Source: Lentilactobacillus parabuchneri DSM 5707 = NBRC 107865 (GTDB lineage: Bacteria > Bacillota > Bacilli > Lactobacillales > Lactobacillaceae). Taken from it: a DNA stretch of 52,843 nt. Every line of letters begins with the position of its first letter. Position 1 is the stretch's first letter. Under the pieces are notes generated by a model. The model was not told where the DNA came from, searched no databases, and worked only from the letters and a program-made list of their open reading frames with translations. Location: contig NZ_AZGK01000013.1 of NCBI RefSeq assembly GCF_001435315.1, positions 222 through 53,064 of the forward strand, in the 5' to 3' direction. The position numbers were made by a program, and so were the translations under genes. Positions 1-52,843 of the stretch are shown here, piece by piece.

Positions 1-2880
1 CCCGTCATAAACCTTGGTTCCGCCTTTAACTGTGACCGTCCCAGTCTCTGACTTCGGTGTGATGATCAACTTACCAGGAACCGTCTCAATCGTGTAGTTA
101 GGGTTGTCGGTCGCGGTAGCAGTGACTGTCACGTCATACTCACCAACGTTAACGTCCTTGCTGATGTCGGTCATGGTATATTTGACATCATCGCCGTTAG
201 CCGGCTTGCCATCAACTGTTGCTTTGAATTCGCCAGTATATGGTTGACCATCATAAGACTTAGTAGCTGAAGGAGCCGTGATCTTAATCTTGGCTGGGTT
301 GATTGTAAATTTACCGCCAGTAATATCATCATCACTAATCGTGACGTTCTTATTAGCCGCCTTCAACTTCGCAATTCCTGCTGCACTCAACTTAACGTCA
401 TAACTACCAACATTTTGGCTGGTAATACCTGTTGTATCAAAGTCGCTGGCTTCCCAAGTACTTGGTGCTTTCAGGTCTGTCGGCAGGTTCACTGTGAATG
501 TCTTAGGATCAGTGGTTGCATCCCCGTCATAAGTCTTGGAGCCCCCGTCAATTGAAACCTTACCAGCAACGATACCCGGTGTAATTGTCAGCTTTCCAGC
601 TACAACTGTGATGGCGTAGTTCGGGTTGTCCGCATCCGTTTCAGTCACTGTAATTGGGTATTCACCCACTTCAGTATCCTTACTTACATCAGTTAAGGTG
701 TACTTCGGATCAACACCGTTTTTCGGCTTGCCATCAACGGTTGCAACCACCTTGCTGGCATCAATTGGATTGCCATCATATTGCTTCGTCAAGGTTGGTG
801 CTGTGATGGTCAGTGGTGCCTTCTTAATTGTGAAGGTTGTTCCGGTGACATCATCTTTGGTAATAATCTTGTCAGTGTTAGCGGCCTGCAGATCCTTCAA
901 TCCTTGATCACTCAAAGTAATTGAATATTCGCCAACGTTCTGGCTGGTAATACCAGTCGTATCAAAGTCGGCTGCAGTCCATCCCGCAGTTGGTGCTTTA
1001 ACACCGTTAGCAAGCGTGACGTCAAATGTTGTTGGGTCAGTTGAAGCATCGTTATCATAGAACTTATCCTTAGGATTCAAGACCACGGAATTCTTATCGA
1101 CAGGTGTCGAAGTGTAAGTAACTGTAAATACCTGTGTTGCAGCAGTCGCATCGGACTTCAAGTCAAAGGTTGGGTTGGCAACCAGTGCTTCTGCGAGGGT
1201 ATCGTAATCCTTACCATCCGGACCCGTAACCTTGTAAGTTCCAGAAGCTGCCAAATCCTTATCGGTCGTCTTGAAGGTAATGTCATTGGTGCTGGTTGCA
1301 GTTGCTGCACCGGTATTCTCAGCAGTATCACCAAGTGCTTCATCAAGTGTCTTGCCATCTGAAGTCTTCAAATCTGCTTTTGATACCTGGAAGTGGTTAA
1401 CAGCAACGGCTGAACCATCGAGCTTGATAGTCGTATCACCATCGGTATTAACAAATACATAACCAGGAATCGTTGGCACATTGTTGGCAATCGATGAGCC
1501 AGCAACACCAGTTGGTGGCGTTGCCTTGCCATCCTTGTCAAATCCACCAGTTGATCCAGGGTATCCATTAATGACCTTGCCATCTTGATCCACGTTCTTA
1601 ATGGCAGCAGTGGTAGCAAACGAATCCTTAATTGAACCGGTAACGTTGTTCAATTTGTCAGCACGGAAGTAAGTTGGGATCGTGACGCTCTTACCTTTGT
1701 CATTGGCACTGTTTGGATCCTTAACAGGCAGAATCGTATCAGCCTGGTCTTGAGCACCAAGTTTCGGCATGATCGTCACAATTCCGACAATCTTGGACCA
1801 ATCACCGTCCTTAACGGCTGATGCATCTACCAACTCATCAGCTGTCGTGTCACTGGTTCCATCGGCAGAATTAAAGTAGTACTTGTGCCCACTGGCCGTT
1901 GTGACATATTTACCGTCGCTTGATAAGGTAAGCTTTCCCGTTGAATAAAGGGTCTTAGTCGAATCACCTGCAGCACTCTTACCTTCAGTTGCTGGACCTG
2001 TAAGTTGTAGTGCAAACTTGCCCGGTGTATCTCCCGAGTTTTCAGTAACTTCTGTTGGTAAGTTGATAACGCCCGCAACATTATTACTTGTGTTAGATGT
2101 GTTGTTTGCTAAACGGAGCCGAATGGCTTGTTTGTCATTTGGAACTGGGTTGTTAATTCCTTCAGAACTAAAACTTGTTCCTGCGTGCTGGTTATCTTGA
2201 ATGGTTCCCTGAAGGATCATGCTTTGAGGAGCGGATATATAAACCGTCCCTGCGAGTGACTGGTTATTTGTAAGTAATGCTGCCCCATTTGAGTTTGGAT
2301 GGTAGTTTTGAATAGCAGATAATCCAGTAATCTTTTGCCCATCTGCCGTCTCAATATACAGATTTTGTAAATCTGCCTGGCTTGTTTGAAGAGAATTTGA
2401 TAATTCTTTTCCTTGTACCATAACGACAGCAACTGATTCACCTGATGTTCCGAATTTTGTAGCAGCATTGTTACTTGACGTAAGTCCACTGTCCTTAAAG
2501 TCACGAGTATTAACGTAATTAACACCGTTAAAGCTTCCGTCACCAGTTGCTGTTGAACTATTCCACGGAACAAACGCAGAAACCGCATCATCATTTACCT
2601 TAAATGAAACAAGCATGTTTTGATTGATAGGCGTCCATTCAAATCCGGTTCCCGTATAGTCCAGCTTTGTTACAGTCAAACCATCCTTGTTAACAAAAGA
2701 TGTTACTTTTGGAGTTGGTTTGACTGTCCAGCCTGCACCGTCTTCAGTTATTGGAAGTCCGGTTACAGAATCAGGAACTAATTTCATTTGTGCTGGTGTA
2801 GTGATATAGATAACAGGTTCGTAAATTGATCGACTATTTCCGTTAAAACCTGTCTGATCATTTAGATCTGTCGCCGAGGG
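1..2880 (-). pseudogene. Downstream part of the giant adhesin gene, beyond an in-frame TAG
   Basis: Reading on in the same frame after the TAG at 2881-2883, all 960 codons to the window edge are open. The translation is clearly surface-protein-like: a short stretch resembling EPVIYITTPAQM at its start, then beta-rich domains, then tandem MBG-type repeats with motifs such as TKSYDG, TTGITSQNVG and DNPNY. No start codon with a convincing ribosome binding site lies at the junction, so this is probably the C-terminal half of the 2881-5796 gene and not a separate gene. The real C-terminus, where an LPxTG anchor would be expected, lies outside the window. It may be a pseudogene remnant, a read-through product, or an intact gene carrying one base error. 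Confidence 0.8.
10..1062 (-). repeat. Tandem MBG-type repeats of about 175 residues
   Basis: The K-x-Y-D landmark recurs with its Tyr codons at about 1059, 531 and 9, giving periods of 528 and 522 bases (176 and 174 residues). Each unit holds two MBG-like halves: one with TDPxTFxVxL and DFDTTGITSQNVG, and one with ITAPxxTKxYDG, ATVDGKPxNG and VGEYxVTVT ending in DNPNYxI. The third copy is cut by the window edge. Repeats of this kind form elongated stalks on Lactobacillaceae adhesins. Confidence 0.85.
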
Positions 2881-2883
2881 CTA
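2881..2883 (-). other. In-frame amber codon interrupting the adhesin
   Basis: The codon is TAG, directly after Gly-Lys-Val-Ile-Asn and before Pro-Ser-Ala-Thr. It is the only stop in a frame otherwise open from 5796 to 1. A single C-to-T change from CAG (Gln) would explain it; other one-base origins are possible. Confidence 0.85.
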
Positions 2884-5796
2884 ATTAATAACCTTTCCTT
2901 GGCTATCACGATATGCATTTGCGTTAAGGTTAGCCCCCACTACGCTATCTTTAGAAGTCCCATATGATGCACCAATTACAGTTGTGTATGTTTGACCAGG
3001 TTGTAAAAGCGATGGTAAATCTGAATCATTGCCTAATGTTAATTCGGTAGTAGCATCTTTGGTAGCAGTGAATGACAATATACCGTTTGATGAATAATTC
3101 GAATTTTTATCTGAGTAATCCATCTCGATTGACATCTTCTGCCCATCTGAAACAGGGTATGCCGGATCCGTACCAACATTCCCCAAAAGCGTGAAAGCAT
3201 AGGTCATTGCATCGTTATCGTTTGTTTCGCTAGAACCGACATAATACGCTTCTCCACCATTGGAAATTGCGTCAAAATACCCCAGATAATTGTCCGGTTG
3301 AATCGGTTCAGATTGTGTGACAACATAACTGGTGACATGCGCGCCAGTTGGAATCTGCATCAATTGAACATCTGTACCATCAATAGACGAAACAGTTGTT
3401 CCAGATTTTAGACCAGTAAACGACTGCGACGCGTTATTGCTATAGTTGACAGTAACGTCATAGGTAGTATCTTTTGGCCAATTCGAATTGCCTGCTTCAT
3501 TTAGAGGTAAATTAATTCCAGTTGATTCTACTCCATCCGGAATCTTGAAAGTAAAGATTGGATCAATCGCCGTGTTCCCAAAATTTGCCATTGTAAAATT
3601 GCCTAAAATATTATTAGTGTTAGTGGTTGCGCCGATCACTAATGAATCGGAAGTGTTAACCCACGCCCCTGTATTTAAAACGGTTACGTCCTTTGTCGTA
3701 ATCGTATCTGTTAATGACAAATTTGGATATTTTTGCGGGTCAAGAGTATAAGTGTGGCCTGAATTATAATCAGATTGGGTCGATGTAACTTGACCAGTCG
3801 GATCAGATGTAAACTGTTTTTCACCACCATTGTCGGCCAGAACAGGAGCGTTACCACTCGAATCAGGCATATATGCAGTCTTAACACTTTCTAAATTGAA
3901 AGTCTGATTACCTGTTGTTCCAGCTGTATAATGACCAACAAAGTAGACTTTACCATTTGAGAAAGCATTAAAGTTATTCTTGCCACCAACAGTAATTTCT
4001 AGCTTGTTACCATCAAGAACTTTAAATGTATTTACGTCGATTCCTGTTCTGAAACTATTCTTTTGAACATATTCCGTCTCATCTGGGTCAAACACAAAGT
4101 TTGTTGGTAAATCAATAACTGCAGTTAAAGCGCCCAAATTATCGAAATCATTTGATCCATTGTATCCAAAAGTATAAATATAATTTTGCCCTGCTTTTTT
4201 TGTGGTAGTTGACTGTAATGAACCGACAGTTAATGCACGAAATTGTTGCTTATTGCTGAATGTAATTTTTTTATACTGCGTATTTTGATTAGTTCCACCA
4301 TACGTAACTGGAATAATCAAGCCATCGGGGACACCACCATTGTAAGAACCTGCTCCAGTCCTGTTTGAACCTGGAATAAATTTACCAGTATCAGGAGACT
4401 TAGCAATATTGTCATAGCTGTCAGCATAGTTCCCACCATAACCAAAGGTAATGGTTTCATTCTTTGTTGATCCATCGGCATCGAGTGTCCACGTGATCGT
4501 TGATGATCCATCACTATTGGTCGTTTTTGTTGCAATTGATCCGTCAGTCCAACTGTTAACACTTGGAACAGTAATAAAGAATTTATCTCCTTTGTTACCG
4601 GAAATATTGAAAGAAGCAGTAATGGTTGAACCACTGAGCGCATTGGCTTTAGTCTGATCAATATCCATGTTGCCATCAGCATCAATCGTTGATGCACCAT
4701 CAGGCCCGCTCAACGTCAATGACATTGCCTGCTGCGGATCCACCACCTGCCTAAAGCTCCCAGTCAACCCCTGCTTATGTAAACTGGCGAGAACTTTGTT
4801 GTAGGTCTTTGTGTTGCTGGCCGTGACGATTAAGTCGCCATAGGCATCGACTTTGGCTGAAGTGCCGCTGGGCATGCTTACCTTGTCGTATGCTGCTTTG
4901 GCGTTGGCAACAACGTGGGCTTGGACACCCTTTTTGTCTGCGGAGACCAGAGCGGTTGCCTGGTTCAATTCATCGTGCATGTTGGCAACGACTGCAAGGG
5001 CCGAATTCAGCTTCATGGTGGCCTGTTTCTTGTTCTTCACCGCAATCTTTTGGGCAGCTTTAACCGTCTTCAAGACTTGGGCTTGTTGGGCCTTTTGGTG
5101 AGTGCCGATTGCGGTTAAAGCGTCATCAGTTGGGATGTTGTCGTCAGCTTTGGCATTGGCGGCAGCGTTTCCCTTTTCAATCTGCTTTTGAGTTGATTGC
5201 ATGAGCTTGTTGGCTTGGGCAACGATACTTTGAGCAGATTTTTTAGTATATTTAGTGACTTTTTTAGGAGTTGTCTTCTTCACTTTGAGATCGTTAGAAG
5301 TCTTGTTGGTGATCTTGGTTGACTTCGATGAAGAGGTGGCAGTTCGGCCAACGCTTGAGGCACTGGCATCACTCGACTGAGTGTCGCTGCTTGAAGATGC
5401 GGCAGGTGTTGTCGTGGAACTGCTGGTGGCGCCTGCTGATTGTGTTGAGCTGGCGGTTGCAGCTTGGTCCGTACCGGTTGTGGTGCTGGAACTGTTGGCA
5501 GCCGTTGTCGTAGAACTGTCTGAACTTTGGCTGGTGCTGGTAACGTCAGCTTGTGGTTGCGTTGCCGTTGCAGTTGCCGCGCTAACGTCACTCACCGATT
5601 GGGTGTTGGCGTCATCGTAGGTTGCAGTTGTATCGGCGTGTACCGGATGCGAGCTTAACATGCTGTAAGTCAGGCCGGAAGTGAAGACAGAAATGCCGGC
5701 AACCAACCACAGCTTGCCCTTCTTATAAAGCTTGTAGTGTTCCTGCTTTTCCAAGCTGTCACGATACAAGCGTGAGTTATATTTGTATCTATTCAT
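2881..5796 (-). CDS. KxYKxGKxW signal-peptide surface adhesin, N-terminal part (971 aa before TAG)
   Basis: The N-terminus carries the extended signal peptide of large LAB adhesins: a basic stretch with KLYKKGKLW at about residues 24-32, a hydrophobic core, and likely cleavage after HPVHA near residue 54. Residues of about 55-160 are Ser/Thr/Ala-rich, as in glycosylated adhesins. A Lys/Ala/Gln-rich, probably helical segment follows to about residue 290, and beta-rich ligand-binding-like domains take up the rest. AAGGGGGT precedes the ATG. It is the last gene of an operon with the four genes at 5821-8212. The frame stops at TAG 2881-2883, but homologous adhesin sequence continues in frame for at least 960 codons. 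As it stands, the product would be secreted without a wall anchor. Confidence 0.88.
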   Translation of the reverse strand: MNRYKYNSRLYRDSLEKQEHYKLYKKGKLWLVAGISVFTSGLTYSMLSSHPVHADTTATYDDANTQSVSDVSAATATATQPQADVTSTSQSSDSSTTTAANSSSTTTGTDQAATASSTQSAGATSSSTTTPAASSSSDTQSSDASASSVGRTATSSSKSTKITNKTSNDLKVKKTTPKKVTKYTKKSAQSIVAQANKLMQSTQKQIEKGNAAANAKADDNIPTDDALTAIGTHQKAQQAQVLKTVKAAQKIAVKNKKQATMKLNSALAVVANMHDELNQATALVSADKKGVQAHVVANAKAAYDKVSMPSGTSAKVDAYGDLIVTASNTKTYNKVLASLHKQGLTGSFRQVVDPQQAMSLTLSGPDGASTIDADGNMDIDQTKANALSGSTITASFNISGNKGDKFFITVPSVNSWTDGSIATKTTNSDGSSTITWTLDADGSTKNETITFGYGGNYADSYDNIAKSPDTGKFIPGSNRTGAGSYNGGVPDGLIIPVTYGGTNQNTQYKKITFSNKQQFRALTVGSLQSTTTKKAGQNYIYTFGYNGSNDFDNLGALTAVIDLPTNFVFDPDETEYVQKNSFRTGIDVNTFKVLDGNKLEITVGGKNNFNAFSNGKVYFVGHYTAGTTGNQTFNLESVKTAYMPDSSGNAPVLADNGGEKQFTSDPTGQVTSTQSDYNSGHTYTLDPQKYPNLSLTDTITTKDVTVLNTGAWVNTSDSLVIGATTNTNNILGNFTMANFGNTAIDPIFTFKIPDGVESTGINLPLNEAGNSNWPKDTTYDVTVNYSNNASQSFTGLKSGTTVSSIDGTDVQLMQIPTGAHVTSYVVTQSEPIQPDNYLGYFDAISNGGEAYYVGSSETNDNDAMTYAFTLLGNVGTDPAYPVSDGQKMSIEMDYSDKNSNYSSNGILSFTATKDATTELTLGNDSDLPSLLQPGQTYTTVIGASYGTSKDSVVGANLNANAYRDSQGKVIN

Positions 5797-5820
5797 GAAT
5801 GATACCCCCTTAAAATATTG

Positions 5821-6009
5821 TTATTTCTCAATTCGTTTCATGCGGGGAAAGGTCCCCACGTCCACGATGCCATCCACTTCAAAAGTCGTTTTCAGATCGG
5901 TCATCCGAACGGTCGGCTTTTGTTTGGCATGTGCGACCGACACGGCAACCAGCGTCTGATGCTTGGTTGCTTGTCGTTTGCTTGGAACAGTGTGTCCAAA
6001 TTTTTCCAT
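5821..6009 (-). CDS. Small basic protein of the adhesin operon (62 aa)
   Basis: I do not recognise this protein. It is Lys/Arg/His-rich in its first half and has no signal peptide or membrane segment. It sits 18 bases after the SseB-like gene and 24 bases before the adhesin start. A G-rich ribosome binding site (TTGGGGGGT) precedes the ATG, matching the GGGGG-type sites of its neighbours, which argues for real translation. Its position suggests a cytoplasmic helper or regulator of adhesin production, but this is inference from context only. Confidence 0.6.
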   Translation of the reverse strand: MEKFGHTVPSKRQATKHQTLVAVSVAHAKQKPTVRMTDLKTTFEVDGIVDVGTFPRMKRIEK

Positions 6010-6027
6010 TTAATACCCCCCAATGAT

Positions 6028-6900
6028 TTATGAAGATAGCCAACCAGTCCGTTTGTAAAAGGCGTCGACATTGTGTTTGACCTCATCGCCTAAGCGCCCT
6101 TCCAGGCGACCGACGATGATGTCGGCGCCATATGGCAGATAGCGGTGCGCGGCCATTGCGAGCTTGCGGGACACCTTCACTTCAAAGTCGTTGGGTTTGC
6201 CGCGATAATCGACCAGGACTGTGTATTGATAGCTGTTATCGTTATTGGGCTTTAGCTTGATCAACCAAGCTGCTTTGGCTTTGCGAATGTGCCGAAGCGA
6301 CTGGCTCAAAGTTTCCTCAAGCTTCGTAGGCGTCGGGTTGATCAATTGGTACTTGAAGTCTTCGTCTTGATTCTGCGAGGCGACGACTGGTGCGACTTGG
6401 TGAATGTAATCCCAGTACTCCAGGGTCAACGGAAAGCTTTGTTCTCCCGGATTGATCAGAATCCCTTTCAGATTGTACTGTTCGGCTTCTTCCATCAGCT
6501 CACTGCTGGTGAACTCAAACGATCGGAACGGATCCATGTTGGGTGATCCAGCCATGAACCGTTGCATTTTTGCCAAATCTGTGAAGACTGGAATGTACTT
6601 GTAGCCATCAGCCAGGTAAGTCGTAACGGCAACCGATAAGGTAAATGCCGGTCGCGGTTGTTTGGCTGACGCGTGTCTGCGGCCGGATTGAACCGGCGCG
6701 TAAAAGCTCATTTCCATTAAGGCAGCGGCGAAGCGATGTTCCAGCTCCGGATCCATCGGCTGATTCATAAAGGACTGAAGCCGCTGACTGAAGCCGGACG
6801 TCCGAAATGACATGATGCCGTCTGGATGACGGTCTGGGTCATGCTGCTGTTTTGGCTGCTGTACCGGATGGTTATTGGTTGCTGAATCAGTTTCCATCAT
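6028..6900 (-). CDS. SseB N-terminal-domain-like protein (290 aa)
   Basis: The central part, about residues 45-140, resembles the SseB N-terminal domain. It has an FYAPV strand, a YIPVFTDLAKM strand-helix and a GILINPGEQSFPL segment, the pattern typical of that family. The N-terminal 30 residues are polar and His/Gln-rich, and about residues 165-285 form a further alpha/beta part with no family I can name. There is no signal peptide, so the protein should be cytoplasmic. The ATG follows AAGGGGGGAT. SseB-like domains occur in enhanced-serine-sensitivity proteins and in secretion-linked proteins of unclear biochemistry. Here it is the third gene of the adhesin operon, so a role in handling the adhesin is a guess. 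Confidence 0.72.
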   Translation of the reverse strand: MMETDSATNNHPVQQPKQQHDPDRHPDGIMSFRTSGFSQRLQSFMNQPMDPELEHRFAAALMEMSFYAPVQSGRRHASAKQPRPAFTLSVAVTTYLADGYKYIPVFTDLAKMQRFMAGSPNMDPFRSFEFTSSELMEEAEQYNLKGILINPGEQSFPLTLEYWDYIHQVAPVVASQNQDEDFKYQLINPTPTKLEETLSQSLRHIRKAKAAWLIKLKPNNDNSYQYTVLVDYRGKPNDFEVKVSRKLAMAAHRYLPYGADIIVGRLEGRLGDEVKHNVDAFYKRTGWLSS

Positions 6901-6927
6901 ATGATCCCCCCCTTGCGATACGAGCAG

Positions 6928-7113
6928 CTATTGATTCAGCTGTGAAATGGCTTTGAGTAGTGACTCAGCTGAATCAACCAGCTTGAGGACTTGTTGCTTA
7001 TTGCCATCTTCGGCAGCGTCATCAATTGCTTTGGCAACGTTGTTCATGCTTTGACTGAGAACCTTAACTGGTGTGATGCTGGCCAGTGATTCGATATCAT
7101 TTTCTGTTTGCAT
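6928..7113 (-). CDS. Small helical protein, paralogous to the C-terminus of its upstream neighbour (61 aa)
   Basis: The start is the ATG at 7113, because GGGGGAA lies just upstream; an earlier in-frame ATG at 7128 overlaps that site and has none of its own. The protein is predicted helical. Its segment TPVKVLSQSMNNVAKAI aligns with TPIKLLAHALRLISQSL in the preceding gene, and both then continue to an S-A/E-x-M/L-L-x-A-I ending. It therefore appears to be a free-standing copy of the neighbour's C-terminal domain, perhaps a binding or oligomerisation module. No named family is recognised. Confidence 0.7.
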   Translation of the reverse strand: MQTENDIESLASITPVKVLSQSMNNVAKAIDDAAEDGNKQQVLKLVDSAESLLKAISQLNQ

Positions 7114-7144
7114 TTTGAATTCCCCCATTTATATTGTTGCGACA

Positions 7145-8212
7145 TTAGTAGTGATCGAGATTGGCCAAGGTGCGGATGGCGGACAACATCTGATCGGCAG
7201 ATTTTGTCAATCCAGAAATGGCTGCTGGATCGTTGGTGTCTGCCAGGCTCTGGCTGATCAGTCGAAGCGCGTGGGCCAAAAGCTTGATTGGTGTTGGCTG
7301 CGGCTCGGTGCTGATTGGCTCTTGGCTGGCGGCTGCGTCAGTTGGTTGGGCTTCGGTAACTTGAACGTTGGTGGCTTGAGCTTCAGGTACTTGTGGACTT
7401 GAGGCTTCGGCTTGTGGTGCCGGATTTGGTTCAAATGTCGATTCCGATGAGCTTTCAACTGGTGAGCTTGGCTGTTGTTGCGTCTGCTCGGTTGGATCGG
7501 GCTGCTCGGGTGACGGTTCCGATTGGTCATTTTCTGGAGTAGCTGGTTGATCGTCGCTCGATTCATCTTCCGGTTCCTCATCCCCCGGATAAGTTGCTTG
7601 TCCGAACGGTGATTCGTGATCCGGCTCATCGTCGTCGAATTCATCCAACGGTCTTTCAAGCTCACTCTTCAAATTATCGAAATCTAAGATACGTTCGTTA
7701 TCACCTTCGCTTAACTCACGTTCCATTTTGTCCACCCTGGCTTTTTCGGCATCCGTCAAGCTGACTAAGCTGACTTTTGACGTCGGGTTTGCGGGTTGGT
7801 AGTTATTGACCTTGGTAATTTCTTCGCCAATTCCCTCCTCGTCCATGACGTAGTAATGATGGTCCTCGTCGATATCTGGTAATTTGACGGGGGCGACCTG
7901 ATCGGGCTCGTCGCCATTTTGCAACGGTATTAATTCGCCTGTCATATCTGTCAGCCCGTGATAGATATGCAGTGAGCCAATCTCGCCGTACACCAGATTG
8001 ATGATCGCGGGTTGGACGCCCATGACTCTGGTCAGGTGCTGCGGCTTGTTGACCAAGACGTAGCCGTTTAAGATTGGTAACGCGATGTGATACTCTTCGC
8101 TGACAGCTCGGAAAATTTTCAGCGGTTCAATAATTTCATCGCCATCGCGGGTGATAAAATGAATCTCCGCGTAATTCTGAACTTGTCGCGCGGCTCCCTC
8201 AGCTTCTGACAT
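7145..8212 (-). CDS. Cytoplasmic protein with MucBP-like N-terminus, acidic linker and helical C-terminus (355 aa)
   Basis: About residues 10-95 follow the MucBP pattern: EIHFITRDGDEI, then GYVLVNKP and a hydrophobic NLVYGE strand. MucBP domains are usually extracellular, yet this protein has no signal peptide. Residues of about 150-300 are rich in Asp, Glu, Pro, Gln and Ser and look disordered. Residues of about 305-352 are helical and paralogous to the next gene. The ATG at 8212 is preferred over GTG at 8215 because GGGAGGA stands 8 bases before it. It opens the adhesin operon. A cytosolic mimic of an adhesin-type domain could act as a chaperone or secretion escort; this is inference only. 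Confidence 0.72.
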   Translation of the reverse strand: MSEAEGAARQVQNYAEIHFITRDGDEIIEPLKIFRAVSEEYHIALPILNGYVLVNKPQHLTRVMGVQPAIINLVYGEIGSLHIYHGLTDMTGELIPLQNGDEPDQVAPVKLPDIDEDHHYYVMDEEGIGEEITKVNNYQPANPTSKVSLVSLTDAEKARVDKMERELSEGDNERILDFDNLKSELERPLDEFDDDEPDHESPFGQATYPGDEEPEDESSDDQPATPENDQSEPSPEQPDPTEQTQQQPSSPVESSSESTFEPNPAPQAEASSPQVPEAQATNVQVTEAQPTDAAASQEPISTEPQPTPIKLLAHALRLISQSLADTNDPAAISGLTKSADQMLSAIRTLANLDHY

Positions 8213-8215
8213 CAC

Positions 8216-8600
8216 TAATTCCTCCCATCCAATTAAAAAAGTTAATATAAATAGATGAAAAACCGTCGCTTGGATCCCCGTCCATGTGCTTATGTATGAA
8301 TTGGGTTCCCCTCAATATTCATTAACGGTTATTTATTTACACTCCTAATTCTAATTTAACGGGAATATATATCTATACGTATAGAACTGGTTTTGTCCGC
8401 ACTTTTTTGCAGAAAATAAAAAATATAAAACTATATGCTAATTTTTTAAGAAAGTGATGATATTAAGATGTGTGGCTGGGGAAAAGTGTTGATATACCGC
8501 GGTTCATTGAACATATTAAGGATTGGTAATGATTTTTAGTAAGCATTCTTTTATGTATGTGTTCGCATTTTTTTGCGGGTTGACGGGCATTGTCGGCACG
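8216..8600 (-). promoter_or_regulatory. AT-rich intergenic region upstream of the adhesin operon
   Basis: No gene is seen in this stretch. On the minus strand the best promoter candidate is CGGACA (about 8394-8399), a 16-17-base spacer, and TATAGA inside the palindrome at 8372-8385, which would leave a 5' leader of about 150 bases. Several A/T tracts lie upstream (8400-8450). The promoter call is weak; the palindrome is clear. Confidence 0.4.
8372..8385. promoter_or_regulatory. Perfect 14-bp palindrome, candidate operator
   Basis: TCTATACGTATAGA equals its own reverse complement and lies about 160 bases upstream of the adhesin operon, overlapping a possible -10 element. A near-identical site (TCTATATGTATAGA) lies upstream of the secreted beta-helix protein gene at 23020-23033. 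Confidence 0.5.
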
Positions 8601-8630
8601 AAAAAAGCCCCCAGCATTTCTGCTGGGAGC
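8601..8630 (-). terminator. Intrinsic terminator of the abiE operon
   Basis: A 10-bp stem with one mismatch (8607-8616 with 8621-8630) and a TTTC loop is followed on the minus strand by six T. It lies about 40 bases after the AbiEii stop codon. Confidence 0.8.
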
Positions 8631-8667
8631 CATGTTTTATATGTGAATTTAGATAGCGGGAGTGGGT

Positions 8668-9507
8668 TTATTGGAGTTTGCTGAGGCAGTTGTTGATGGC
8701 AGCCACTGTGCTTTCAAAACTAATATTTTCTGCAAAAGAATGCTTCTTTGCATACCCCTGCCATAAGGATTTCATCCGTACTGATGTTCTGATTTGGGCT
8801 GTGATCGAGTGCCACTCCTCCCATTCGGCCTGGGATTCACGTTCCAATAATACTCTCGTCCAAGCGGTCTGTAGGATTTTGAAATCAATTATCTCGGTCG
8901 TCATCAAAATATAAATATCATAAAAATCTTTCATCCTCGTATTGGCACTACGTCTGGACAACACAGTTTGTAGTTTCTCAGCTAGCATTCGTTCTGGCCG
9001 ATAGATTAACAGATTAATCGTTTCTGTCCCCAGTAACGGTTTATACGCATAATTGACTTCACTCGGGATGAGCACTTCACCAGTAGCCACATCTAAATGA
9101 AACGAATCTTTAATTTTTGCCAAGCTGGCTTGAAAGCGAACGCGTTGTCCAACATATTCTTTTTCTTCTTGAATGGGTTGAATATCAATTAATTGATACC
9201 TTACTCCGTGATAGTCTCGTTCGGCAATAATTTCGTTGAACATCTTCTTTAAATTTTCGGATTCGATACTGACACCCTCAACCATTGTATCAAGATCAAT
9301 CGTTGTTCGTTCATGAACGCCAGTGACTGCTGAAAGAACCATCCCACCTTTCCAAATAAAATGTGATTGATATTTAGATGTCGCCAGTAAGCTCAAGAAA
9401 CCATCAATGAAATACTTTCTTTGTAAACTGGTGGTATTAATTCCAGTCTGAGCATGAATATTTTTCAGCTGATCACGCAGCCGGTCACGTAGTTCTTTAT
9501 CATTCAT
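8668..9507 (-). CDS. AbiEii-type nucleotidyltransferase toxin (279 aa)
   Basis: This is the toxin half of a type IV-like toxin-antitoxin and abortive-infection pair. The nucleotidyltransferase signature is visible at about residues 53-80: WKGGMVLSAVTG followed by the acidic motif TIDLDTMVEG. Further on, YRPERMLAEKLQTVLSR and a KDFYDIY motif are also typical of the AbiEii/AbiGii family. Members of this family transfer nucleotides to RNA or otherwise arrest growth. The start ATG overlaps the antitoxin stop by 4 bases (ATGA), indicating translational coupling. Length is normal for the family. Confidence 0.9.
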   Translation of the reverse strand: MNDKELRDRLRDQLKNIHAQTGINTTSLQRKYFIDGFLSLLATSKYQSHFIWKGGMVLSAVTGVHERTTIDLDTMVEGVSIESENLKKMFNEIIAERDYHGVRYQLIDIQPIQEEKEYVGQRVRFQASLAKIKDSFHLDVATGEVLIPSEVNYAYKPLLGTETINLLIYRPERMLAEKLQTVLSRRSANTRMKDFYDIYILMTTEIIDFKILQTAWTRVLLERESQAEWEEWHSITAQIRTSVRMKSLWQGYAKKHSFAENISFESTVAAINNCLSKLQ

Positions 9508-10136
9508 AGAAGAATCCCCACAAGTGATTGAATTTTTTCAAGCACATTCAAACGTTCAGCAACTTCAAGTAACGTCCCCAAATCTTTTTGTGATGATTTC
9601 AAATATTGATTAAAGCCAAATTTTATTGCTTCGATATCATGATCTGGTGACTTAACCATCTCAACTAATACCCGTTCAGGTGAGTATACCTGTATCTTAC
9701 GTGTCGTGTCCGGCACCGAGATTTCTCGCACATCCTCACTGAGTCGGGGTTCACGAACTTGTTTGAACTGAACGTTTTGCGTCCAATCAGGATATCGTCG
9801 ACTTGGTGCCTGATATCCCATGCGAACCGCCATTTCAATCGTATAAGGAAAGTTTTCACTCAATTCCCATAGATAAAGTGCTGTGTCTCCAGTGTATATT
9901 CCCTGTCCCAAAATGAGTTGCCGCATCAACATATCATCGATTGGTACATCGTGAGTCGCATAGACTCGTTCATCCATATCCTCCAAGAGACCTGACTTCA
10001 CCATATCCTTTGCAATACTTTTCTGAAATGGTGTCAGTTCTGAAGCAACCAATAGCTGATCTTGATCGAGCTTTTCTGTTACTTCATTAAGTTGAGAATA
10101 ATAGGATCTCAATTTGCTGTGGATTGATTGCATCAT
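9504..10136 (-). CDS. AbiEi-type antitoxin (about 210 aa)
   Basis: The protein has the antitoxin layout: an N-terminal winged-helix-like part (about residues 1-60, with FQKSIAKDMVKSGLLEDMDERVY) followed by a C-terminal part with YSPERVLVEMVKSP, typical of AbiEi proteins. These repress their own promoter and counteract the partner toxin. The ATG at 10136 follows GAGGTGATA; an adjacent ATG at 10133 is equally possible, and a GTG at 10142 overlaps the ribosome binding site. It precedes and overlaps the AbiEii gene. Confidence 0.85.
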   Translation of the reverse strand: MMQSIHSKLRSYYSQLNEVTEKLDQDQLLVASELTPFQKSIAKDMVKSGLLEDMDERVYATHDVPIDDMLMRQLILGQGIYTGDTALYLWELSENFPYTIEMAVRMGYQAPSRRYPDWTQNVQFKQVREPRLSEDVREISVPDTTRKIQVYSPERVLVEMVKSPDHDIEAIKFGFNQYLKSSQKDLGTLLEVAERLNVLEKIQSLVGILL

Positions 10137-10151
10137 TATCACCTCATCGAA

Positions 10152-10179
10152 AGTATATCATAATTTTTAAGTATTGTAA
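10152..10179 (-). promoter_or_regulatory. Promoter of the abiE operon
   Basis: On the minus strand, TTACAA, a 16-base spacer and TATACT end 16 bases before the antitoxin start, giving a very short leader. The surrounding DNA is AT-rich. Confidence 0.6.
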
Positions 10180-10343
10180 TTGAATTCCATTTCATCATTA
10201 CAATAGTAGTCTGGTGTAATCTTATTTTAATAAACCATTACATATATTTCTAAAACTAGAAAGGAGTCAAAATATTCATTTCAACTATTTGGTTGCTCTC
10301 ATCCACTGATCAAACTTAGGTGGCTTTTTCCAGTGCACCTTGC

Positions 10344-10371
10344 TTTCCAATTCCGCAAATCCGTTTATAAT
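10344..10371 (+). promoter_or_regulatory. Probable promoter of the DUF915-like lipoprotein gene
   Basis: TTTCCA, a 16-base spacer and a perfect TATAAT stand 34 bases before the start codon. The -35 element is weak. The rest of 10180-10340 shows no gene, only a small CCAC/GTGG hairpin followed by five T near 10307-10331, whose meaning is unclear. Confidence 0.5.
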
Positions 10372-10405
10372 TAGCGGCAAAAGATGCAGTTATCAGGAGG
10401 GGAAC

Positions 10406-11254
10406 ATGAAAAAAAGAGGACTGGCCGTACTCAGCGGCTTACTATTAATCGTGGGATTTCTCAGCGCCTGCTCGATGTCAGCCACGCAAACACCCAAAAT
10501 TGCCGGTGCCAGCAAGGCCACTCCCACACTGTTTTTCCATGGCTTTGGGGGTAGCTATCACGCCGAAAATCATATGGCGCAGGCAGCAGTGACCGCCGGC
10601 GTCACCAAGACGGTCATTCGAGCGGACGTCACCAATAGCGGCAAGGTCACGTTGATTGGTAATTTCAAACCTAACGATCGGCATCCGATTGTTGAAGTCA
10701 ACTATTTGAATAACCGCAACCCCAACTATCACACCGACGCCAAATGGGCCAAAAATGTGGTGGTCAAATTACAGCAACGTTATGGCATCAAGAAGTTCAA
10801 CATGGTCGGCCATTCCGTCGGCAACATGTCGATCGTCTTCTACCTACTGGATAACGCCGGTAACACCAAGCTGCCGAAGCTTCAAAAACAGGTCGACATT
10901 GCTGGGCACTTTAACGGCATTATTGGAATGGACGATGCGCCGAACCGGATGAAATTAAAGGCCGACGGTGAGCCGACCAAAATTAACAGCCATTACCGCG
11001 AGCTGTTGGGATTACGACATGATCAGCAATTAAAATCATTGAAAGTCTTGAACATTTACGGCGACAAAAATGACGGCACGCACTCGGACGGCGACGTCAG
11101 CAATGCGTCCTCGAAGTCTCTGAGATACCTGTTGCCACAAGTAAAATCATATCAGGAAAAACGAATTGTTGGCCCCAACGCCCAGCACAGCAAGCTTCAT
11201 AACAATCCCCAAGTGGACCGATTACTGATTCGATTTTTGTGGGGAAAATCATAA
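10406..11254 (+). CDS. DUF915-family alpha/beta-hydrolase lipoprotein (282 aa)
   Basis: The ATG at 10406 is chosen because AGGAGGGG precedes it and because it begins a proper lipoprotein signal peptide: MKKRG, a hydrophobic core, and the lipobox FLSAC with Cys22. An FFHGFGG oxyanion-loop motif follows, then GHSVGN as the nucleophile elbow (Ser), and a late His near the end (AQHSKLHNN), as in DUF915 hydrolases. The enzyme should sit on the outer face of the membrane. The substrate is unknown; family members include esterase-like cell-surface proteins. It is a single-gene unit ending in a bidirectional terminator. Confidence 0.85.
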   Translation: MKKRGLAVLSGLLLIVGFLSACSMSATQTPKIAGASKATPTLFFHGFGGSYHAENHMAQAAVTAGVTKTVIRADVTNSGKVTLIGNFKPNDRHPIVEVNYLNNRNPNYHTDAKWAKNVVVKLQQRYGIKKFNMVGHSVGNMSIVFYLLDNAGNTKLPKLQKQVDIAGHFNGIIGMDDAPNRMKLKADGEPTKINSHYRELLGLRHDQQLKSLKVLNIYGDKNDGTHSDGDVSNASSKSLRYLLPQVKSYQEKRIVGPNAQHSKLHNNPQVDRLLIRFLWGKS

Positions 11255-11259
11255 AAGAA

Positions 11260-11291
11260 GACCCGCAGCCATTTTGAGGTGGTTGCGGGTC
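11260..11291. terminator. Bidirectional terminator between convergent genes
   Basis: GACCCGCAGCC pairs with GGTTGCGGGTC across a 10-base loop, with one G-U pair. Short T tracts on both strands suit termination of the plus-strand lipoprotein gene and the minus-strand permease gene. Confidence 0.7.
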
Positions 11292-11307
11292 GTTTTGATG
11301 AAACGAT

Positions 11308-13869
11308 TTATTCTGAAGATGAAAGTGAGTCCAACATATCAATATTTTTCAACTTGTAATGGGTAATCACGCCGACAATCAGGCTGAAGCAAGCCGTCAG
11401 CACCGCCGACCAAATATATCCCGGATAATGAATGGTTAAAGGGAACAAGATCGCGCCGGTCTGGGCCTTAATCATGATGAAGTGGTGCAAAATCAAGCCG
11501 ATGAACCAGCCGAAAACGATCCCGGCTAACGTTAAAACAACATTTTCTCTGGCGACGTAGGCCGTGACTTCATTATCGTAAAAGCCCAGCACCTTGATTG
11601 TCGACAGTTCGCGCATCCGCTCGGAGATGTTCACGTTGGTTAAGTTGTAGAGAACTACTAACCCCAATGCGGCGGACAATGCGATAAAGATCAGCACAAC
11701 CGAGCTCAGGCCGACCGTGCCAAGTGAACTGCTGGCATACCTTGGATAAGTCACGTTGAGTACACCGCTTTGTTTGAGCAGATTGCGACTGGTGGTGTGT
11801 CGCTGAGCAGCCGATTCCTGCTTGAGCTTGAGCAGTCTGGCCGTCGGTGTGTAACGCGTTGTGGCAACTTGATTAAAATACTTGGGCGTCAAATACAGGT
11901 AGTGGCCGGCATAGTTCTTAGTAATTCCGGCAACCCGGACTTTGAAGAGCTTGTTACCCAGCTTGGCGGAGAGGACACTCCCCTTTTTGGCCGCCATATC
12001 AGTGGCTAGTTTTTCGGTGATGATAACACCTTCATCGGTTAACTTTTCTGATTGACCCGATTTGGAGTTGGTTAAGGTCACATACTTGCTAAAACGAGTC
12101 GTCGATTTTGGAGCGACCATTGTAACCGTGGCATTTCGCTTGGTCCCTTTGGTTGGTGAGACCGTAATTGATTGGACCATTGCCGGCAGCTGTGCGTCGA
12201 TATTTTTATCATGAATATGCTTATTTGAACTGGATAGGGTGACAACTCCCTGATAGTGTTGAACTTGATTGAACTGATCCGGCACTAAGTCGTTGACGCT
12301 ATCGCGAATGCCAAATCCCGCCAGCATCAAGCCCGTACAACCAGCAATCCCGACAATCGTCATCATCATCCGAGTCTTGTAGCGGAACAGATTTCGATAA
12401 CTGACTTTTTGATTGAAGTTCATCCGATTCCACAGCGGCTTGATCCGCTCCAGCAAAATCCGTTTACCAGCTTTGGGCGCCCGCTCGCGCATCAGCTCGG
12501 TTGGCTTTTCCCGCAAATTGATGATGAGCACCACGGTGGCGCTCCCGAGAGTCGCAATCAGGCCAGCGATAATGGCTTCAATGATAAACGCCCACGGAAT
12601 CACCCCTTGATACTGGTTCAAGTTATTATTACTGAGCATGCTGAAAATAAATTTAGGCAACGTCAGCGCGCCAAACACCCCACCGGCAACGGAACCCAAC
12701 ACACCGGCCAAAATCGAATAGATAACGTACTTCATAGAAATAAATCCCTTGGTGTAGCCGAGCGCCCTCATCAGGCCAATCTCCCGTCGATTCTTCTCAA
12801 TCATCCGAGAAATCGTGGTAAAGGTAATCAGGACAGCAATAAAGAGAAAGAAGCCGGGGAAAATAACCGCAATTGCGGCAATACTCTTGGACTCGTCAAA
12901 ATAGTCCTGGTAGCCGACATTGGCAGTCCGATCGTTATATAGATATGTCGCCTGTGGCGTTTGATTGAGCTCACGTTTGGCGGCCTGCAATTTGGTGATG
13001 GCCGCGCTCAACTTGGCTGCTGAAGCCTTGGTGCTGGTGGTCTGATAAGACTTGGGAACGGCATTTAGCTGCTTTTCCTGTTGCTGGAGGTTTGCTAACT
13101 GGGAATTGACCTTGGTCAGCGCAGGTCCGACTATTTCATGACGCCGCTGTTCTGGACGGTTGGCGAGTTGGTCTTCCAGCCGGTTCTGGTCTTGGTCGAC
13201 TCGTTTGTTATACTTGCTGGTTCCGGCAGCCAGGTCCTGGGTGTTGTCAAAGCGCACCGCAATCGTCGCGTAGGCTGACTGGTTAAATGCCTGGTTAGGC
13301 ACATAGGCAAAATAATCTACTTCACCGCTGCCAACGTTGGTGGTGCCACGATCCGTGGAGCTGACAAATAACGGCGAATTGACGAAGCCAACCACTTTAA
13401 ACGTTTGGTGGCGTAACCCAGTCGTCTTTGGCAGCCGGTAAGTATCACCCAGTTGATATCCAGTGGCCTTCTTATCAAGGACAATCTGGTTGGCGTTTCG
13501 CGGCAAATGACCGGAGACGACTTTGAGCTTGTTTAACTGAGCTGTTTTTGAATACGAATAAATCTGGACCACTTGGCTTTGCGACTTTTTAACCGTCACC
13601 ATGTGACTGGCTTCGGCCGTTTGAACGTGTTGGGCGTTTTGAATCAGATCAAGGTCTTTATGCGTCAATCCAAGCGTCGAAGTGACGTTGAGATCACCAA
13701 GGTGCTGCTGGGTAAAATAGGTGTCGGCTGAATGATCCAGATCAGGTCCCGTTGCCCGAATCCCGACATACAGCAAGGACCCAAGCATGATAATTAGGAC
13801 AATCGAAATAAACTTACCCCAAGCGTAAGTGATTTCTCGAATGGTGGCTTTAAAGTAAGTTGAATTCAA
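11308..13869 (-). CDS. FtsX-family ABC transporter permease (853 aa)
   Basis: The protein has an N-terminal membrane segment (about residues 18-38), a large extracytoplasmic part with a Gln/Lys-rich coiled stretch around 230-300, a first FtsX block with several membrane spans (about 330-470, containing NRREIGLMRALGYTKG), and a second block at the C-terminus (about 720-850, with RMRELSTIKVLGF). This two-block layout is that of MacB/LolC-like permeases. The start must be TTG at 13869: an in-frame TAA, the stop of the preceding gene, lies 15 bases upstream, no ATG or GTG intervenes, and GAAGGTGGGAAG provides the ribosome binding site. No ATPase gene is adjacent, so its energising partner is encoded elsewhere. 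Confidence 0.88.
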   Translation of the reverse strand: MNSTYFKATIREITYAWGKFISIVLIIMLGSLLYVGIRATGPDLDHSADTYFTQQHLGDLNVTSTLGLTHKDLDLIQNAQHVQTAEASHMVTVKKSQSQVVQIYSYSKTAQLNKLKVVSGHLPRNANQIVLDKKATGYQLGDTYRLPKTTGLRHQTFKVVGFVNSPLFVSSTDRGTTNVGSGEVDYFAYVPNQAFNQSAYATIAVRFDNTQDLAAGTSKYNKRVDQDQNRLEDQLANRPEQRRHEIVGPALTKVNSQLANLQQQEKQLNAVPKSYQTTSTKASAAKLSAAITKLQAAKRELNQTPQATYLYNDRTANVGYQDYFDESKSIAAIAVIFPGFFLFIAVLITFTTISRMIEKNRREIGLMRALGYTKGFISMKYVIYSILAGVLGSVAGGVFGALTLPKFIFSMLSNNNLNQYQGVIPWAFIIEAIIAGLIATLGSATVVLIINLREKPTELMRERAPKAGKRILLERIKPLWNRMNFNQKVSYRNLFRYKTRMMMTIVGIAGCTGLMLAGFGIRDSVNDLVPDQFNQVQHYQGVVTLSSSNKHIHDKNIDAQLPAMVQSITVSPTKGTKRNATVTMVAPKSTTRFSKYVTLTNSKSGQSEKLTDEGVIITEKLATDMAAKKGSVLSAKLGNKLFKVRVAGITKNYAGHYLYLTPKYFNQVATTRYTPTARLLKLKQESAAQRHTTSRNLLKQSGVLNVTYPRYASSSLGTVGLSSVVLIFIALSAALGLVVLYNLTNVNISERMRELSTIKVLGFYDNEVTAYVARENVVLTLAGIVFGWFIGLILHHFIMIKAQTGAILFPLTIHYPGYIWSAVLTACFSLIVGVITHYKLKNIDMLDSLSSSE

Positions 13870-13884
13870 CTTCCCACCTTCTTT

Positions 13885-14367
13885 TTAGATAACATTTTTC
13901 TTGTTAAGTGCGGCGTAGATGTCTTCTTCCATCGACTCCGGCTTGGTAATCGGTGCGAATCGGTGAATCAGCGTGCCGTCCTTGCCAATGAGAAACTTCG
14001 TATAGTTCCATTTAATCTTGCCATGGCCGGATTGTTCTTTAAGATGGGTAAACAACGGATCTTCATTGGCACCATTGACCGCAACCCGCTGAGTCATTAG
14101 AAAGGTGACGCCGTAGTGAATGCGGCAGTAGTCGTCAGCTTCCTCATCGGTATCCAACTCTTGATGAAATTGGTTGGAAGGCAGGCCCAAAATGACCAGG
14201 CCGTCGTCCTTGTACTTTTTATACAATTTTTCCAAGCCCTCAAGTTGAGGGGCCAGGCCACATTTGCTGGCAGTATTCACAATCACAAGGACCTTATTTT
14301 TAAAGGCACTTAAATCAATGGTCTTGCCGCTCATTTCGGTTTCTTTGTAATCATAAATCGTCTTCAT
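13885..14367 (-). CDS. Glutathione peroxidase-family thiol peroxidase (160 aa)
   Basis: The peroxidatic motif NTASKCGLAPQ (Cys in place of selenocysteine) and the downstream LGLPSNQF and KWNYTKFLIGKDG motifs define the family. The Gln of LPSNQF and the Trp of KWNYTKF are the expected catalytic partners. Bacterial members of this length usually use thioredoxin and reduce lipid or hydrogen peroxides in the cytoplasm. The ATG at 14367 is preferred over GTG at 14376 because AGGTGA stands just before it. Only 15 bases separate it from the FtsX-type permease, so they are probably co-transcribed. Confidence 0.92.
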   Translation of the reverse strand: MKTIYDYKETEMSGKTIDLSAFKNKVLVIVNTASKCGLAPQLEGLEKLYKKYKDDGLVILGLPSNQFHQELDTDEEADDYCRIHYGVTFLMTQRVAVNGANEDPLFTHLKEQSGHGKIKWNYTKFLIGKDGTLIHRFAPITKPESMEEDIYAALNKKNVI

Positions 14368-14411
14368 TTTGTTCACCTGTTTTCTGTATTTAAGATTAGT
14401 TTATACTAAAA

Positions 14412-14445
14412 GGCCCAAAAACAAAACTGGTTTTGTTTTTGGGCC
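14412..14445 (-). terminator. Strong hairpin terminator after the ABC exporter gene
   Basis: GGCCCAAAAACAAAAC is followed by its exact 16-base reverse complement with almost no loop. CCTTTTAG follows on the minus strand. It lies about 100 bases after the exporter stop and upstream of the peroxidase gene. Confidence 0.7.
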
Positions 14446-14547
14446 TCATCATTAACAAATGATTCAGCAACAAATTTCTTTTCATATATTTGTTTAAATG
14501 CAACGCATCTAATTTACGTATATAACTATTAAGCACAAAAATTCACG

Positions 14548-16338
14548 CTATTCGAATTGGGCCTCGTACAATTGCTTGTAGTAGCCGTTTTCCTTCATCA
14601 ACTCATCGTGCGTGCCCCGCTCCACAATTTTGCCATCATCTACTACCAAAATTTGGTCTGCATTATGAATGGTCGATAACCTGTGGGCAATGACCAATGA
14701 TGTCCGTTGTTCCATCAGGTTTTCCAAGGCATGTTGGATCGTCTTTTCCGACTCATTGTCCAGCGAAGCAGTTGCTTCATCCAAGACAACAATCTGGGCA
14801 TTTTTCAGTAACGCTCTGGCAATCGCAATCCGTTGCTTTTGGCCGCCGGACAATCGGATTCCGCGCTCACCAACTTGGGTCTTCATTTGATCAGGCAGGC
14901 TCTTGATAAATGTATCAATATCGGCCAATTTGGCGACGTCCCACATCTGCTCCTCGTTGGCGCCTGGCGTTCCGTAGCGGATATTATCGGCGATCGTGCC
15001 GTCGATAATGAAAATATCCTGGGACACAATGGCGATATTTTGGCGCAGTGACTTTAACTTAATATGGTTAATCGGGATGCCGTCAAAGTAAATCTGGCCA
15101 CTGTTCACATCGTACAAGCGATCCAGCAAATCGGTTATCGTTGACTTCCCAGCACCCGAGTGGCCGACAAGTGCAGTCTGTTTGCCAAACGGAATATCAA
15201 ATGTGACATCTCGAATTGCGGCTTTATGACTTGATTCCGGTTCGTCCGAGGCGTAGGAGAATGTGACATGATCGAATTTGACACCTGATTTGATGGTTGG
15301 AAACGCTACGGCATCCTTGTCATCGACAATCGCCGGCTTCAGACCCATGATGCTGACAATGCGGCCGTATGAAACCAGTGACTGCTGGAACTGATTTAGC
15401 AGTCTGGAAAATGCACTGATTGGGCTTTGCAAGATCCCGACATAGCTTAAATAGGCCACCAATTGTCCAACCGTCAACTGATTTTTGAAGACAAATAAAG
15501 TTCCAAGGAACAGCACGATTGCCGTTCCCAAATATTCAATAAATGTTACTAATGGTGAAAAAATCGCTTGATTTCGCGTTGCTTCAATAATATTATCCTT
15601 GTTCATATTGGCTAATTTATCAAATCGTCGTGATTCCAAATCTTCAGTTGTATAACTCTTAATCAGTTGAATTTGGGTCAAGGTGTTTTGCAGCTGATTG
15701 GTCATTAACGCTTGGGACTGGCGCGCCTTTCGATAGGAATTTCGAATCCGAGTCCTAAAGATACGGACAACGATAAAAATCAGTGGAAAGGTCAAACTGA
15801 CAGCCAAGGCCATTTCCCAATTAACAAAGAAGATAAACCCCAGAACGCCGACAAACGTGAACAAGCTGCCAATCAACGATAACATGTTTGGCGAGATCAG
15901 GTTCTGCAGGTTGTTAATATCCGACGTCAGCCGGACCATCAAATCACCCGTCTTACTGGATTCGAAGAAATGGGTATCTAACCTGATGAGGTATTGATAC
16001 AGCTGATTTCGCAAGTTGGTAATTGCACCCTGACTCATGACCCCCATGTAATAAGTAGAAATATACGTGAAAATGCCCGAAATCGTCACGGTGAGCAGCA
16101 GCAAGCCCACAACGATAACCAGTTGGGCGGTACTTTTATTTGGAATAACGTGGTCGATAATGTACTGATTAAATTGTGGCAGTAAAAAATCCATTAACGA
16201 CAGAACGGTTAGCACGACAACGTTCACGATTAAAATCCACGGCCGCTTGAGGACTGTTCCAAAAACGAATTTGAACATCCCCATCATCGTCACGCCGGAT
16301 TGAACCTCGTCGTCACTGTGATCTGGTGCCTGTTTCAT
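14548..16338 (-). CDS. MsbA/LmrA-type ABC exporter, fused membrane and ATPase domains (596 aa)
   Basis: About residues 25-330 form a six-helix transmembrane domain, and about 355-590 the nucleotide-binding domain. Walker A is GHSGAGKST (about 388), the signature LSGGQ is at about 493, Walker B is IVVLDEAT (about 515), and the switch is IAHR (about 545). All key residues are intact. It would work as a homodimer or with a partner encoded elsewhere; substrates of this group include drugs, lipids and peptides. GGGGGTGAGGAT precedes the ATG. It appears to be transcribed alone, being followed by a strong terminator. Confidence 0.9.
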   Translation of the reverse strand: MKQAPDHSDDEVQSGVTMMGMFKFVFGTVLKRPWILIVNVVVLTVLSLMDFLLPQFNQYIIDHVIPNKSTAQLVIVVGLLLLTVTISGIFTYISTYYMGVMSQGAITNLRNQLYQYLIRLDTHFFESSKTGDLMVRLTSDINNLQNLISPNMLSLIGSLFTFVGVLGFIFFVNWEMALAVSLTFPLIFIVVRIFRTRIRNSYRKARQSQALMTNQLQNTLTQIQLIKSYTTEDLESRRFDKLANMNKDNIIEATRNQAIFSPLVTFIEYLGTAIVLFLGTLFVFKNQLTVGQLVAYLSYVGILQSPISAFSRLLNQFQQSLVSYGRIVSIMGLKPAIVDDKDAVAFPTIKSGVKFDHVTFSYASDEPESSHKAAIRDVTFDIPFGKQTALVGHSGAGKSTITDLLDRLYDVNSGQIYFDGIPINHIKLKSLRQNIAIVSQDIFIIDGTIADNIRYGTPGANEEQMWDVAKLADIDTFIKSLPDQMKTQVGERGIRLSGGQKQRIAIARALLKNAQIVVLDEATASLDNESEKTIQHALENLMEQRTSLVIAHRLSTIHNADQILVVDDGKIVERGTHDELMKENGYYKQLYEAQFE

Positions 16339-16566
16339 ATCCTCACCCCCGTATCTTACCGCATTACTTATGACGGTATATTATTCCACGAATGGGTAGG
16401 TGAGGTCAACGGATTAGCTTGACTGTGTGTGCTTAACTAAGTTTATTTATACTTGTATTAAGTCTCGTTCGACTAACAAAAAACAAATACAAAAATGCAA
16501 GTTAAGTGTTTTTACAATGAAAAATAAATATTCATACCTTCAGATAATTACCGGCAAACATCCTTA
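16339..16566. other. AT-rich intergenic stretch without a gene
   Basis: Between the divergent exporter and abiF transcription units I see no open frame with a ribosome binding site. It should hold the minus-strand exporter promoter, but I cannot pick one convincingly. Confidence 0.4.
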
Positions 16567-16595
16567 TTGACGATTCATGATACTTCATGTATGAT
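16567..16595 (+). promoter_or_regulatory. Strong promoter of the abiF-associated RNA
   Basis: TTGACG, a 17-base spacer and TATGAT give a near-consensus promoter. Transcription would begin at about 16602, just before the structured RNA. Confidence 0.75.
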
Positions 16596-16601
16596 TTAGT
16601 T

Positions 16602-16672
16602 AATCAAATCAATGACCGCTTGCGGTCCACTAAGGCAGGCCCAGTTAATTCTGGGCTTGCTTTTTTATTTGC
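16602..16672 (+). ncRNA. Putative abiF-motif structured RNA
   Basis: The predicted transcript of about 70 bases has a GC-rich hairpin (GACCGC with GCGGTC, 16614-16627), a short linker, and a 10-bp hairpin (16635-16644 with 16651-16660, loop TTAATT) followed by six T, which is an intrinsic terminator. It lies between a strong promoter and the abiF-type gene 20 bases downstream. A conserved RNA upstream of abiF genes (the abiF motif) is known. The match here rests on position and general shape, not on a covariance-model search. Confidence 0.65.
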
Positions 16673-16690
16673 CGTGAAAGGAATTCCATT

Positions 16691-17725
16691 ATGGGAGACA
16701 ACTTGAAACCATTCAGACAGATCGAGGACCAGATCAATATTTTGAAAAAACGAAATATGATTTTTTTAAACGAAGATGCAGACGCCAATATTTTACGCGA
16801 CTATGGATACTATGAAATTATAAATGGGTACAAAGATAAATTTATGATTGATCCTCAAAATGATGATAAAGGATTTAAACCTAATACGACTTTCGAACAC
16901 ATCTATGCACTGTACAATCTGGACAAGCAACTACGGGACTTGACTTTGCAGACTCTAGCCCAGTTTGAACAAATTTTTAAGCAACATCTGGCTTATGTAA
17001 TTGCTCGCGATATATCAGATGATCAAAACCAATACACATTACAATTGCATTATAATGTGGGAAAAAGTTATCGTCACAATGCAACAGACAGAGACGGTCT
17101 CATCAAAAATTTTAACAAAACACTTAGGTCAACCTATCAGCCATACAAATACTATCGAGATGTTCATGGGAATATTCCACCATGGATTATGATCAAAAGT
17201 TTTACCTTTGGAAATAGTATTTACTGGTTTCAGCTCTCTAAGAAATCAATTCGAGAAAGGGTCATTGCCAGGATGTTTGGAATCCAGTCTGATTTATATC
17301 CCGAAATGGATCAACTATTCAATCTAAACCAAGCATTTGGAGACTTATTGGCACTCTACCTGGATTATAGAAACTTGACTGCTCACGGAGGTAGAGTTTA
17401 CAACCATCGTTCAATTCGACATGGAATCCGGCACTATTCCCCGTTTATTTATCGAGAACAGATTTTACCCATCTCGAGGAGAAAATTTAACAGAGGCCTT
17501 TACAGAAGCAGCTTAGGCACATTATATAAATCCTTACTTGTTTTCAAAAATAAGGATCCATATGTGGAACTTCAATCATGGTTGACCATCAGGCTTGAAA
17601 ATTACTTAAAACAATATCCCGACGATCAACAATATCTGATTGATGCAATGGAGCTAGACCTTACTGACATTCCCAAAGAATTAAAAACACAGTTATCTGA
17701 ATCTTCTACAAAGAACGAATCATAG
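16691..17725 (+). CDS. AbiF/AbiD-type Abi_2 family HEPN protein (344 aa)
   Basis: The N-terminal half has the Abi_2 pattern: QINILKKRNM, then a DYGYYEIINGY motif and LYNLDKQLRDLTLQTLAQFEQ. At about residue 228 the sequence RNLTAHGG supplies the RxxxxH HEPN ribonuclease motif, so RNA cleavage is the likely activity. Members cause abortive infection or act as toxins, and some are paired with a small RNA. AAAGGA precedes the ATG. No protein antitoxin is adjacent; the RNA at 16602-16672 is the candidate partner. Base composition is more AT-rich than in the surrounding housekeeping genes, suggesting transfer. Confidence 0.88.
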   Translation: MGDNLKPFRQIEDQINILKKRNMIFLNEDADANILRDYGYYEIINGYKDKFMIDPQNDDKGFKPNTTFEHIYALYNLDKQLRDLTLQTLAQFEQIFKQHLAYVIARDISDDQNQYTLQLHYNVGKSYRHNATDRDGLIKNFNKTLRSTYQPYKYYRDVHGNIPPWIMIKSFTFGNSIYWFQLSKKSIRERVIARMFGIQSDLYPEMDQLFNLNQAFGDLLALYLDYRNLTAHGGRVYNHRSIRHGIRHYSPFIYREQILPISRRKFNRGLYRSSLGTLYKSLLVFKNKDPYVELQSWLTIRLENYLKQYPDDQQYLIDAMELDLTDIPKELKTQLSESSTKNES

Positions 17726-17821
17726 TCTATATTGTGATATTTTGGGACCAGGAAAAGTATCACCAATTGGTCGTCCGCTTTTAAGCCAAAATTTCAGTTA
17801 TTTATGAAAACCCGTGCACAT

Positions 17822-17856
17822 GAAAAAAAGAGTTCCACCTGGTTATACTGGAACTC
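17822..17856 (-). terminator. Terminator of the lipoate ligase gene
   Basis: GAGTTCCA and TGGAACTC (17830-17837, 17849-17856) form an 8-bp stem followed on the minus strand by seven T, 22 bases after the stop codon. Confidence 0.8.
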
Positions 17857-17877
17857 TCCAAAAAAACATCACCACAA

Positions 17878-18912
17878 CTAAATCTCAGTCTTCTCCAGCA
17901 ATAAATCCGCCAATTCTTCCGCAGAAACATCCCCCAGGTTCGCCTTGATATCAACTTGATTCAAAGCGGCAACCAGTGCATCCTCGCTGAGTTCAACGCC
18001 TTTGAGGGCTTTTTCAATAATTGAAATATCACCACCCGTGATAAAGTCACCATAGATTTTAATATCAGAAATCTGATTGCCGCTCAATGAGTAATTAAAG
18101 CTAACCGTGCCGATATCGTAATGCTTGGAAACGTAGTAATCAAAGCCGGGATTCTTGCCGTAGTTCCATTCATCGGTATCGTATTTACCCTTCAATCGGT
18201 CGTCAATAATTGACCAATCATGATCGTTCAAATGATAGGTTTCAATATCATCCAATGATTTAGCGTCGAATAACCTAAGCAGTAACTGCTTCTTAAACCC
18301 TTCAATATCCAACTGCTGGAATTCTGGTTTCAAGAACGGCTTGACGTTTGTCACACGACTTTCAACCGACTTAACACCCTTGGATTCCAACTTGTCTTTT
18401 TCAGGCGTCAAGACTTTAGTGGCCACGTCCATGTCCAAATCAAACATTAACGTACCGCCAGCTGCATAAGACTTGCCAACTTTAAACATCGTCATGCCGG
18501 AGAACTTCTGGTTGCCGATGACCATATCATTTCGGCCACGCATTTCAGCATTCGTTGCCCCCATGTCGTGCAGCGCATCAATGATGGGTTGGGCAAAATA
18601 TTTAAAATCGCCAAAGTGTTCATCGTCGTTAATCACTATGTTTTCAAAAATAATATTGCCATAATCATGATAAACCGCGCCACCACCGGATGTCCGGCGA
18701 ACTAATTTGATGCCCTTTTCTTTCAAATAAGGCATGTTAACTTCTGCATAAGCGTTTTGATTAACCCCCACGATGACTGCTGGTTGATTCACATACATAA
18801 TTAAGCCGTGACCAGGCAGCTTCAAATCATTAACTAAATAATTATCCAAAGACTGATTCACAATCGGATCATAGACTGGTTTGCCATTTCTTGATGTATC
18901 AATAAAGAACAT
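17878..18912 (-). CDS. lplA: Lipoate-protein ligase A (344 aa)
   Basis: The enzyme adenylates free lipoate and attaches it to lysines of E2 or GcvH proteins. Family motifs are RRTSGGGAVYHD (about residues 74-85), NDMVIGNQKFSG with the catalytic Lys (about 145-155), and a C-terminal accessory domain from about 255. The ATG at 18912 is chosen because AAGGAAGG precedes it and MFFIDTSRNGKPVYDP matches the usual N-terminus; a longer frame begins at 18996 without support. It is transcribed alone. Confidence 0.93.
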   Translation of the reverse strand: MFFIDTSRNGKPVYDPIVNQSLDNYLVNDLKLPGHGLIMYVNQPAVIVGVNQNAYAEVNMPYLKEKGIKLVRRTSGGGAVYHDYGNIIFENIVINDDEHFGDFKYFAQPIIDALHDMGATNAEMRGRNDMVIGNQKFSGMTMFKVGKSYAAGGTLMFDLDMDVATKVLTPEKDKLESKGVKSVESRVTNVKPFLKPEFQQLDIEGFKKQLLLRLFDAKSLDDIETYHLNDHDWSIIDDRLKGKYDTDEWNYGKNPGFDYYVSKHYDIGTVSFNYSLSGNQISDIKIYGDFITGGDISIIEKALKGVELSEDALVAALNQVDIKANLGDVSAEELADLLLEKTEI

Positions 18913-18998
18913 AAAAGCGCCTTCCTTTCCAATCTGTTCAGTGAGTTCTGGAACCGCTACCATCATGATAGAACGAAAGTCGAAAAATGTATACACCG

Positions 18999-19026
18999 TT
19001 GCGCATTATTTGCATTAAGTTATAAT
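18999..19026 (+). promoter_or_regulatory. Promoter of the 77-aa membrane protein gene
   Basis: TTGCGC, a 16-base spacer and a perfect TATAAT stand 23 bases before the start codon. Confidence 0.6.
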
Positions 19027-19049
19027 AACCATATAGGGAGATGACTTGA

Positions 19050-19283
19050 ATGACAATGCACCAACTCCGTGACAGAATGATTCACTATTTGATCTTTACA
19101 GTGCCAATCGTCGGGCTGATTTTAACCATTCTTGAACTTTGCTACTTCATGTGGTGGCATGGCGACCACTCAACTGGTGCGTTAATTTATAGTTTCATCC
19201 CAGTAGCCATGGGGCTTTTGCTTTCAATTCCCGGTTGGTTTTGGAAAAATGAAGCTGAAAAACACGATAAAACCAAAAAATAA
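19050..19283 (+). CDS. Small two-helix membrane protein (77 aa)
   Basis: I do not recognise the family. There are two hydrophobic segments, at about residues 12-33 and 45-66, a short His/Gly-rich connector, and a Lys-rich cytoplasmic tail. AGGGAG precedes the ATG, a clear promoter lies upstream and a terminator directly follows, so it is a genuine monocistronic gene. Its function is unknown. Confidence 0.75.
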   Translation: MTMHQLRDRMIHYLIFTVPIVGLILTILELCYFMWWHGDHSTGALIYSFIPVAMGLLLSIPGWFWKNEAEKHDKTKK

Positions 19284-19315
19284 AGCATTGACCTCACCAA
19301 CTTGGTCAATGCTTT
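19282..19315. terminator. Bidirectional terminator between convergent genes
   Basis: AAAGCATTGACC and GGTCAATGCTTT form a perfect 12-bp stem with a 10-base loop. T tracts lie on both strands, serving the genes ending at 19283 (plus) and 19319 (minus). Confidence 0.85.
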
Positions 19316-19318
19316 TTA

Positions 19319-19825
19319 CTACTTAAATTCTGGATCATCACCGCCATGCGCCTTAGCAGTGTATGATTTCACAGCAATCTTGATAATCCCAACGTATTCA
19401 ATCGTCTTCTCAGAAACATCAAAATCGCTCAACTTCTGGCCGGTTTCATGTGCCAGGATAACCTGAAGCGCGTGCTTTTTGATTTCTGGATCTTCGACTA
19501 ATTCTGCATCCCCATAACCCATCACACTTCGATAAGCAAAGCTGGGAGTATTTTGCTTGGGATCCTTTGGCACCATCAATTGGCCGCCATCATCAATTTC
19601 AAAGCCCATTCGACCATCCTTTTGAATCAGCTCGCGTTTGGTGCCGACCGGTGCGCCGTGAATATATAAGGTTAAGTTGTTATCATCATTAAACTCATAG
19701 CCAAAATTAGTCGGGACCACGTATGGATAGTCATCCGTTCGAAACCCACTATGAATGACGTGGGAATCTTTGAGTATTTGCTTGATTTCATCAATAGCCG
19801 TTACTTCTCGATCTTTTCTACGCAT
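19319..19825 (-). CDS. NimA-like flavin-binding split-barrel protein (168 aa)
   Basis: The start MRRKDREV, the next strand HVIHSGFRTDDYPYVVPTNFGY and the GAPVGTKREL motif match the pyridoxamine 5'-phosphate oxidase-related NimA family, which binds FMN in a dimeric split barrel. Some members reduce nitro compounds; most chromosomal ones have no proven role. AAAGGAG precedes the ATG. It is a single gene. Confidence 0.88.
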   Translation of the reverse strand: MRRKDREVTAIDEIKQILKDSHVIHSGFRTDDYPYVVPTNFGYEFNDDNNLTLYIHGAPVGTKRELIQKDGRMGFEIDDGGQLMVPKDPKQNTPSFAYRSVMGYGDAELVEDPEIKKHALQVILAHETGQKLSDFDVSEKTIEYVGIIKIAVKSYTAKAHGGDDPEFK

Positions 19826-20000
19826 GCGATCAGCTCCTTTGATTTGTCTTCAGTATAGTCATTTTATATCACCTCGTACATAGACACTTTTGCCCAGCCA
19901 AAATTTCCAAACCAATTCGTTGCGCACAATCGGTTTACAGGTTACGATTTTAGTAGTTGTAGATGTAACCGTTTCCGAGCAGAATTGGGAGGAATATTTT

Positions 20001-21326
20001 ATGGCAAATTATGATTATGATGTCTTATACATTGGTAGCGGCCACGGCACCTTCGATGGGGCGATTCCATTGGCCGCCCGCGGCAAGAAAGTCGGCGTTA
20101 TCGAATCCGGCTTAATCGGCGGCACCTGTCCCAACCGCGGCTGTAACGCTAAAATCACGTTGGATGCACCAGTTGCGCTTACCCGCTTAACTGAAAGAAT
20201 GCAGGGCATTGTCAACGGTGATTTGGCAATTAACTGGACCGCCAACGAGAAGCACAAGCAAGAAGTCATTGAGGGCTTACCTGACATGATCGGCGGCTTG
20301 ATGAAGTCGGTCAACATCAATATCATCAAGGGTCGTGGGACATTTGAAGATGCCCACACCGTCATGGTAGACGGAACACCACACACCGCTGAAAGCATTG
20401 TGATTTCAACCGGTCAACATCCACACCGTTTGGACATTCCAGGCACCGAATTAGCCCACGACAGTGCCGACTTCATGAACCTGACTCATTTACCGGCCAA
20501 CATTACCATCATCGGTGCCGGCTACATCAGCTTGGAATTTGCCACAATTGCCAACGCTGCTGGCGCCAAAGTAACTGTTATCACCCACGGCGACAAGGTA
20601 TTGCGAAAGTTCTACCAGCCATACGTTGAACAAATTGTCGCTGATTTGAAATCCCGAGGTGTTGACTTCATTAACAATGCCAATGTAACCAGCTTCGAGC
20701 AGGACGACAGAGATTTCACCGTCAACTACGACGGTGGAACGGTCAAAACCAACTGGATTTTAGACGCAACCGGCCGGGTTCCAAACGTTGACGGAATTGG
20801 GTTGGATAAAGTCGGCGTTGACTACAGCGAAAAAGGCGTCAAGGTCAACGATCACCTCGAGACCAACGTTGATAACATCTATGCTTCAGGCGACGTTATT
20901 GACAAAGATCAACCAAAGCTGACTCCAACCGCGATTTTTGAGTCCACTTACTTGATGCACGTCTTTGCCGGCGATACCAGCGACCCAATTGACTACCCGG
21001 CAATCCCGTCAGTTGTCTTCACATCACCGAGAATCGCCAAAGTCGGCGTTTCGGTTGAAGAAGCTCAGAAAGACGACCTGACAATTAAGGAAAATCATTT
21101 GCCAGACGACTGGTATCGTCAAGTTACCAAGGAATCAATTGGCGATAACGCTTTAATTTACGATAAGCAAAACCACCTGGTGGGCGCCACTGAAATCAGT
21201 GACCAGGCAGAAGATGCCATTAACGCCTTCCTACCGGCAATCGTGTTCAAGTTTGAACCAGCTCAACTGGAACGACTGGTCACACTGTTCCCTACGATTG
21301 CGGCAGATGCTTGGGGCCAGATTTAA
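20001..21326 (+). CDS. Pyridine nucleotide-disulphide oxidoreductase (441 aa)
   Basis: The layout is that of glutathione, mercuric and dihydrolipoyl reductases: an FAD-binding motif near the N-terminus (YIGSGHGTFDGA), the redox motif GGTCPNRGCNAK with the CxxxxC pair, an NAD(P) motif (IIGAGYISLEFA) and a second FAD motif (IYASGDVID). The C-terminal dimer domain is present but lacks the usual HPTxSE active-site His-Glu; the corresponding stretch reads FPTIAADA. Disulphide substrates of the classical type are therefore doubtful. The ATG at 20001 follows GGGAGGAATATTTT; a longer frame from 19890 has no support. Confidence 0.88.
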   Translation: MANYDYDVLYIGSGHGTFDGAIPLAARGKKVGVIESGLIGGTCPNRGCNAKITLDAPVALTRLTERMQGIVNGDLAINWTANEKHKQEVIEGLPDMIGGLMKSVNINIIKGRGTFEDAHTVMVDGTPHTAESIVISTGQHPHRLDIPGTELAHDSADFMNLTHLPANITIIGAGYISLEFATIANAAGAKVTVITHGDKVLRKFYQPYVEQIVADLKSRGVDFINNANVTSFEQDDRDFTVNYDGGTVKTNWILDATGRVPNVDGIGLDKVGVDYSEKGVKVNDHLETNVDNIYASGDVIDKDQPKLTPTAIFESTYLMHVFAGDTSDPIDYPAIPSVVFTSPRIAKVGVSVEEAQKDDLTIKENHLPDDWYRQVTKESIGDNALIYDKQNHLVGATEISDQAEDAINAFLPAIVFKFEPAQLERLVTLFPTIAADAWGQI

Positions 21327-21377
21327 GACTTGAGAACTGTTGTTTCCAAGTTCGTGCCATTGTCAAACATATCACTA

Positions 21378-21433
21378 GAATAGTCAAAAGAAGGGTTGCG
21401 ACAGTTGTGTCGTAACCCTTCTTTTGACTATTC
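21378..21433. terminator. Long bidirectional terminator
   Basis: A 26-bp inverted repeat beginning GAATAGTCAAAAGAAGGG, with one G-U pair and a four-base loop, lies between the convergent oxidoreductase and beta-helix protein genes. T-rich arms serve both strands. Confidence 0.8.
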
Positions 21434-21486
21434 CGTAGATGAAAATAGATGCCGGAGTTTATCCGAGCCTTTGTCGCACTTTTTAA

Positions 21487-22896
21487 TTATTCTGCTACTA
21501 ACTTTCCGCCGCCATTTAGACTGTATGTCTTGCCATTCAACCATGAGTTTTCACTGTTACTTTTATCGTAATAAACATTGTGCCCATTTGACTTGATGTT
21601 CTTTAAATGTGCCTTGCTTGACTTGAGTACCGTCACGTGTGACGTTCCGGTTACATTCCAAGTGGAAGATCCGTCAATGGTGAGGCTAACAGTGCCAGAC
21701 GTCTTTGTCTTGTTAATGTTGCCGGTCAGTTCACTACCGTTTTTCAATAACAGCTTGAGTGAACTTCCTTTATTGACCTGAACGTTCCCTTTAAGGGTTT
21801 GGTTATTGGCATTAAATGTTAATTTACCACCGTTCTTACCACTTGTTCCCCAGCGGTCACTGGCCAATCTGATTAGTGTATTTGATGCATTGCTTAACTT
21901 AACGTTTGTCAAAGAAACCTTAGCATCCGTATTAGTCACATAGAATAATGCACCGGTATTGTTGGTTGTTCCTTTTGCCCCGGCCTTAACCTTTGAAGTC
22001 AGTGATCCATTTGTCATGGTAAATGAAGCAGTTCCTGTTTCTGCGTCACCTGATTGACTCTGATACAACATCACACCATTATTCTTTGATCCGGTTAATG
22101 TTGAATCATTGACCGTGATATTGTTGTCCCCTTCAATAACGGCTGCTTCAGCTCCAGAAGCGACACCATCGATGTTGCTTGCCGAAATATTTCCGGTTGA
22201 ATACAAAATTGGTGAGCCATCTCCCGAAGTTCTTAAAGTTCCCTTATTGATTGAAACTGTTCCACCGCCACGATCGGTTGCAACTGATGCTGAATGACTG
22301 CCTTGTGTGGAAATATTCGTATCAGTTGCGGTTACAGTTCCCTTTAAAGTGGCATCCAAGCCACGAGAAGAACTCTTGCTGGTTTTAATGTTGGAAGACG
22401 AAACCGTAACTTTGGCGTTGCTTCCACTTGCAAATATTGCATTGGCACCAACAGCATCAGTTGTTTCATTCAGGCCGGAAATTGTGGCTGAGCTATTTTT
22501 AGTGACCAATACACCAGCATTTTGGCCAAAGAAGTTACTATTGTCGGCGCTGGTGGTATCACCGGTTTTAGAAACAGTGGTGTTTTCCGAGGTCAAGTTC
22601 CCGCCATCATGAACATAGATTGCTGACTGGTTAGCTGTCGTGCTGTTAACCTGATTTGAAGAAACCGTTTGGGTTGAACTGACACTTAACTGACCACTTC
22701 TTTTGGCATCAGATTCCGAACTCTGACCAGGCGCAGAACCTGTTGGCTTTTTCCCAGGTTTTGAAGTCGGCTTAGACTTCTTCGTAGTTGATGTTGCGGC
22801 ATAAGCCGTAGATTGACTCACGATTTCGGATGAGATGGTTCCAAGTAGTGCGGTGCTGATCAAGATTGTTGAGAGTAATTTGATTGGTTTATTCAT
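21487..22896 (-). CDS. Secreted right-handed beta-helix-like protein (469 aa)
   Basis: There is a typical signal peptide, cleaved probably after AYAA near residue 34. A short Lys/Pro/Ser linker follows, then about 350 residues of repetitive Ser/Thr/Asn-rich strands, such as NASNTLIRLASD and GKLTFNANNQTL, typical of parallel beta-helix (pectate-lyase-like) surface proteins. No LPxTG, membrane anchor or wall-binding repeat is seen, so it is either released or bound non-covalently. AAAGGGG precedes the ATG. The site at 23020-23033 suggests co-regulation with the large adhesin operon. Confidence 0.8.
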   Translation of the reverse strand: MNKPIKLLSTILISTALLGTISSEIVSQSTAYAATSTTKKSKPTSKPGKKPTGSAPGQSSESDAKRSGQLSVSSTQTVSSNQVNSTTANQSAIYVHDGGNLTSENTTVSKTGDTTSADNSNFFGQNAGVLVTKNSSATISGLNETTDAVGANAIFASGSNAKVTVSSSNIKTSKSSSRGLDATLKGTVTATDTNISTQGSHSASVATDRGGGTVSINKGTLRTSGDGSPILYSTGNISASNIDGVASGAEAAVIEGDNNITVNDSTLTGSKNNGVMLYQSQSGDAETGTASFTMTNGSLTSKVKAGAKGTTNNTGALFYVTNTDAKVSLTNVKLSNASNTLIRLASDRWGTSGKNGGKLTFNANNQTLKGNVQVNKGSSLKLLLKNGSELTGNINKTKTSGTVSLTIDGSSTWNVTGTSHVTVLKSSKAHLKNIKSNGHNVYYDKSNSENSWLNGKTYSLNGGGKLVAE

Positions 22897-23019
22897 TAAT
22901 TGTGACCCCTTTAATTATTTTGATTCTTCATAGAATAGTCGTTATGTCATAAATGAAGCTTAAAATTGCAAATTTATAATTAAATTGTTTGAATGAATCA
23001 CTCAAAGTCCTTCATATCG

Positions 23020-23033
23020 TCTATATGTATAGA
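23020..23033. promoter_or_regulatory. Near-palindromic site shared with the adhesin operon
   Basis: TCTATATGTATAGA differs by one base from the perfect palindrome at 8372-8385. It lies 124 bases upstream of the beta-helix protein gene, close to a possible -10 element. Confidence 0.45.
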
Positions 23034-23035
23034 AA

Positions 23036-23064
23036 AACCACCCAAACCGTTCGGCTGAGTGGTT
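23036..23064 (-). terminator. Terminator of the aminotransferase/D-hydroxyacid dehydrogenase operon
   Basis: On the minus strand AACCACTC pairs with GGGTGGTT (one mismatch), around an inner CCGTTCGG hairpin, followed by GGTTTTTC. It lies about 95 bases after the last stop codon and next to the candidate operator of the following gene. Confidence 0.6.
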
Positions 23065-23158
23065 ATTTTGTCGATTGTATAGAATTTACCACGGGCTGCC
23101 AAGATCAACACCGCAAACTCAGTTCCTGACATAATGTCCCTCCGCTAAAACAATCACA

Positions 23159-24148
23159 CTACCCGACCTCATGGGGGCTCTTTTCACCATTCAAAATCGT
23201 GACCACATCATTTAACGCAATTTCAATCATGTTTTGAACCGCTACTTCAGTATAAAAGCCAATGTGTGGGGTGACGTTAACGTTTGGCATTGCCAGTAAC
23301 TTCTTTAAGCTGTCGTTATCAATTTCTTGGCCGGTCAAATCCTGACCCACAATGGTATTTTCACCTTCAAATGTATCAATAGCTGCAGCTGCAATCTCTT
23401 TATTTTCAAGCGCAGCAACCAACGCCGGAGTATCGACAACCGGTCCCCGTGAGGCATTGATGAAAATCGCTGACGACTTCATTTCTTTTAAAACGGCCGC
23501 ATTAATCATGTGCTGGGTTTCATCGGTCAACGGCGTGTGCATGGTAACAATGTCTGCGGTTTTGAAAACTGTTTCGTGGTCCACGTAGGTCAACGTGTCG
23601 TTTAACTCTGGTCGATGAATCGGATCCGCCGCAATTACAGTGGCACCGAGTGCTCGGAAGATTCGGGCAACCGCGCTGCCGATTTTGCCGGCGCCAATAA
23701 TGCCAACCGTTAAGGTGTGAATTTCCCGAGCTTCAACGCCTTTCCAACTGAAGTCGCCATGTTTTTCACGTTCGCCGACTTCGCCGATGTGACGCAGAAG
23801 CCCCATGACGTCAGCCAAAACAAGCTCACTGACTGATCGTGGTGAATAAGCCGGCACGTTGGTCACCACCAAGTCGTTTTTCTTGGCTTGGTCAAAATCA
23901 ATGATTTCATAGCCGGTAATCCGCAACGTAATCTGCTTGATACCAAATGAATGGAGCTTTTCATAAATTGCTGGGTCGGCGACAGGCCCGTGTTGCTGGA
24001 TGACAATGCCATCGTATCCCTTGGCAAGGTCAACGGTTTCTGCGTTCAGCGGTACTGAATTGGTATCGACTTGAATGCCATTTTTTTCAACCCAGGCATC
24101 AAGTGGGGTTTGTTCGTCTGGTCGAACGTTATACATTAATATTTTCAA
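23159..24148 (-). CDS. D-2-hydroxyacid dehydrogenase (D-HicDH/D-LDH type, 329 aa)
   Basis: The enzyme reduces 2-keto acids to D-2-hydroxy acids with NADH. The Rossmann motif GIIGAGKIGSAVA (about residues 148-160), the catalytic Arg in FINASRGPVVD, the acidic TFEGEN region and the catalytic His in NVTPHIGFYTE are all present. Length is normal. The start is TTG at 24148, encoding the conserved MKILMYNVRPDE start, with AAAGGGAG upstream inside the end of the previous gene. It is co-transcribed with the aminotransferase 17 bases upstream, so its substrates are probably keto acids from aromatic or branched amino acids. D-lactate formation cannot be excluded. Confidence 0.88.
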   Translation of the reverse strand: MKILMYNVRPDEQTPLDAWVEKNGIQVDTNSVPLNAETVDLAKGYDGIVIQQHGPVADPAIYEKLHSFGIKQITLRITGYEIIDFDQAKKNDLVVTNVPAYSPRSVSELVLADVMGLLRHIGEVGEREKHGDFSWKGVEAREIHTLTVGIIGAGKIGSAVARIFRALGATVIAADPIHRPELNDTLTYVDHETVFKTADIVTMHTPLTDETQHMINAAVLKEMKSSAIFINASRGPVVDTPALVAALENKEIAAAAIDTFEGENTIVGQDLTGQEIDNDSLKKLLAMPNVNVTPHIGFYTEVAVQNMIEIALNDVVTILNGEKSPHEVG

Positions 24149-24165
24149 GATAACTCAAGCTCCCT

Positions 24166-25344
24166 TTATTTGACTGACTTTTGATCAACGTATGTTTGAA
24201 TGCGGCTGACAGCTGTTTGGATGGTGTCTTCACTAGCTGCGTAACTGATTCGAACGTAGCCTTCACCACCCGGCAGGAAGTATGAGCCCGGAATCAACGC
24301 CACTTTGGCTTCCTTAGCCAAGTCGTAACAGAATTCTTCACTATTTTGGTTCAAGCCGTCAGGAATCTTGGCAAAGACATAGAAGGCGCCATTTGGATTC
24401 GGGCAGCTAAAGCCGGCTTTTTCCAGCCCTGCTACCAACAAGTCGCGGCGTTTCATGTATTCTTCCTTCATTGGTAACGCATCGTCCATGCCATTCTTGA
24501 AGGCTTCTTCGGCTGCGGCTTGGGCGTTGGTCGTTAACGAGGTGATGGTAAACTCGCTGACCTTGGCCACCTCGTTGATAATATCTTCAGGCCCACAAAT
24601 CATGCCGACTCTCCAGCCAGTCATCGCGTGAGACTTGGAAACCCCGTTCATGACAAGGGTTTGTTCCGGCAGAATGGTCCCCATCGAAACGTGGGCGCCG
24701 TCGTAGGTTAATTCGCTGTAAATTTCATCGCTCAAACAAATAATGTCGTGCTTGGAAATGACGTCTGCCAATTTTTGGAGGTCATCTTTGTGGTAGGTCA
24801 CACCAGTTGGGTTGTTAGGGAAGTTCAGGATAACTGCCTTAACAGTATCCTTGTTAGCTTCAATGGCAGCCGACAATTTTTCGGGTGATAACACAAAACC
24901 GTTATCTGATGTGTCGACAAAAATCGGTTTGGCGCCAGCTAGCATCAGAATTGGGACGTATAGTGGGAAAATCGGTGTTGGCACGATGACCGTGTCACCG
25001 GGATTAATCATCGCGGTTAAAGCCGAGTAGATCGCACCAGTCGCACCTTCTGTCATGATCACCTGGGTGGCAGGATCGTAATTCAAGCCGTACTTGGTGT
25101 TCAAGAAATGAGCGGCCGCTTTGCGTAACCCATCCGTTCCCCGTGAATTCGTGTAGTGGCTTTCATTGTCTTCAATCGCATTAATTGCGGCCTGCTTCAC
25201 GTGCTCCGGGGTGTTGAAGTCCGGCTCGCCCAGCGTTAATTTAACAATGTCTGGAATCGCTGAAATCTTCTGGTTGAAAGTTAAAATTGCTGCTGGGGTT
25301 AACGCTGCCACCCGTTTGTTCATTTTATCTGATAATTTGCTCAT
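24166..25344 (-). CDS. Class I PLP aminotransferase, probably aromatic (392 aa)
   Basis: The fold-type I features are present: the substrate loop YTNSRGTDGLR, NFPNNPTGV, LSDEIYSELTYDG, and the PLP Lys in SKSHAMTGWRVG, with the final Arg in GYVRISYA. The family includes AraT and PatA of lactic acid bacteria. The leader peptide upstream is rich in Tyr, Phe and Trp codons, which points to an aromatic aminotransferase. Its product keto acids would be reduced by the downstream D-hydroxyacid dehydrogenase, for example to phenyllactate-type acids. AGGAGG precedes the ATG and directly follows the attenuator T tract. Confidence 0.9.
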   Translation of the reverse strand: MSKLSDKMNKRVAALTPAAILTFNQKISAIPDIVKLTLGEPDFNTPEHVKQAAINAIEDNESHYTNSRGTDGLRKAAAHFLNTKYGLNYDPATQVIMTEGATGAIYSALTAMINPGDTVIVPTPIFPLYVPILMLAGAKPIFVDTSDNGFVLSPEKLSAAIEANKDTVKAVILNFPNNPTGVTYHKDDLQKLADVISKHDIICLSDEIYSELTYDGAHVSMGTILPEQTLVMNGVSKSHAMTGWRVGMICGPEDIINEVAKVSEFTITSLTTNAQAAAEEAFKNGMDDALPMKEEYMKRRDLLVAGLEKAGFSCPNPNGAFYVFAKIPDGLNQNSEEFCYDLAKEAKVALIPGSYFLPGGEGYVRISYAASEDTIQTAVSRIQTYVDQKSVK

Positions 25345-25356
25345 ACTGTTTTCCTC

Positions 25357-25492
25357 CTAAAAATAGGGTCCTCAAAGTCAAGGGACTGACTGTGAGGACC
25401 CACCATTGGTATTATCCCGCACAGTCAATTGCAGTGATCTGTGCGGCCTTTAATTTGCATTACGAAATGCTTTTGGCTTATCCACAGATCAC
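25357..25492 (-). promoter_or_regulatory. Transcription attenuator with competing hairpins
   Basis: On the minus-strand RNA four alternatives are visible. Region 1 (25483-25492, overlapping the leader stop codon) and region 2 (25434-25443) are a perfect 10-bp inverted repeat. Region 2 also pairs with region 3 (25439-25446 with 25417-25424, 8 bp). Region 3 pairs with region 4 (25420-25426 with 25388-25394, 7 bp). The terminator is GGGTCCTCA/TGAGGACCC (25393-25401 with 25366-25374), followed by TATTTTT. Stalling on the aromatic codons would free region 1, give 1:2 and 3:4, and favour read-through. The 3:4 helix overlaps the terminator arm by only two bases, so its antiterminating effect needs proof. 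Confidence 0.75.
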
Positions 25493-25554
25493 ACTCGGAA
25501 AAACCAAAAGTAATATCGACAACTATTCATTTGGATGTTTAAATTACCGCTCAT
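25489..25554 (-). CDS. Aromatic leader peptide (21 aa)
   Basis: The peptide is MSGNLNIQMNSC followed by RYYFWFFRV, then TGA. Six consecutive aromatic codons (Tyr-Tyr-Phe-Trp-Phe-Phe) stand near its end. AAGGAG lies 9 bases before the ATG, and a promoter lies 32 bases upstream. The stop codon overlaps the first arm of the attenuator. Such a composition is very unlikely by chance and matches the design of leader peptides in amino acid attenuation. Confidence 0.85.
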   Translation of the reverse strand: MSGNLNIQMNSCRYYFWFFRV

Positions 25555-25585
25555 AATTAAAAACTCCTTAGAATATGTTAAACAC

Positions 25586-25614
25586 ATGATAACGTTTTTA
25601 ATCTTGTGAATCAA
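25586..25614 (-). promoter_or_regulatory. Promoter of the aromatic leader and aminotransferase operon
   Basis: TTGATT, a 17-base spacer and TATCAT lie on the minus strand, with transcription starting at about 25580. A weak catabolite-repression-like sequence (two mismatches) overlaps the -10 at 25587-25600. Confidence 0.7.
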
Positions 25615-25625
25615 GGGCTATTTTG

Positions 25626-26339
25626 TCATGGCTTGATTCCCAGGTGAAAAGCTGCAGCGCCAAAAGTAAAGGTACGGTAGTGGACGTCAGTCAGGCCGGC
25701 ATCTTGAAACATCTCCACTAATTTTCCGGCAGACACGAATTCTGCGGTAGTTCGCTGCAGGTAATGGTATTGCTGGTACTTGTTAACGGTCAGCTTTGCC
25801 ATAATCGGCACCAGGTTAAAATAAGCCTGCCAGCCCAACTTGATGATCGGATTCGTGGGCTTGGACGTTTCCAGGCAGGCCACTTGACCCCGAGCGTGGA
25901 CAACCCGGCTCATTTCATGCAGGACGCGGTCGGCATCGGGCACGTTTCTCAAGCCAAAGCCAATCGTGGCAACATCAAAATAATTATCGGCATACGGCAG
26001 ATTCATTGCATCCCCCTTCACCAACGTCACCCGATCCGAAAGACCGGCCGCCCGAACTTTTTGATCGGCAATTTTGAGCATTTCCTCACTAAAATCAAGC
26101 CCGACAACCTGACCGGATGGCCCAACTGCCTTGGCAAGGGCGATCGTCCAGTCCCCCGTTCCACAACAGACGTCAATCGCAAAGCTGCCGGGACGGACAT
26201 TGAGTTGTTTCATCACCAATTTTCGCCAGTGCTTGTGATTGCCCAAGCTGATCAGTGAATTCATTTCATCATAGTTGGCGGCGATTTGGTTAAATAAAGA
26301 TTCAACCTTTGCTTCCGGGGTTTTGTTTGTCAGACTCAT
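25626..26339 (-). CDS. menG: Demethylmenaquinone methyltransferase (237 aa)
   Basis: This SAM-dependent methyltransferase of the UbiE/MenG family adds the ring methyl of menaquinone. Motifs include FNQIAANYDEMNSLISLG at the N-terminus, the SAM site DVCCGTGDWT, GLDFSEEML, and the family stretch TIGFGLRNVPD. Length is normal. GGAGCAGG precedes the ATG. It is divergent from menA, the enzyme that supplies its substrate. Confidence 0.93.
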   Translation of the reverse strand: MSLTNKTPEAKVESLFNQIAANYDEMNSLISLGNHKHWRKLVMKQLNVRPGSFAIDVCCGTGDWTIALAKAVGPSGQVVGLDFSEEMLKIADQKVRAAGLSDRVTLVKGDAMNLPYADNYFDVATIGFGLRNVPDADRVLHEMSRVVHARGQVACLETSKPTNPIIKLGWQAYFNLVPIMAKLTVNKYQQYHYLQRTTAEFVSAGKLVEMFQDAGLTDVHYRTFTFGAAAFHLGIKP

Positions 26340-26405
26340 TTTCCTGCTCCTTTGTTATAATAAGTTATGTTTTTGAAATTATTTTAGATTAATTTGGAGG
26401 TCAAG

Positions 26406-27320
26406 ATGAGTTTATCAACTTTTACAGAGCTCGTCGAGTTGAGGGCCAAAGCCGCAAGCATTTTCCCATTCTTCACGGGACTTTTCTTCAGCTGGTACCT
26501 GCTGGACTCGGTCAACGGACTTTACGCCACACTCTTTTTTATCGCAATGTTGTTATTCAACATGACCGTGGATACGTTGGACAATTATAACGACTACATG
26601 CATTCCAACGAGGAAAAATGGAAAACCGGTACCAATATCATCGGTCGAGAACATATCTCGTTGAACCTGATTCGCACGATGATCGTGGTGATGGTCGTGC
26701 CATCCGCTTTGATTGGCATCTTTTTAGTCTTTAAAGTGGGCTTGCCACTGCTATGGATGGGCTTAATCTGTTTTGCCATCGGAATTATGTATTCGTCGGG
26801 TCCGCACCCGATTTCCAGTACCCCATACGGCGAAGTCGCATCCGGATTTGCCATGGGCATTATGATTACGCTGATTTCAGTATACGTCAACTCCTACCAG
26901 CTGTTCACGTGGAACGCGCCTTTACTGTTACGAATTCTGCTGGCATCGTCCCCGTTATTCTTCTGGATCGCCAATATCATGTTGGCCAACAACATTTGCG
27001 ATGACCAGGAAGACGAGGTCAATCACCGTTGGACAATCGTTCACTACATTGGCGTTAAAAATTCATTGCTCATGTTCAATGCTGCCAACGTGCTGGCGGT
27101 TCTCTTAGTCTTTTACGCCATGTATGTCGGCGTCTTCCCGCTGGCCTTATTTTCAATCTTGTTAGCTGTCCCACTGATTATCAAACAATCACTGATTTTC
27201 AACCACGAACAAATTAAAACCAAAACATTTGTCTGCGCGGTTCAAATCATGATTTTTGGCTCACTCAGCTTGTGTATCGGCTTCTTGGGTTATTGGGTCT
27301 ATACGCTGTTCATGCACTAA
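26406..27320 (+). CDS. menA: 1,4-dihydroxy-2-naphthoate prenyltransferase (UbiA family, 304 aa)
   Basis: The protein is a multi-pass membrane prenyltransferase of about eight helices, with the two acidic motifs for prenyl diphosphate-Mg: DTLDNYNDY (about residues 58-66) and NNICDDQEDE (about 197-206). The ATG at 26406 follows TTGGAGGTCAAG; an upstream TTG at 26394 would overlap that site. Together with menG it makes menaquinone from dihydroxynaphthoate. No other men gene is in the window, so the precursor may be taken up. Its stop overlaps that of the convergent TMEM175-like gene. Confidence 0.9.
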   Translation: MSLSTFTELVELRAKAASIFPFFTGLFFSWYLLDSVNGLYATLFFIAMLLFNMTVDTLDNYNDYMHSNEEKWKTGTNIIGREHISLNLIRTMIVVMVVPSALIGIFLVFKVGLPLLWMGLICFAIGIMYSSGPHPISSTPYGEVASGFAMGIMITLISVYVNSYQLFTWNAPLLLRILLASSPLFFWIANIMLANNICDDQEDEVNHRWTIVHYIGVKNSLLMFNAANVLAVLLVFYAMYVGVFPLALFSILLAVPLIIKQSLIFNHEQIKTKTFVCAVQIMIFGSLSLCIGFLGYWVYTLFMH

Positions 27321-27916
27321 TCAATCAGGTGATCGCTGTCCTTATTAAACCGGGCACCGATGAAGACAATCATCAATACGACAATGACCATCTGAAGTGC
27401 CGGGACGTATACCAACGCCACAACCGTCACAATGCCTTGAAGCAGATCCAATTTCCAATTTGCAATATATCGATAAATGACCATCGACCGAATTGCCGCT
27501 GCGGCTTTTGGTTGGTGGTCTTTTTCGTTTGCCTTGACCAGTTGATAGGACAGGAAAAAATACGCGGCCGTCCAAGAGGCAAAGACAATAAAATAAAAAA
27601 TTTCAGGCCCCTGCTCATTTAGTCCTCGCCCAACCCAGGCAGTCGCCACCGGAACAAACGACGTGGTAAACAGCCACATATTATTCGCCCAGTAAACCCT
27701 TCGAGAAATCCACCGGGTTTTGGCAAACATATAGTGGTGGTTATACCAAGCCACCCCAATGAATAAGTAGCCAATCGCGTAAGATATCAGATAAGGAATT
27801 TGAGAATAAATCGCACTAAACTGGAATGATTCCGGCGTTTTGAACTCCAGGATCATAATGGTCAAAATAATTGCCAAAATTGCGTCTGTAAAAGCTTCGA
27901 GTCGTCCTTTTTTCAT
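27317..27916 (-). CDS. TMEM175-like potassium channel family protein (199 aa)
   Basis: The first helix carries RLEAFTDAILAIILTI, the bacterial counterpart of the TMEM175 FSDAVFAI signature that forms the pore gate. Six hydrophobic segments fit one six-helix unit, as in prokaryotic homologues that assemble as tetramers. GAGGTGATC precedes the ATG. The gene is convergent with menA and shares the bases of the two stop codons. Ion selectivity cannot be read from sequence. Confidence 0.87.
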   Translation of the reverse strand: MKKGRLEAFTDAILAIILTIMILEFKTPESFQFSAIYSQIPYLISYAIGYLFIGVAWYNHHYMFAKTRWISRRVYWANNMWLFTTSFVPVATAWVGRGLNEQGPEIFYFIVFASWTAAYFFLSYQLVKANEKDHQPKAAAAIRSMVIYRYIANWKLDLLQGIVTVVALVYVPALQMVIVVLMIVFIGARFNKDSDHLID

Positions 27917-27974
27917 ATGATCACCTCATCGGTTGATACTTCTAATATATACTAAATCGGGCCTTGAAACGGAC

Positions 27975-28000
27975 AAAAGCCCCTCCAATTTTGGAGAGGC
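27975..28000 (-). terminator. Terminator of the first L-2-hydroxyacid dehydrogenase gene
   Basis: GCCTCTCCAA and TTGGAGGGGC pair on the minus strand with one G-U, followed by TTTTG, 25 bases after the stop. Confidence 0.75.
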
Positions 28001-28025
28001 TTCGATATTGATAAGAAAAGCGGTG

Positions 28026-28970
28026 TTATTCTACCGCAAAATCCTTTGCTTTTGATTCTTCGAACTTTTCGTTAATGATAGTTGCACAGTTTTGCAGTTT
28101 ATCTAATTCTTCATCTGTTAAGTCAAGTTGCAGCTGTTGGACAATACCGTCACGACCGACAATGGCCGGATATGACAGGTAGGCACCAAGTTCTTCACGA
28201 TAGTTTGATACCGGCAGTTCAGTTCTGGCATCGTTTAAGACGACGTCGGCCAACCGGACAGCCGCACTGGCAATCGCATAATTTGTGTAGCCTTTGCCAC
28301 GGAAGACAACGAAGCCACCCATTCGGGCATCCTCATCAATTTTATCAAGATCAATGCCTTCCTTGTCAGCTAATTCCGTGATCGGCTTACCCAAGACCCG
28401 AACCGTTGACCAGGCAGTAAATTGGGAGTTTCCGTGCTCGCCTAAGTTGTAACCAGATACTGAACGAGGATCAATATGTAATTTTTTTGCCACCGCCCGT
28501 TTCATCCGTGATGAATCAAGCAAGGTTCCAGTTCCGATAACATGGTTCTTGGGAAGACCCGTCACTGCTTGATAAATTGACGTGATCGCGTCAACTGGGT
28601 TGGTAATGACGATTAAAATCCCGTTAAAGCCGCTATCTTTGATTTTGCCAGCAACTGCAGCGGCTGCCTTTTGTGTAAACGGATATTCAATAAACCGGTC
28701 GTTGCTTGGATTATCGCGTTGCAGCTGAAGTTTGCCAACTGCTGAAATCACAATATCTGCATCCGCCAGTTCGCTGTAATCGTTCACGGCAATGTTAGTA
28801 TGCGTTGGCAAGTTGGCCATTGCATCTTCAAAATCCAGCGCATCGGCTTTAACCTTTTTCTCATTTACATCAATTAATACCAAGTCGTCAGCAAACCCAC
28901 CCGATACAATATAGTGAGCAACCGTAGATCCTACACTACCCATTCCAATAACACCAATTTTTCTTGTCAT
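28026..28970 (-). CDS. L-2-hydroxyisocaproate/L-lactate dehydrogenase family protein, copy 1 (314 aa)
   Basis: NADH motif GVIGMGSVGSTVA, the substrate loop following VISAVGKLQ, ITNPVDAIT, and the catalytic His in [10 protein letters not shown] mark the L-lactate/malate dehydrogenase fold. GEHGNSQF and the divergent loop resemble L-2-hydroxyisocaproate dehydrogenases more than lactate dehydrogenases. It would reduce branched or aromatic 2-keto acids. GAGG precedes the ATG. A close paralogue lies at 31354-32280. Confidence 0.88.
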   Translation of the reverse strand: MTRKIGVIGMGSVGSTVAHYIVSGGFADDLVLIDVNEKKVKADALDFEDAMANLPTHTNIAVNDYSELADADIVISAVGKLQLQRDNPSNDRFIEYPFTQKAAAAVAGKIKDSGFNGILIVITNPVDAITSIYQAVTGLPKNHVIGTGTLLDSSRMKRAVAKKLHIDPRSVSGYNLGEHGNSQFTAWSTVRVLGKPITELADKEGIDLDKIDEDARMGGFVVFRGKGYTNYAIASAAVRLADVVLNDARTELPVSNYREELGAYLSYPAIVGRDGIVQQLQLDLTDEELDKLQNCATIINEKFEESKAKDFAVE

Positions 28971-29000
28971 TCAATCACCTCAAAAATTTTTAATGGTAAC

Positions 29001-29028
29001 AGCATAACACATTGAGAGGTGAGTTCAA
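29001..29028 (-). promoter_or_regulatory. Promoter of the first L-2-hydroxyacid dehydrogenase gene
   Basis: TTGAAC, a 16-base spacer and TATGCT lie 30 bases before the start codon on the minus strand. Confidence 0.5.
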
Positions 29029-29056
29029 CAGTAAATTTTAATTTTATGAGACTTTT

Positions 29057-30130
29057 CTAAGACAACGTATTCCTCCAAATTTCATCCGTTAGATAAGGTA
29101 ATGCCTGAAGCCGTTGCTGAACTTCCCTGAGCCGATATGTCAACATCCGGTTAAACGATCGCCGAAAATCCTTGCCATTTGTGGCGTAATCCGTCCCCTC
29201 GAATCGGGAAATTCCGCTATTATCCCGATAGTCAATGGCCACGTCCCGCATCAGCCACTCATGACTTTTCATGTAGCGCATGATGGCGGCTGGGGTTCTG
29301 ACACTTAACAAAATCCGGGTGAGAAATTGCTGGTCTTCCGCATGCGTCTGGTAGTATTCCGCTTCCCGAGCTGAAATATAATTGGTGTCTGCGACGATTA
29401 ATTGATTATCCAGCAATGCTTGATACTTATCATAAACAGCCAGTTCACGGGTCTGTTCCGGATTTGTATAGATAATTCGACTCAATTCGTATTCCTGATG
29501 CGCGTTCAGTTCCTGAATGACCTGTTGCTTGGTACCAGCCTCGCCGCCCATTTGGACGCGGAAATTATTCATAATCAGTGGCATGTCCAAGGTTAGATCA
29601 AGCTGTGACACTTGTGGGTGAACCATGATTGGCAAAACTCGCTCTACCAACAAAGTAATGAGCGGTTCAGCCATTAAATTCAAAAACCGGTTCGGCTGAA
29701 TTGAGAGGGTCACCGTCAAATCGTGGTGCGGACTGCTTAAAGCCGGCTTGCTTGAAAGTGAAAAGTATTTGCTGACGGTGTACCCGAACCCCAGTGGATT
29801 GCGAACGACATACTGAGTGGCGTCGAACAACTGATAGTCGTCATATAAAATAATGCTTTGGTAGTCATCTTTACCAACGACTGGTGTCGTACCGTTTCGT
29901 TGCTTTTGTGGGAAAGCTTCCACAAAGCCCTGCAGCTTGAGATATTGCTGCTGGCTCATGGTACTGGTTATCTTGACGGTATCAACTTCAAATTCCAGCT
30001 GCTTCATTGGATAATCAATTTGTCGACGGGAGAATAAATCGGTCATTTTCTCCTGGTAGGAATGATTTAATGCGTGATAGGCTTCTGAGTGATAGCCGTT
30101 TGCTTTGAAAATATCTTCGTCGTTTTCCAA
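29057..30130 (-). CDS. Unrecognised protein, faint replication-initiation-factor-like pattern (about 357 aa)
   Basis: I cannot assign this protein with confidence. Its order of features (SQLDLTLDMP in the middle, then SRIIYTNPEQTRELAVYDKYQ, and later SGISRFEGTDY) recalls the R-D-x-D, YDK and R-x-E pattern of rolling-circle replication initiation factors. No conserved catalytic Tyr can be fixed. There is no ATG near the 5' end: TTG at 30130 has GGAG 9 bases upstream, while TTG at 30145 has no ribosome binding site. A good promoter lies just upstream. It stands alone between two dehydrogenases, not in a mobile element. Confidence 0.6.
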   Translation of the reverse strand: MENDEDIFKANGYHSEAYHALNHSYQEKMTDLFSRRQIDYPMKQLEFEVDTVKITSTMSQQQYLKLQGFVEAFPQKQRNGTTPVVGKDDYQSIILYDDYQLFDATQYVVRNPLGFGYTVSKYFSLSSKPALSSPHHDLTVTLSIQPNRFLNLMAEPLITLLVERVLPIMVHPQVSQLDLTLDMPLIMNNFRVQMGGEAGTKQQVIQELNAHQEYELSRIIYTNPEQTRELAVYDKYQALLDNQLIVADTNYISAREAEYYQTHAEDQQFLTRILLSVRTPAAIMRYMKSHEWLMRDVAIDYRDNSGISRFEGTDYATNGKDFRRSFNRMLTYRLREVQQRLQALPYLTDEIWRNTLS

Positions 30131-30162
30131 AATTTGTGGCTCCAATCGTCATTATTGGCTCA

Positions 30163-30191
30163 ATTTTAAGCCGAATCTGCCACCCGGTCAA
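30163..30191 (-). promoter_or_regulatory. Promoter of the 29057-30130 gene
   Basis: TTGACC, a 17-base spacer and TAAAAT lie on the minus strand. The leader would be only about 25 bases. It is divergent from the strong promoter at 30217. Confidence 0.65.
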
Positions 30192-30216
30192 ACTCGAATT
30201 TATTTTAGTGGCAACG

Positions 30217-30245
30217 TTGACAAAGGTGTTTTTTCGCGTTAAAAT
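30217..30245 (+). promoter_or_regulatory. Consensus promoter of an orphan short transcript
   Basis: A perfect TTGACA, a 17-base spacer and TAAAAT lie nearly 200 bases upstream of the next plus-strand gene. Transcription would begin at about 30252. Confidence 0.75.
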
Positions 30246-30251
30246 ACAAGT

Positions 30252-30320
30252 ATATTAACAATTCGAGTTAGATAAATTGATTAAAGCCTTCAGTTCTTAA
30301 TTGCTGGGGGTTATTTTTTT
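30252..30320 (+). ncRNA. Candidate small RNA or terminated 5' leader (about 70 nt)
   Basis: Downstream of the consensus promoter, CAATT pairs with AATTG (about 30260-30280). AGCCTTCAG (30285-30293) then pairs over nine positions, including G-U pairs, with CTGGGGGTT (30304-30312), followed by A and seven T, an intrinsic terminator. No ORF with a ribosome binding site fits inside. It could be an independent small RNA or an attenuated leader of the gene at 30437. No known family was recognised. Confidence 0.5.
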
Positions 30321-30436
30321 GCCCCAAATGCGATCGGCAATGATTGAATGCTGTTAAAATAATAATCAAGTTGCTAACACTTCATTTCTGAAATTGGGAT
30401 ACTGATCCTAAATCTTTGTAAAGGCAGGTATTCATT

Positions 30437-31288
30437 ATGCGATACACGATTACTGGCGCAACGGGCCATCTTGGCAGTGCGATCACGGAACAGTTACTGA
30501 CTCAAACAGATGGTCATCAGATTCGCTTAGCGGTTCACACCGTTCAAAAAGCCGCTAAATTTCAAGATTCAGGGGTTGAAATTGTCCCAATCGACTTTTT
30601 TGACGAATCCAGCCTGATCAAGGCTTTTAGTGATACTGACGTCTTAATTTACGTTCCCAGCAAGAGCGACCAGGCCTTTGCGCGGGTAACCGAACTTGAA
30701 CACGTCATTAACGCTGCAGAAAGGGCACGCGTCCACCATTTGTTATCAATGGGATTTATTGCCGATCAGGTCAATAACCCGTTTGCGCTCAGTCCGTTTT
30801 ACGGGTACTTGCCACGCCGTTTAGCTGGCTCAGGTTTATCATACACGATCATTCGCAACGCGTTGTACGCCGATCCATTGAAGCCGTACCTTCCTGAACT
30901 CATTGAGCGGCATAATGTCATCTACCCTGTTGGTGATCAAGCCTTAACGTTTATCACTTTAGCTGACAGTGCCAAGGCGTTTGCCAAGGTTGCCGTCACA
31001 CCGAAGCTTCTCAAAAATCACCAAATTTACACATTAACTCAGTCGCGAAACTACACAATGCCACAACTCGCAGCCCTGCTGTCAGAGGCATCCCACGCGC
31101 AAATTGGTTATTCCCCGGTTACATTGGCTGAATTTGAGGCAATGTATAACCAAGACGGAGAAGGCCACATGCTGGCATCGATGTATGCTGGTGGTGCACT
31201 TGGCTTACTGAATGAAGTTTCAGACGATTATCAAACCATCATGGGACATCCGGCGACGCCATTAGCTGAATTTATGGCGGAAAACTAA
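30437..31288 (+). CDS. NmrA/QorB-like NAD(P)-dependent oxidoreductase (283 aa)
   Basis: An atypical short-chain dehydrogenase with the N-terminal nucleotide motif TITGATGHLGSAI. It continues with the NmrA pattern: an IDFFDESSL strand, VLIYVPSKS, and YTIIRNALYAD near the middle. The catalytic Tyr-x3-Lys of classical members is not evident, as is usual for the group. Related proteins are QorB-type quinone reductases or redox sensors. AAAGGCAGG precedes the ATG. Confidence 0.85.
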   Translation: MRYTITGATGHLGSAITEQLLTQTDGHQIRLAVHTVQKAAKFQDSGVEIVPIDFFDESSLIKAFSDTDVLIYVPSKSDQAFARVTELEHVINAAERARVHHLLSMGFIADQVNNPFALSPFYGYLPRRLAGSGLSYTIIRNALYADPLKPYLPELIERHNVIYPVGDQALTFITLADSAKAFAKVAVTPKLLKNHQIYTLTQSRNYTMPQLAALLSEASHAQIGYSPVTLAEFEAMYNQDGEGHMLASMYAGGALGLLNEVSDDYQTIMGHPATPLAEFMAEN

Positions 31289-31300
31289 TTATCTGGTCTC

Positions 31301-31345
31301 AATCAAAAAGGTTGACGTAAAATTTTTGCGTCAACCTTTTTGATT
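31301..31345. terminator. Bidirectional terminator between convergent genes
   Basis: AATCAAAAAGGTTGACG and its 17-base exact reverse complement enclose an 11-base loop. T and A tracts serve both the NmrA-like gene and the second L-2-hydroxyacid dehydrogenase gene. Confidence 0.9.
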
Positions 31346-31353
31346 ACCCTTAT

Positions 31354-32280
31354 TTAATTTTCCATTGATTCTTTAAATTTCGTTTTAATGTAGTCTGCTG
31401 AAATCTGCAACTTTTTCTTTTCTTCATCAGTTAACTGAAGTTGAACCTGCTCGATGATTCCATCGCGGCCAACAACAGCTGGATATGACAAGTAAGTTCC
31501 CAGCTCTTCTCGATAGTTGGAAACAGCCAGTTCAGTATGCGCATCACTCATAACCGTGTTGGCAAGTCTAACTGCTGCGGTTGCAACGCCATAGTTGGTA
31601 TATTTCTTACCATGGAAGACGTTAAAGCCACCTTCTCTGGCTGCTTTATCCAATGCATCAAGATCCAAGCCACGTTCTTCGGCAATTTCTGTGATTGGTT
31701 GACTCAAGACTCTAACAGTCGACCAAGCGGTGAATTGAGAGTTTCCGTGTTCGCCAAGGTTAAAGCCTTCAACTGAACGCGGATCCAAATTTAATTTCTT
31801 GGCAACTGCCCGTTTCATTCGTGATGAGTCCAACAACGTTCCGGTCCCAATGACGTGTTTCTTAGGCAGGCCGGTAATTTGTTGGTAAATGGACGTGATG
31901 ACATCCACCGGATTCGTGATGGCCACAATGATCCCATTGAAGCCGGAGTCTTTGATCTTTTGAGCAACTGATTTAACCGCTTTACTGGTAAATGGCAGTT
32001 CAGCGAACCGATCATCGTTTGGATTGTCTTGCAGCTTGATGTTTCCAAGTGCCGAGATAATGACGTCAGCATCCTTTAATGCCGAGTAGTCATTTACCGT
32101 GATGTTGGTGTGGACGGGTAGGTTGGCCATTGCGTCTTCAAAGTCAATTGCATCAGCGTTGACTTTGTCTTCGTTGATATCAATTAATACCAAATCATCC
32201 GCATAGCCGTTTGCAACAATGTAATGTGCAGCGGTTGAGCCAACGTGCCCCATTCCGATAACACCAATTTTTCTTGTCAT
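31354..32280 (-). CDS. L-2-hydroxyisocaproate/L-lactate dehydrogenase family protein, copy 2 (308 aa)
   Basis: It is closely paralogous to 28026-28970 throughout, with the same [20 protein letters not shown] and [10 protein letters not shown] motifs. The substrate loop differs: [15 protein letters not shown] here against SAVGKLQLQRDNPSND in copy 1, one residue shorter. This suggests different substrate preference. The ATG at 32280 follows GAGGTGATAAAC; the frame also opens at a GTG inside that site, which is less likely. Copies 1 and 2 are separated by two unrelated genes. Confidence 0.88.
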
Positions 32281-32413
32281 GTTTATCACCTCAAAAGTTT
32301 TTGTTGAGAAAAGTGTACCATGATAACCGGCTAAACGGTGAGAAACTTCTCATTTTATGACAATTTTTTAAGCCTTAATTAACAATATTACTGTAATTGG
32401 CCACTATTTATAC

Positions 32414-32650
32414 CTAACCCGTACGAATTCCGAAGTACAAATCCACCATCCCAATTAAAAATAAAATGAGAACAACCACAAGTAACATGACAATGAAGCC
32501 AACACTGAAGTTCTTTAATTTGTAAGAACCGTCCATGACCCCTTTGTAAGCCTTTCGCCCCACATAAACCACACCAACTATGATGGCAATTAGTATGACC
32601 CATGAAATAACCACATAAATCAAATCAGGAACGTTCAAAATTGAACCCAT
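32414..32650 (-). CDS. Small two-helix membrane protein (78 aa)
   Basis: There are two hydrophobic helices, at about residues 10-30 and 48-70, joined by a Lys/Gly loop (GRKAYKGVMDGSYKLKNFS). The ATG at 32650 follows GGGGGGAG; the frame also extends upstream to 32755 without any ribosome binding site. No family is recognised. It follows the OppA-type gene but is separated from it by a terminator. Confidence 0.7.
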   Translation of the reverse strand: MGSILNVPDLIYVVISWVILIAIIVGVVYVGRKAYKGVMDGSYKLKNFSVGFIVMLLVVVLILFLIGMVDLYFGIRTG

Positions 32651-32755
32651 CGTAATCTCCCCCCCTATAAATATGTTATAACATAGGTTAACTATTAACA
32701 GAATAGGCATATTTAAAAAGTGACGCAAAGGCGCCGGCTGCGTTTCTGATGTCAC

Positions 32756-32801
32756 AAAAAGATCCAGCTAGAAACTAAAATGATCAATTTCTAACTGGAT
32801 C
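32756..32801 (-). terminator. Terminator of the oppA-type gene
   Basis: GATCCAGTTAGAAA pairs with TTTCTAGCTGGATC on the minus strand (one G-U), followed by TTTTTG, 36 bases after the stop. Confidence 0.8.
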
Positions 32802-32836
32802 GAATTTTTGATTTTTTGATTCAACTTAGGGTTCGC

Positions 32837-34477
32837 TTACTTCATATAAGCATACTTATAACTCCACTGAGTGCCAGCAGTGTTATGAATAACGCCCTTC
32901 ACACTTGGTTTTTGCAGGTAAGAAGTTACCTGTTGATACAGTGGGGTCATGCCTTGGTCAGCGTTAAATAATTTCGCTGCTTTGACCAAATCATTCCAAC
33001 GTTTGTCCGCATTGTTGGCATCCCGATTCTGCGCTTGTTTGATCAACTTGTCATACGCAGGGTTACTGTACTTGCCGCTGTTGTATGCCGTGCCGGTCTC
33101 TGGAATCTGCAGGAACGAGATTGGGTCGTTGAAATCAGCTCCCCATCCTGATAACGACAGGTCAAAGTCACCCTTCAGGACTTCTTGGTTGGCAACTTGT
33201 CCCGGCACGTTTCTAATGTTGAGTTTGAATCCCGGTAAATCCTGTTGCAACTCCGACTTCATATACTGAGTAATCGGGTTGCTGGTTGGGTCATCGTTTG
33301 AAGCCGTAATCGTCAAGGTGACGTTCTTGGTTCCCAACGCTTTCAATCCCTTTTGCCAATGCTGCTTAGCCAACTTGACATTGTAGTCCACGGTGTTTGG
33401 CACCGCCTGTTGTTTCGCAAAATCAACGCCAGTCTTTGGATCCTTGGCCAATCCCGATGCCACAAACCCAGTTGGCGTGTCCGAGCCGTCTCCCAAGACT
33501 TTCTTGGTCAGCTGCTGGCGGTCAATGGCTAACGAAATGGCGAGGCGAATGTCCTTGTTGCTCATCGCCTTACGTTTTGTCTGGTTGGCATCTTTAAAGT
33601 TGTACTTCAAGTATCCAACGTAAGAGTATGGGTACTGCTGGAATTCTTTATTGCCCTTATAATGCTTAACCTGTTCGTTTGACAGTGGGGTTAAATCAAG
33701 CTTGCCTTGCTGATACAGTTCGAGTCCGGTCGTTGGGCTGCTAACAACTGTGTATTTGATTTTGCTTAATTTGACAACCTTCTTATCCCAATACTGATTG
33801 TTCTTAACAAACTGCCACTTGTTGCCGGTTCCGTTCCAATTTTGAATCTTAAACGGTCCCGAGTAGACCATGTATTTGGAGTTAGTGCCGTACTTCTTAC
33901 CGTATTTGTCGACCACCTTTTGATTCTGGGGGCCAAATAATGGATAGGCCATCAGGACCTTGAAGTAAGCGATCGGCTTGTCCAATTGAATCTGGACGGT
34001 CTTGCTGTTAAGGGCCTTGATGCCGATTTTATCCGGTGATAATTTACCGGCATTCACTTGATCGGCGTTCTTGATCCCGCTAAATAAATAAGCGTAAGTC
34101 GACTTGGTCTTTGGCGCCAACGTTCGTCGCCATGAATAGACAAAGTCTTGGGCCGTAATCTTGTCACCGTTACTCCACTTGGCATTTCTCAAGGTAAATG
34201 TCCACGTCTTACCGTCTTTTGAAACTTTGCCGCTCTTGGCCAAGCCCGGGGTGGTCTTGCCATCCTTTCCCAGGCGATAAAAACTTTCAAAGACATTACC
34301 GGTCTGCCCATAACCAGTCGCTTTGGAAATGTCAATTGTGTCCAGTGGTGCTGTGGTGCTGAGGTTTAACGTTTGTTTTTGACTACTGGTTTTGGTGGCT
34401 GACTTGCCGCAGGCGGCTAATGTCACAACCAGCACGGCAGCAAGTGTTAATAATAACAGGGATCTGAGTTTTCGCAT
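32837..34477 (-). CDS. OppA-type oligopeptide-binding lipoprotein (546 aa)
   Basis: The signal peptide ends in the lipobox TLAAC (Cys23). The rest is a family 5 solute-binding protein: DFVYSWRRTLAP, FLQIPETGTAYNSGKYSNPAYD and a C-terminal MTPLYQQ region are typical. It would capture peptides outside the membrane for an Opp/Dpp transporter. No permease or ATPase genes are adjacent, so it is an orphan binding protein serving a transporter encoded elsewhere. GGAGGAATGATTC precedes the ATG. It lies downstream of a terminator and two Cys-rich mini-ORFs, with no convincing promoter of its own, suggesting read-through control. Confidence 0.92.
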   Translation of the reverse strand: MRKLRSLLLLTLAAVLVVTLAACGKSATKTSSQKQTLNLSTTAPLDTIDISKATGYGQTGNVFESFYRLGKDGKTTPGLAKSGKVSKDGKTWTFTLRNAKWSNGDKITAQDFVYSWRRTLAPKTKSTYAYLFSGIKNADQVNAGKLSPDKIGIKALNSKTVQIQLDKPIAYFKVLMAYPLFGPQNQKVVDKYGKKYGTNSKYMVYSGPFKIQNWNGTGNKWQFVKNNQYWDKKVVKLSKIKYTVVSSPTTGLELYQQGKLDLTPLSNEQVKHYKGNKEFQQYPYSYVGYLKYNFKDANQTKRKAMSNKDIRLAISLAIDRQQLTKKVLGDGSDTPTGFVASGLAKDPKTGVDFAKQQAVPNTVDYNVKLAKQHWQKGLKALGTKNVTLTITASNDDPTSNPITQYMKSELQQDLPGFKLNIRNVPGQVANQEVLKGDFDLSLSGWGADFNDPISFLQIPETGTAYNSGKYSNPAYDKLIKQAQNRDANNADKRWNDLVKAAKLFNADQGMTPLYQQVTSYLQKPSVKGVIHNTAGTQWSYKYAYMK

Positions 34478-34500
34478 GAATCATTCCTCCAAGAATTAAA

Positions 34501-34545
34501 TTAGTTCATTTTCACTTCAATCAGCATCTGACTACACGAACACAT
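34501..34545 (-). CDS. Cys-containing mini-ORF before oppA (14 aa)
   Basis: The frame MCSCSQMLIEVKMN starts at ATG 34545, 7 bases after AGGTGG, and ends 23 bases before the oppA start. It is too short for statistics, but the good ribosome binding site and Cys-Ser-Cys at codons 2-4 resemble a regulatory upstream peptide. Confidence 0.4.
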   Translation of the reverse strand: MCSCSQMLIEVKMN

Positions 34546-34599
34546 ATGACCGCCACCTTTAAAATATTTTTTAATGAAAGAGTTGTTTTGAACAAATAA

Positions 34600-34643
34600 A
34601 AAGTGCCCTCGTTCAGTGATTAACACTGAAACGAGGGCACTTT
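34600..34643 (-). terminator. Strong terminator between the 35-aa Cys-rich ORF and oppA
   Basis: A stem of about 19 bp with one bulge (34600-34618 with 34624-34643), beginning AAAGTGCCCTCGTTTCAGTG on the minus strand, is followed by TTTTTATTTG. Confidence 0.85.
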
Positions 34644-34674
34644 AGCCATTCAATGAGAGATGTGTCTATGTAAG

Positions 34675-34782
34675 TTAGACTCTTCTCCACAAATCGAATG
34701 TTTGACCAAAGAAGCCACGATCAGCGCTAACCTGAGCTTGACACATTGAACAGCACATGAAGTTAACAGCTGATGTTTGCAT
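34675..34782 (-). CDS. Cys-rich small peptide (35 aa)
   Basis: The peptide starts MQTSAVNFMCCSMCQAQV, with three Cys in a CCxxC pattern, and ends FGQTFDLWRRV. AGAGGAGG precedes the ATG and a perfect TTGACA promoter lies upstream. The short transcript ends at the strong terminator. It could be a leader peptide whose translation senses cysteine, with oppA reached by read-through, or an independent metal- or thiol-active small protein. No obvious antiterminator helix was found. Confidence 0.55.
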   Translation of the reverse strand: MQTSAVNFMCCSMCQAQVSADRGFFGQTFDLWRRV

Positions 34783-34819
34783 GAAATGGCTTCCTCCTCT
34801 TTCGATAGTTGTTGGCATT

Positions 34820-34848
34820 AATATAAATGATTCAAATTCGTTTGTCAA
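34820..34848 (-). promoter_or_regulatory. Consensus promoter of the Cys-rich peptide transcript
   Basis: TTGACA, a 17-base spacer and TATATT lie on the minus strand, starting transcription at about 34813. The -35 lies very near the end of the histidine phosphatase gene. Confidence 0.75.
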
Positions 34849-34855
34849 ACAATTA

Positions 34856-35485
34856 CTAAAATTGATCACTCACAACCCGGTTATAGTAGCGCAAATAATA
34901 AGCACTGGTGGCTGGGTCATAGGTAATCTTCGTCACGCTGGTATTGTCGGGTTCTTCAATGACCATCATGTTGTCCGGACGGCCAATCGCCGCTAAAACC
35001 GCCGCCTTAATCGTAAACCCGTGGGTAACGAGAATTAACTTCTGGTCGGCGTACTGCCGCGACATATCTGACATCAAATCAGCCACCCGATCAATCACAT
35101 GCTCAAAGGTTTCTCCGGCAGCGGTGGGGGCATAACTTGGGAGAACGTCATTCAACGTGTGGTCAAACAGTTCGGGGTACTTGCTTATCAAATCAGCGTT
35201 TTTTTGGCCATCCCATTTACCGTATGAGATCTCGAGTAACCGTTTGTCATAAGTTACCGGAAGGTTTGCACTTTGATTAAGGGTGTCTGCGGTATCCTTA
35301 GTCCTTTGCAGCGGGCTTGCAATAATTCTGTCCGCAAACGAAATATCGAAACCTTTCCGCAAACTTTCCGCTTGTTTCTTTCCGGTTTCCGAAAGATATG
35401 TAATCTCGGTATTAATGGTCCCCTGCTTTAATCCAGCCGCATTAGCCGCCGTTTGGCCGTGTCGGACAAAGTAAAAATCAGTCAT
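34856..35485 (-). CDS. Histidine phosphatase superfamily protein (209 aa)
   Basis: The phosphoglycerate mutase-like signature YFVRHGQTAAN with the phospho-accepting His, IIASPLQRTKDTA, the acidic EISYGKWDGQ and the second catalytic His in LVTHGFTIKA are all present. It is probably a broad phosphatase, not a glycolytic mutase. The ATG at 35485 follows GGGAGGAACTTAC; a TTG at 35500 overlaps that ribosome binding site. Confidence 0.9.
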   Translation of the reverse strand: MTDFYFVRHGQTAANAAGLKQGTINTEITYLSETGKKQAESLRKGFDISFADRIIASPLQRTKDTADTLNQSANLPVTYDKRLLEISYGKWDGQKNADLISKYPELFDHTLNDVLPSYAPTAAGETFEHVIDRVADLMSDMSRQYADQKLILVTHGFTIKAAVLAAIGRPDNMMVIEEPDNTSVTKITYDPATSAYYLRYYNRVVSDQF

Positions 35486-35579
35486 GTAAGTTCCTCCCAA
35501 TAAGCAGTTTATCCATTGAATTTACCATGTTATTTATGCACTTGCAAACACCATCGTGTAAAAATATTCAAAATGGGTG

Positions 35580-35608
35580 TTGCTTTTATCTGTGAGTTCT
35601 GTTAGATT
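35580..35608 (+). promoter_or_regulatory. Promoter of the serine leader and serC-serA operon
   Basis: TTGCTT, a 17-base spacer and TAGATT place the start at about 35615, some 20 bases before the leader peptide. Confidence 0.55.
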
Positions 35609-35636
35609 TTAGTTATAAGAAATGGAGGGCGTTCAC

Positions 35637-35705
35637 ATGAACAATCAATTAGCTGACTTAACAACAACTAAATCATCCTCCTGGTCTACAGTCACATCTA
35701 TGTAG
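35637..35705 (+). CDS. Serine-rich leader peptide (22 aa)
   Basis: The peptide is MNNQLADLTTTK followed by SSSWSTVTSM, then TAG: five Ser codons in nine, with five Thr codons nearby. GGAGG stands 8 bases before the ATG. It precedes serC-serA, the phosphorylated serine pathway, so the codon choice fits the pathway exactly. Its stop codon lies inside the first arm of the downstream attenuator. Confidence 0.85.
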   Translation: MNNQLADLTTTKSSSWSTVTSM

Positions 35706-35828
35706 GCCATCTTTTGATGCATGTATTCAACAAAGGGCCTTACATGGATGAATGAATGATTTTCATCACTGTGAGACCGCTAAAACGAAAGTTAGAAGCT
35801 CTCACGGTGCCGGCTGTGGGGGCTTTTT
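35700..35828 (+). promoter_or_regulatory. Serine-responsive transcription attenuator
   Basis: Four competing pairings are visible. 1:2 is ATGTAGGCC (35700-35708) with GGCCTTACAT (35736-35745, one bulge). 2:3 is ACATGGATGA with TCATCACTGT (35763-35772, internal loop). 3:4 is the antiterminator CACTGTGAGA (35767-35776) with TCTCACGGTG (35800-35809, one G-U). 4:5 is the terminator AGCTCTCACGG (35797-35807) with CTGTGGGGGCT (35814-35824), followed by five T. A ribosome stalled at the Ser codons frees region 1, so 1:2 and then the antiterminator form; with ample Ser the ribosome covers region 1, so 2:3 and the terminator form. Confidence 0.82.
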
Positions 35829-35852
35829 AATTTATATAAAGGGGTTTTGGTA

Positions 35853-36929
35853 ATGACTGTATATAATTTTGCGGCGGGTCCGGCAACGCTTCCTGATCCG
35901 GTCATCAAACAAATTCAAGAAGAACTGCCATCAATTAACGGCAGTGGTATGAGCATCATGGAGATTTCCCACCGCTCCGCTTTATTCGACGATATCATCA
36001 ACGCAGCGGAACAGGATGTCCGAGAGCTGATGCATGTGCCTGACAACTACCACGTTTTATTCTTCCAAGGCGGTGGGACTGGTCAATTTGCGGCCGTTCC
36101 AATGAACCTTGCCACTAACCACCATAAAATTGCCTTACTGGATAGTGGCCACTGGGCAACCAAAGCAGGCGATGAGGCAACTAATTTAGGCTATCAGGTC
36201 GACGTTTTGGCTTCCACCAAGGACCAGCACTACCAAGCACTGCCACATGCTAACACCCCTATCTCCGCACAGGATTATGACTACCTGCACATTACCACTA
36301 ACAATACGATCGAGGGCACGGCCTACCATGAGCTGCCTGAACACGGTGACGTCACGTTAGTCGGTGACTTATCTTCCAATTTTATGGCAGAAAACTATAA
36401 CGTCAGCGATTTTGGTTTGATTTTTGGCGGTGTTCAAAAAAACTTGGGGCCAGCCGGAGTTACGCTCGTCATTGTCAGAGATGACCTGGTTAAACCAGGT
36501 GAACATATTCCAAGTATCCTCAATTACAATTTATTCGTTAAAAAGAACTCGATGTACAACACGCCACCCGTCTTCAATATTTACGCAACCGGCTTAGTTT
36601 TAAAGTGGTTAAAAGAACAAGGCGGGATCGAAGGAATTGAGCAGGTTAATCGACAAAAGGCAGCTCTGTTGTACGACTTCTTAGATGACTCCAAGTTATT
36701 TGCCAACCACATCAAGCCAAGCGACCGTTCACTCACCAACGTGCCATTTACCACTGGTGACGCTGCAGTCGACAAGGAGGCCATTACTGCCGCCACAGAC
36801 GCTGGTTTAATGAACCTCAAGGGTCACAGAAGCGTCGGTGGACTGCGGGCCAGCCTGTACAACGCCATGCCGTTAGCGGGTGTCCAGGCACTGGTTGATT
36901 TCTTACACAACTTTGAAAAACAACATTAG
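35853..36929 (+). CDS. serC: Phosphoserine aminotransferase (358 aa)
   Basis: The enzyme converts 3-phosphohydroxypyruvate and glutamate to phosphoserine. The N-terminus YNFAAGPATLP, the MSIMEISHRS motif, the PLP Lys in FGGVQKNLGPAG, and HRSVGGLRASLYNAMP at the C-terminus are diagnostic. Length is normal. The ATG at 35853 follows AAGGGG; a TTG two codons earlier is less likely. It is followed 12 bases later by serA and is controlled by the serine leader. Confidence 0.96.
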   Translation: MTVYNFAAGPATLPDPVIKQIQEELPSINGSGMSIMEISHRSALFDDIINAAEQDVRELMHVPDNYHVLFFQGGGTGQFAAVPMNLATNHHKIALLDSGHWATKAGDEATNLGYQVDVLASTKDQHYQALPHANTPISAQDYDYLHITTNNTIEGTAYHELPEHGDVTLVGDLSSNFMAENYNVSDFGLIFGGVQKNLGPAGVTLVIVRDDLVKPGEHIPSILNYNLFVKKNSMYNTPPVFNIYATGLVLKWLKEQGGIEGIEQVNRQKAALLYDFLDDSKLFANHIKPSDRSLTNVPFTTGDAAVDKEAITAATDAGLMNLKGHRSVGGLRASLYNAMPLAGVQALVDFLHNFEKQH

Positions 36930-36941
36930 GGGGAACTTAAA

Positions 36942-38108
36942 ATGTATCAAGTAAAAACATATAATGCCATTGCCCAAGCCGGATTAGACCGGTTCTCCGA
37001 TAATTATCAAATTAACAAAACAGACGAGGCCGACGCTTACTTAATTCGTTCGGTCAATCTCCATGATCAACCATTTCCCAAGTCTTTAAAGGTCATCGCC
37101 AGAGCTGGGGCCGGATTTAACAACATTCCGCTCGAACAGGCAACTGAAAATGGAACCGCCGTCTTTAACACGCCCGGAAGTAATGCAAACGCCGTTAAAG
37201 AACTGATCATCGCGCTGCTGGTGGCTTCATCCCGGAACTTATTTGCGGCTGCTGACTACGCTGCTCATAATAGTGGCGCTGACATTTCGCTGCGAACCGA
37301 AAAGGATAAAACCAAGTTCAAGGGAACCGAACTGACCGGCCGCACGTTGGCTGTCATTGGCGTCGGCCACGTTGGCTCACTGGTGGCCAATGCTGCCAGC
37401 GCCCTGGGCATGAAGGTCATTGGTTACGACCCATATTTGTCGGCTGATGCCGCTTGGCATATTTCAACCACCATCACTCGGGCTAACACCCTCGGCGAAG
37501 CCCTGCAGCAAGCCGACTACGTGACTGTCCACGTGCCAAAGAACGAAGAAACAACCGGCCTGATTGGCGCTGAACAGATGGCGATTATGAAGGATGGCGT
37601 CAAGTTGTTCAACTACTCTCGAGACGGAATTGTGGATAATGAAGCGGCCGTTGAATATCTGGACGCCAGAAAAATTCGTACCTACTATACTGATTTTGGT
37701 GAAAATATTCTCTTGGATCGAGAAGACGTTGTCGTTACCCCGCACATTGGCGGATCAACCCTGGAAGCTGAAGCCAATGGCGCAACTCAAGGGGCTAACA
37801 CCATTATGACGTATCTTGAAACCGGAAATATCCAGAACTCAGTCAACCTCCCCAATCTCCAAGTACCGTTTAATACGCCATACCGACTGACACTGATTCA
37901 TAAGAACATTCCAAACATGGTCGGCCAGATTGCCACCTTGTTGGCGGATGCGGGTATTAACATCGAAAGCATGAGCAATGCCGCTCGAAAAGACGTCGCC
38001 TATACGATCGTTGACCTGGATAATTTAAATAACGAAGAAGAACATGCCCTAGTGGAGCGGCTTGGAAAGATTGACGCTGTGTTCAGGGTCCGGGTGCTGA
38101 AAAAATAA
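36942..38108 (+). CDS. serA: D-3-phosphoglycerate dehydrogenase with ACT domain (388 aa)
   Basis: The first step of serine synthesis. The sequence shows the Rossmann motif VIGVGHVGSLVA (about residues 143-154), the catalytic Arg in NYSRDGIVDN, the Glu in GENILL, the His in VVTPHIGGST, and a C-terminal ACT domain (about 310-388, HKNIPNMVGQIATLLADAGI) that usually binds serine for feedback inhibition. It is shorter than the Escherichia coli and Bacillus subtilis enzymes but typical for the compact form. GGGGGAAC precedes the ATG, and it forms an operon with serC. Confidence 0.94.
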   Translation: MYQVKTYNAIAQAGLDRFSDNYQINKTDEADAYLIRSVNLHDQPFPKSLKVIARAGAGFNNIPLEQATENGTAVFNTPGSNANAVKELIIALLVASSRNLFAAADYAAHNSGADISLRTEKDKTKFKGTELTGRTLAVIGVGHVGSLVANAASALGMKVIGYDPYLSADAAWHISTTITRANTLGEALQQADYVTVHVPKNEETTGLIGAEQMAIMKDGVKLFNYSRDGIVDNEAAVEYLDARKIRTYYTDFGENILLDREDVVVTPHIGGSTLEAEANGATQGANTIMTYLETGNIQNSVNLPNLQVPFNTPYRLTLIHKNIPNMVGQIATLLADAGINIESMSNAARKDVAYTIVDLDNLNNEEEHALVERLGKIDAVFRVRVLKK

Positions 38109-38143
38109 TCTTAATTGCTAACATGGGTTTGATTATCTGAAAA

Positions 38144-38172
38144 TTCACTTTCAAATCCAAATGTGCTACACT
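38144..38172 (+). promoter_or_regulatory. Possible promoter of the gdx leader
   Basis: TTCACT, a 17-base spacer and TACACT would start transcription at about 38179. The -35 is weak. Confidence 0.4.
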
Positions 38173-38178
38173 ATTAAT

Positions 38179-38280
38179 AACTTGATATTCGACTGCCACC
38201 GGGCAGCAACAACAGGTACTTTTTGCAATTCCGTTAGGTCATAGAAGGAATTGTAAGGGGTACCCTTTTTCTTTAGGAGG
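38179..38280 (+). promoter_or_regulatory. Structured leader with terminator, candidate guanidine riboswitch
   Basis: A CTGCC-ACCG-GGCAG hairpin (38193-38206) is followed by an 18-bp hairpin (38215-38232 with 38247-38264, including several G-U pairs, 14-base loop) and then CTTTTTC, an intrinsic terminator directly before the gdx ribosome binding site. The first loop (ACC) and the large loop (GGT) could touch. Position before a guanidinium exporter suggests a guanidine riboswitch. I could not match class I or the ACGR loops of class II; class IV is a possibility only. Confidence 0.5.
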
Positions 38281-38287
38281 ACTTTTT

Positions 38288-38602
38288 ATGAATTGGATAT
38301 TTTTGATTATTGCGGGCATTTTTGAGGTGGTCTGGGCAACGGCAATGAAATACAGCCATGGATTTACCAACTTAACCCCATCGATTATCACAATTGTCGG
38401 AATGTTAATCAGTTTTTTCTTGCTGGCACACGCCACCAAAACACTCCCATTGAGCATCGCCTACCCTGTTTGGACAGGAATCGGGGCAGTCGGAACCGTC
38501 ATTGCCGGAATTATTTTATTTGGCGACAAAGTGTCACCAATTACTTGGGGATTTGTGATCCTTTTGTTAGTTAGTATTGTAGGAATTAAAATCACCAGTT
38601 AA
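38288..38602 (+). CDS. gdx: SMR-family guanidinium exporter Gdx/SugE (104 aa)
   Basis: A four-helix small multidrug resistance protein that works as a dual-topology dimer. AGIFEVVWATAMKYSHGFTNLTPS is very close to the Gdx/SugE signature, with the central Glu of the proton-coupled site (Glu13) and the GFT-x-L-x-PS stretch that separates Gdx from EmrE-like drug pumps. It would export guanidinium by proton antiport. AGGAGG precedes the ATG, directly after the terminator-like leader. Confidence 0.88.
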   Translation: MNWIFLIIAGIFEVVWATAMKYSHGFTNLTPSIITIVGMLISFFLLAHATKTLPLSIAYPVWTGIGAVGTVIAGIILFGDKVSPITWGFVILLLVSIVGIKITS

Positions 38603-38671
38603 GCATGCTTGGTTTATCAAAATCTACGACTATAATCATTTTTGATACGTTCAATATAAGGAGATAATACA

Positions 38672-39223
38672 TTGTTTAAAACATGGCACCAACCCGGAAA
38701 GGTCCTCGACCGCAAGAATGTCTACACCGGCCGAGTCTTTGCCGTCGATCAGCTGCATATTCAAACACCGGATGGCTTAACCATCGAACGGGACTTGATC
38801 AAAACCGACCCCACCATCACCATTCTGGCCATGACGGAAGATGAACGAGTTGTCATGAGCAGTGAGTATCGAGCCGGCGTTAACAGCGACTCGGTCTCGC
38901 TGCCGGCAGGAATTGTCAATTCTGGTGAAACCAGCGAGCAGGCAGCCGCACGTGAATTACGTGAGGAAACTGGCTACGTTGCCAAATCGGTCACCAAGAT
39001 GACCCGCATCACCTCTTCAGAAGGTTTCATGGATCAATTTGCCGACCTGATGCTAATCAAATTTGACCCGACCGAACGGGTTTCACGTCACTTCGATCAA
39101 GACGAGTTTGTCAACAGTGAGCTCGTCCCCCTGAAACAAGTCCTCACCTGGATTCGGGAAGGGAAAGTCAACACCGCTCAGGCAGTTTCTTCAATTGGCT
39201 ACTACATGATGTTTCTCAAATAA
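38672..39223 (+). CDS. Nudix hydrolase, ADP-ribose pyrophosphatase type (183 aa)
   Basis: The full Nudix box GX5EX7REUXEEXGU is present (about residues 78-100, from GIVNSGETSEQ to REETGYV), and the flanking strands match ADP-ribose pyrophosphatases. It probably hydrolyses ADP-ribose to AMP and ribose 5-phosphate. The start is TTG at 38672, with AAGGAG upstream and no better ATG nearby. It converges on pyrC. Confidence 0.88.
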   Translation: MFKTWHQPGKVLDRKNVYTGRVFAVDQLHIQTPDGLTIERDLIKTDPTITILAMTEDERVVMSSEYRAGVNSDSVSLPAGIVNSGETSEQAAARELREETGYVAKSVTKMTRITSSEGFMDQFADLMLIKFDPTERVSRHFDQDEFVNSELVPLKQVLTWIREGKVNTAQAVSSIGYYMMFLK

Positions 39224-39226
39224 AAT

Positions 39227-39280
39227 AAAGCTGCAGTCCACCGAGTTAGGAGTCTCGATGAACTGCAGCTTTGTTTTTTT
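39227..39280. terminator. Terminator between nudix gene and pyrC
   Basis: AAAGCTGCAGT and ACTGCAGCTTT form an 11-bp outer stem around an inner CGAG/CTCG hairpin. Seven T follow on the plus strand, and A-rich sequence on the other side may serve pyrC. Confidence 0.8.
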
Positions 39281-39281
39281 C

Positions 39282-40553
39282 TTATTTTTTGTAGACGATT
39301 TCGCCATCAACTAAGGTCATCACAGTATCCCCATACACAGTTTCGCCTGTAAATGGTGAATTCTTACCTTTTGATAAATAGTCGCTTTCTTTGATTTCAT
39401 GTTCATCTTTCAAATCAAAGATCGCAATATCTGCTGGCTGACCAACTTCTAAGCGACCGGCGTTGTTCATTTTAAAAACTGATGCCGGTTTATTGGTCAT
39501 CCAGTCGATCAACTGTTCCAAAGTGAACCGACCGGTCTTGACAAATCTGGTGTACAGCATGCTAAAGGCGGTTTCACTGCCCGTGATTCCAAAGGCCGCC
39601 GTGCTAATTGATTGGTCCTTATCCGCCTTGGTGTGGGGCGCATGATCCGTGGCAATCATATCAATGGTGCCATCCAGCAGTCCATTAATAAGTGCCTGGC
39701 GATCATCCTCACCACGCAATGGTGGGTTCATTTTATAAAGTGCATTGTCTTCTTTAATATTGGCATCCGATAACAGCAAATGATGTGGCGACACTTCGGC
39801 AGTCACGTGGATGCCAGCTTGTTTCGCAGCTCGAATCACGTTAACTGTGTGCTTGGATGACGCGTGGCAAACATGGTAGTGAACGCCGGTTGCTTCAGCG
39901 AGAATCACATCTCTGGCAACCTGGGCAGTCTCACTAACCCAAGGCATTTCTTTCATCCCCAAGCGCGTGGCTGCTCCACCGTTCAAAACACCACCATAAG
40001 TCAGGTCGTCATCTTGAACGTGTTCGACAATCGCCATATCAAGTTCAGCTGCCTGCTGCATTGCCTCATACATTGTGCTGCTTTTTTGAATTCCGTTGCC
40101 ATCGTTGCTAAATGCGAAGGCGCCGGCATCCTTTAAAGCTTTAAAATCAACTAATTCATCACCGCCACGATTGGTCGTAATGGTCGCATATTGTTTGATA
40201 TGAATCACGCCATCAGTTTGGTTCAATTTAATTAAAGCTTCCATATTATTAACAGAGTCTGGTGCCGGGGTCACATTTGGCATCGCACAAACAGTGGTAA
40301 AGCCACCGTGTGCAGCTGCCAGACTCCCAGTTTTGATGGTTTCTTTTTGTTCCTGACCGGGTTGTCGATAGTGGACATGCACATCGATCAAGCCAGCACT
40401 GACAAAGTTTCCTTTGGCGTCAAGGATTTCATCAACCCCATCCCTGGTGATTTCAGAGGCAATCTTTGAAACCTTTCCATCTTCAATTAACACATCGCGT
40501 TTAACTAATTGACCATGTTCTAACAGTTGACCGTTGGCAATTATGCGTTTCAT
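39282..40553 (-). CDS. pyrC: Dihydroorotase (423 aa)
   Basis: A type I dihydroorotase that closes carbamoyl aspartate to dihydroorotate. The metal ligands are in GLIDVHVHYRQPG, the bridging-residue region lies near ATITTNRGG, and further ligands are in IVEHVQD and VCHASSKH, with the catalytic Asp in IATDHAPH. GNGIQKSS and AAFGITGSETAF complete the pattern. Length is normal. It follows pyrB by 21 bases and shares its PyrR-controlled leader. Confidence 0.95.
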   Translation of the reverse strand: MKRIIANGQLLEHGQLVKRDVLIEDGKVSKIASEITRDGVDEILDAKGNFVSAGLIDVHVHYRQPGQEQKETIKTGSLAAAHGGFTTVCAMPNVTPAPDSVNNMEALIKLNQTDGVIHIKQYATITTNRGGDELVDFKALKDAGAFAFSNDGNGIQKSSTMYEAMQQAAELDMAIVEHVQDDDLTYGGVLNGGAATRLGMKEMPWVSETAQVARDVILAEATGVHYHVCHASSKHTVNVIRAAKQAGIHVTAEVSPHHLLLSDANIKEDNALYKMNPPLRGEDDRQALINGLLDGTIDMIATDHAPHTKADKDQSISTAAFGITGSETAFSMLYTRFVKTGRFTLEQLIDWMTNKPASVFKMNNAGRLEVGQPADIAIFDLKDEHEIKESDYLSKGKNSPFTGETVYGDTVMTLVDGEIVYKK

Positions 40554-40574
40554 CAGTTGAAAGTCTCCTCGCTA

Positions 40575-41522
40575 TTAATATTCTTCCTTAATAAGTCCAC
40601 GGTTTCGAAGCATGCTGGTCATGATTGCCATGCGAACGAAGACGCCGTTAGCCATTTGTGGGAAAATCCGTGATTTGTCGCATTCAACCAATTCGTCAGC
40701 GATTTCAACGCCGCGGTTAACGGGAGCTGGATGCATGATAATTGAATGTTCAGGCATTCTTGATTCGCGTTCTTGAGTTAATCCATATTGTGCGTGGTAT
40801 TTTTCAGCTGAGAACGTACCGTTTTCGTCATCAGCAATTCGTTCGTGTTGTACTCGGAGGAACATCATAACGTCCATGCGTTCAACCAAGTCGTCGATTG
40901 GCATCCATTCGCCATACTTGGCAAATTCTTCTGTGTACCACTTCTTAGGACCGCCGAAGAAGACGTGGGCGCCTAACATGGTCAATACTTCCATGTTTGA
41001 ACGGGCAACCCGTGAATGGGTCAAGTCACCGACGATGGCAACGTTTAATCCTTCAAAATGACCAAACTCTTCATATATAGTCATCATATCCAGCAATGAT
41101 TGTGATGGGTGTTGGCCTGATCCGTCACCACCGTTGGCAATTCCAACGTGGACATTTGGATCAGCGATTAAGTCTTTATAATATTCGTTCTTCTTATCAC
41201 GGATGGCAACCAGATCAACACCAATAGCTTGGAAAGTCTTGACGGTGTCGCCCATTGATTCACCCTTGTTTAATGAACTGTTGGATGGGTCAAAGTTCAC
41301 AACTTGAAGGCCTAATTTACGTTCTGCCATTTCAAAGCTGGTGTGGGTTCTGGTACTACTTTCAAAGAAAAGGTTGGCAGCATATACTGGCCGGGTTAAC
41401 TCAATTTGCTTGCCTGCTTTGAAATCCTGTGCTTCATGGATAAATGATAAAACGTCTTCGGCTGAAAGGTCTTCCATACTTACAACATTTTCAAAACTTA
41501 CCGGTTTAGTAATCTGCATCAT
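40575..41522 (-). CDS. pyrB: Aspartate carbamoyltransferase catalytic chain (315 aa)
   Basis: Carbamoyl phosphate-binding motif FFESSTRTHTSFEMAE, the loop SSLNKGESMGDT, the HPSQSLLDMMTIYEEFG motif, and the aspartate-binding residues in MHPAPVNRGVEI mark a catalytic ATCase. It acts as an unregulated trimer in this group, since no pyrI is present. AGGAGG precedes the ATG at 41522. It is controlled by the leader at 41543-41746. Confidence 0.96.
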   Translation of the reverse strand: MMQITKPVSFENVVSMEDLSAEDVLSFIHEAQDFKAGKQIELTRPVYAANLFFESSTRTHTSFEMAERKLGLQVVNFDPSNSSLNKGESMGDTVKTFQAIGVDLVAIRDKKNEYYKDLIADPNVHVGIANGGDGSGQHPSQSLLDMMTIYEEFGHFEGLNVAIVGDLTHSRVARSNMEVLTMLGAHVFFGGPKKWYTEEFAKYGEWMPIDDLVERMDVMMFLRVQHERIADDENGTFSAEKYHAQYGLTQERESRMPEHSIIMHPAPVNRGVEIADELVECDKSRIFPQMANGVFVRMAIMTSMLRNRGLIKEEY

Positions 41523-41542
41523 TGTGATTTCCTCCTAATATT

Positions 41543-41620
41543 AAAAGCGCCTTGCCGTGTTCGCAAAGCGCTCCTTATGTGTTGGAACCACAATCCAGGA
41601 CGTTTTGCTCTCACGGGAAC
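41543..41620 (-). promoter_or_regulatory. Possible second PyrR attenuator before pyrB
   Basis: A degenerate PyrR site (GTTCCCGTGAGAGC, 41607-41620, keeping the TCCNGNGAG core) is followed by a 10-bp terminator-like hairpin (41546-41555 with 41563-41572, one G-U) and TTTTAA, ending just before the pyrB ribosome binding site. The site departs from consensus in its last three positions. Confidence 0.5.
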
Positions 41621-41656
41621 AGTTAAATCGTCAATAAGAATGAGTTGATATGTAAC

Positions 41657-41746
41657 AAAAAACCTCTTCACCGCGTTCGGTAAAGAGGTTTGAGTTTGCC
41701 CTGAGTCTCCTCAAGAGTCGCCATACCTTCTTAACCTCACGGGGTT
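41657..41746 (-). promoter_or_regulatory. PyrR-dependent attenuator of pyrBC
   Basis: The RNA carries AACCCCGTGAGGTT (41733-41746), matching the PyrR-binding consensus ARUCCNGNGAGGYU at 13 of 14 positions and folding as TTAACC/GGTTAA around the loop. A 13-bp terminator (41661-41673 with 41678-41690) followed by six T lies downstream. PyrR with UMP should favour termination when pyrimidines are plentiful. pyrR itself is not in the window. Confidence 0.85.
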
Positions 41747-41776
41747 AATGTTAAAGGTTCTGTTTGATTACTTAGA

Positions 41777-41805
41777 ATCATATGCTATTTTCAATCAAAA
41801 AACAA
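41777..41805 (-). promoter_or_regulatory. Promoter of pyrBC
   Basis: TTGTTT, a 17-base spacer and TATGAT lie on the minus strand, about 30 bases upstream of the first PyrR site. Confidence 0.6.
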
Positions 41806-41919
41806 GTCTAATTTAAAAAATATTTTTAAAAATGTGTTTTTATCCAAATTTGCGCATATCTGTTTTGATGATGATTAACTTATCTATAAGGACGGCATTT
41901 CAGCCCTATTAATATAATT

Positions 41920-41959
41920 TAATAAATATTCATATTTATTATAAAGCGTACATATTTAT
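41920..41959. promoter_or_regulatory. AT-rich operator-like repeats upstream of carAB
   Basis: A 22-bp inverted repeat (TAATAAATA/TATTTATTA around TTCA, 41920-41941) overlaps the first of two direct copies of CATATTTAT, at 41931 and 41951, exactly 20 bases apart. ArgR boxes in this group are AT-rich palindromes of about 18 bases, so an ArgR site is possible. The rest of 41810-41990 holds no gene. Confidence 0.35.
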
Positions 41960-41990
41960 CCGAATATTGGAGAATTCTGCATAAAATCAC

Positions 41991-42019
41991 TTGACAAGTG
42001 GGCCAAAAACTTCTATCTT
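41991..42019 (+). promoter_or_regulatory. Promoter of carA-carB
   Basis: A perfect TTGACA, a 17-base spacer and TATCTT lie here, giving a leader of about 60 bases that contains no PyrR site or terminator. Confidence 0.75.
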
Positions 42020-42084
42020 AAATATTCAAAAGCGTTAACTGTAAATGTCACGACGTTGTTAGGACTATTTGAGGAGGTTCGGAC

Positions 42085-43140
42085 ATGAAAAAATATTTAA
42101 CTTTAGAAAACGGAGATGTCTTCGTCGGTGAAGCCTGTGGTGATTTGGGCGCCGAGATCGATGGTGAGCTCGTCTTCACCACCAGCATGACCGGATATCA
42201 GGAAACATTGACGGATCCGTCGTACAAGAAGCAAATTATCACCTTCACATACCCACTTATCGGCAACTACGGCATCTCACTTGGGACCAATCAATCAGAC
42301 ACGGTCCAAGCCGCAGCCGTTGTTGTTAAAGAATTAACCGATCAAGTATTTCACTATCAAAGCGTCATCAGCCTCGATGCTTTCTTAAAGCAGTCCAAGG
42401 TTCCAGCAATCAGCGGGATTGACACCCGACAGTTAACCAAGATTATTCGCCGCTACGGTACAATGAAAGCCAGCCTGACTAACCAACCAATCGTCAAGGC
42501 CGAACCAGAGCACCAAACATCCATTATCAAATCAGCAACATTGTCCGCAGGCGACGCCAAAGATGTTGAACACGTTGTGGTCGTTGACTTCGGTGTTAAA
42601 GATAACATCGTCAAGTCACTACAACGCCCAGGAGTTGACGTGACCGTTGTCACCCCCGACTCCACATTTGAAGATATCGCTGCACTCCATCCAACCGGCA
42701 TTTTGTTATCAAATGGCCCTGGTGATCCAACCGACTACGAAGACTTTGTCCCAGTCATCCAGAAGCTCCAAGATAACTATCCGCTGTTTGGTATTTGCTT
42801 AGGCCATCAGCTTTTGGCACTGGCTAATGGCGCAACTACTTACAAGATGACGTTTGGTCACCGTGGGATTAACCATCCGGTTAAAAATATCATCACGGGA
42901 GACATCTACATCACTTCTCAAAACCATGGCTATGCCGTCGACATTGACTCCGTCAAAGATACCCCACTGGAAGTCACCGCCATTGAAGTCAACGACCAGA
43001 CGTGCGAGGGCTTGCGCTATCCCGGACGCCCAGTATTTTCAGTTCAGTATCACCCGGAAGCAGCTCCTGGCCCACACGAAGCAACCAAGCTGTTCACCGA
43101 CTTTATCGAAATGATGCACGTAAACGGAGGGGTTCACTAA
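42085..43140 (+). CDS. carA: Carbamoyl phosphate synthase small chain (351 aa)
   Basis: The glutaminase subunit passes ammonia to CarB. The N-terminal domain begins [10 protein letters not shown] and contains [16 protein letters not shown]. The C-terminal class I amidotransferase has LSNGPGDP, the nucleophile in GICLGHQLL, and the His-Glu pair in [16 protein letters not shown] precedes the ATG. It overlaps carB by one base (TAATG). Its regulation differs from pyrBC because no PyrR site precedes it. Confidence 0.95.
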
Positions 43141-46100
43141 TGCCAAAAAGAGAAGATATTAAAAAAGTTTTGATCATCGGCTCAGGTCCAATTGTCATCG
43201 GCCAAGCTGCTGAATTTGACTACGCCGGAAGCCAAGCCTGCTTGAGTCTCCGTGAAGAAGGCTACTCAGTCATTTTGGTCAACTCCAACCCTGCAACGAT
43301 CATGACGGATGACGAAATTGCCGACAAGATTTACCTGGAGCCATTAACCGTTCCAAGCTTAAAGAAAATTATCGAAAAAGAACATCCAGACGCAATCTTG
43401 CCAACCCTAGGTGGCCAAACCGGCTTGAACTTAGCTGTTGAATTGAGCAAGGACGGCATTTTGGATAAATTGGGAATTGAATTATTAGGGACAAGTCTGC
43501 AAACCATCAACGAAGCAGAGGACCGTGAAAAATTCAAGGACCTGATGCAGGAACTCCACCAACCAATTCCAGATTCAAAAACAGTCTATGACCTCCAAGA
43601 TGGCCTCGACTTCGCCCACCAGATCGACTACCCGGTTATTATTCGTCCAGCCTACACGCTGGGAGGAACCGGTGGCGGAATCGCGCATAACGACGATGAA
43701 ATGAAGACCATTTTGAACCGTGGCCTAACCATGTCACCATCGACTGAATGCTTGATCGAAAAGAGCATCGCAGGCTACAAAGAAATCGAATTTGAAGTCA
43801 TGCGTGACCATCATGGCAGCTCGATTATCGTGACTGGGATGGAGAACTTTGACCCAGTCGGTATCCACACTGGCGATTCCATCGTCTTCGCGCCAACCCA
43901 AACCTTAACTGATAAGGAGTATCAACGTCTGCGTGACGCATCCTTGACCATTGTCAACGCCCTTAAAATCGAGGGTGGCTGCAACGTCCAATTGGCACAA
44001 GATCCAAACAGCGAAGCCTACTACGTCATCGAAGTCAATCCACGGGTCAGCCGTTCTTCAGCATTAGCCTCAAAAGCAACTGGTTACCCAATTGCCAAGA
44101 TTGCGGCTAAAATTGCCATTGGACTAAATCTTGATGAAATCATGAATCCAATAACGCAAACCACGTTCGCGATGTTTGAACCAGCTTTAGATTACGTCGT
44201 TGCAAAGATTCCACGCTTTGCCTTTGATAAATTCACAAACGCAGATCGCAAACTGGGAACCCAGATGAAGGCGACCGGGGAAGTCATGGCAATCGGCAGT
44301 ACTATTGAAGAATCGCTGTTGAAAGCCGTTCAATCGTTAGAGCTTGACCAACAAGCGCAAACCGACCTGATTCCGACTTATACGCGCGATATGTCTATGG
44401 GCGACCTGTTGGAAAAGATCAAAACACCCACCGATTATCGTCTGTTTGAAATTTTTGCCGCAATTGGTAAAGGTGCCACGATTCAACAAATTAACCGTTC
44501 GACGCAAATTGATTTGTATTTCTTATCCAAATTAGAAAATATCCTCAAGATGCAGCAACAGATGACCGACGGCCTGCTTAGCGCCGACATGGTTTTAAAA
44601 GCCCGTAAGTTGGGCTTTAACAACACCATGATCAAAGCCATTCATCACGCTACTGACGATGAATTAGTTAAGTTAGACCAAATGGAAGATCAACACTTGG
44701 TTTACAAGATGGTCGATACCTGTGCTGCCGAATTCGAAAGCACAACGCCTTACTACTACAGTACTGTTGGCAACGAGAATGAGAGTAAGCCTCTGGGCAA
44801 CAGCATCGTCGTGATCGGTGCCGGCCCAATCAGAATCGGCCAAGGCGTCGAGTTCGACTATGCGACCGTTCACTGCGTCAAAGCCATTCAAGCAGCTGGA
44901 TACAATGCCATTATTATCAATAACAATCCAGAAACCGTTTCAACTGATTTCTCGATTTCAGACAAGCTCTACTTCGAACCACTCACGATTGACAGTGTCA
45001 TGAACATCATCAACTTGGAACAGCCAATCGGCGTCATCGTTGAATTTGGCGGTCAAACTGCCATTAACCTGACCGAAGCGTTAACCAAACATGGTGTTTC
45101 AATTCTCGGGACTTCTCTTCACGGCATCGAACAGACCGAAGACCGTCACCAGTTTGAAGACCTGTTAATTGATCAAAATATCGCCCACCCTAAAGGCGAC
45201 ACTGCCACCAGTGCACCGGAATCCCTTGAAATTGCCAATAAGCTGGGCTACCCAGTCCTCGTACGTCCAAGCTTTGTTCTCGGCGGTAAAGGTATGGCGG
45301 TTGTTCACAACGATGATGAGTTAAATGAATACCTCATCCCCGCCCTTAAAAACAGTCACGGTGAACCAATCCTGATCGACCAATACATCCCTGGAACTGA
45401 ATGTGAAGTTGATATCCTAAGCGACGGCAATGAAGTTTTCGTCCCAGGTATCATGGAACATCTCGAGGGCGCCGGGATTCATTCAGGCGACTCGATTGCG
45501 ATGTATCCGCCTCAGACGTTGACGGATGACCAGAAAGAAAAAATCGTTGCCATCGCTACCAAGATTGGCAAACAGGTTCACGCAGTCGGCATGATGAACA
45601 TTCAGTTTATTGTCGCAGACGAGGTCTACGTCATCGAAGTCAACCCACGGGCATCTCGAACCGTGCCGTTCATGAGTAAGATTGCCAAACTGCATTTGGC
45701 ACAATTGGCAACGCAGTTAATCTTAGGCAAATCACTTGATGAAATTGGCCTGAAACCTGGTTTGCATCCAGAACCCGCTAAAGTTTACGTGAAAGCCCCA
45801 GTCTTCTCGTTTGCTAAGATACCTGGTGCGCCAACAGCATTAAGCCCAGAAATGAAGTCAACCGGAGAAGACATCGGCTCTGGCGACAGCTTACAGGTAG
45901 CTTTACACAACGCCCTATTTGACAGTTACCACATTGACACCAACAATTTAAGCGGCGACGTCTTATTATCAGAATTTGACGCCAACAACGCCAGCTTGGT
46001 TGGCCAACTTAAAGGAAGCGGGTTTGGAATACAAACCTACCACGAAAATATGGACTGGCCGGATGACCTCGCCTTTGTCCTGAGTTCAGAAGACGAAACG

Positions 46101-46205
46101 TCCGATCAAAAGCAGTTGGTTGCCAATGCCTTAAGTCATCAAGTACCCGTATTTACCGCACAGGACACGGTGATGGGTGTGTTTCAGCCACAACTGATTA
46201 AATAA
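43140..46205 (+). CDS. carB: Carbamoyl phosphate synthase large chain, short (arginine-type) form (1021 aa)
   Basis: Two homologous ATP-grasp halves are present, each opened by a [17 protein letters not shown] or [16 protein letters not shown] motif, with an oligomerisation region between them (about residues 400-550). The C-terminal allosteric region is about 50 residues shorter than in the 1070-residue enzymes regulated by UMP and lacks a complete MGS-like domain. This is the length of the arginine-specific chains of Bacillus and lactobacilli. The ATG at 43140 overlaps the carA stop and has GGAGGGG upstream. A frame extension back to 43002 lies within carA and is not used. A terminator follows. 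Confidence 0.94.
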
Positions 46206-46222
46206 CTTGATTTAGAAATGAC

Positions 46223-46264
46223 AAAGCACCTTCGGAGAATTCAACTCCGAAAGTGCTTTTTTGA
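46223..46264 (+). terminator. Terminator of carAB
   Basis: AAAGCACCTTCGGAG and CTCCGAAAGTGCTTT (15 bp, one mismatch) with a 7-base loop are followed by six T. Confidence 0.9.
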
Positions 46265-46367
46265 TTTGGTCATCATTTACCAAGTCGAATCACTTGCCCT
46301 CCCTTTTCAAACGCGGTTCAATGAACGTGAATAAAATATTGTTGATGAGTCTTAGGGAGGTAATGAC

Positions 46368-46718
46368 ATGTTAGACGTTATCAAATCATTGGATCGATTA
46401 ACTTGGAACACCCAACACCATTTTGCCCACATCGAGGCGCAGCACGACTTCATCCGGGCTTGGGCAATTCAGTTTGAACTGGGCTACACCGACGTTCGAG
46501 TTGTTCAAATGGCTTTGCAATTAGACGGCAAGCACCATGATTTGCTGGTTAAATTCACTGCAGCCTACGACAAAGTATACGATTATGAGTATGCCTTTGT
46601 AGCCGGCGGTTTGGAAGGCTTCAACGAGAAGTATGGTGACAAAATTGAAGATTACCGCGCTGCAGCCAATGAATTCCTTGGTTTAATTGATCAGGTCCGT
46701 GAATTAAATGGCAAGTAA
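46368..46718 (+). CDS. Unrecognised small helical protein (116 aa)
   Basis: The family is not recognised. The sequence looks all-helical and amphipathic, with several His and aromatic residues (WNTQHHFAHIEAQHDFIRAW) that could bind a metal or cofactor, though this is not shown. There is no signal peptide or membrane segment. AGGGAGGTAATGAC precedes the ATG. It stands between the carAB terminator and the first MazEF operator. Confidence 0.65.
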   Translation: MLDVIKSLDRLTWNTQHHFAHIEAQHDFIRAWAIQFELGYTDVRVVQMALQLDGKHHDLLVKFTAAYDKVYDYEYAFVAGGLEGFNEKYGDKIEDYRAAANEFLGLIDQVRELNGK

Positions 46719-46742
46719 TCCAATATCGAAGCACATGGTATA

Positions 46743-46800
46743 CCTTACATTTGCCTTACTAACTTTTTTTGAATTATACTGTGTGTAAGGACAAGTAAGG
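46743..46800. promoter_or_regulatory. Operator-promoter of the first mazEF module
   Basis: Four half-sites form a symmetric array: CCTTAC at 46743 and 46754, and its complement GTAAGG at 46785 and 46795. Between them lies a promoter, TTGCCT (46751), 18 bases, TATACT (46775-46780). The last half-site merges with the ribosome binding site. This fits an autoregulating AbrB-type antitoxin binding as two dimers. Confidence 0.7.
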
Positions 46801-46810
46801 AGGAAATGCT

Positions 46811-47086
46811 ATGGCAAAACGTGATCGTCATATTGTGGTCATCTCTAAAATCACCGCAAAAAACCAAGTCACAGTTCCCAAAACAATTCGTGACGTCCTA
46901 AACGTCAAATCATCGGATGAAATTGAATGGGAACTAGGCAGTGATGGCCAAATTACTGTGAAGCGGACATCCCCCGAAAAAAATGATTTCTGGAAGATGG
47001 TTGATGCGCAAGAAAAGAAATACGGGCGTGTTGCCACCCCGGAAATAGATTGGGGCGAAGATGTTGGTTCGGAGGATTTTGATTAA
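46811..47086 (+). CDS. AbrB/MazE-family antitoxin, module 1 (91 aa)
   Basis: The N-terminal swapped-hairpin AbrB domain reads VVISKITAKNQVTVPKTIRDVL, followed by an acidic C-terminal tail (GEDVGSEDFD) suited to bind the toxin. GGAGG precedes the ATG. The stop overlaps the toxin start by one base (TAATG). It likely represses its own promoter through the half-sites at 46743-46800. Confidence 0.88.
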   Translation: MAKRDRHIVVISKITAKNQVTVPKTIRDVLNVKSSDEIEWELGSDGQITVKRTSPEKNDFWKMVDAQEKKYGRVATPEIDWGEDVGSEDFD

Positions 47087-47433
47087 TGGAATTACATCAA
47101 GGAAATATACTGTTTATCAATCTTAATCCTGCCAAGGGAACTGAAACAAAAAAAGAGCGGCCATGTATGGTTGTTAGTAACGATGAGTATAACCGACATC
47201 TCAACACCGTCTTAGCCATCCCTATCAGTTCATCTGATAAGTACCAGGCGCAGGAAAGATTTGTTCAATCACCGTTTTTTCAAAGGATTGACTTGGAGTC
47301 AGTTCATGGAACCGCGCTTTTCCAACATGTTTGGGCAATTGATCCCGAAAAACGATCTAATGGGGAAATAGTCGGGCAAGCTCCGGCAGGGATCATCAAA
47401 ACCATTTCAGGAGTCCTCAAAGAATTTTTTTAG
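47086..47433 (+). CDS. MazF/PemK-family toxin, module 1 (115 aa)
   Basis: An endoribonuclease-type toxin with the MazF fold: GNILFINLNPAKGTETKKERPCMVVSN at the N-terminus, with the catalytic Arg in RPC, then AIPISSSDKY and an FQHVWAID strand. Length is usual. It would cleave mRNA in the absence of the AbrB-like antitoxin. It is coupled to the antitoxin by a one-base overlap. Confidence 0.9.
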   Translation: MELHQGNILFINLNPAKGTETKKERPCMVVSNDEYNRHLNTVLAIPISSSDKYQAQERFVQSPFFQRIDLESVHGTALFQHVWAIDPEKRSNGEIVGQAPAGIIKTISGVLKEFF

Positions 47434-47509
47434 AACGCCATCCGTTTCCCGAATTATTAAAAACGTTACGGTATCAATTTAATTGCTAACGGATATTGTA
47501 GAATCTAAA

Positions 47510-47547
47510 AATGTCCTTCACCGGATCTAAAATTGGTGAAGGACATT
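47510..47547 (-). terminator. Terminator of the signal peptidase gene
   Basis: AATGTCCTTCACC pairs with GGTGAAGGACATT (13 bp) and is followed on the minus strand by TTTTTAG, next to the stop codon. It may also stop the convergent toxin transcript. Confidence 0.8.
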
Positions 47548-47550
47548 ACT

Positions 47551-48144
47551 TTATCCATAGTTATTAATTTCACTTCGATTGGCATCCCATGGGAACGTAT
47601 AAACCACGCCTTCCATATGAGACTTGGGCACAAATCCCCAGTAACGACTGTCATAGGAAATATTTCGATTATCACCCATCACAAAGTACTGACCCTTGGG
47701 AACCACGGCAGTCTGTCCACCTCTGCTCCACTTCTTGGAAAGAATCGATAAATTAAAACCATTATCGTCAACGTTGCTCAAAGTCCCGGTGGTCTGCTGC
47801 TGGCGAGAGATGAACGGCTGCTTGATGTACTTACCGTTTACGTATAAGTGCCCAGTCTTGGTATAGGTAATCCTGTCACCCGGAATGCCAATGACGCGTT
47901 TGACAAATTCAGTGTTCGGTCGCGTATCCGGCGCCAATTTATAAGCATTAAACACCACCACTGACAAACGTTTGATTGGTTTGGTCTTTAAGATAACCAC
48001 GTGCTCGTTGTTCTGCAGGTTGGGCATCATCGAATCACCATCCACTCTGACTGGTGAAATAATGTAGGTTTTAAGTAGTAGTGCCAGTGCCAATCCAATT
48101 ACGATTGGCAGGATCCAGCTGAAGATGCTCTTGATAACTTTCAT
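47551..48144 (-). CDS. lepB: Signal peptidase I (197 aa)
   Basis: A type I leader peptidase with one N-terminal membrane anchor (about residues 8-28). The catalytic Ser is in GDSMMPNL and the Lys in EFVKRVIGIPGD, and the final conserved box is FVMGDNRNISYDSRYWG. It cleaves exported preproteins on the outer face of the membrane. AGGAGG precedes the ATG. It lies between the two mazEF modules on the opposite strand. Confidence 0.95.
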   Translation of the reverse strand: MKVIKSIFSWILPIVIGLALALLLKTYIISPVRVDGDSMMPNLQNNEHVVILKTKPIKRLSVVVFNAYKLAPDTRPNTEFVKRVIGIPGDRITYTKTGHLYVNGKYIKQPFISRQQQTTGTLSNVDDNGFNLSILSKKWSRGGQTAVVPKGQYFVMGDNRNISYDSRYWGFVPKSHMEGVVYTFPWDANRSEINNYG

Positions 48145-48337
48145 CTTTTCCTCCTATTGTATGTATATTGCATGCCTATAAGTGTATGCCTCCGAGTCTA
48201 AATTTTCAACGTACAATGTAAAGGAGAGCGGGCTAACTTTTAGGCATATTTGGACAGTGAGAGCAGCCAACGATCTCCGAAAGTTTCTACTTAAAATTAA
48301 TATATAGTCAAAATTCAGTTGATGCACAATGCTTGAA

Positions 48338-48371
48338 TCTATGCGTAATTACATATATAATTACGCATAGA
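48338..48371. promoter_or_regulatory. Operator-promoter of the second mazEF module
   Basis: TCTATGCGTAATTA and TAATTACGCATAGA are perfect 14-base inverted arms separated by six bases. The promoter TTGAAT (48333-48338), a 17-base spacer and a perfect TATAAT (48356-48361) lie inside or touch the palindrome, so a bound antitoxin would block polymerase. Confidence 0.8.
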
Positions 48372-48384
48372 AAGGGTGATAACA

Positions 48385-48627
48385 ATGACTGTAAAAACGC
48401 GGCGTCAAGGCAATTCAATTATGGTGACAATTCCTGCTTCGTTTAACATAGGGGAAAATGTTGAATTTGAACCAATCAAGGATGAAAATGGTGTGATCAG
48501 TTTGTTACCAGTTCGGCACAACATTTATACTGCAGAATCGAACTATGATCTTCGAAAAGCAATGGAAGAAGAAAACATTGGAGACAATGGCACGCCGGTT
48601 GGTCGAGAGGACATTTGGAATGACTAA
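48385..48627 (+). CDS. MazE-like antitoxin, module 2 (80 aa)
   Basis: The N-terminal DNA-binding hairpin domain reads VKTRRQGNSIMVTIPASF, followed by EFEPIKDENGVISLLP and a disordered acidic tail (AMEEENIGDNG to DIWND). The ATG at 48385 follows AAAGGGTGATAACA; a GTG inside that site is unlikely. It overlaps the toxin gene by 8 bases. Confidence 0.85.
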   Translation: MTVKTRRQGNSIMVTIPASFNIGENVEFEPIKDENGVISLLPVRHNIYTAESNYDLRKAMEEENIGDNGTPVGREDIWND

Positions 48628-48988
48628 AGACATCCCGCAGCAAGGAGATCTCATCTGGATTGATAGTGAACCACATGCCGGCCATGAATATGGTGGCCAT
48701 AATCCAGATTCCAGTAATACTTTTAGACCGTTACTGGTTGTCAGTGATAAAGCATATAATCAACGGACAGGTATGATTGTCGGCTTTCCAATTACCCATG
48801 CAACTAAAATTAAGGCACCTTTTCAGATTACACTTTCTTCTCATAAAATAGAAGGCCACGTTATTTTAACCGGTCTTTTGGGTTATGACTACGTCGCCGG
48901 ATCCGGCAAGATTGTTGATCATGTCAATGCGGCGGAATTAGCACAAGCTTTGACTGCTATTAAAGATATTTTTGGCTTTTTTGATTAA
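48620..48988 (+). CDS. MazF-like toxin, module 2 (122 aa)
   Basis: The MazF fold motifs are GDLIWIDSEPHAGHE, then FRPLLVVSDKAYN with the catalytic Arg, and VGFPITHATK. Compared with typical MazF it has about ten extra residues (YGGHNPDSSNTF) between the HE and RP motifs. The ATG at 48620 overlaps the antitoxin end and starts MTKDIPQQGD; a longer frame from 48545 lies within the antitoxin gene and is not likely. A terminator follows. Confidence 0.88.
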   Translation: MTKDIPQQGDLIWIDSEPHAGHEYGGHNPDSSNTFRPLLVVSDKAYNQRTGMIVGFPITHATKIKAPFQITLSSHKIEGHVILTGLLGYDYVAGSGKIVDHVNAAELAQALTAIKDIFGFFD

Positions 48989-49034
48989 TGTCTTAAGCCA
49001 ATGCATTTCACTGAGTTGAATTAAATCACAGACG

Positions 49035-49070
49035 AGCGCTAACCACTTCAATATAGTTAGCGCTTTTTTA
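49035..49070 (+). terminator. Terminator of mazEF module 2
   Basis: AGCGCTAAC and GTTAGCGCT (9 bp) with a 12-base loop are followed by seven T. Confidence 0.85.
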
Positions 49071-49124
49071 TTATCACACAATTACCTAAACAAGACTAGG
49101 AAGGACTTAGCGGGAAAACAAAAG

Positions 49125-49147
49125 CCTCGAAGCATCGCGCTTCGAGG
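49125..49147 (-). terminator. Terminator of the small secreted protein operon
   Basis: CCTCGAAGC pairs with GCTTCGAGG around a five-base loop, followed on the minus strand by CTTTTGTTTT, 14 bases after the last stop. Confidence 0.8.
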
Positions 49148-49160
49148 ATCACATTGATGG

Positions 49161-49610
49161 TTAATATCGGATTGGCTTCGTCATCCAAAATTGAATGGTG
49201 TTCACAAATTCCCACTTATCATGACCGACCTTCATATAGTAGGTAATAATAGGTGTTTTGTGACCATGACGGAAAATCAACTTCCGATAATTGTACTTGG
49301 TCTTCAAATAGTAACGTTGCGGATTCTTATAGCGCATCACCATTGTTCTTGAGTGCTTTGTGTACTTGTACTCAACATGCTTGGTGTCCTTGAACAAGTC
49401 CTGGCGATCATCTTCAAATTCGCCCCAGTTCACCGAATTGTACTGAAGGACTTTTTGTTTGGTGGCATACCCTAATGAATTCATATCCAAGTGTTTCCAG
49501 TTGGTACTGGCAGACGCTGAGGTCTGGACTAAAACCAATAGAGAAAAGAATGCTAACATTAACAACCACTTTAAAGTAATCCGATGTTGTCTGGTAACTA
49601 ACAAGTTCAT
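49161..49610 (-). CDS. Small secreted basic protein, tandem family A copy (149 aa)
   Basis: The family is not recognised. A signal peptide with a long hydrophobic core is probably cleaved after SASA near residue 36. The mature protein is basic and aromatic-rich, with landmarks LGYATKQKVLQY, NWGEF, FKDTKHVEYKYTKHSR, TKYNYRKLIF and a C-terminal FWMTKPIRY. It is clearly paralogous to 49752-50189. The ATG at 49610 is placed 6 bases after AAAGG; an adjacent ATG at 49613 is possible, and a longer frame from 49652 lacks support. Confidence 0.72.
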   Translation of the reverse strand: MNLLVTRQHRITLKWLLMLAFFSLLVLVQTSASASTNWKHLDMNSLGYATKQKVLQYNSVNWGEFEDDRQDLFKDTKHVEYKYTKHSRTMVMRYKNPQRYYLKTKYNYRKLIFRHGHKTPIITYYMKVGHDKWEFVNTIQFWMTKPIRY

Positions 49611-49688
49611 CATCGACCTTTCATTAAATGGATGATTGTGAATAATGCTCATCCATAATCCAATGAATCTTAAATGCGACTGATCTAA

Positions 49689-49751
49689 TTAGTGGTTAAC
49701 CGGCTTGACCAACCAGAATCGATACGTCGCCGGATAGCCCACTTCCAAGGA
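49689..49751 (-). pseudogene. Truncated C-terminal fragment of a third family A copy
   Basis: Directly after the TAG of the 49752-50189 gene, and in the same frame, the DNA reads SLEVGYPATYRFWLVKPVNH and a stop. Its end matches the family ending (FWMTKPIRY, YWMFKPIKY). It is too short to be a gene and has no start, so it is best explained as a deletion remnant of a tandem copy. Confidence 0.6.
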
Positions 49752-50189
49752 CTAATATTTGATTGGCTTAAACATCCAGTACTTAATCGTATACAGGAAC
49801 TGAAACTTCTGATTACCAAGCTTGTAATAATATTGAATAACTGGCTGCCGTTTATTTCCATGGAAAACAAGTTTTCGATAATTGTACTTTGTATTTACTT
49901 CAGGGGATTTTGATTTGTTCAGATAGCGAATAACCATCACTCGAGATTGATGATTATATTTGTACTTAGTTGATTTGGTATCCTTGAAATACTTGTTCTC
50001 ATAAATCTCTTCATAGTTGCCCCAGTTACTACCATCGTATTTAAGGATCCGCTGCTTCTTTGCATATCCCATAATTTTGAGACTGTATGGCTGCCATGCA
50101 GCAGCATGTATCTGATTGCATCCAATCAATAGTGCTCCAGCAAATGTCATGATCATTAGAAGAAATACTCGATACCATTCTTTTTTCAT
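49752..50189 (-). CDS. Small exported basic protein, tandem family A copy with lipobox (145 aa)
   Basis: A paralogue of 49161-49610 with the same landmarks: MGYAKKQRILKY, NWGNYEE, FKDTKSTKYKYNHQSR, TKYNYRKLVF and YWMFKPIKY. Unlike that copy, its signal peptide contains LLIGC, which fits a lipobox with Cys24, so it may be membrane-anchored. An alternative type I cleavage after IHAAA is also possible. GAGGAAAAG precedes the ATG. Function unknown. Confidence 0.75.
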   Translation of the reverse strand: MKKEWYRVFLLMIMTFAGALLIGCNQIHAAAWQPYSLKIMGYAKKQRILKYDGSNWGNYEEIYENKYFKDTKSTKYKYNHQSRVMVIRYLNKSKSPEVNTKYNYRKLVFHGNKRQPVIQYYYKLGNQKFQFLYTIKYWMFKPIKY

Positions 50190-50252
50190 CTACTTTTCCT
50201 CTTTCCCTAGTGAAATCCAAATCACCATTAGCGCAGTCAGCTGTTCGATCTC

Positions 50253-50576
50253 CTACATTCTTGGAACAAGATGGTTGGCAATCTTAAAAACCGACACCTG
50301 ACGAATCTTGAACTGGGTGACCATATATGACTCATCGCTTGAATCATACCCATCCTTATACGGAATGGTATACACAGTCTGATGAGGCGCACGGCTTTGC
50401 ACTTTAGTGTACCTTGGGTCAGATCTGATTGCAGTCACTGGATGGCCATCAAATAGAATCCGTACTCGAACAGATCCCTTCGGCGAAAGTGACAACAGCA
50501 ATACTGTGATAAAGCAGAGGAGAACAACGACACTCAGCATTTTAAATGACTTAATCAAGAATTTGTTCAGCTTCAT
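50253..50576 (-). CDS. Small membrane-anchored protein, tandem family B copy 4 (107 aa)
   Basis: The most divergent of four paralogues. It has an N-terminal membrane helix (about residues 12-32), then SLSPKGSVRVRILFDGHPVTAIRS where the others have PKNAVR and the HGxxPVxA pattern, and a YTIPYKDGY strand. It lacks the Cys that the other three share in their CxP motif and the common YLxxFHxA ending. GAGGGGGCG precedes the ATG, which lies 8 bases after copy 3. Confidence 0.72.
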   Translation of the reverse strand: MKLNKFLIKSFKMLSVVVLLCFITVLLLSLSPKGSVRVRILFDGHPVTAIRSDPRYTKVQSRAPHQTVYTIPYKDGYDSSDESYMVTQFKIRQVSVFKIANHLVPRM

Positions 50577-50584
50577 CGCCCCCT

Positions 50585-50902
50585 CTACCCAAAGTATTGA
50601 TCAGCCGTAACGGCAACGTGAAAAATCCCTAAATAAGTTCTGATGGCAAAAGTTGATGTGCGAACACCTGTACTGCCATCTTTGTATGGATATTTGTCAG
50701 GGACATAATATACGGGAATTTGAAGTGATTTGCTCGTCTTGGGAGAAAATTTTGGATTACAATGAAATGCAGAAACTGGTGATACACCATGCACCATCAT
50801 ATTGGCTCGAACGGCGTTTTTGACCGAGACTGTAAAAAATAAGCACACCAGGAAAAGAACGATCACTACACCCGCCAAGGCTTTTACCAATTTTCCTTTC
50901 AT
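50585..50902 (-). CDS. Small membrane-anchored protein, tandem family B copy 3 (105 aa)
   Basis: An N-terminal helix is followed by the family landmarks VKNAVRANMMVHGVSPVSAFHCNPKF (split here by position: residues of about 28-53), a KTSKSL segment, and RTYLGIFHVA at the end. The ATG at 50902 is preferred over TTG at 50908; the ribosome binding site is weak. The protein should lie outside the membrane behind its helix. Function unknown. Confidence 0.7.
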   Translation of the reverse strand: MKGKLVKALAGVVIVLFLVCLFFTVSVKNAVRANMMVHGVSPVSAFHCNPKFSPKTSKSLQIPVYYVPDKYPYKDGSTGVRTSTFAIRTYLGIFHVAVTADQYFG

Positions 50903-50971
50903 GATCAATCGCCACTTTCATAACATTTTTTATATACCGTTGCTGACTTTCCTAGTAGCAATACTACATTG

Positions 50972-51298
50972 TTAGAACTCTGGCTGAGTCGGGTAAGCAA
51001 TGTGAAATACCCATAAGTAGGATCTGACGTCAAACATCGAAACCTTAAACCCGTTCATATCAGTAAATGAGTATTTTAGTGGAATGGTATAGATAGTGGC
51101 CTTGAAAGCTTTGCTGTTTGATTGGCTATATTTAGGATTGCATTTCAAAGCAGCTGAAAATGGAGCTCCTTCGATTGCCATGGTTGCTCTCACAGCATTT
51201 TTAGGAAACACAGTTATCAATAAACCCAAAATGAGTATTAAGGAAACTACGGTATAAATAATTCGTTTAATCCTGATTTTTATTTTTGTAGTTTTCAT
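50972..51298 (-). CDS. Small membrane-anchored protein, tandem family B copy 2 (108 aa)
   Basis: The same layout as its neighbours: a basic start, one helix (about residues 12-30), FPKNAVRATM, a single Cys in LKCNPKY, a YTIPLKYSF strand and RSYLWVFHIA near the end. AGGA precedes the ATG pair at 51298/51301. The gaps on both sides are short (36 and 69 bases), fitting one operon. Confidence 0.7.
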   Translation of the reverse strand: MKTTKIKIRIKRIIYTVVSLILILGLLITVFPKNAVRATMAIEGAPFSAALKCNPKYSQSNSKAFKATIYTIPLKYSFTDMNGFKVSMFDVRSYLWVFHIAYPTQPEF

Positions 51299-51337
51299 CA
51301 TTACGTCCTGACTTCATAAATTATAGGACTCCATCAG

Positions 51338-51664
51338 TTACGGTAAGAATGGAATGGTTGGGGCCGCGAAATGAAAGATCCCCAAGTAGGTCTTCATGTG
51401 AAATAGTGAAATCTGTGTTCCATACCCATTTTTGTACGCATACTTATTTGAGATGGAATAGAGATTTTCGCCTAAACTTTTACTCGTCTTGGGAGCATAT
51501 ACAGGATCACATTGAAATGCCGCAACCGGTGATGCCCCGTGGAGTAACATGGTTGTCCGAACGGCATTTTTAGGCGATATTGTAGACACCAGAAATAGAA
51601 ATAACACAATCACAACAATTGAATACAATGTTTTTCGAAGTACAGTGTGCTGATTATTTTTCAT
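51338..51664 (-). CDS. Small membrane-anchored protein, tandem family B copy 1 (108 aa)
   Basis: First of the four paralogues after the amidase-like gene. One helix (about residues 12-30) is followed by SPKNAVRTTMLLHGASPVAA, the Cys motif FQCDPVY, KTSKSL and KTYLGIFHFA. The ATG at 51664 lies 3 bases after the previous stop, with GGGGA inside the end of that gene, so translation is probably coupled. Confidence 0.72.
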   Translation of the reverse strand: MKNNQHTVLRKTLYSIVVIVLFLFLVSTISPKNAVRTTMLLHGASPVAAFQCDPVYAPKTSKSLGENLYSISNKYAYKNGYGTQISLFHMKTYLGIFHFAAPTIPFLP

Positions 51665-51667
51665 CAC

Positions 51668-52843
51668 TTATATCCCCATTTCTATAACGCGCATCCGATT
51701 TGTTCTACTAAGACCAAATATTTTCTTGATTTTTGTTAGGGGTGCAAATAATCTGCTTCGCGTATGGGATGTATAATACACCATATGCTTCGTTACCTTA
51801 GAAACGGTTATTGTATGATGCCATCCATACTTCTTCGAATGTAGTTGGATTACATCACCAACGCGAACTTTTGACATCACCTTTCGCAAACTGCTTGTAA
51901 CAAAATGTGGTCGATGCTTGGTTTTGGTCCAATATTTATAAAAGCCATTGACTGTTGACCAACTAGTAGAATAGTTCCAATGTTTTTCAATTACCTTCCC
52001 AAAAATCTTGGTTGACTTTGTTCTGCGACAGTACCACTTACGCGTATTCTTTGTCCATTTGTTCTGTGAATAAAAATGTGCCCCCTTTGCATGTTTACTA
52101 ACCGAAGTCATTCTTGCTCCAGCATGGGCCCTATCTTGTGAGGCCAAATTTGTACAATCCCCGCCTCTAGCGTATGGGTTAAAATTAGGATAATACTTGT
52201 TATACTTTTTCCAATGCTTTCTTTCATACCTGACTTCTCTCCGCTGATTTCTATCCAGTTTTTGTCCCTTTCTCCAAGTCGTCTTATAAGGCTTTTGTTT
52301 CGTCTTATTGCTCGGCTGAAATTGGCCGTTTGAATGCATAGATTTCTGAGAATAATGATCAGAATGGGAGTTGCGAGTTTCCTTATTCTGTGGCTGTTTT
52401 TGAGAAGTAACAGATGCAGAAGCACCATTGTTCTTATTAGAGTTGTTACTTTGAAACTGAGTCTGGTTAGAACTTCTACCGGTGACAGCACTACCTGTTT
52501 TCGTAGTTGCAGAACCAGCAGAATCGTTGACACCTGTCATGCCCTCAGCAGTGCTGTTATTAGTCCCATTAACGGACTGACCTTGAGGATTGGATACAAC
52601 AGTAGCAGAACCATTATTGGCTGTGGCACCAGCTGTTGCACCACCAGTAGAAATTCCGCCGCTTCCGTTGTTGACGCCACCCCCACCGGTGTTTCCACCA
52701 GGAATGTAGCCCCCGCCGCCACTATTGTTATTATTGTTATCGTCATTACCGTTGTCATTGTCGTTGTTGTCATCATTGGTTTGATTTTGGCTGTTAGTGA
52801 CATTGTTGAATTGGCTCTGGTCATGAGCGGACGCACCAGTTGT
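51668..52843 (-). CDS. Secreted amidase-like (Amidase_6) protein, 5' end outside window (at least 391 aa)
   Basis: The frame stays open to the window edge, so the N-terminus and any signal peptide are missing; an internal ATG at 52540 has no ribosome binding site. The visible N-part is a low-complexity linker rich in Asn, Asp, Gly, Ser and Gln (for example DDNNDNDNGNDD, then Gly runs). The C-terminal 190 residues are basic and match the Amidase_6 pattern: YNKYYPNFNPYARGGDCTN with the likely catalytic Cys, and GDVIQLHSKKYGWHHTITV with the likely catalytic His. Such domains occur in extracellular wall- or peptide-cleaving enzymes. It heads the run of small paralogous genes. Confidence 0.8.
   Translation of the reverse strand, partial: TTGASAHDQSQFNNVTNSQNQTNDDNNDNDNGNDDNNNNNSGGGGYIPGGNTGGGGVNNGSGGISTGGATAGATANNGSATVVSNPQGQSVNGTNNSTAEGMTGVNDSAGSATTKTGSAVTGRSSNQTQFQSNNSNKNNGASASVTSQKQPQNKETRNSHSDHYSQKSMHSNGQFQPSNKTKQKPYKTTWRKGQKLDRNQRREVRYERKHWKKYNKYYPNFNPYARGGDCTNLASQDRAHAGARMTSVSKHAKGAHFYSQNKWTKNTRKWYCRRTKSTKIFGKVIEKHWNYSTSWSTVNGFYKYWTKTKHRPHFVTSSLRKVMSKVRVGDVIQLHSKKYGWHHTITVSKVTKHMVYYTSHTRSRLFAPLTKIKKIFGLSRTNRMRVIEMGI

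Follow-up and report, generated by a model that had tools for sequence, protein, structure and literature searches.

An aromatic leader peptide before an aminotransferase operon of Lentilactobacillus parabuchneri and its likely role in transcription attenuation

Described leader peptides and the leader unit of L. parabuchneri

Leader-peptide attenuators are familiar from hisL and trpL of the enterobacteria. In these systems a short open reading frame (ORF) carries a run of codons for the pathway product, a relay of overlapping helices follows, an intrinsic terminator stands before the first gene, and ribosome stalling leads to the antiterminator. In trpL the control codons, rather than the stop codon, lie in arm 1. 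The lactic acid bacteria, in turn, are well known as users of T-boxes. A study by Panina and others in 2003 reportedly dealt with the regulation of aromatic amino acids in low-GC Gram-positive bacteria and may hold relevant predictions.

In 2010, leader-peptide attenuators were said to be unknown outside the Proteobacteria and Actinobacteria save for a new histidine case (PMC2965389). Histidine leader peptides of Firmicutes are regular attenuators, some of them replacing T-boxes (PMC2965389, PMC9413887); they resemble the present leader in being leader-peptide attenuators and differ in amino acid and lineage. The his genes of Lactobacillales are reported to have T-boxes, not leaders (PMC9413887), and T-boxes are treated in PMC2494555. 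The leucine-rich attenuator peptide of Staphylococcus aureus is reported to provide leader-peptide control of branched-chain amino acid synthesis (PMC5794164), and is thus a Gram-positive leader peptide as well, but of another genus and for other amino acids. The uORFC-13-1 motif before aroF in Acholeplasma is a putative leader ORF, predicted only (PMC8632094). It belongs to another low-GC lineage and resembles our leader in its Phe codon(s), its terminator and its place before a gene of the shikimate pathway; it differs in coming from Acholeplasma and environmental sequences, in having one or more Phe codons where our leader has a run of six aromatic codons, and in its target gene. We found no aromatic leader peptide described in lactobacilli in the titles and abstracts that open-access searches returned, in line with an earlier note on this DNA, whose author knew of none.

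The window is the whole stretch of 52,843 nucleotides that we analysed. The entire leader unit, including promoter-like site, ribosome binding site (RBS), ORF and terminator, spans 25614-25359 on the minus strand, the strand of all window features below. The aromatic leader before the aminotransferase operon is real: each of these parts, which the earlier note had placed before the aminotransferase and dehydrogenase genes, was located by sequence. The predicted promoter of the leader transcript, TTGATT-17-TATCAT (25586..25614), is sigma-70-like with 9 of 12 matches. Such a match is weak if taken alone because six sites of this kind were found in the scanned 2 kb against 2.4 expected; the promoter block is largely kept in the seven aligned sequences that extend to it. 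The RBS AAGGAG (25564..25569) is followed by a 21-codon ORF, MSGNLNIQMNSCRYYFWFFRV and its stop codon (25489..25554), which is conserved in relatives. Both lie near the 5' end of the transcript, whose start is predicted. The C-terminus of the peptide reads C R Y Y F W F F R V before the stop. The control codons TAT TAC TTT TGG TTT TTC (Tyr Tyr Phe Trp Phe Phe; 25498..25515), identified from the sequence and by pattern search, form a run of six that finishes two codons ahead of the stop.

About 90 nt past the leader stop lies the terminator, a strong hairpin, and its U run (25359..25363) directly precedes the aminotransferase RBS, AGGAGG (25353..25358). The terminator stem (25401-25366) is visible in the fold of the leader; the terminator scan did not return it because the scan rule requires a loop of 3-8 and one unbroken stem. 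For the 224-nt leader the folding energy is -72.7 kcal/mol, compared with -47.8 +/- 4.5 for shuffled sequences (z -5.6), and none of 200 shuffles was as good.

Behind the leader lies a gene for a class I/II pyridoxal-phosphate aminotransferase of 392 aa (24166..25344; Pfam PF00155). Its nearest NCBIfam is NF005588, below the cut-off of that family, and the nearest solved chain by sequence is 4my5_A, a 'putative amino acid aminotransferase'. It is 93-94% identical to its counterparts in L. sunkii, otakiensis, kefiri and parakefiri, a comparison possibly without the closest records. The gene for a D-2-hydroxyacid dehydrogenase of 329 aa (23159..24148; Pfam PF02826/PF00389) starts 17 nt behind the aminotransferase gene, and the nearest solved chain to its product is the D-lactate dehydrogenase 4xkj_A. 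Among the NCBIfam families shown, neither protein scored above a cut-off.

The leader shares with hisL and trpL, as outlined above, the short ORF with its codon run, the overlapping helix relay, the terminator before the first gene and the predicted passage from stalling to antiterminator. It differs in having three amino acids in one run and in the position of its control codons, which lie upstream of helix arm 1 (25492-25483), whereas the stop codon (25491-25489) lies inside that arm. The coordinates uphold the claim that the stop overlaps the first arm; the addition that this is as in classical attenuators is corrected for trpL, which has its control codons there instead. A further difference is arm b, which pairs with the codons from inside the loop of helix 1:2. 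The leader also matches no Rfam family. No covariance model of the Rfam leader families (Trp_leader, Phe_leader, His_leader and others) matched it at gathering score. The leader very probably works like hisL and trpL, without detectable kinship to the Rfam leader families.

T-boxes abound in this genome (47 matches to the T-box model RF00230, 11 of them over the cut-off), and the leader might be taken for a T-box or another ligand-binding riboswitch. The same model, which works on the genome as a whole, had no match at the leader and none on contig C5; no Rfam family reached its gathering score over the leader, nothing relevant appeared up to an E value of 1, and the one match returned was at chance level (mir-1910, scoring 17.6 bits where the gathering score is 70). 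We give a riboswitch next to no credence here. The only Rfam element in the window at gathering score is an ordinary PyrR binding site RNA, located elsewhere (RF00515, 41655-41761, minus strand, 54.3 bits against a gathering score of 54).

Competing helices and the predicted direction of control

We aligned 30 leaders of one sequence type (19 from Lentilactobacillus, three from genus g5, seven from g20 and one from another family); leaders too divergent to align were left out of the helix pairing counts. Arms a, 1 and 4 were defined by alignment and helix check, arm b by alignment, and arm 5 by fold and helix check. Arm a (25501..25510) lies inside the control codons and is the partner of arm b, AAGCCAAAAG (25470..25479), which is complementary to the Phe-Trp-Phe codons. 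Arm 1, GTGATCTGTG (25483..25492), contains the leader stop. Arm 2 (25434..25446) uses CCGCACAG (25446-25439) for helix 2:3 and CACAGATCAC (25443-25434) for helix 1:2. Arm 3, TGACTGTGCGGG (25416..25427), contributes CTGTGCGG (25424-25417) to 2:3 and its full length to 3:4. Arm 4, GGGTCCTCACAGTCA (25387..25401), and arm 5, TTGACTTTGAGGACCC (25366..25381), are the 5' and 3' strands of the terminator. Helices 1:2, 2:3, 3:4 and 4:5 exclude one another in turn, and the last of these is the intrinsic terminator before the first gene. The alternative helices and terminator proposed in the earlier note are thus present, and the arrangement is corrected to a five-arm relay plus a helix a:b made with the control codons.

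In helix 1:2 of the alignment, 96.0% of cells are paired, with 12 two-sided cells, all at one position, and this varying pair is unpaired in 7 of the 30 leaders. Helix 2:3 is paired in 100% of cells and has 12 two-sided cells at two positions, at one of which the pair is GC in 20 leaders, AU in six, GU in two, and CG and UA in one each. Helix 3:4 has 93.3% of cells paired and four two-sided cells, one pair being unpaired in 16 of 30 leaders; it exceeds shuffles weakly (56 of 500 as good by cells paired, 9 of 500 by covariation score). Helix a:b is paired in 99.6% of cells with no two-sided change. All of these counts are drawn from related sequences and do not represent independent events. Compensatory stem changes, named beforehand as a sign to look for, occur in helices 1:2 and 2:3.

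The arm sequences of leaders in other genera are quite different, yet the same helix order can be written by eye. Shuffle counts for such helices overstate significance because the segments were picked by eye. The g30 leader has weak helices 1:2 and 3:4 (12 and 15 of 300 shuffles as good), and a codon-complementary stretch was not seen in it by eye. We gave up the supposition of a fixed place for arm b between arms 1 and 2, as the codon-complementary stretch follows arm 3 in locus L050 and in both sister leaders of the L. parabuchneri genome described below.

We also searched for chains in which overlapping helices link the stop region with the terminator. With loosened settings (one mismatch and part of the loop allowed), chosen after the stricter result, the three-helix chain of the window scored above 200 of 200 dinucleotide shuffles, and each of the 12 natural leaders had a chain that outscored at least 99 of 100; the chain had three links in the eight leaders that we had labelled five-arm and five links in the four that we had labelled seven-arm. 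The stricter search, with uninterrupted stems in the terminator 5' strand, recovered a three-link chain in 5 of 12 leaders, the window included, and a five-link chain in none of four. An odd number of arms is suggested by these sequences as a rule for the leaders. Chains with an even number of links, listed if at most 20 of 200 shuffles scored as high, also beat most shuffles in 11 of 12 leaders. Shuffles as high, of 200, numbered 5 (window), 0 (L059), 8 (L132), 4 (L069), 0 (L052) and 15 (L166) for two-link chains; 0 (L026), 1 (L053), 0 (L059), 20 (L042), 0 (L050), 3 (L166) and 0 (L171) for four-link chains; and 0 (L042) and 0 (L050) for six-link chains. The arm count does not settle the polarity because even-link chains score well too.

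We consider it highly likely that the leader is a ribosome-mediated transcription attenuator that senses the charging of tRNA-Tyr, tRNA-Phe and tRNA-Trp and gives readthrough on starvation. When aromatic aminoacyl-tRNA is short, the ribosome would halt while one of the first four or five aromatic codons occupies its A site, cover arm a and leave arm 1 free, allowing 1:2 to form. Arm 3 would then be free, 3:4 would form before arm 5 is made, and RNA polymerase would read into the aminotransferase and dehydrogenase genes. With ample supply, the ribosome would reach the stop and cover arm 1, 2:3 would form, and the terminator 4:5 would end transcription near 25360.

We modelled this by masking the ribosome footprint codon by codon and folding the remaining RNA at equilibrium. 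With the RNA ended before arm 5, helix 3:4 had a probability above 0.5 in 30 of 30 leaders when the A site was at any of the first four aromatic codons (Y1, Y2, F3, W4), in 28 of 30 at F5 and in 15 of 30 at F6. Beyond the run, 3:4 exceeded 0.5 in only 7-8 of 30 leaders, and 2:3 did so in 22-23. If the footprint is displaced by 2 nt, the switch point changes by about one codon. For the window RNA ended before arm 4 (footprint +12), 1:2 reached 0.67-0.97 with the A site at Y1-W4, and 2:3 reached 0.99-1.00 from F6 onward; in the 30 leaders taken together at this stage, 1:2 exceeded 0.5 in only 7-15 with the A site at Y1-W4. The modelled starvation-on polarity follows from the arm order together with this ribosome-position model, and it agrees with the earlier expectation that starvation raises expression.

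The same attenuator could in principle act in the opposite direction and shut the operon down when aromatic amino acids are scarce, which would be apt for a catabolic, phenyllactate-making aminotransferase. Several observations point that way. Before arm 4 (footprint +12) and with the A site at Y1-W4, 2:3 exceeded 0.5 in 15-23 of the 30 leaders; with the last Phe codon in the A site, 2:3 exceeded 0.5 in 15 of 30; and the even-link chains are present in most leaders. Set against these are the formation of 3:4, in RNA that includes arm 4, in 30 of 30 leaders with the A site at Y1-W4, and the position of the sister leaders before biosynthetic operons, where a starvation-off switch would be perverse. 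We regard the opposite polarity as improbable.

Other folding results count against the preferred starvation-on mechanism. In the window RNA with arm 4 present, 3:4 stood at 0.77-1.00 at all ribosome positions, and at 0.77-0.99 past the run. In the full-length RNA the terminator is favoured at equilibrium, and 3:4 exceeded 0.5 in at most 1 of 30 leaders at any ribosome position; the switch must therefore be kinetic. Control through the order of RNA synthesis is accepted for trp attenuation. Without translation, the codon helix a:b may exclude 1:2, and here the model gave a mixed picture: with no ribosome, 2:3 exceeded 0.5 in 30 of 30 leaders before arm 4, and in RNA with arm 4 made, 3:4 did so in 18 of 30, including the window.

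Conservation and distribution of the YYFWFF leader

A close orthologue of the aminotransferase occurs in 19 of 24 Lentilactobacillus genomes at 69-100% identity; in one of these the matched stretch contains an in-frame stop. All 19 are preceded by the leader, with exact YYFWFF in 17, YLYFWFF in G013 and YLCFWFF in G233. The remaining five genomes lack an orthologue, and G380 has only a broken paralogue of 53% identity. Upstream of four paralogous aminotransferase loci (L002, L003, L091 and L099) we found no aromatic-run leader. In the variant leaders of G013 (L086) and G233 (L085) the stop has shifted, either past arm b or to where arm 1 ends, and these leaders are useful natural tests of leader geometry.

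The pattern YYFWFF was present in 53 of 397 Lactobacillaceae genomes, compared with 9 for the reversed control (our own count from the table). We inspected all 53 matches and accepted 45 as short ORFs placed like leaders; the other eight (L021, L022, L023, L041, L049, L051, L056 and L071) were dropped as not being leaders. By genus label, the 45 leaders comprise 17 in g1, two in g13, seven in g30, one in g33, four in g5, seven in g20 and seven in g18. Behind them lie an aminotransferase (39 leaders), a PTS_EIIC_2-like membrane protein (four; L064 called by Pfam, L068-L070 by eye), transketolase-aroE (one; L050, with transketolase and then shikimate dehydrogenase by Pfam) and a contig end (one; L063). 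The dehydrogenase follows the aminotransferase in 7 of 39 loci. Its place is taken by a membrane protein in L053-L055, L060, L066 and L067 (L053 by Pfam), and most of the remaining loci are cut off too early to tell.

An order-level search detected YYFWFF in 33 of 395 genomes, and 30 of these matches were examined as loci. The 23 loci outside the family (L130-L141, L145-L155) include one leader, L132, with an aminotransferase behind it. L146-L155, all of one genus (g43), were set aside as a common conserved stretch without the ATG-RBS leader. Across the 46 leaders (the 45 and L132), an ATG with an RBS-like motif lies 11-15 codons before YYFWFF in 46 of 46, a count that admits weak four-base forms of the motif, and a stop codon follows 1-7 codons past the run in 46 of 46. 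A Q-x-N-(S/T/N) motif a few codons before the run was seen by eye in g1, g5, g20, g30 and g33. The N-terminal half of the leader ORFs varies over much of its length, unlike this motif.

The aromatic codons sought upstream of orthologous genes are therefore kept in 19 of 19 cases, together with the structure, and among these 19 there is no case in which the ORF is lost while the terminator remains. The conserved ORF, its aromatic codons and the structure support the interpretation of the locus as an attenuator. They also bear on a simpler explanation, in which an ordinary terminator of the upstream gene happens to carry a chance ORF. A menG-like gene (demethylmenaquinone methyltransferase, 25626-26339) does end just upstream of the leader, but the promoter-like site lies between the two, competing helices are present, and ORF and codons are kept in the 19 orthologues and in 45 of 397 family genomes, with varied arm sequences. 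We judge this explanation highly improbable.

In one clade, repeat units of about 122 nt are inserted between the terminator and the aminotransferase RBS (L013, L014, L015 and L028, the same sites as L025, L031 and L037). The repeat has 65-80 matches in each of four genomes, occurs at least once in 12 of 24 and is found once in the L. parabuchneri genome. We considered it as a strong inverted repeat and rejected this; it forms a long imperfect hairpin, but at z -1.0 is no better than shuffles.

Sister leaders and the aromatic supply of the family

Judged by sequence, the L. parabuchneri genome is a carrier of at least three aromatic leaders. The second, MTKQPATQTAYYFDYAYFK with its stop codon and a terminator, precedes a chorismate mutase-aroC-aroA-tyrA operon (L158 on contig C9, upstream of L158:3640-3981, minus strand). 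A leader of this kind with a chorismate-mutase-like ORF behind it occurs in 9 of 24 genus genomes, the ORF being called by eye except in L. parabuchneri itself. The third, MIKINSKINRFYYYWYA with its stop codon and a terminator, precedes DAHP synthase-aroB (Pfam; L171/L179, C12:201487-201504, minus strand) and has counterparts in 11 of 24 genus genomes, one of them reading FYFYWY, again with the downstream ORF called by eye except in our own genome. The DAHP synthase leader has, behind arm 3, a stretch that could pair with its Tyr-Tyr-Trp codons by complementarity; no 1:2 helix was named in the by-eye helix assignment. Rfam searches of loci L158 and L159 detected no T-box, and a T-box match (C12:201684-201947, plus strand) lies near the DAHP synthase leader on the opposite strand.

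Could the leader act through its conserved peptide, either by nascent-chain arrest or as a small protein, and not through codon supply? The near-invariant order of YYFWFF and the recurrence of Q-x-N-(S/T/N) in many genera by eye would fit such a role. The sister leaders, however, have other aromatic orders in the same setting (YYFDYAYF and FYYYWY), the variants YLYFWFF and YLCFWFF exist, and the N-terminal half varies over much of its length. An acting peptide thus appears very unlikely to us, and control by codon supply is preferred.

The sister leaders also inform the role of the operon. The genome encodes prephenate dehydratase and prephenate dehydrogenase, the latter in the chorismate mutase-aroC-aroA-tyrA operon (Pfam); a leader was sought at its pheA and not found. 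The codon run of the YYFWFF leader is conserved and encodes the amino acids to which the operon is probably linked, a link that comes from the sister leaders and from the presence of pheA and tyrA. Our preferred reading of the aminotransferase is as the enzyme of the final step in Phe/Tyr synthesis, or as one of keto acid salvage, under control of the same type as the two shikimate-pathway operons. Readthrough on starvation would suit either, and the biosynthetic or salvage role proposed earlier is favoured by the two prephenate enzymes and by the two sister leaders before shikimate-pathway operons.

The FYYYW(F/Y) pattern of the third leader was found in 47 of 397 genomes, compared with about 36 for the reversed control (our own reading of the table). 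Its 51 places include 26 that we judged to be leaders, a judgement resting on context because the bare pattern is not enriched over the reversed control. Behind these 26 lie DAHP synthase (10), transketolase (12) and aroE (two), with no gene identified in two (L212, L215). FYYYWF before transketolase occurs in other genera (L206-L209, L213, L216-L222; all 12 called by sequence motif, three Pfam-tested), as does FYYYWF before aroE (L225 and L226; one of two Pfam-tested).

We lean, by a modest margin, toward a wider reading in which the Lactobacillaceae would run much of their aromatic supply through an attenuator regulon beside T-boxes, with a shared odd-arm design and a codon-complementary element. 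Its YYFWFF members would be the aminotransferase, the PTS_EIIC_2-like transporter and transketolase-aroE; further members would be FYYYW(F/Y) before DAHP synthase-aroB, transketolase and aroE, and YYFDYAYF before chorismate mutase-aroC-aroA-tyrA. If this is true, five or seven arms from stop to terminator would mean that stalling always gives readthrough, and the topology would have been kept while arm sequences, arm number and target genes changed. The PTS_EIIC_2 protein found by the leader (L064, L068-L070) or by the aminotransferase (L053-L055, L060) may, judging by this gene context, carry an aromatic amino or keto acid; under the regulon reading this membrane protein would move such a compound and not sugar. 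In the open-access literature searched, one paper mentions PF13303.

If food lactobacilli hold a conserved and repeatedly re-targeted set of aromatic leaders, these would form a natural series for studying how such switches evolve. They would tell which aminotransferase, dehydrogenase and transporter serve aromatic supply, and perhaps the formation of phenyllactate, and they would offer ready-made aromatic amino acid sensors for food bacteria.
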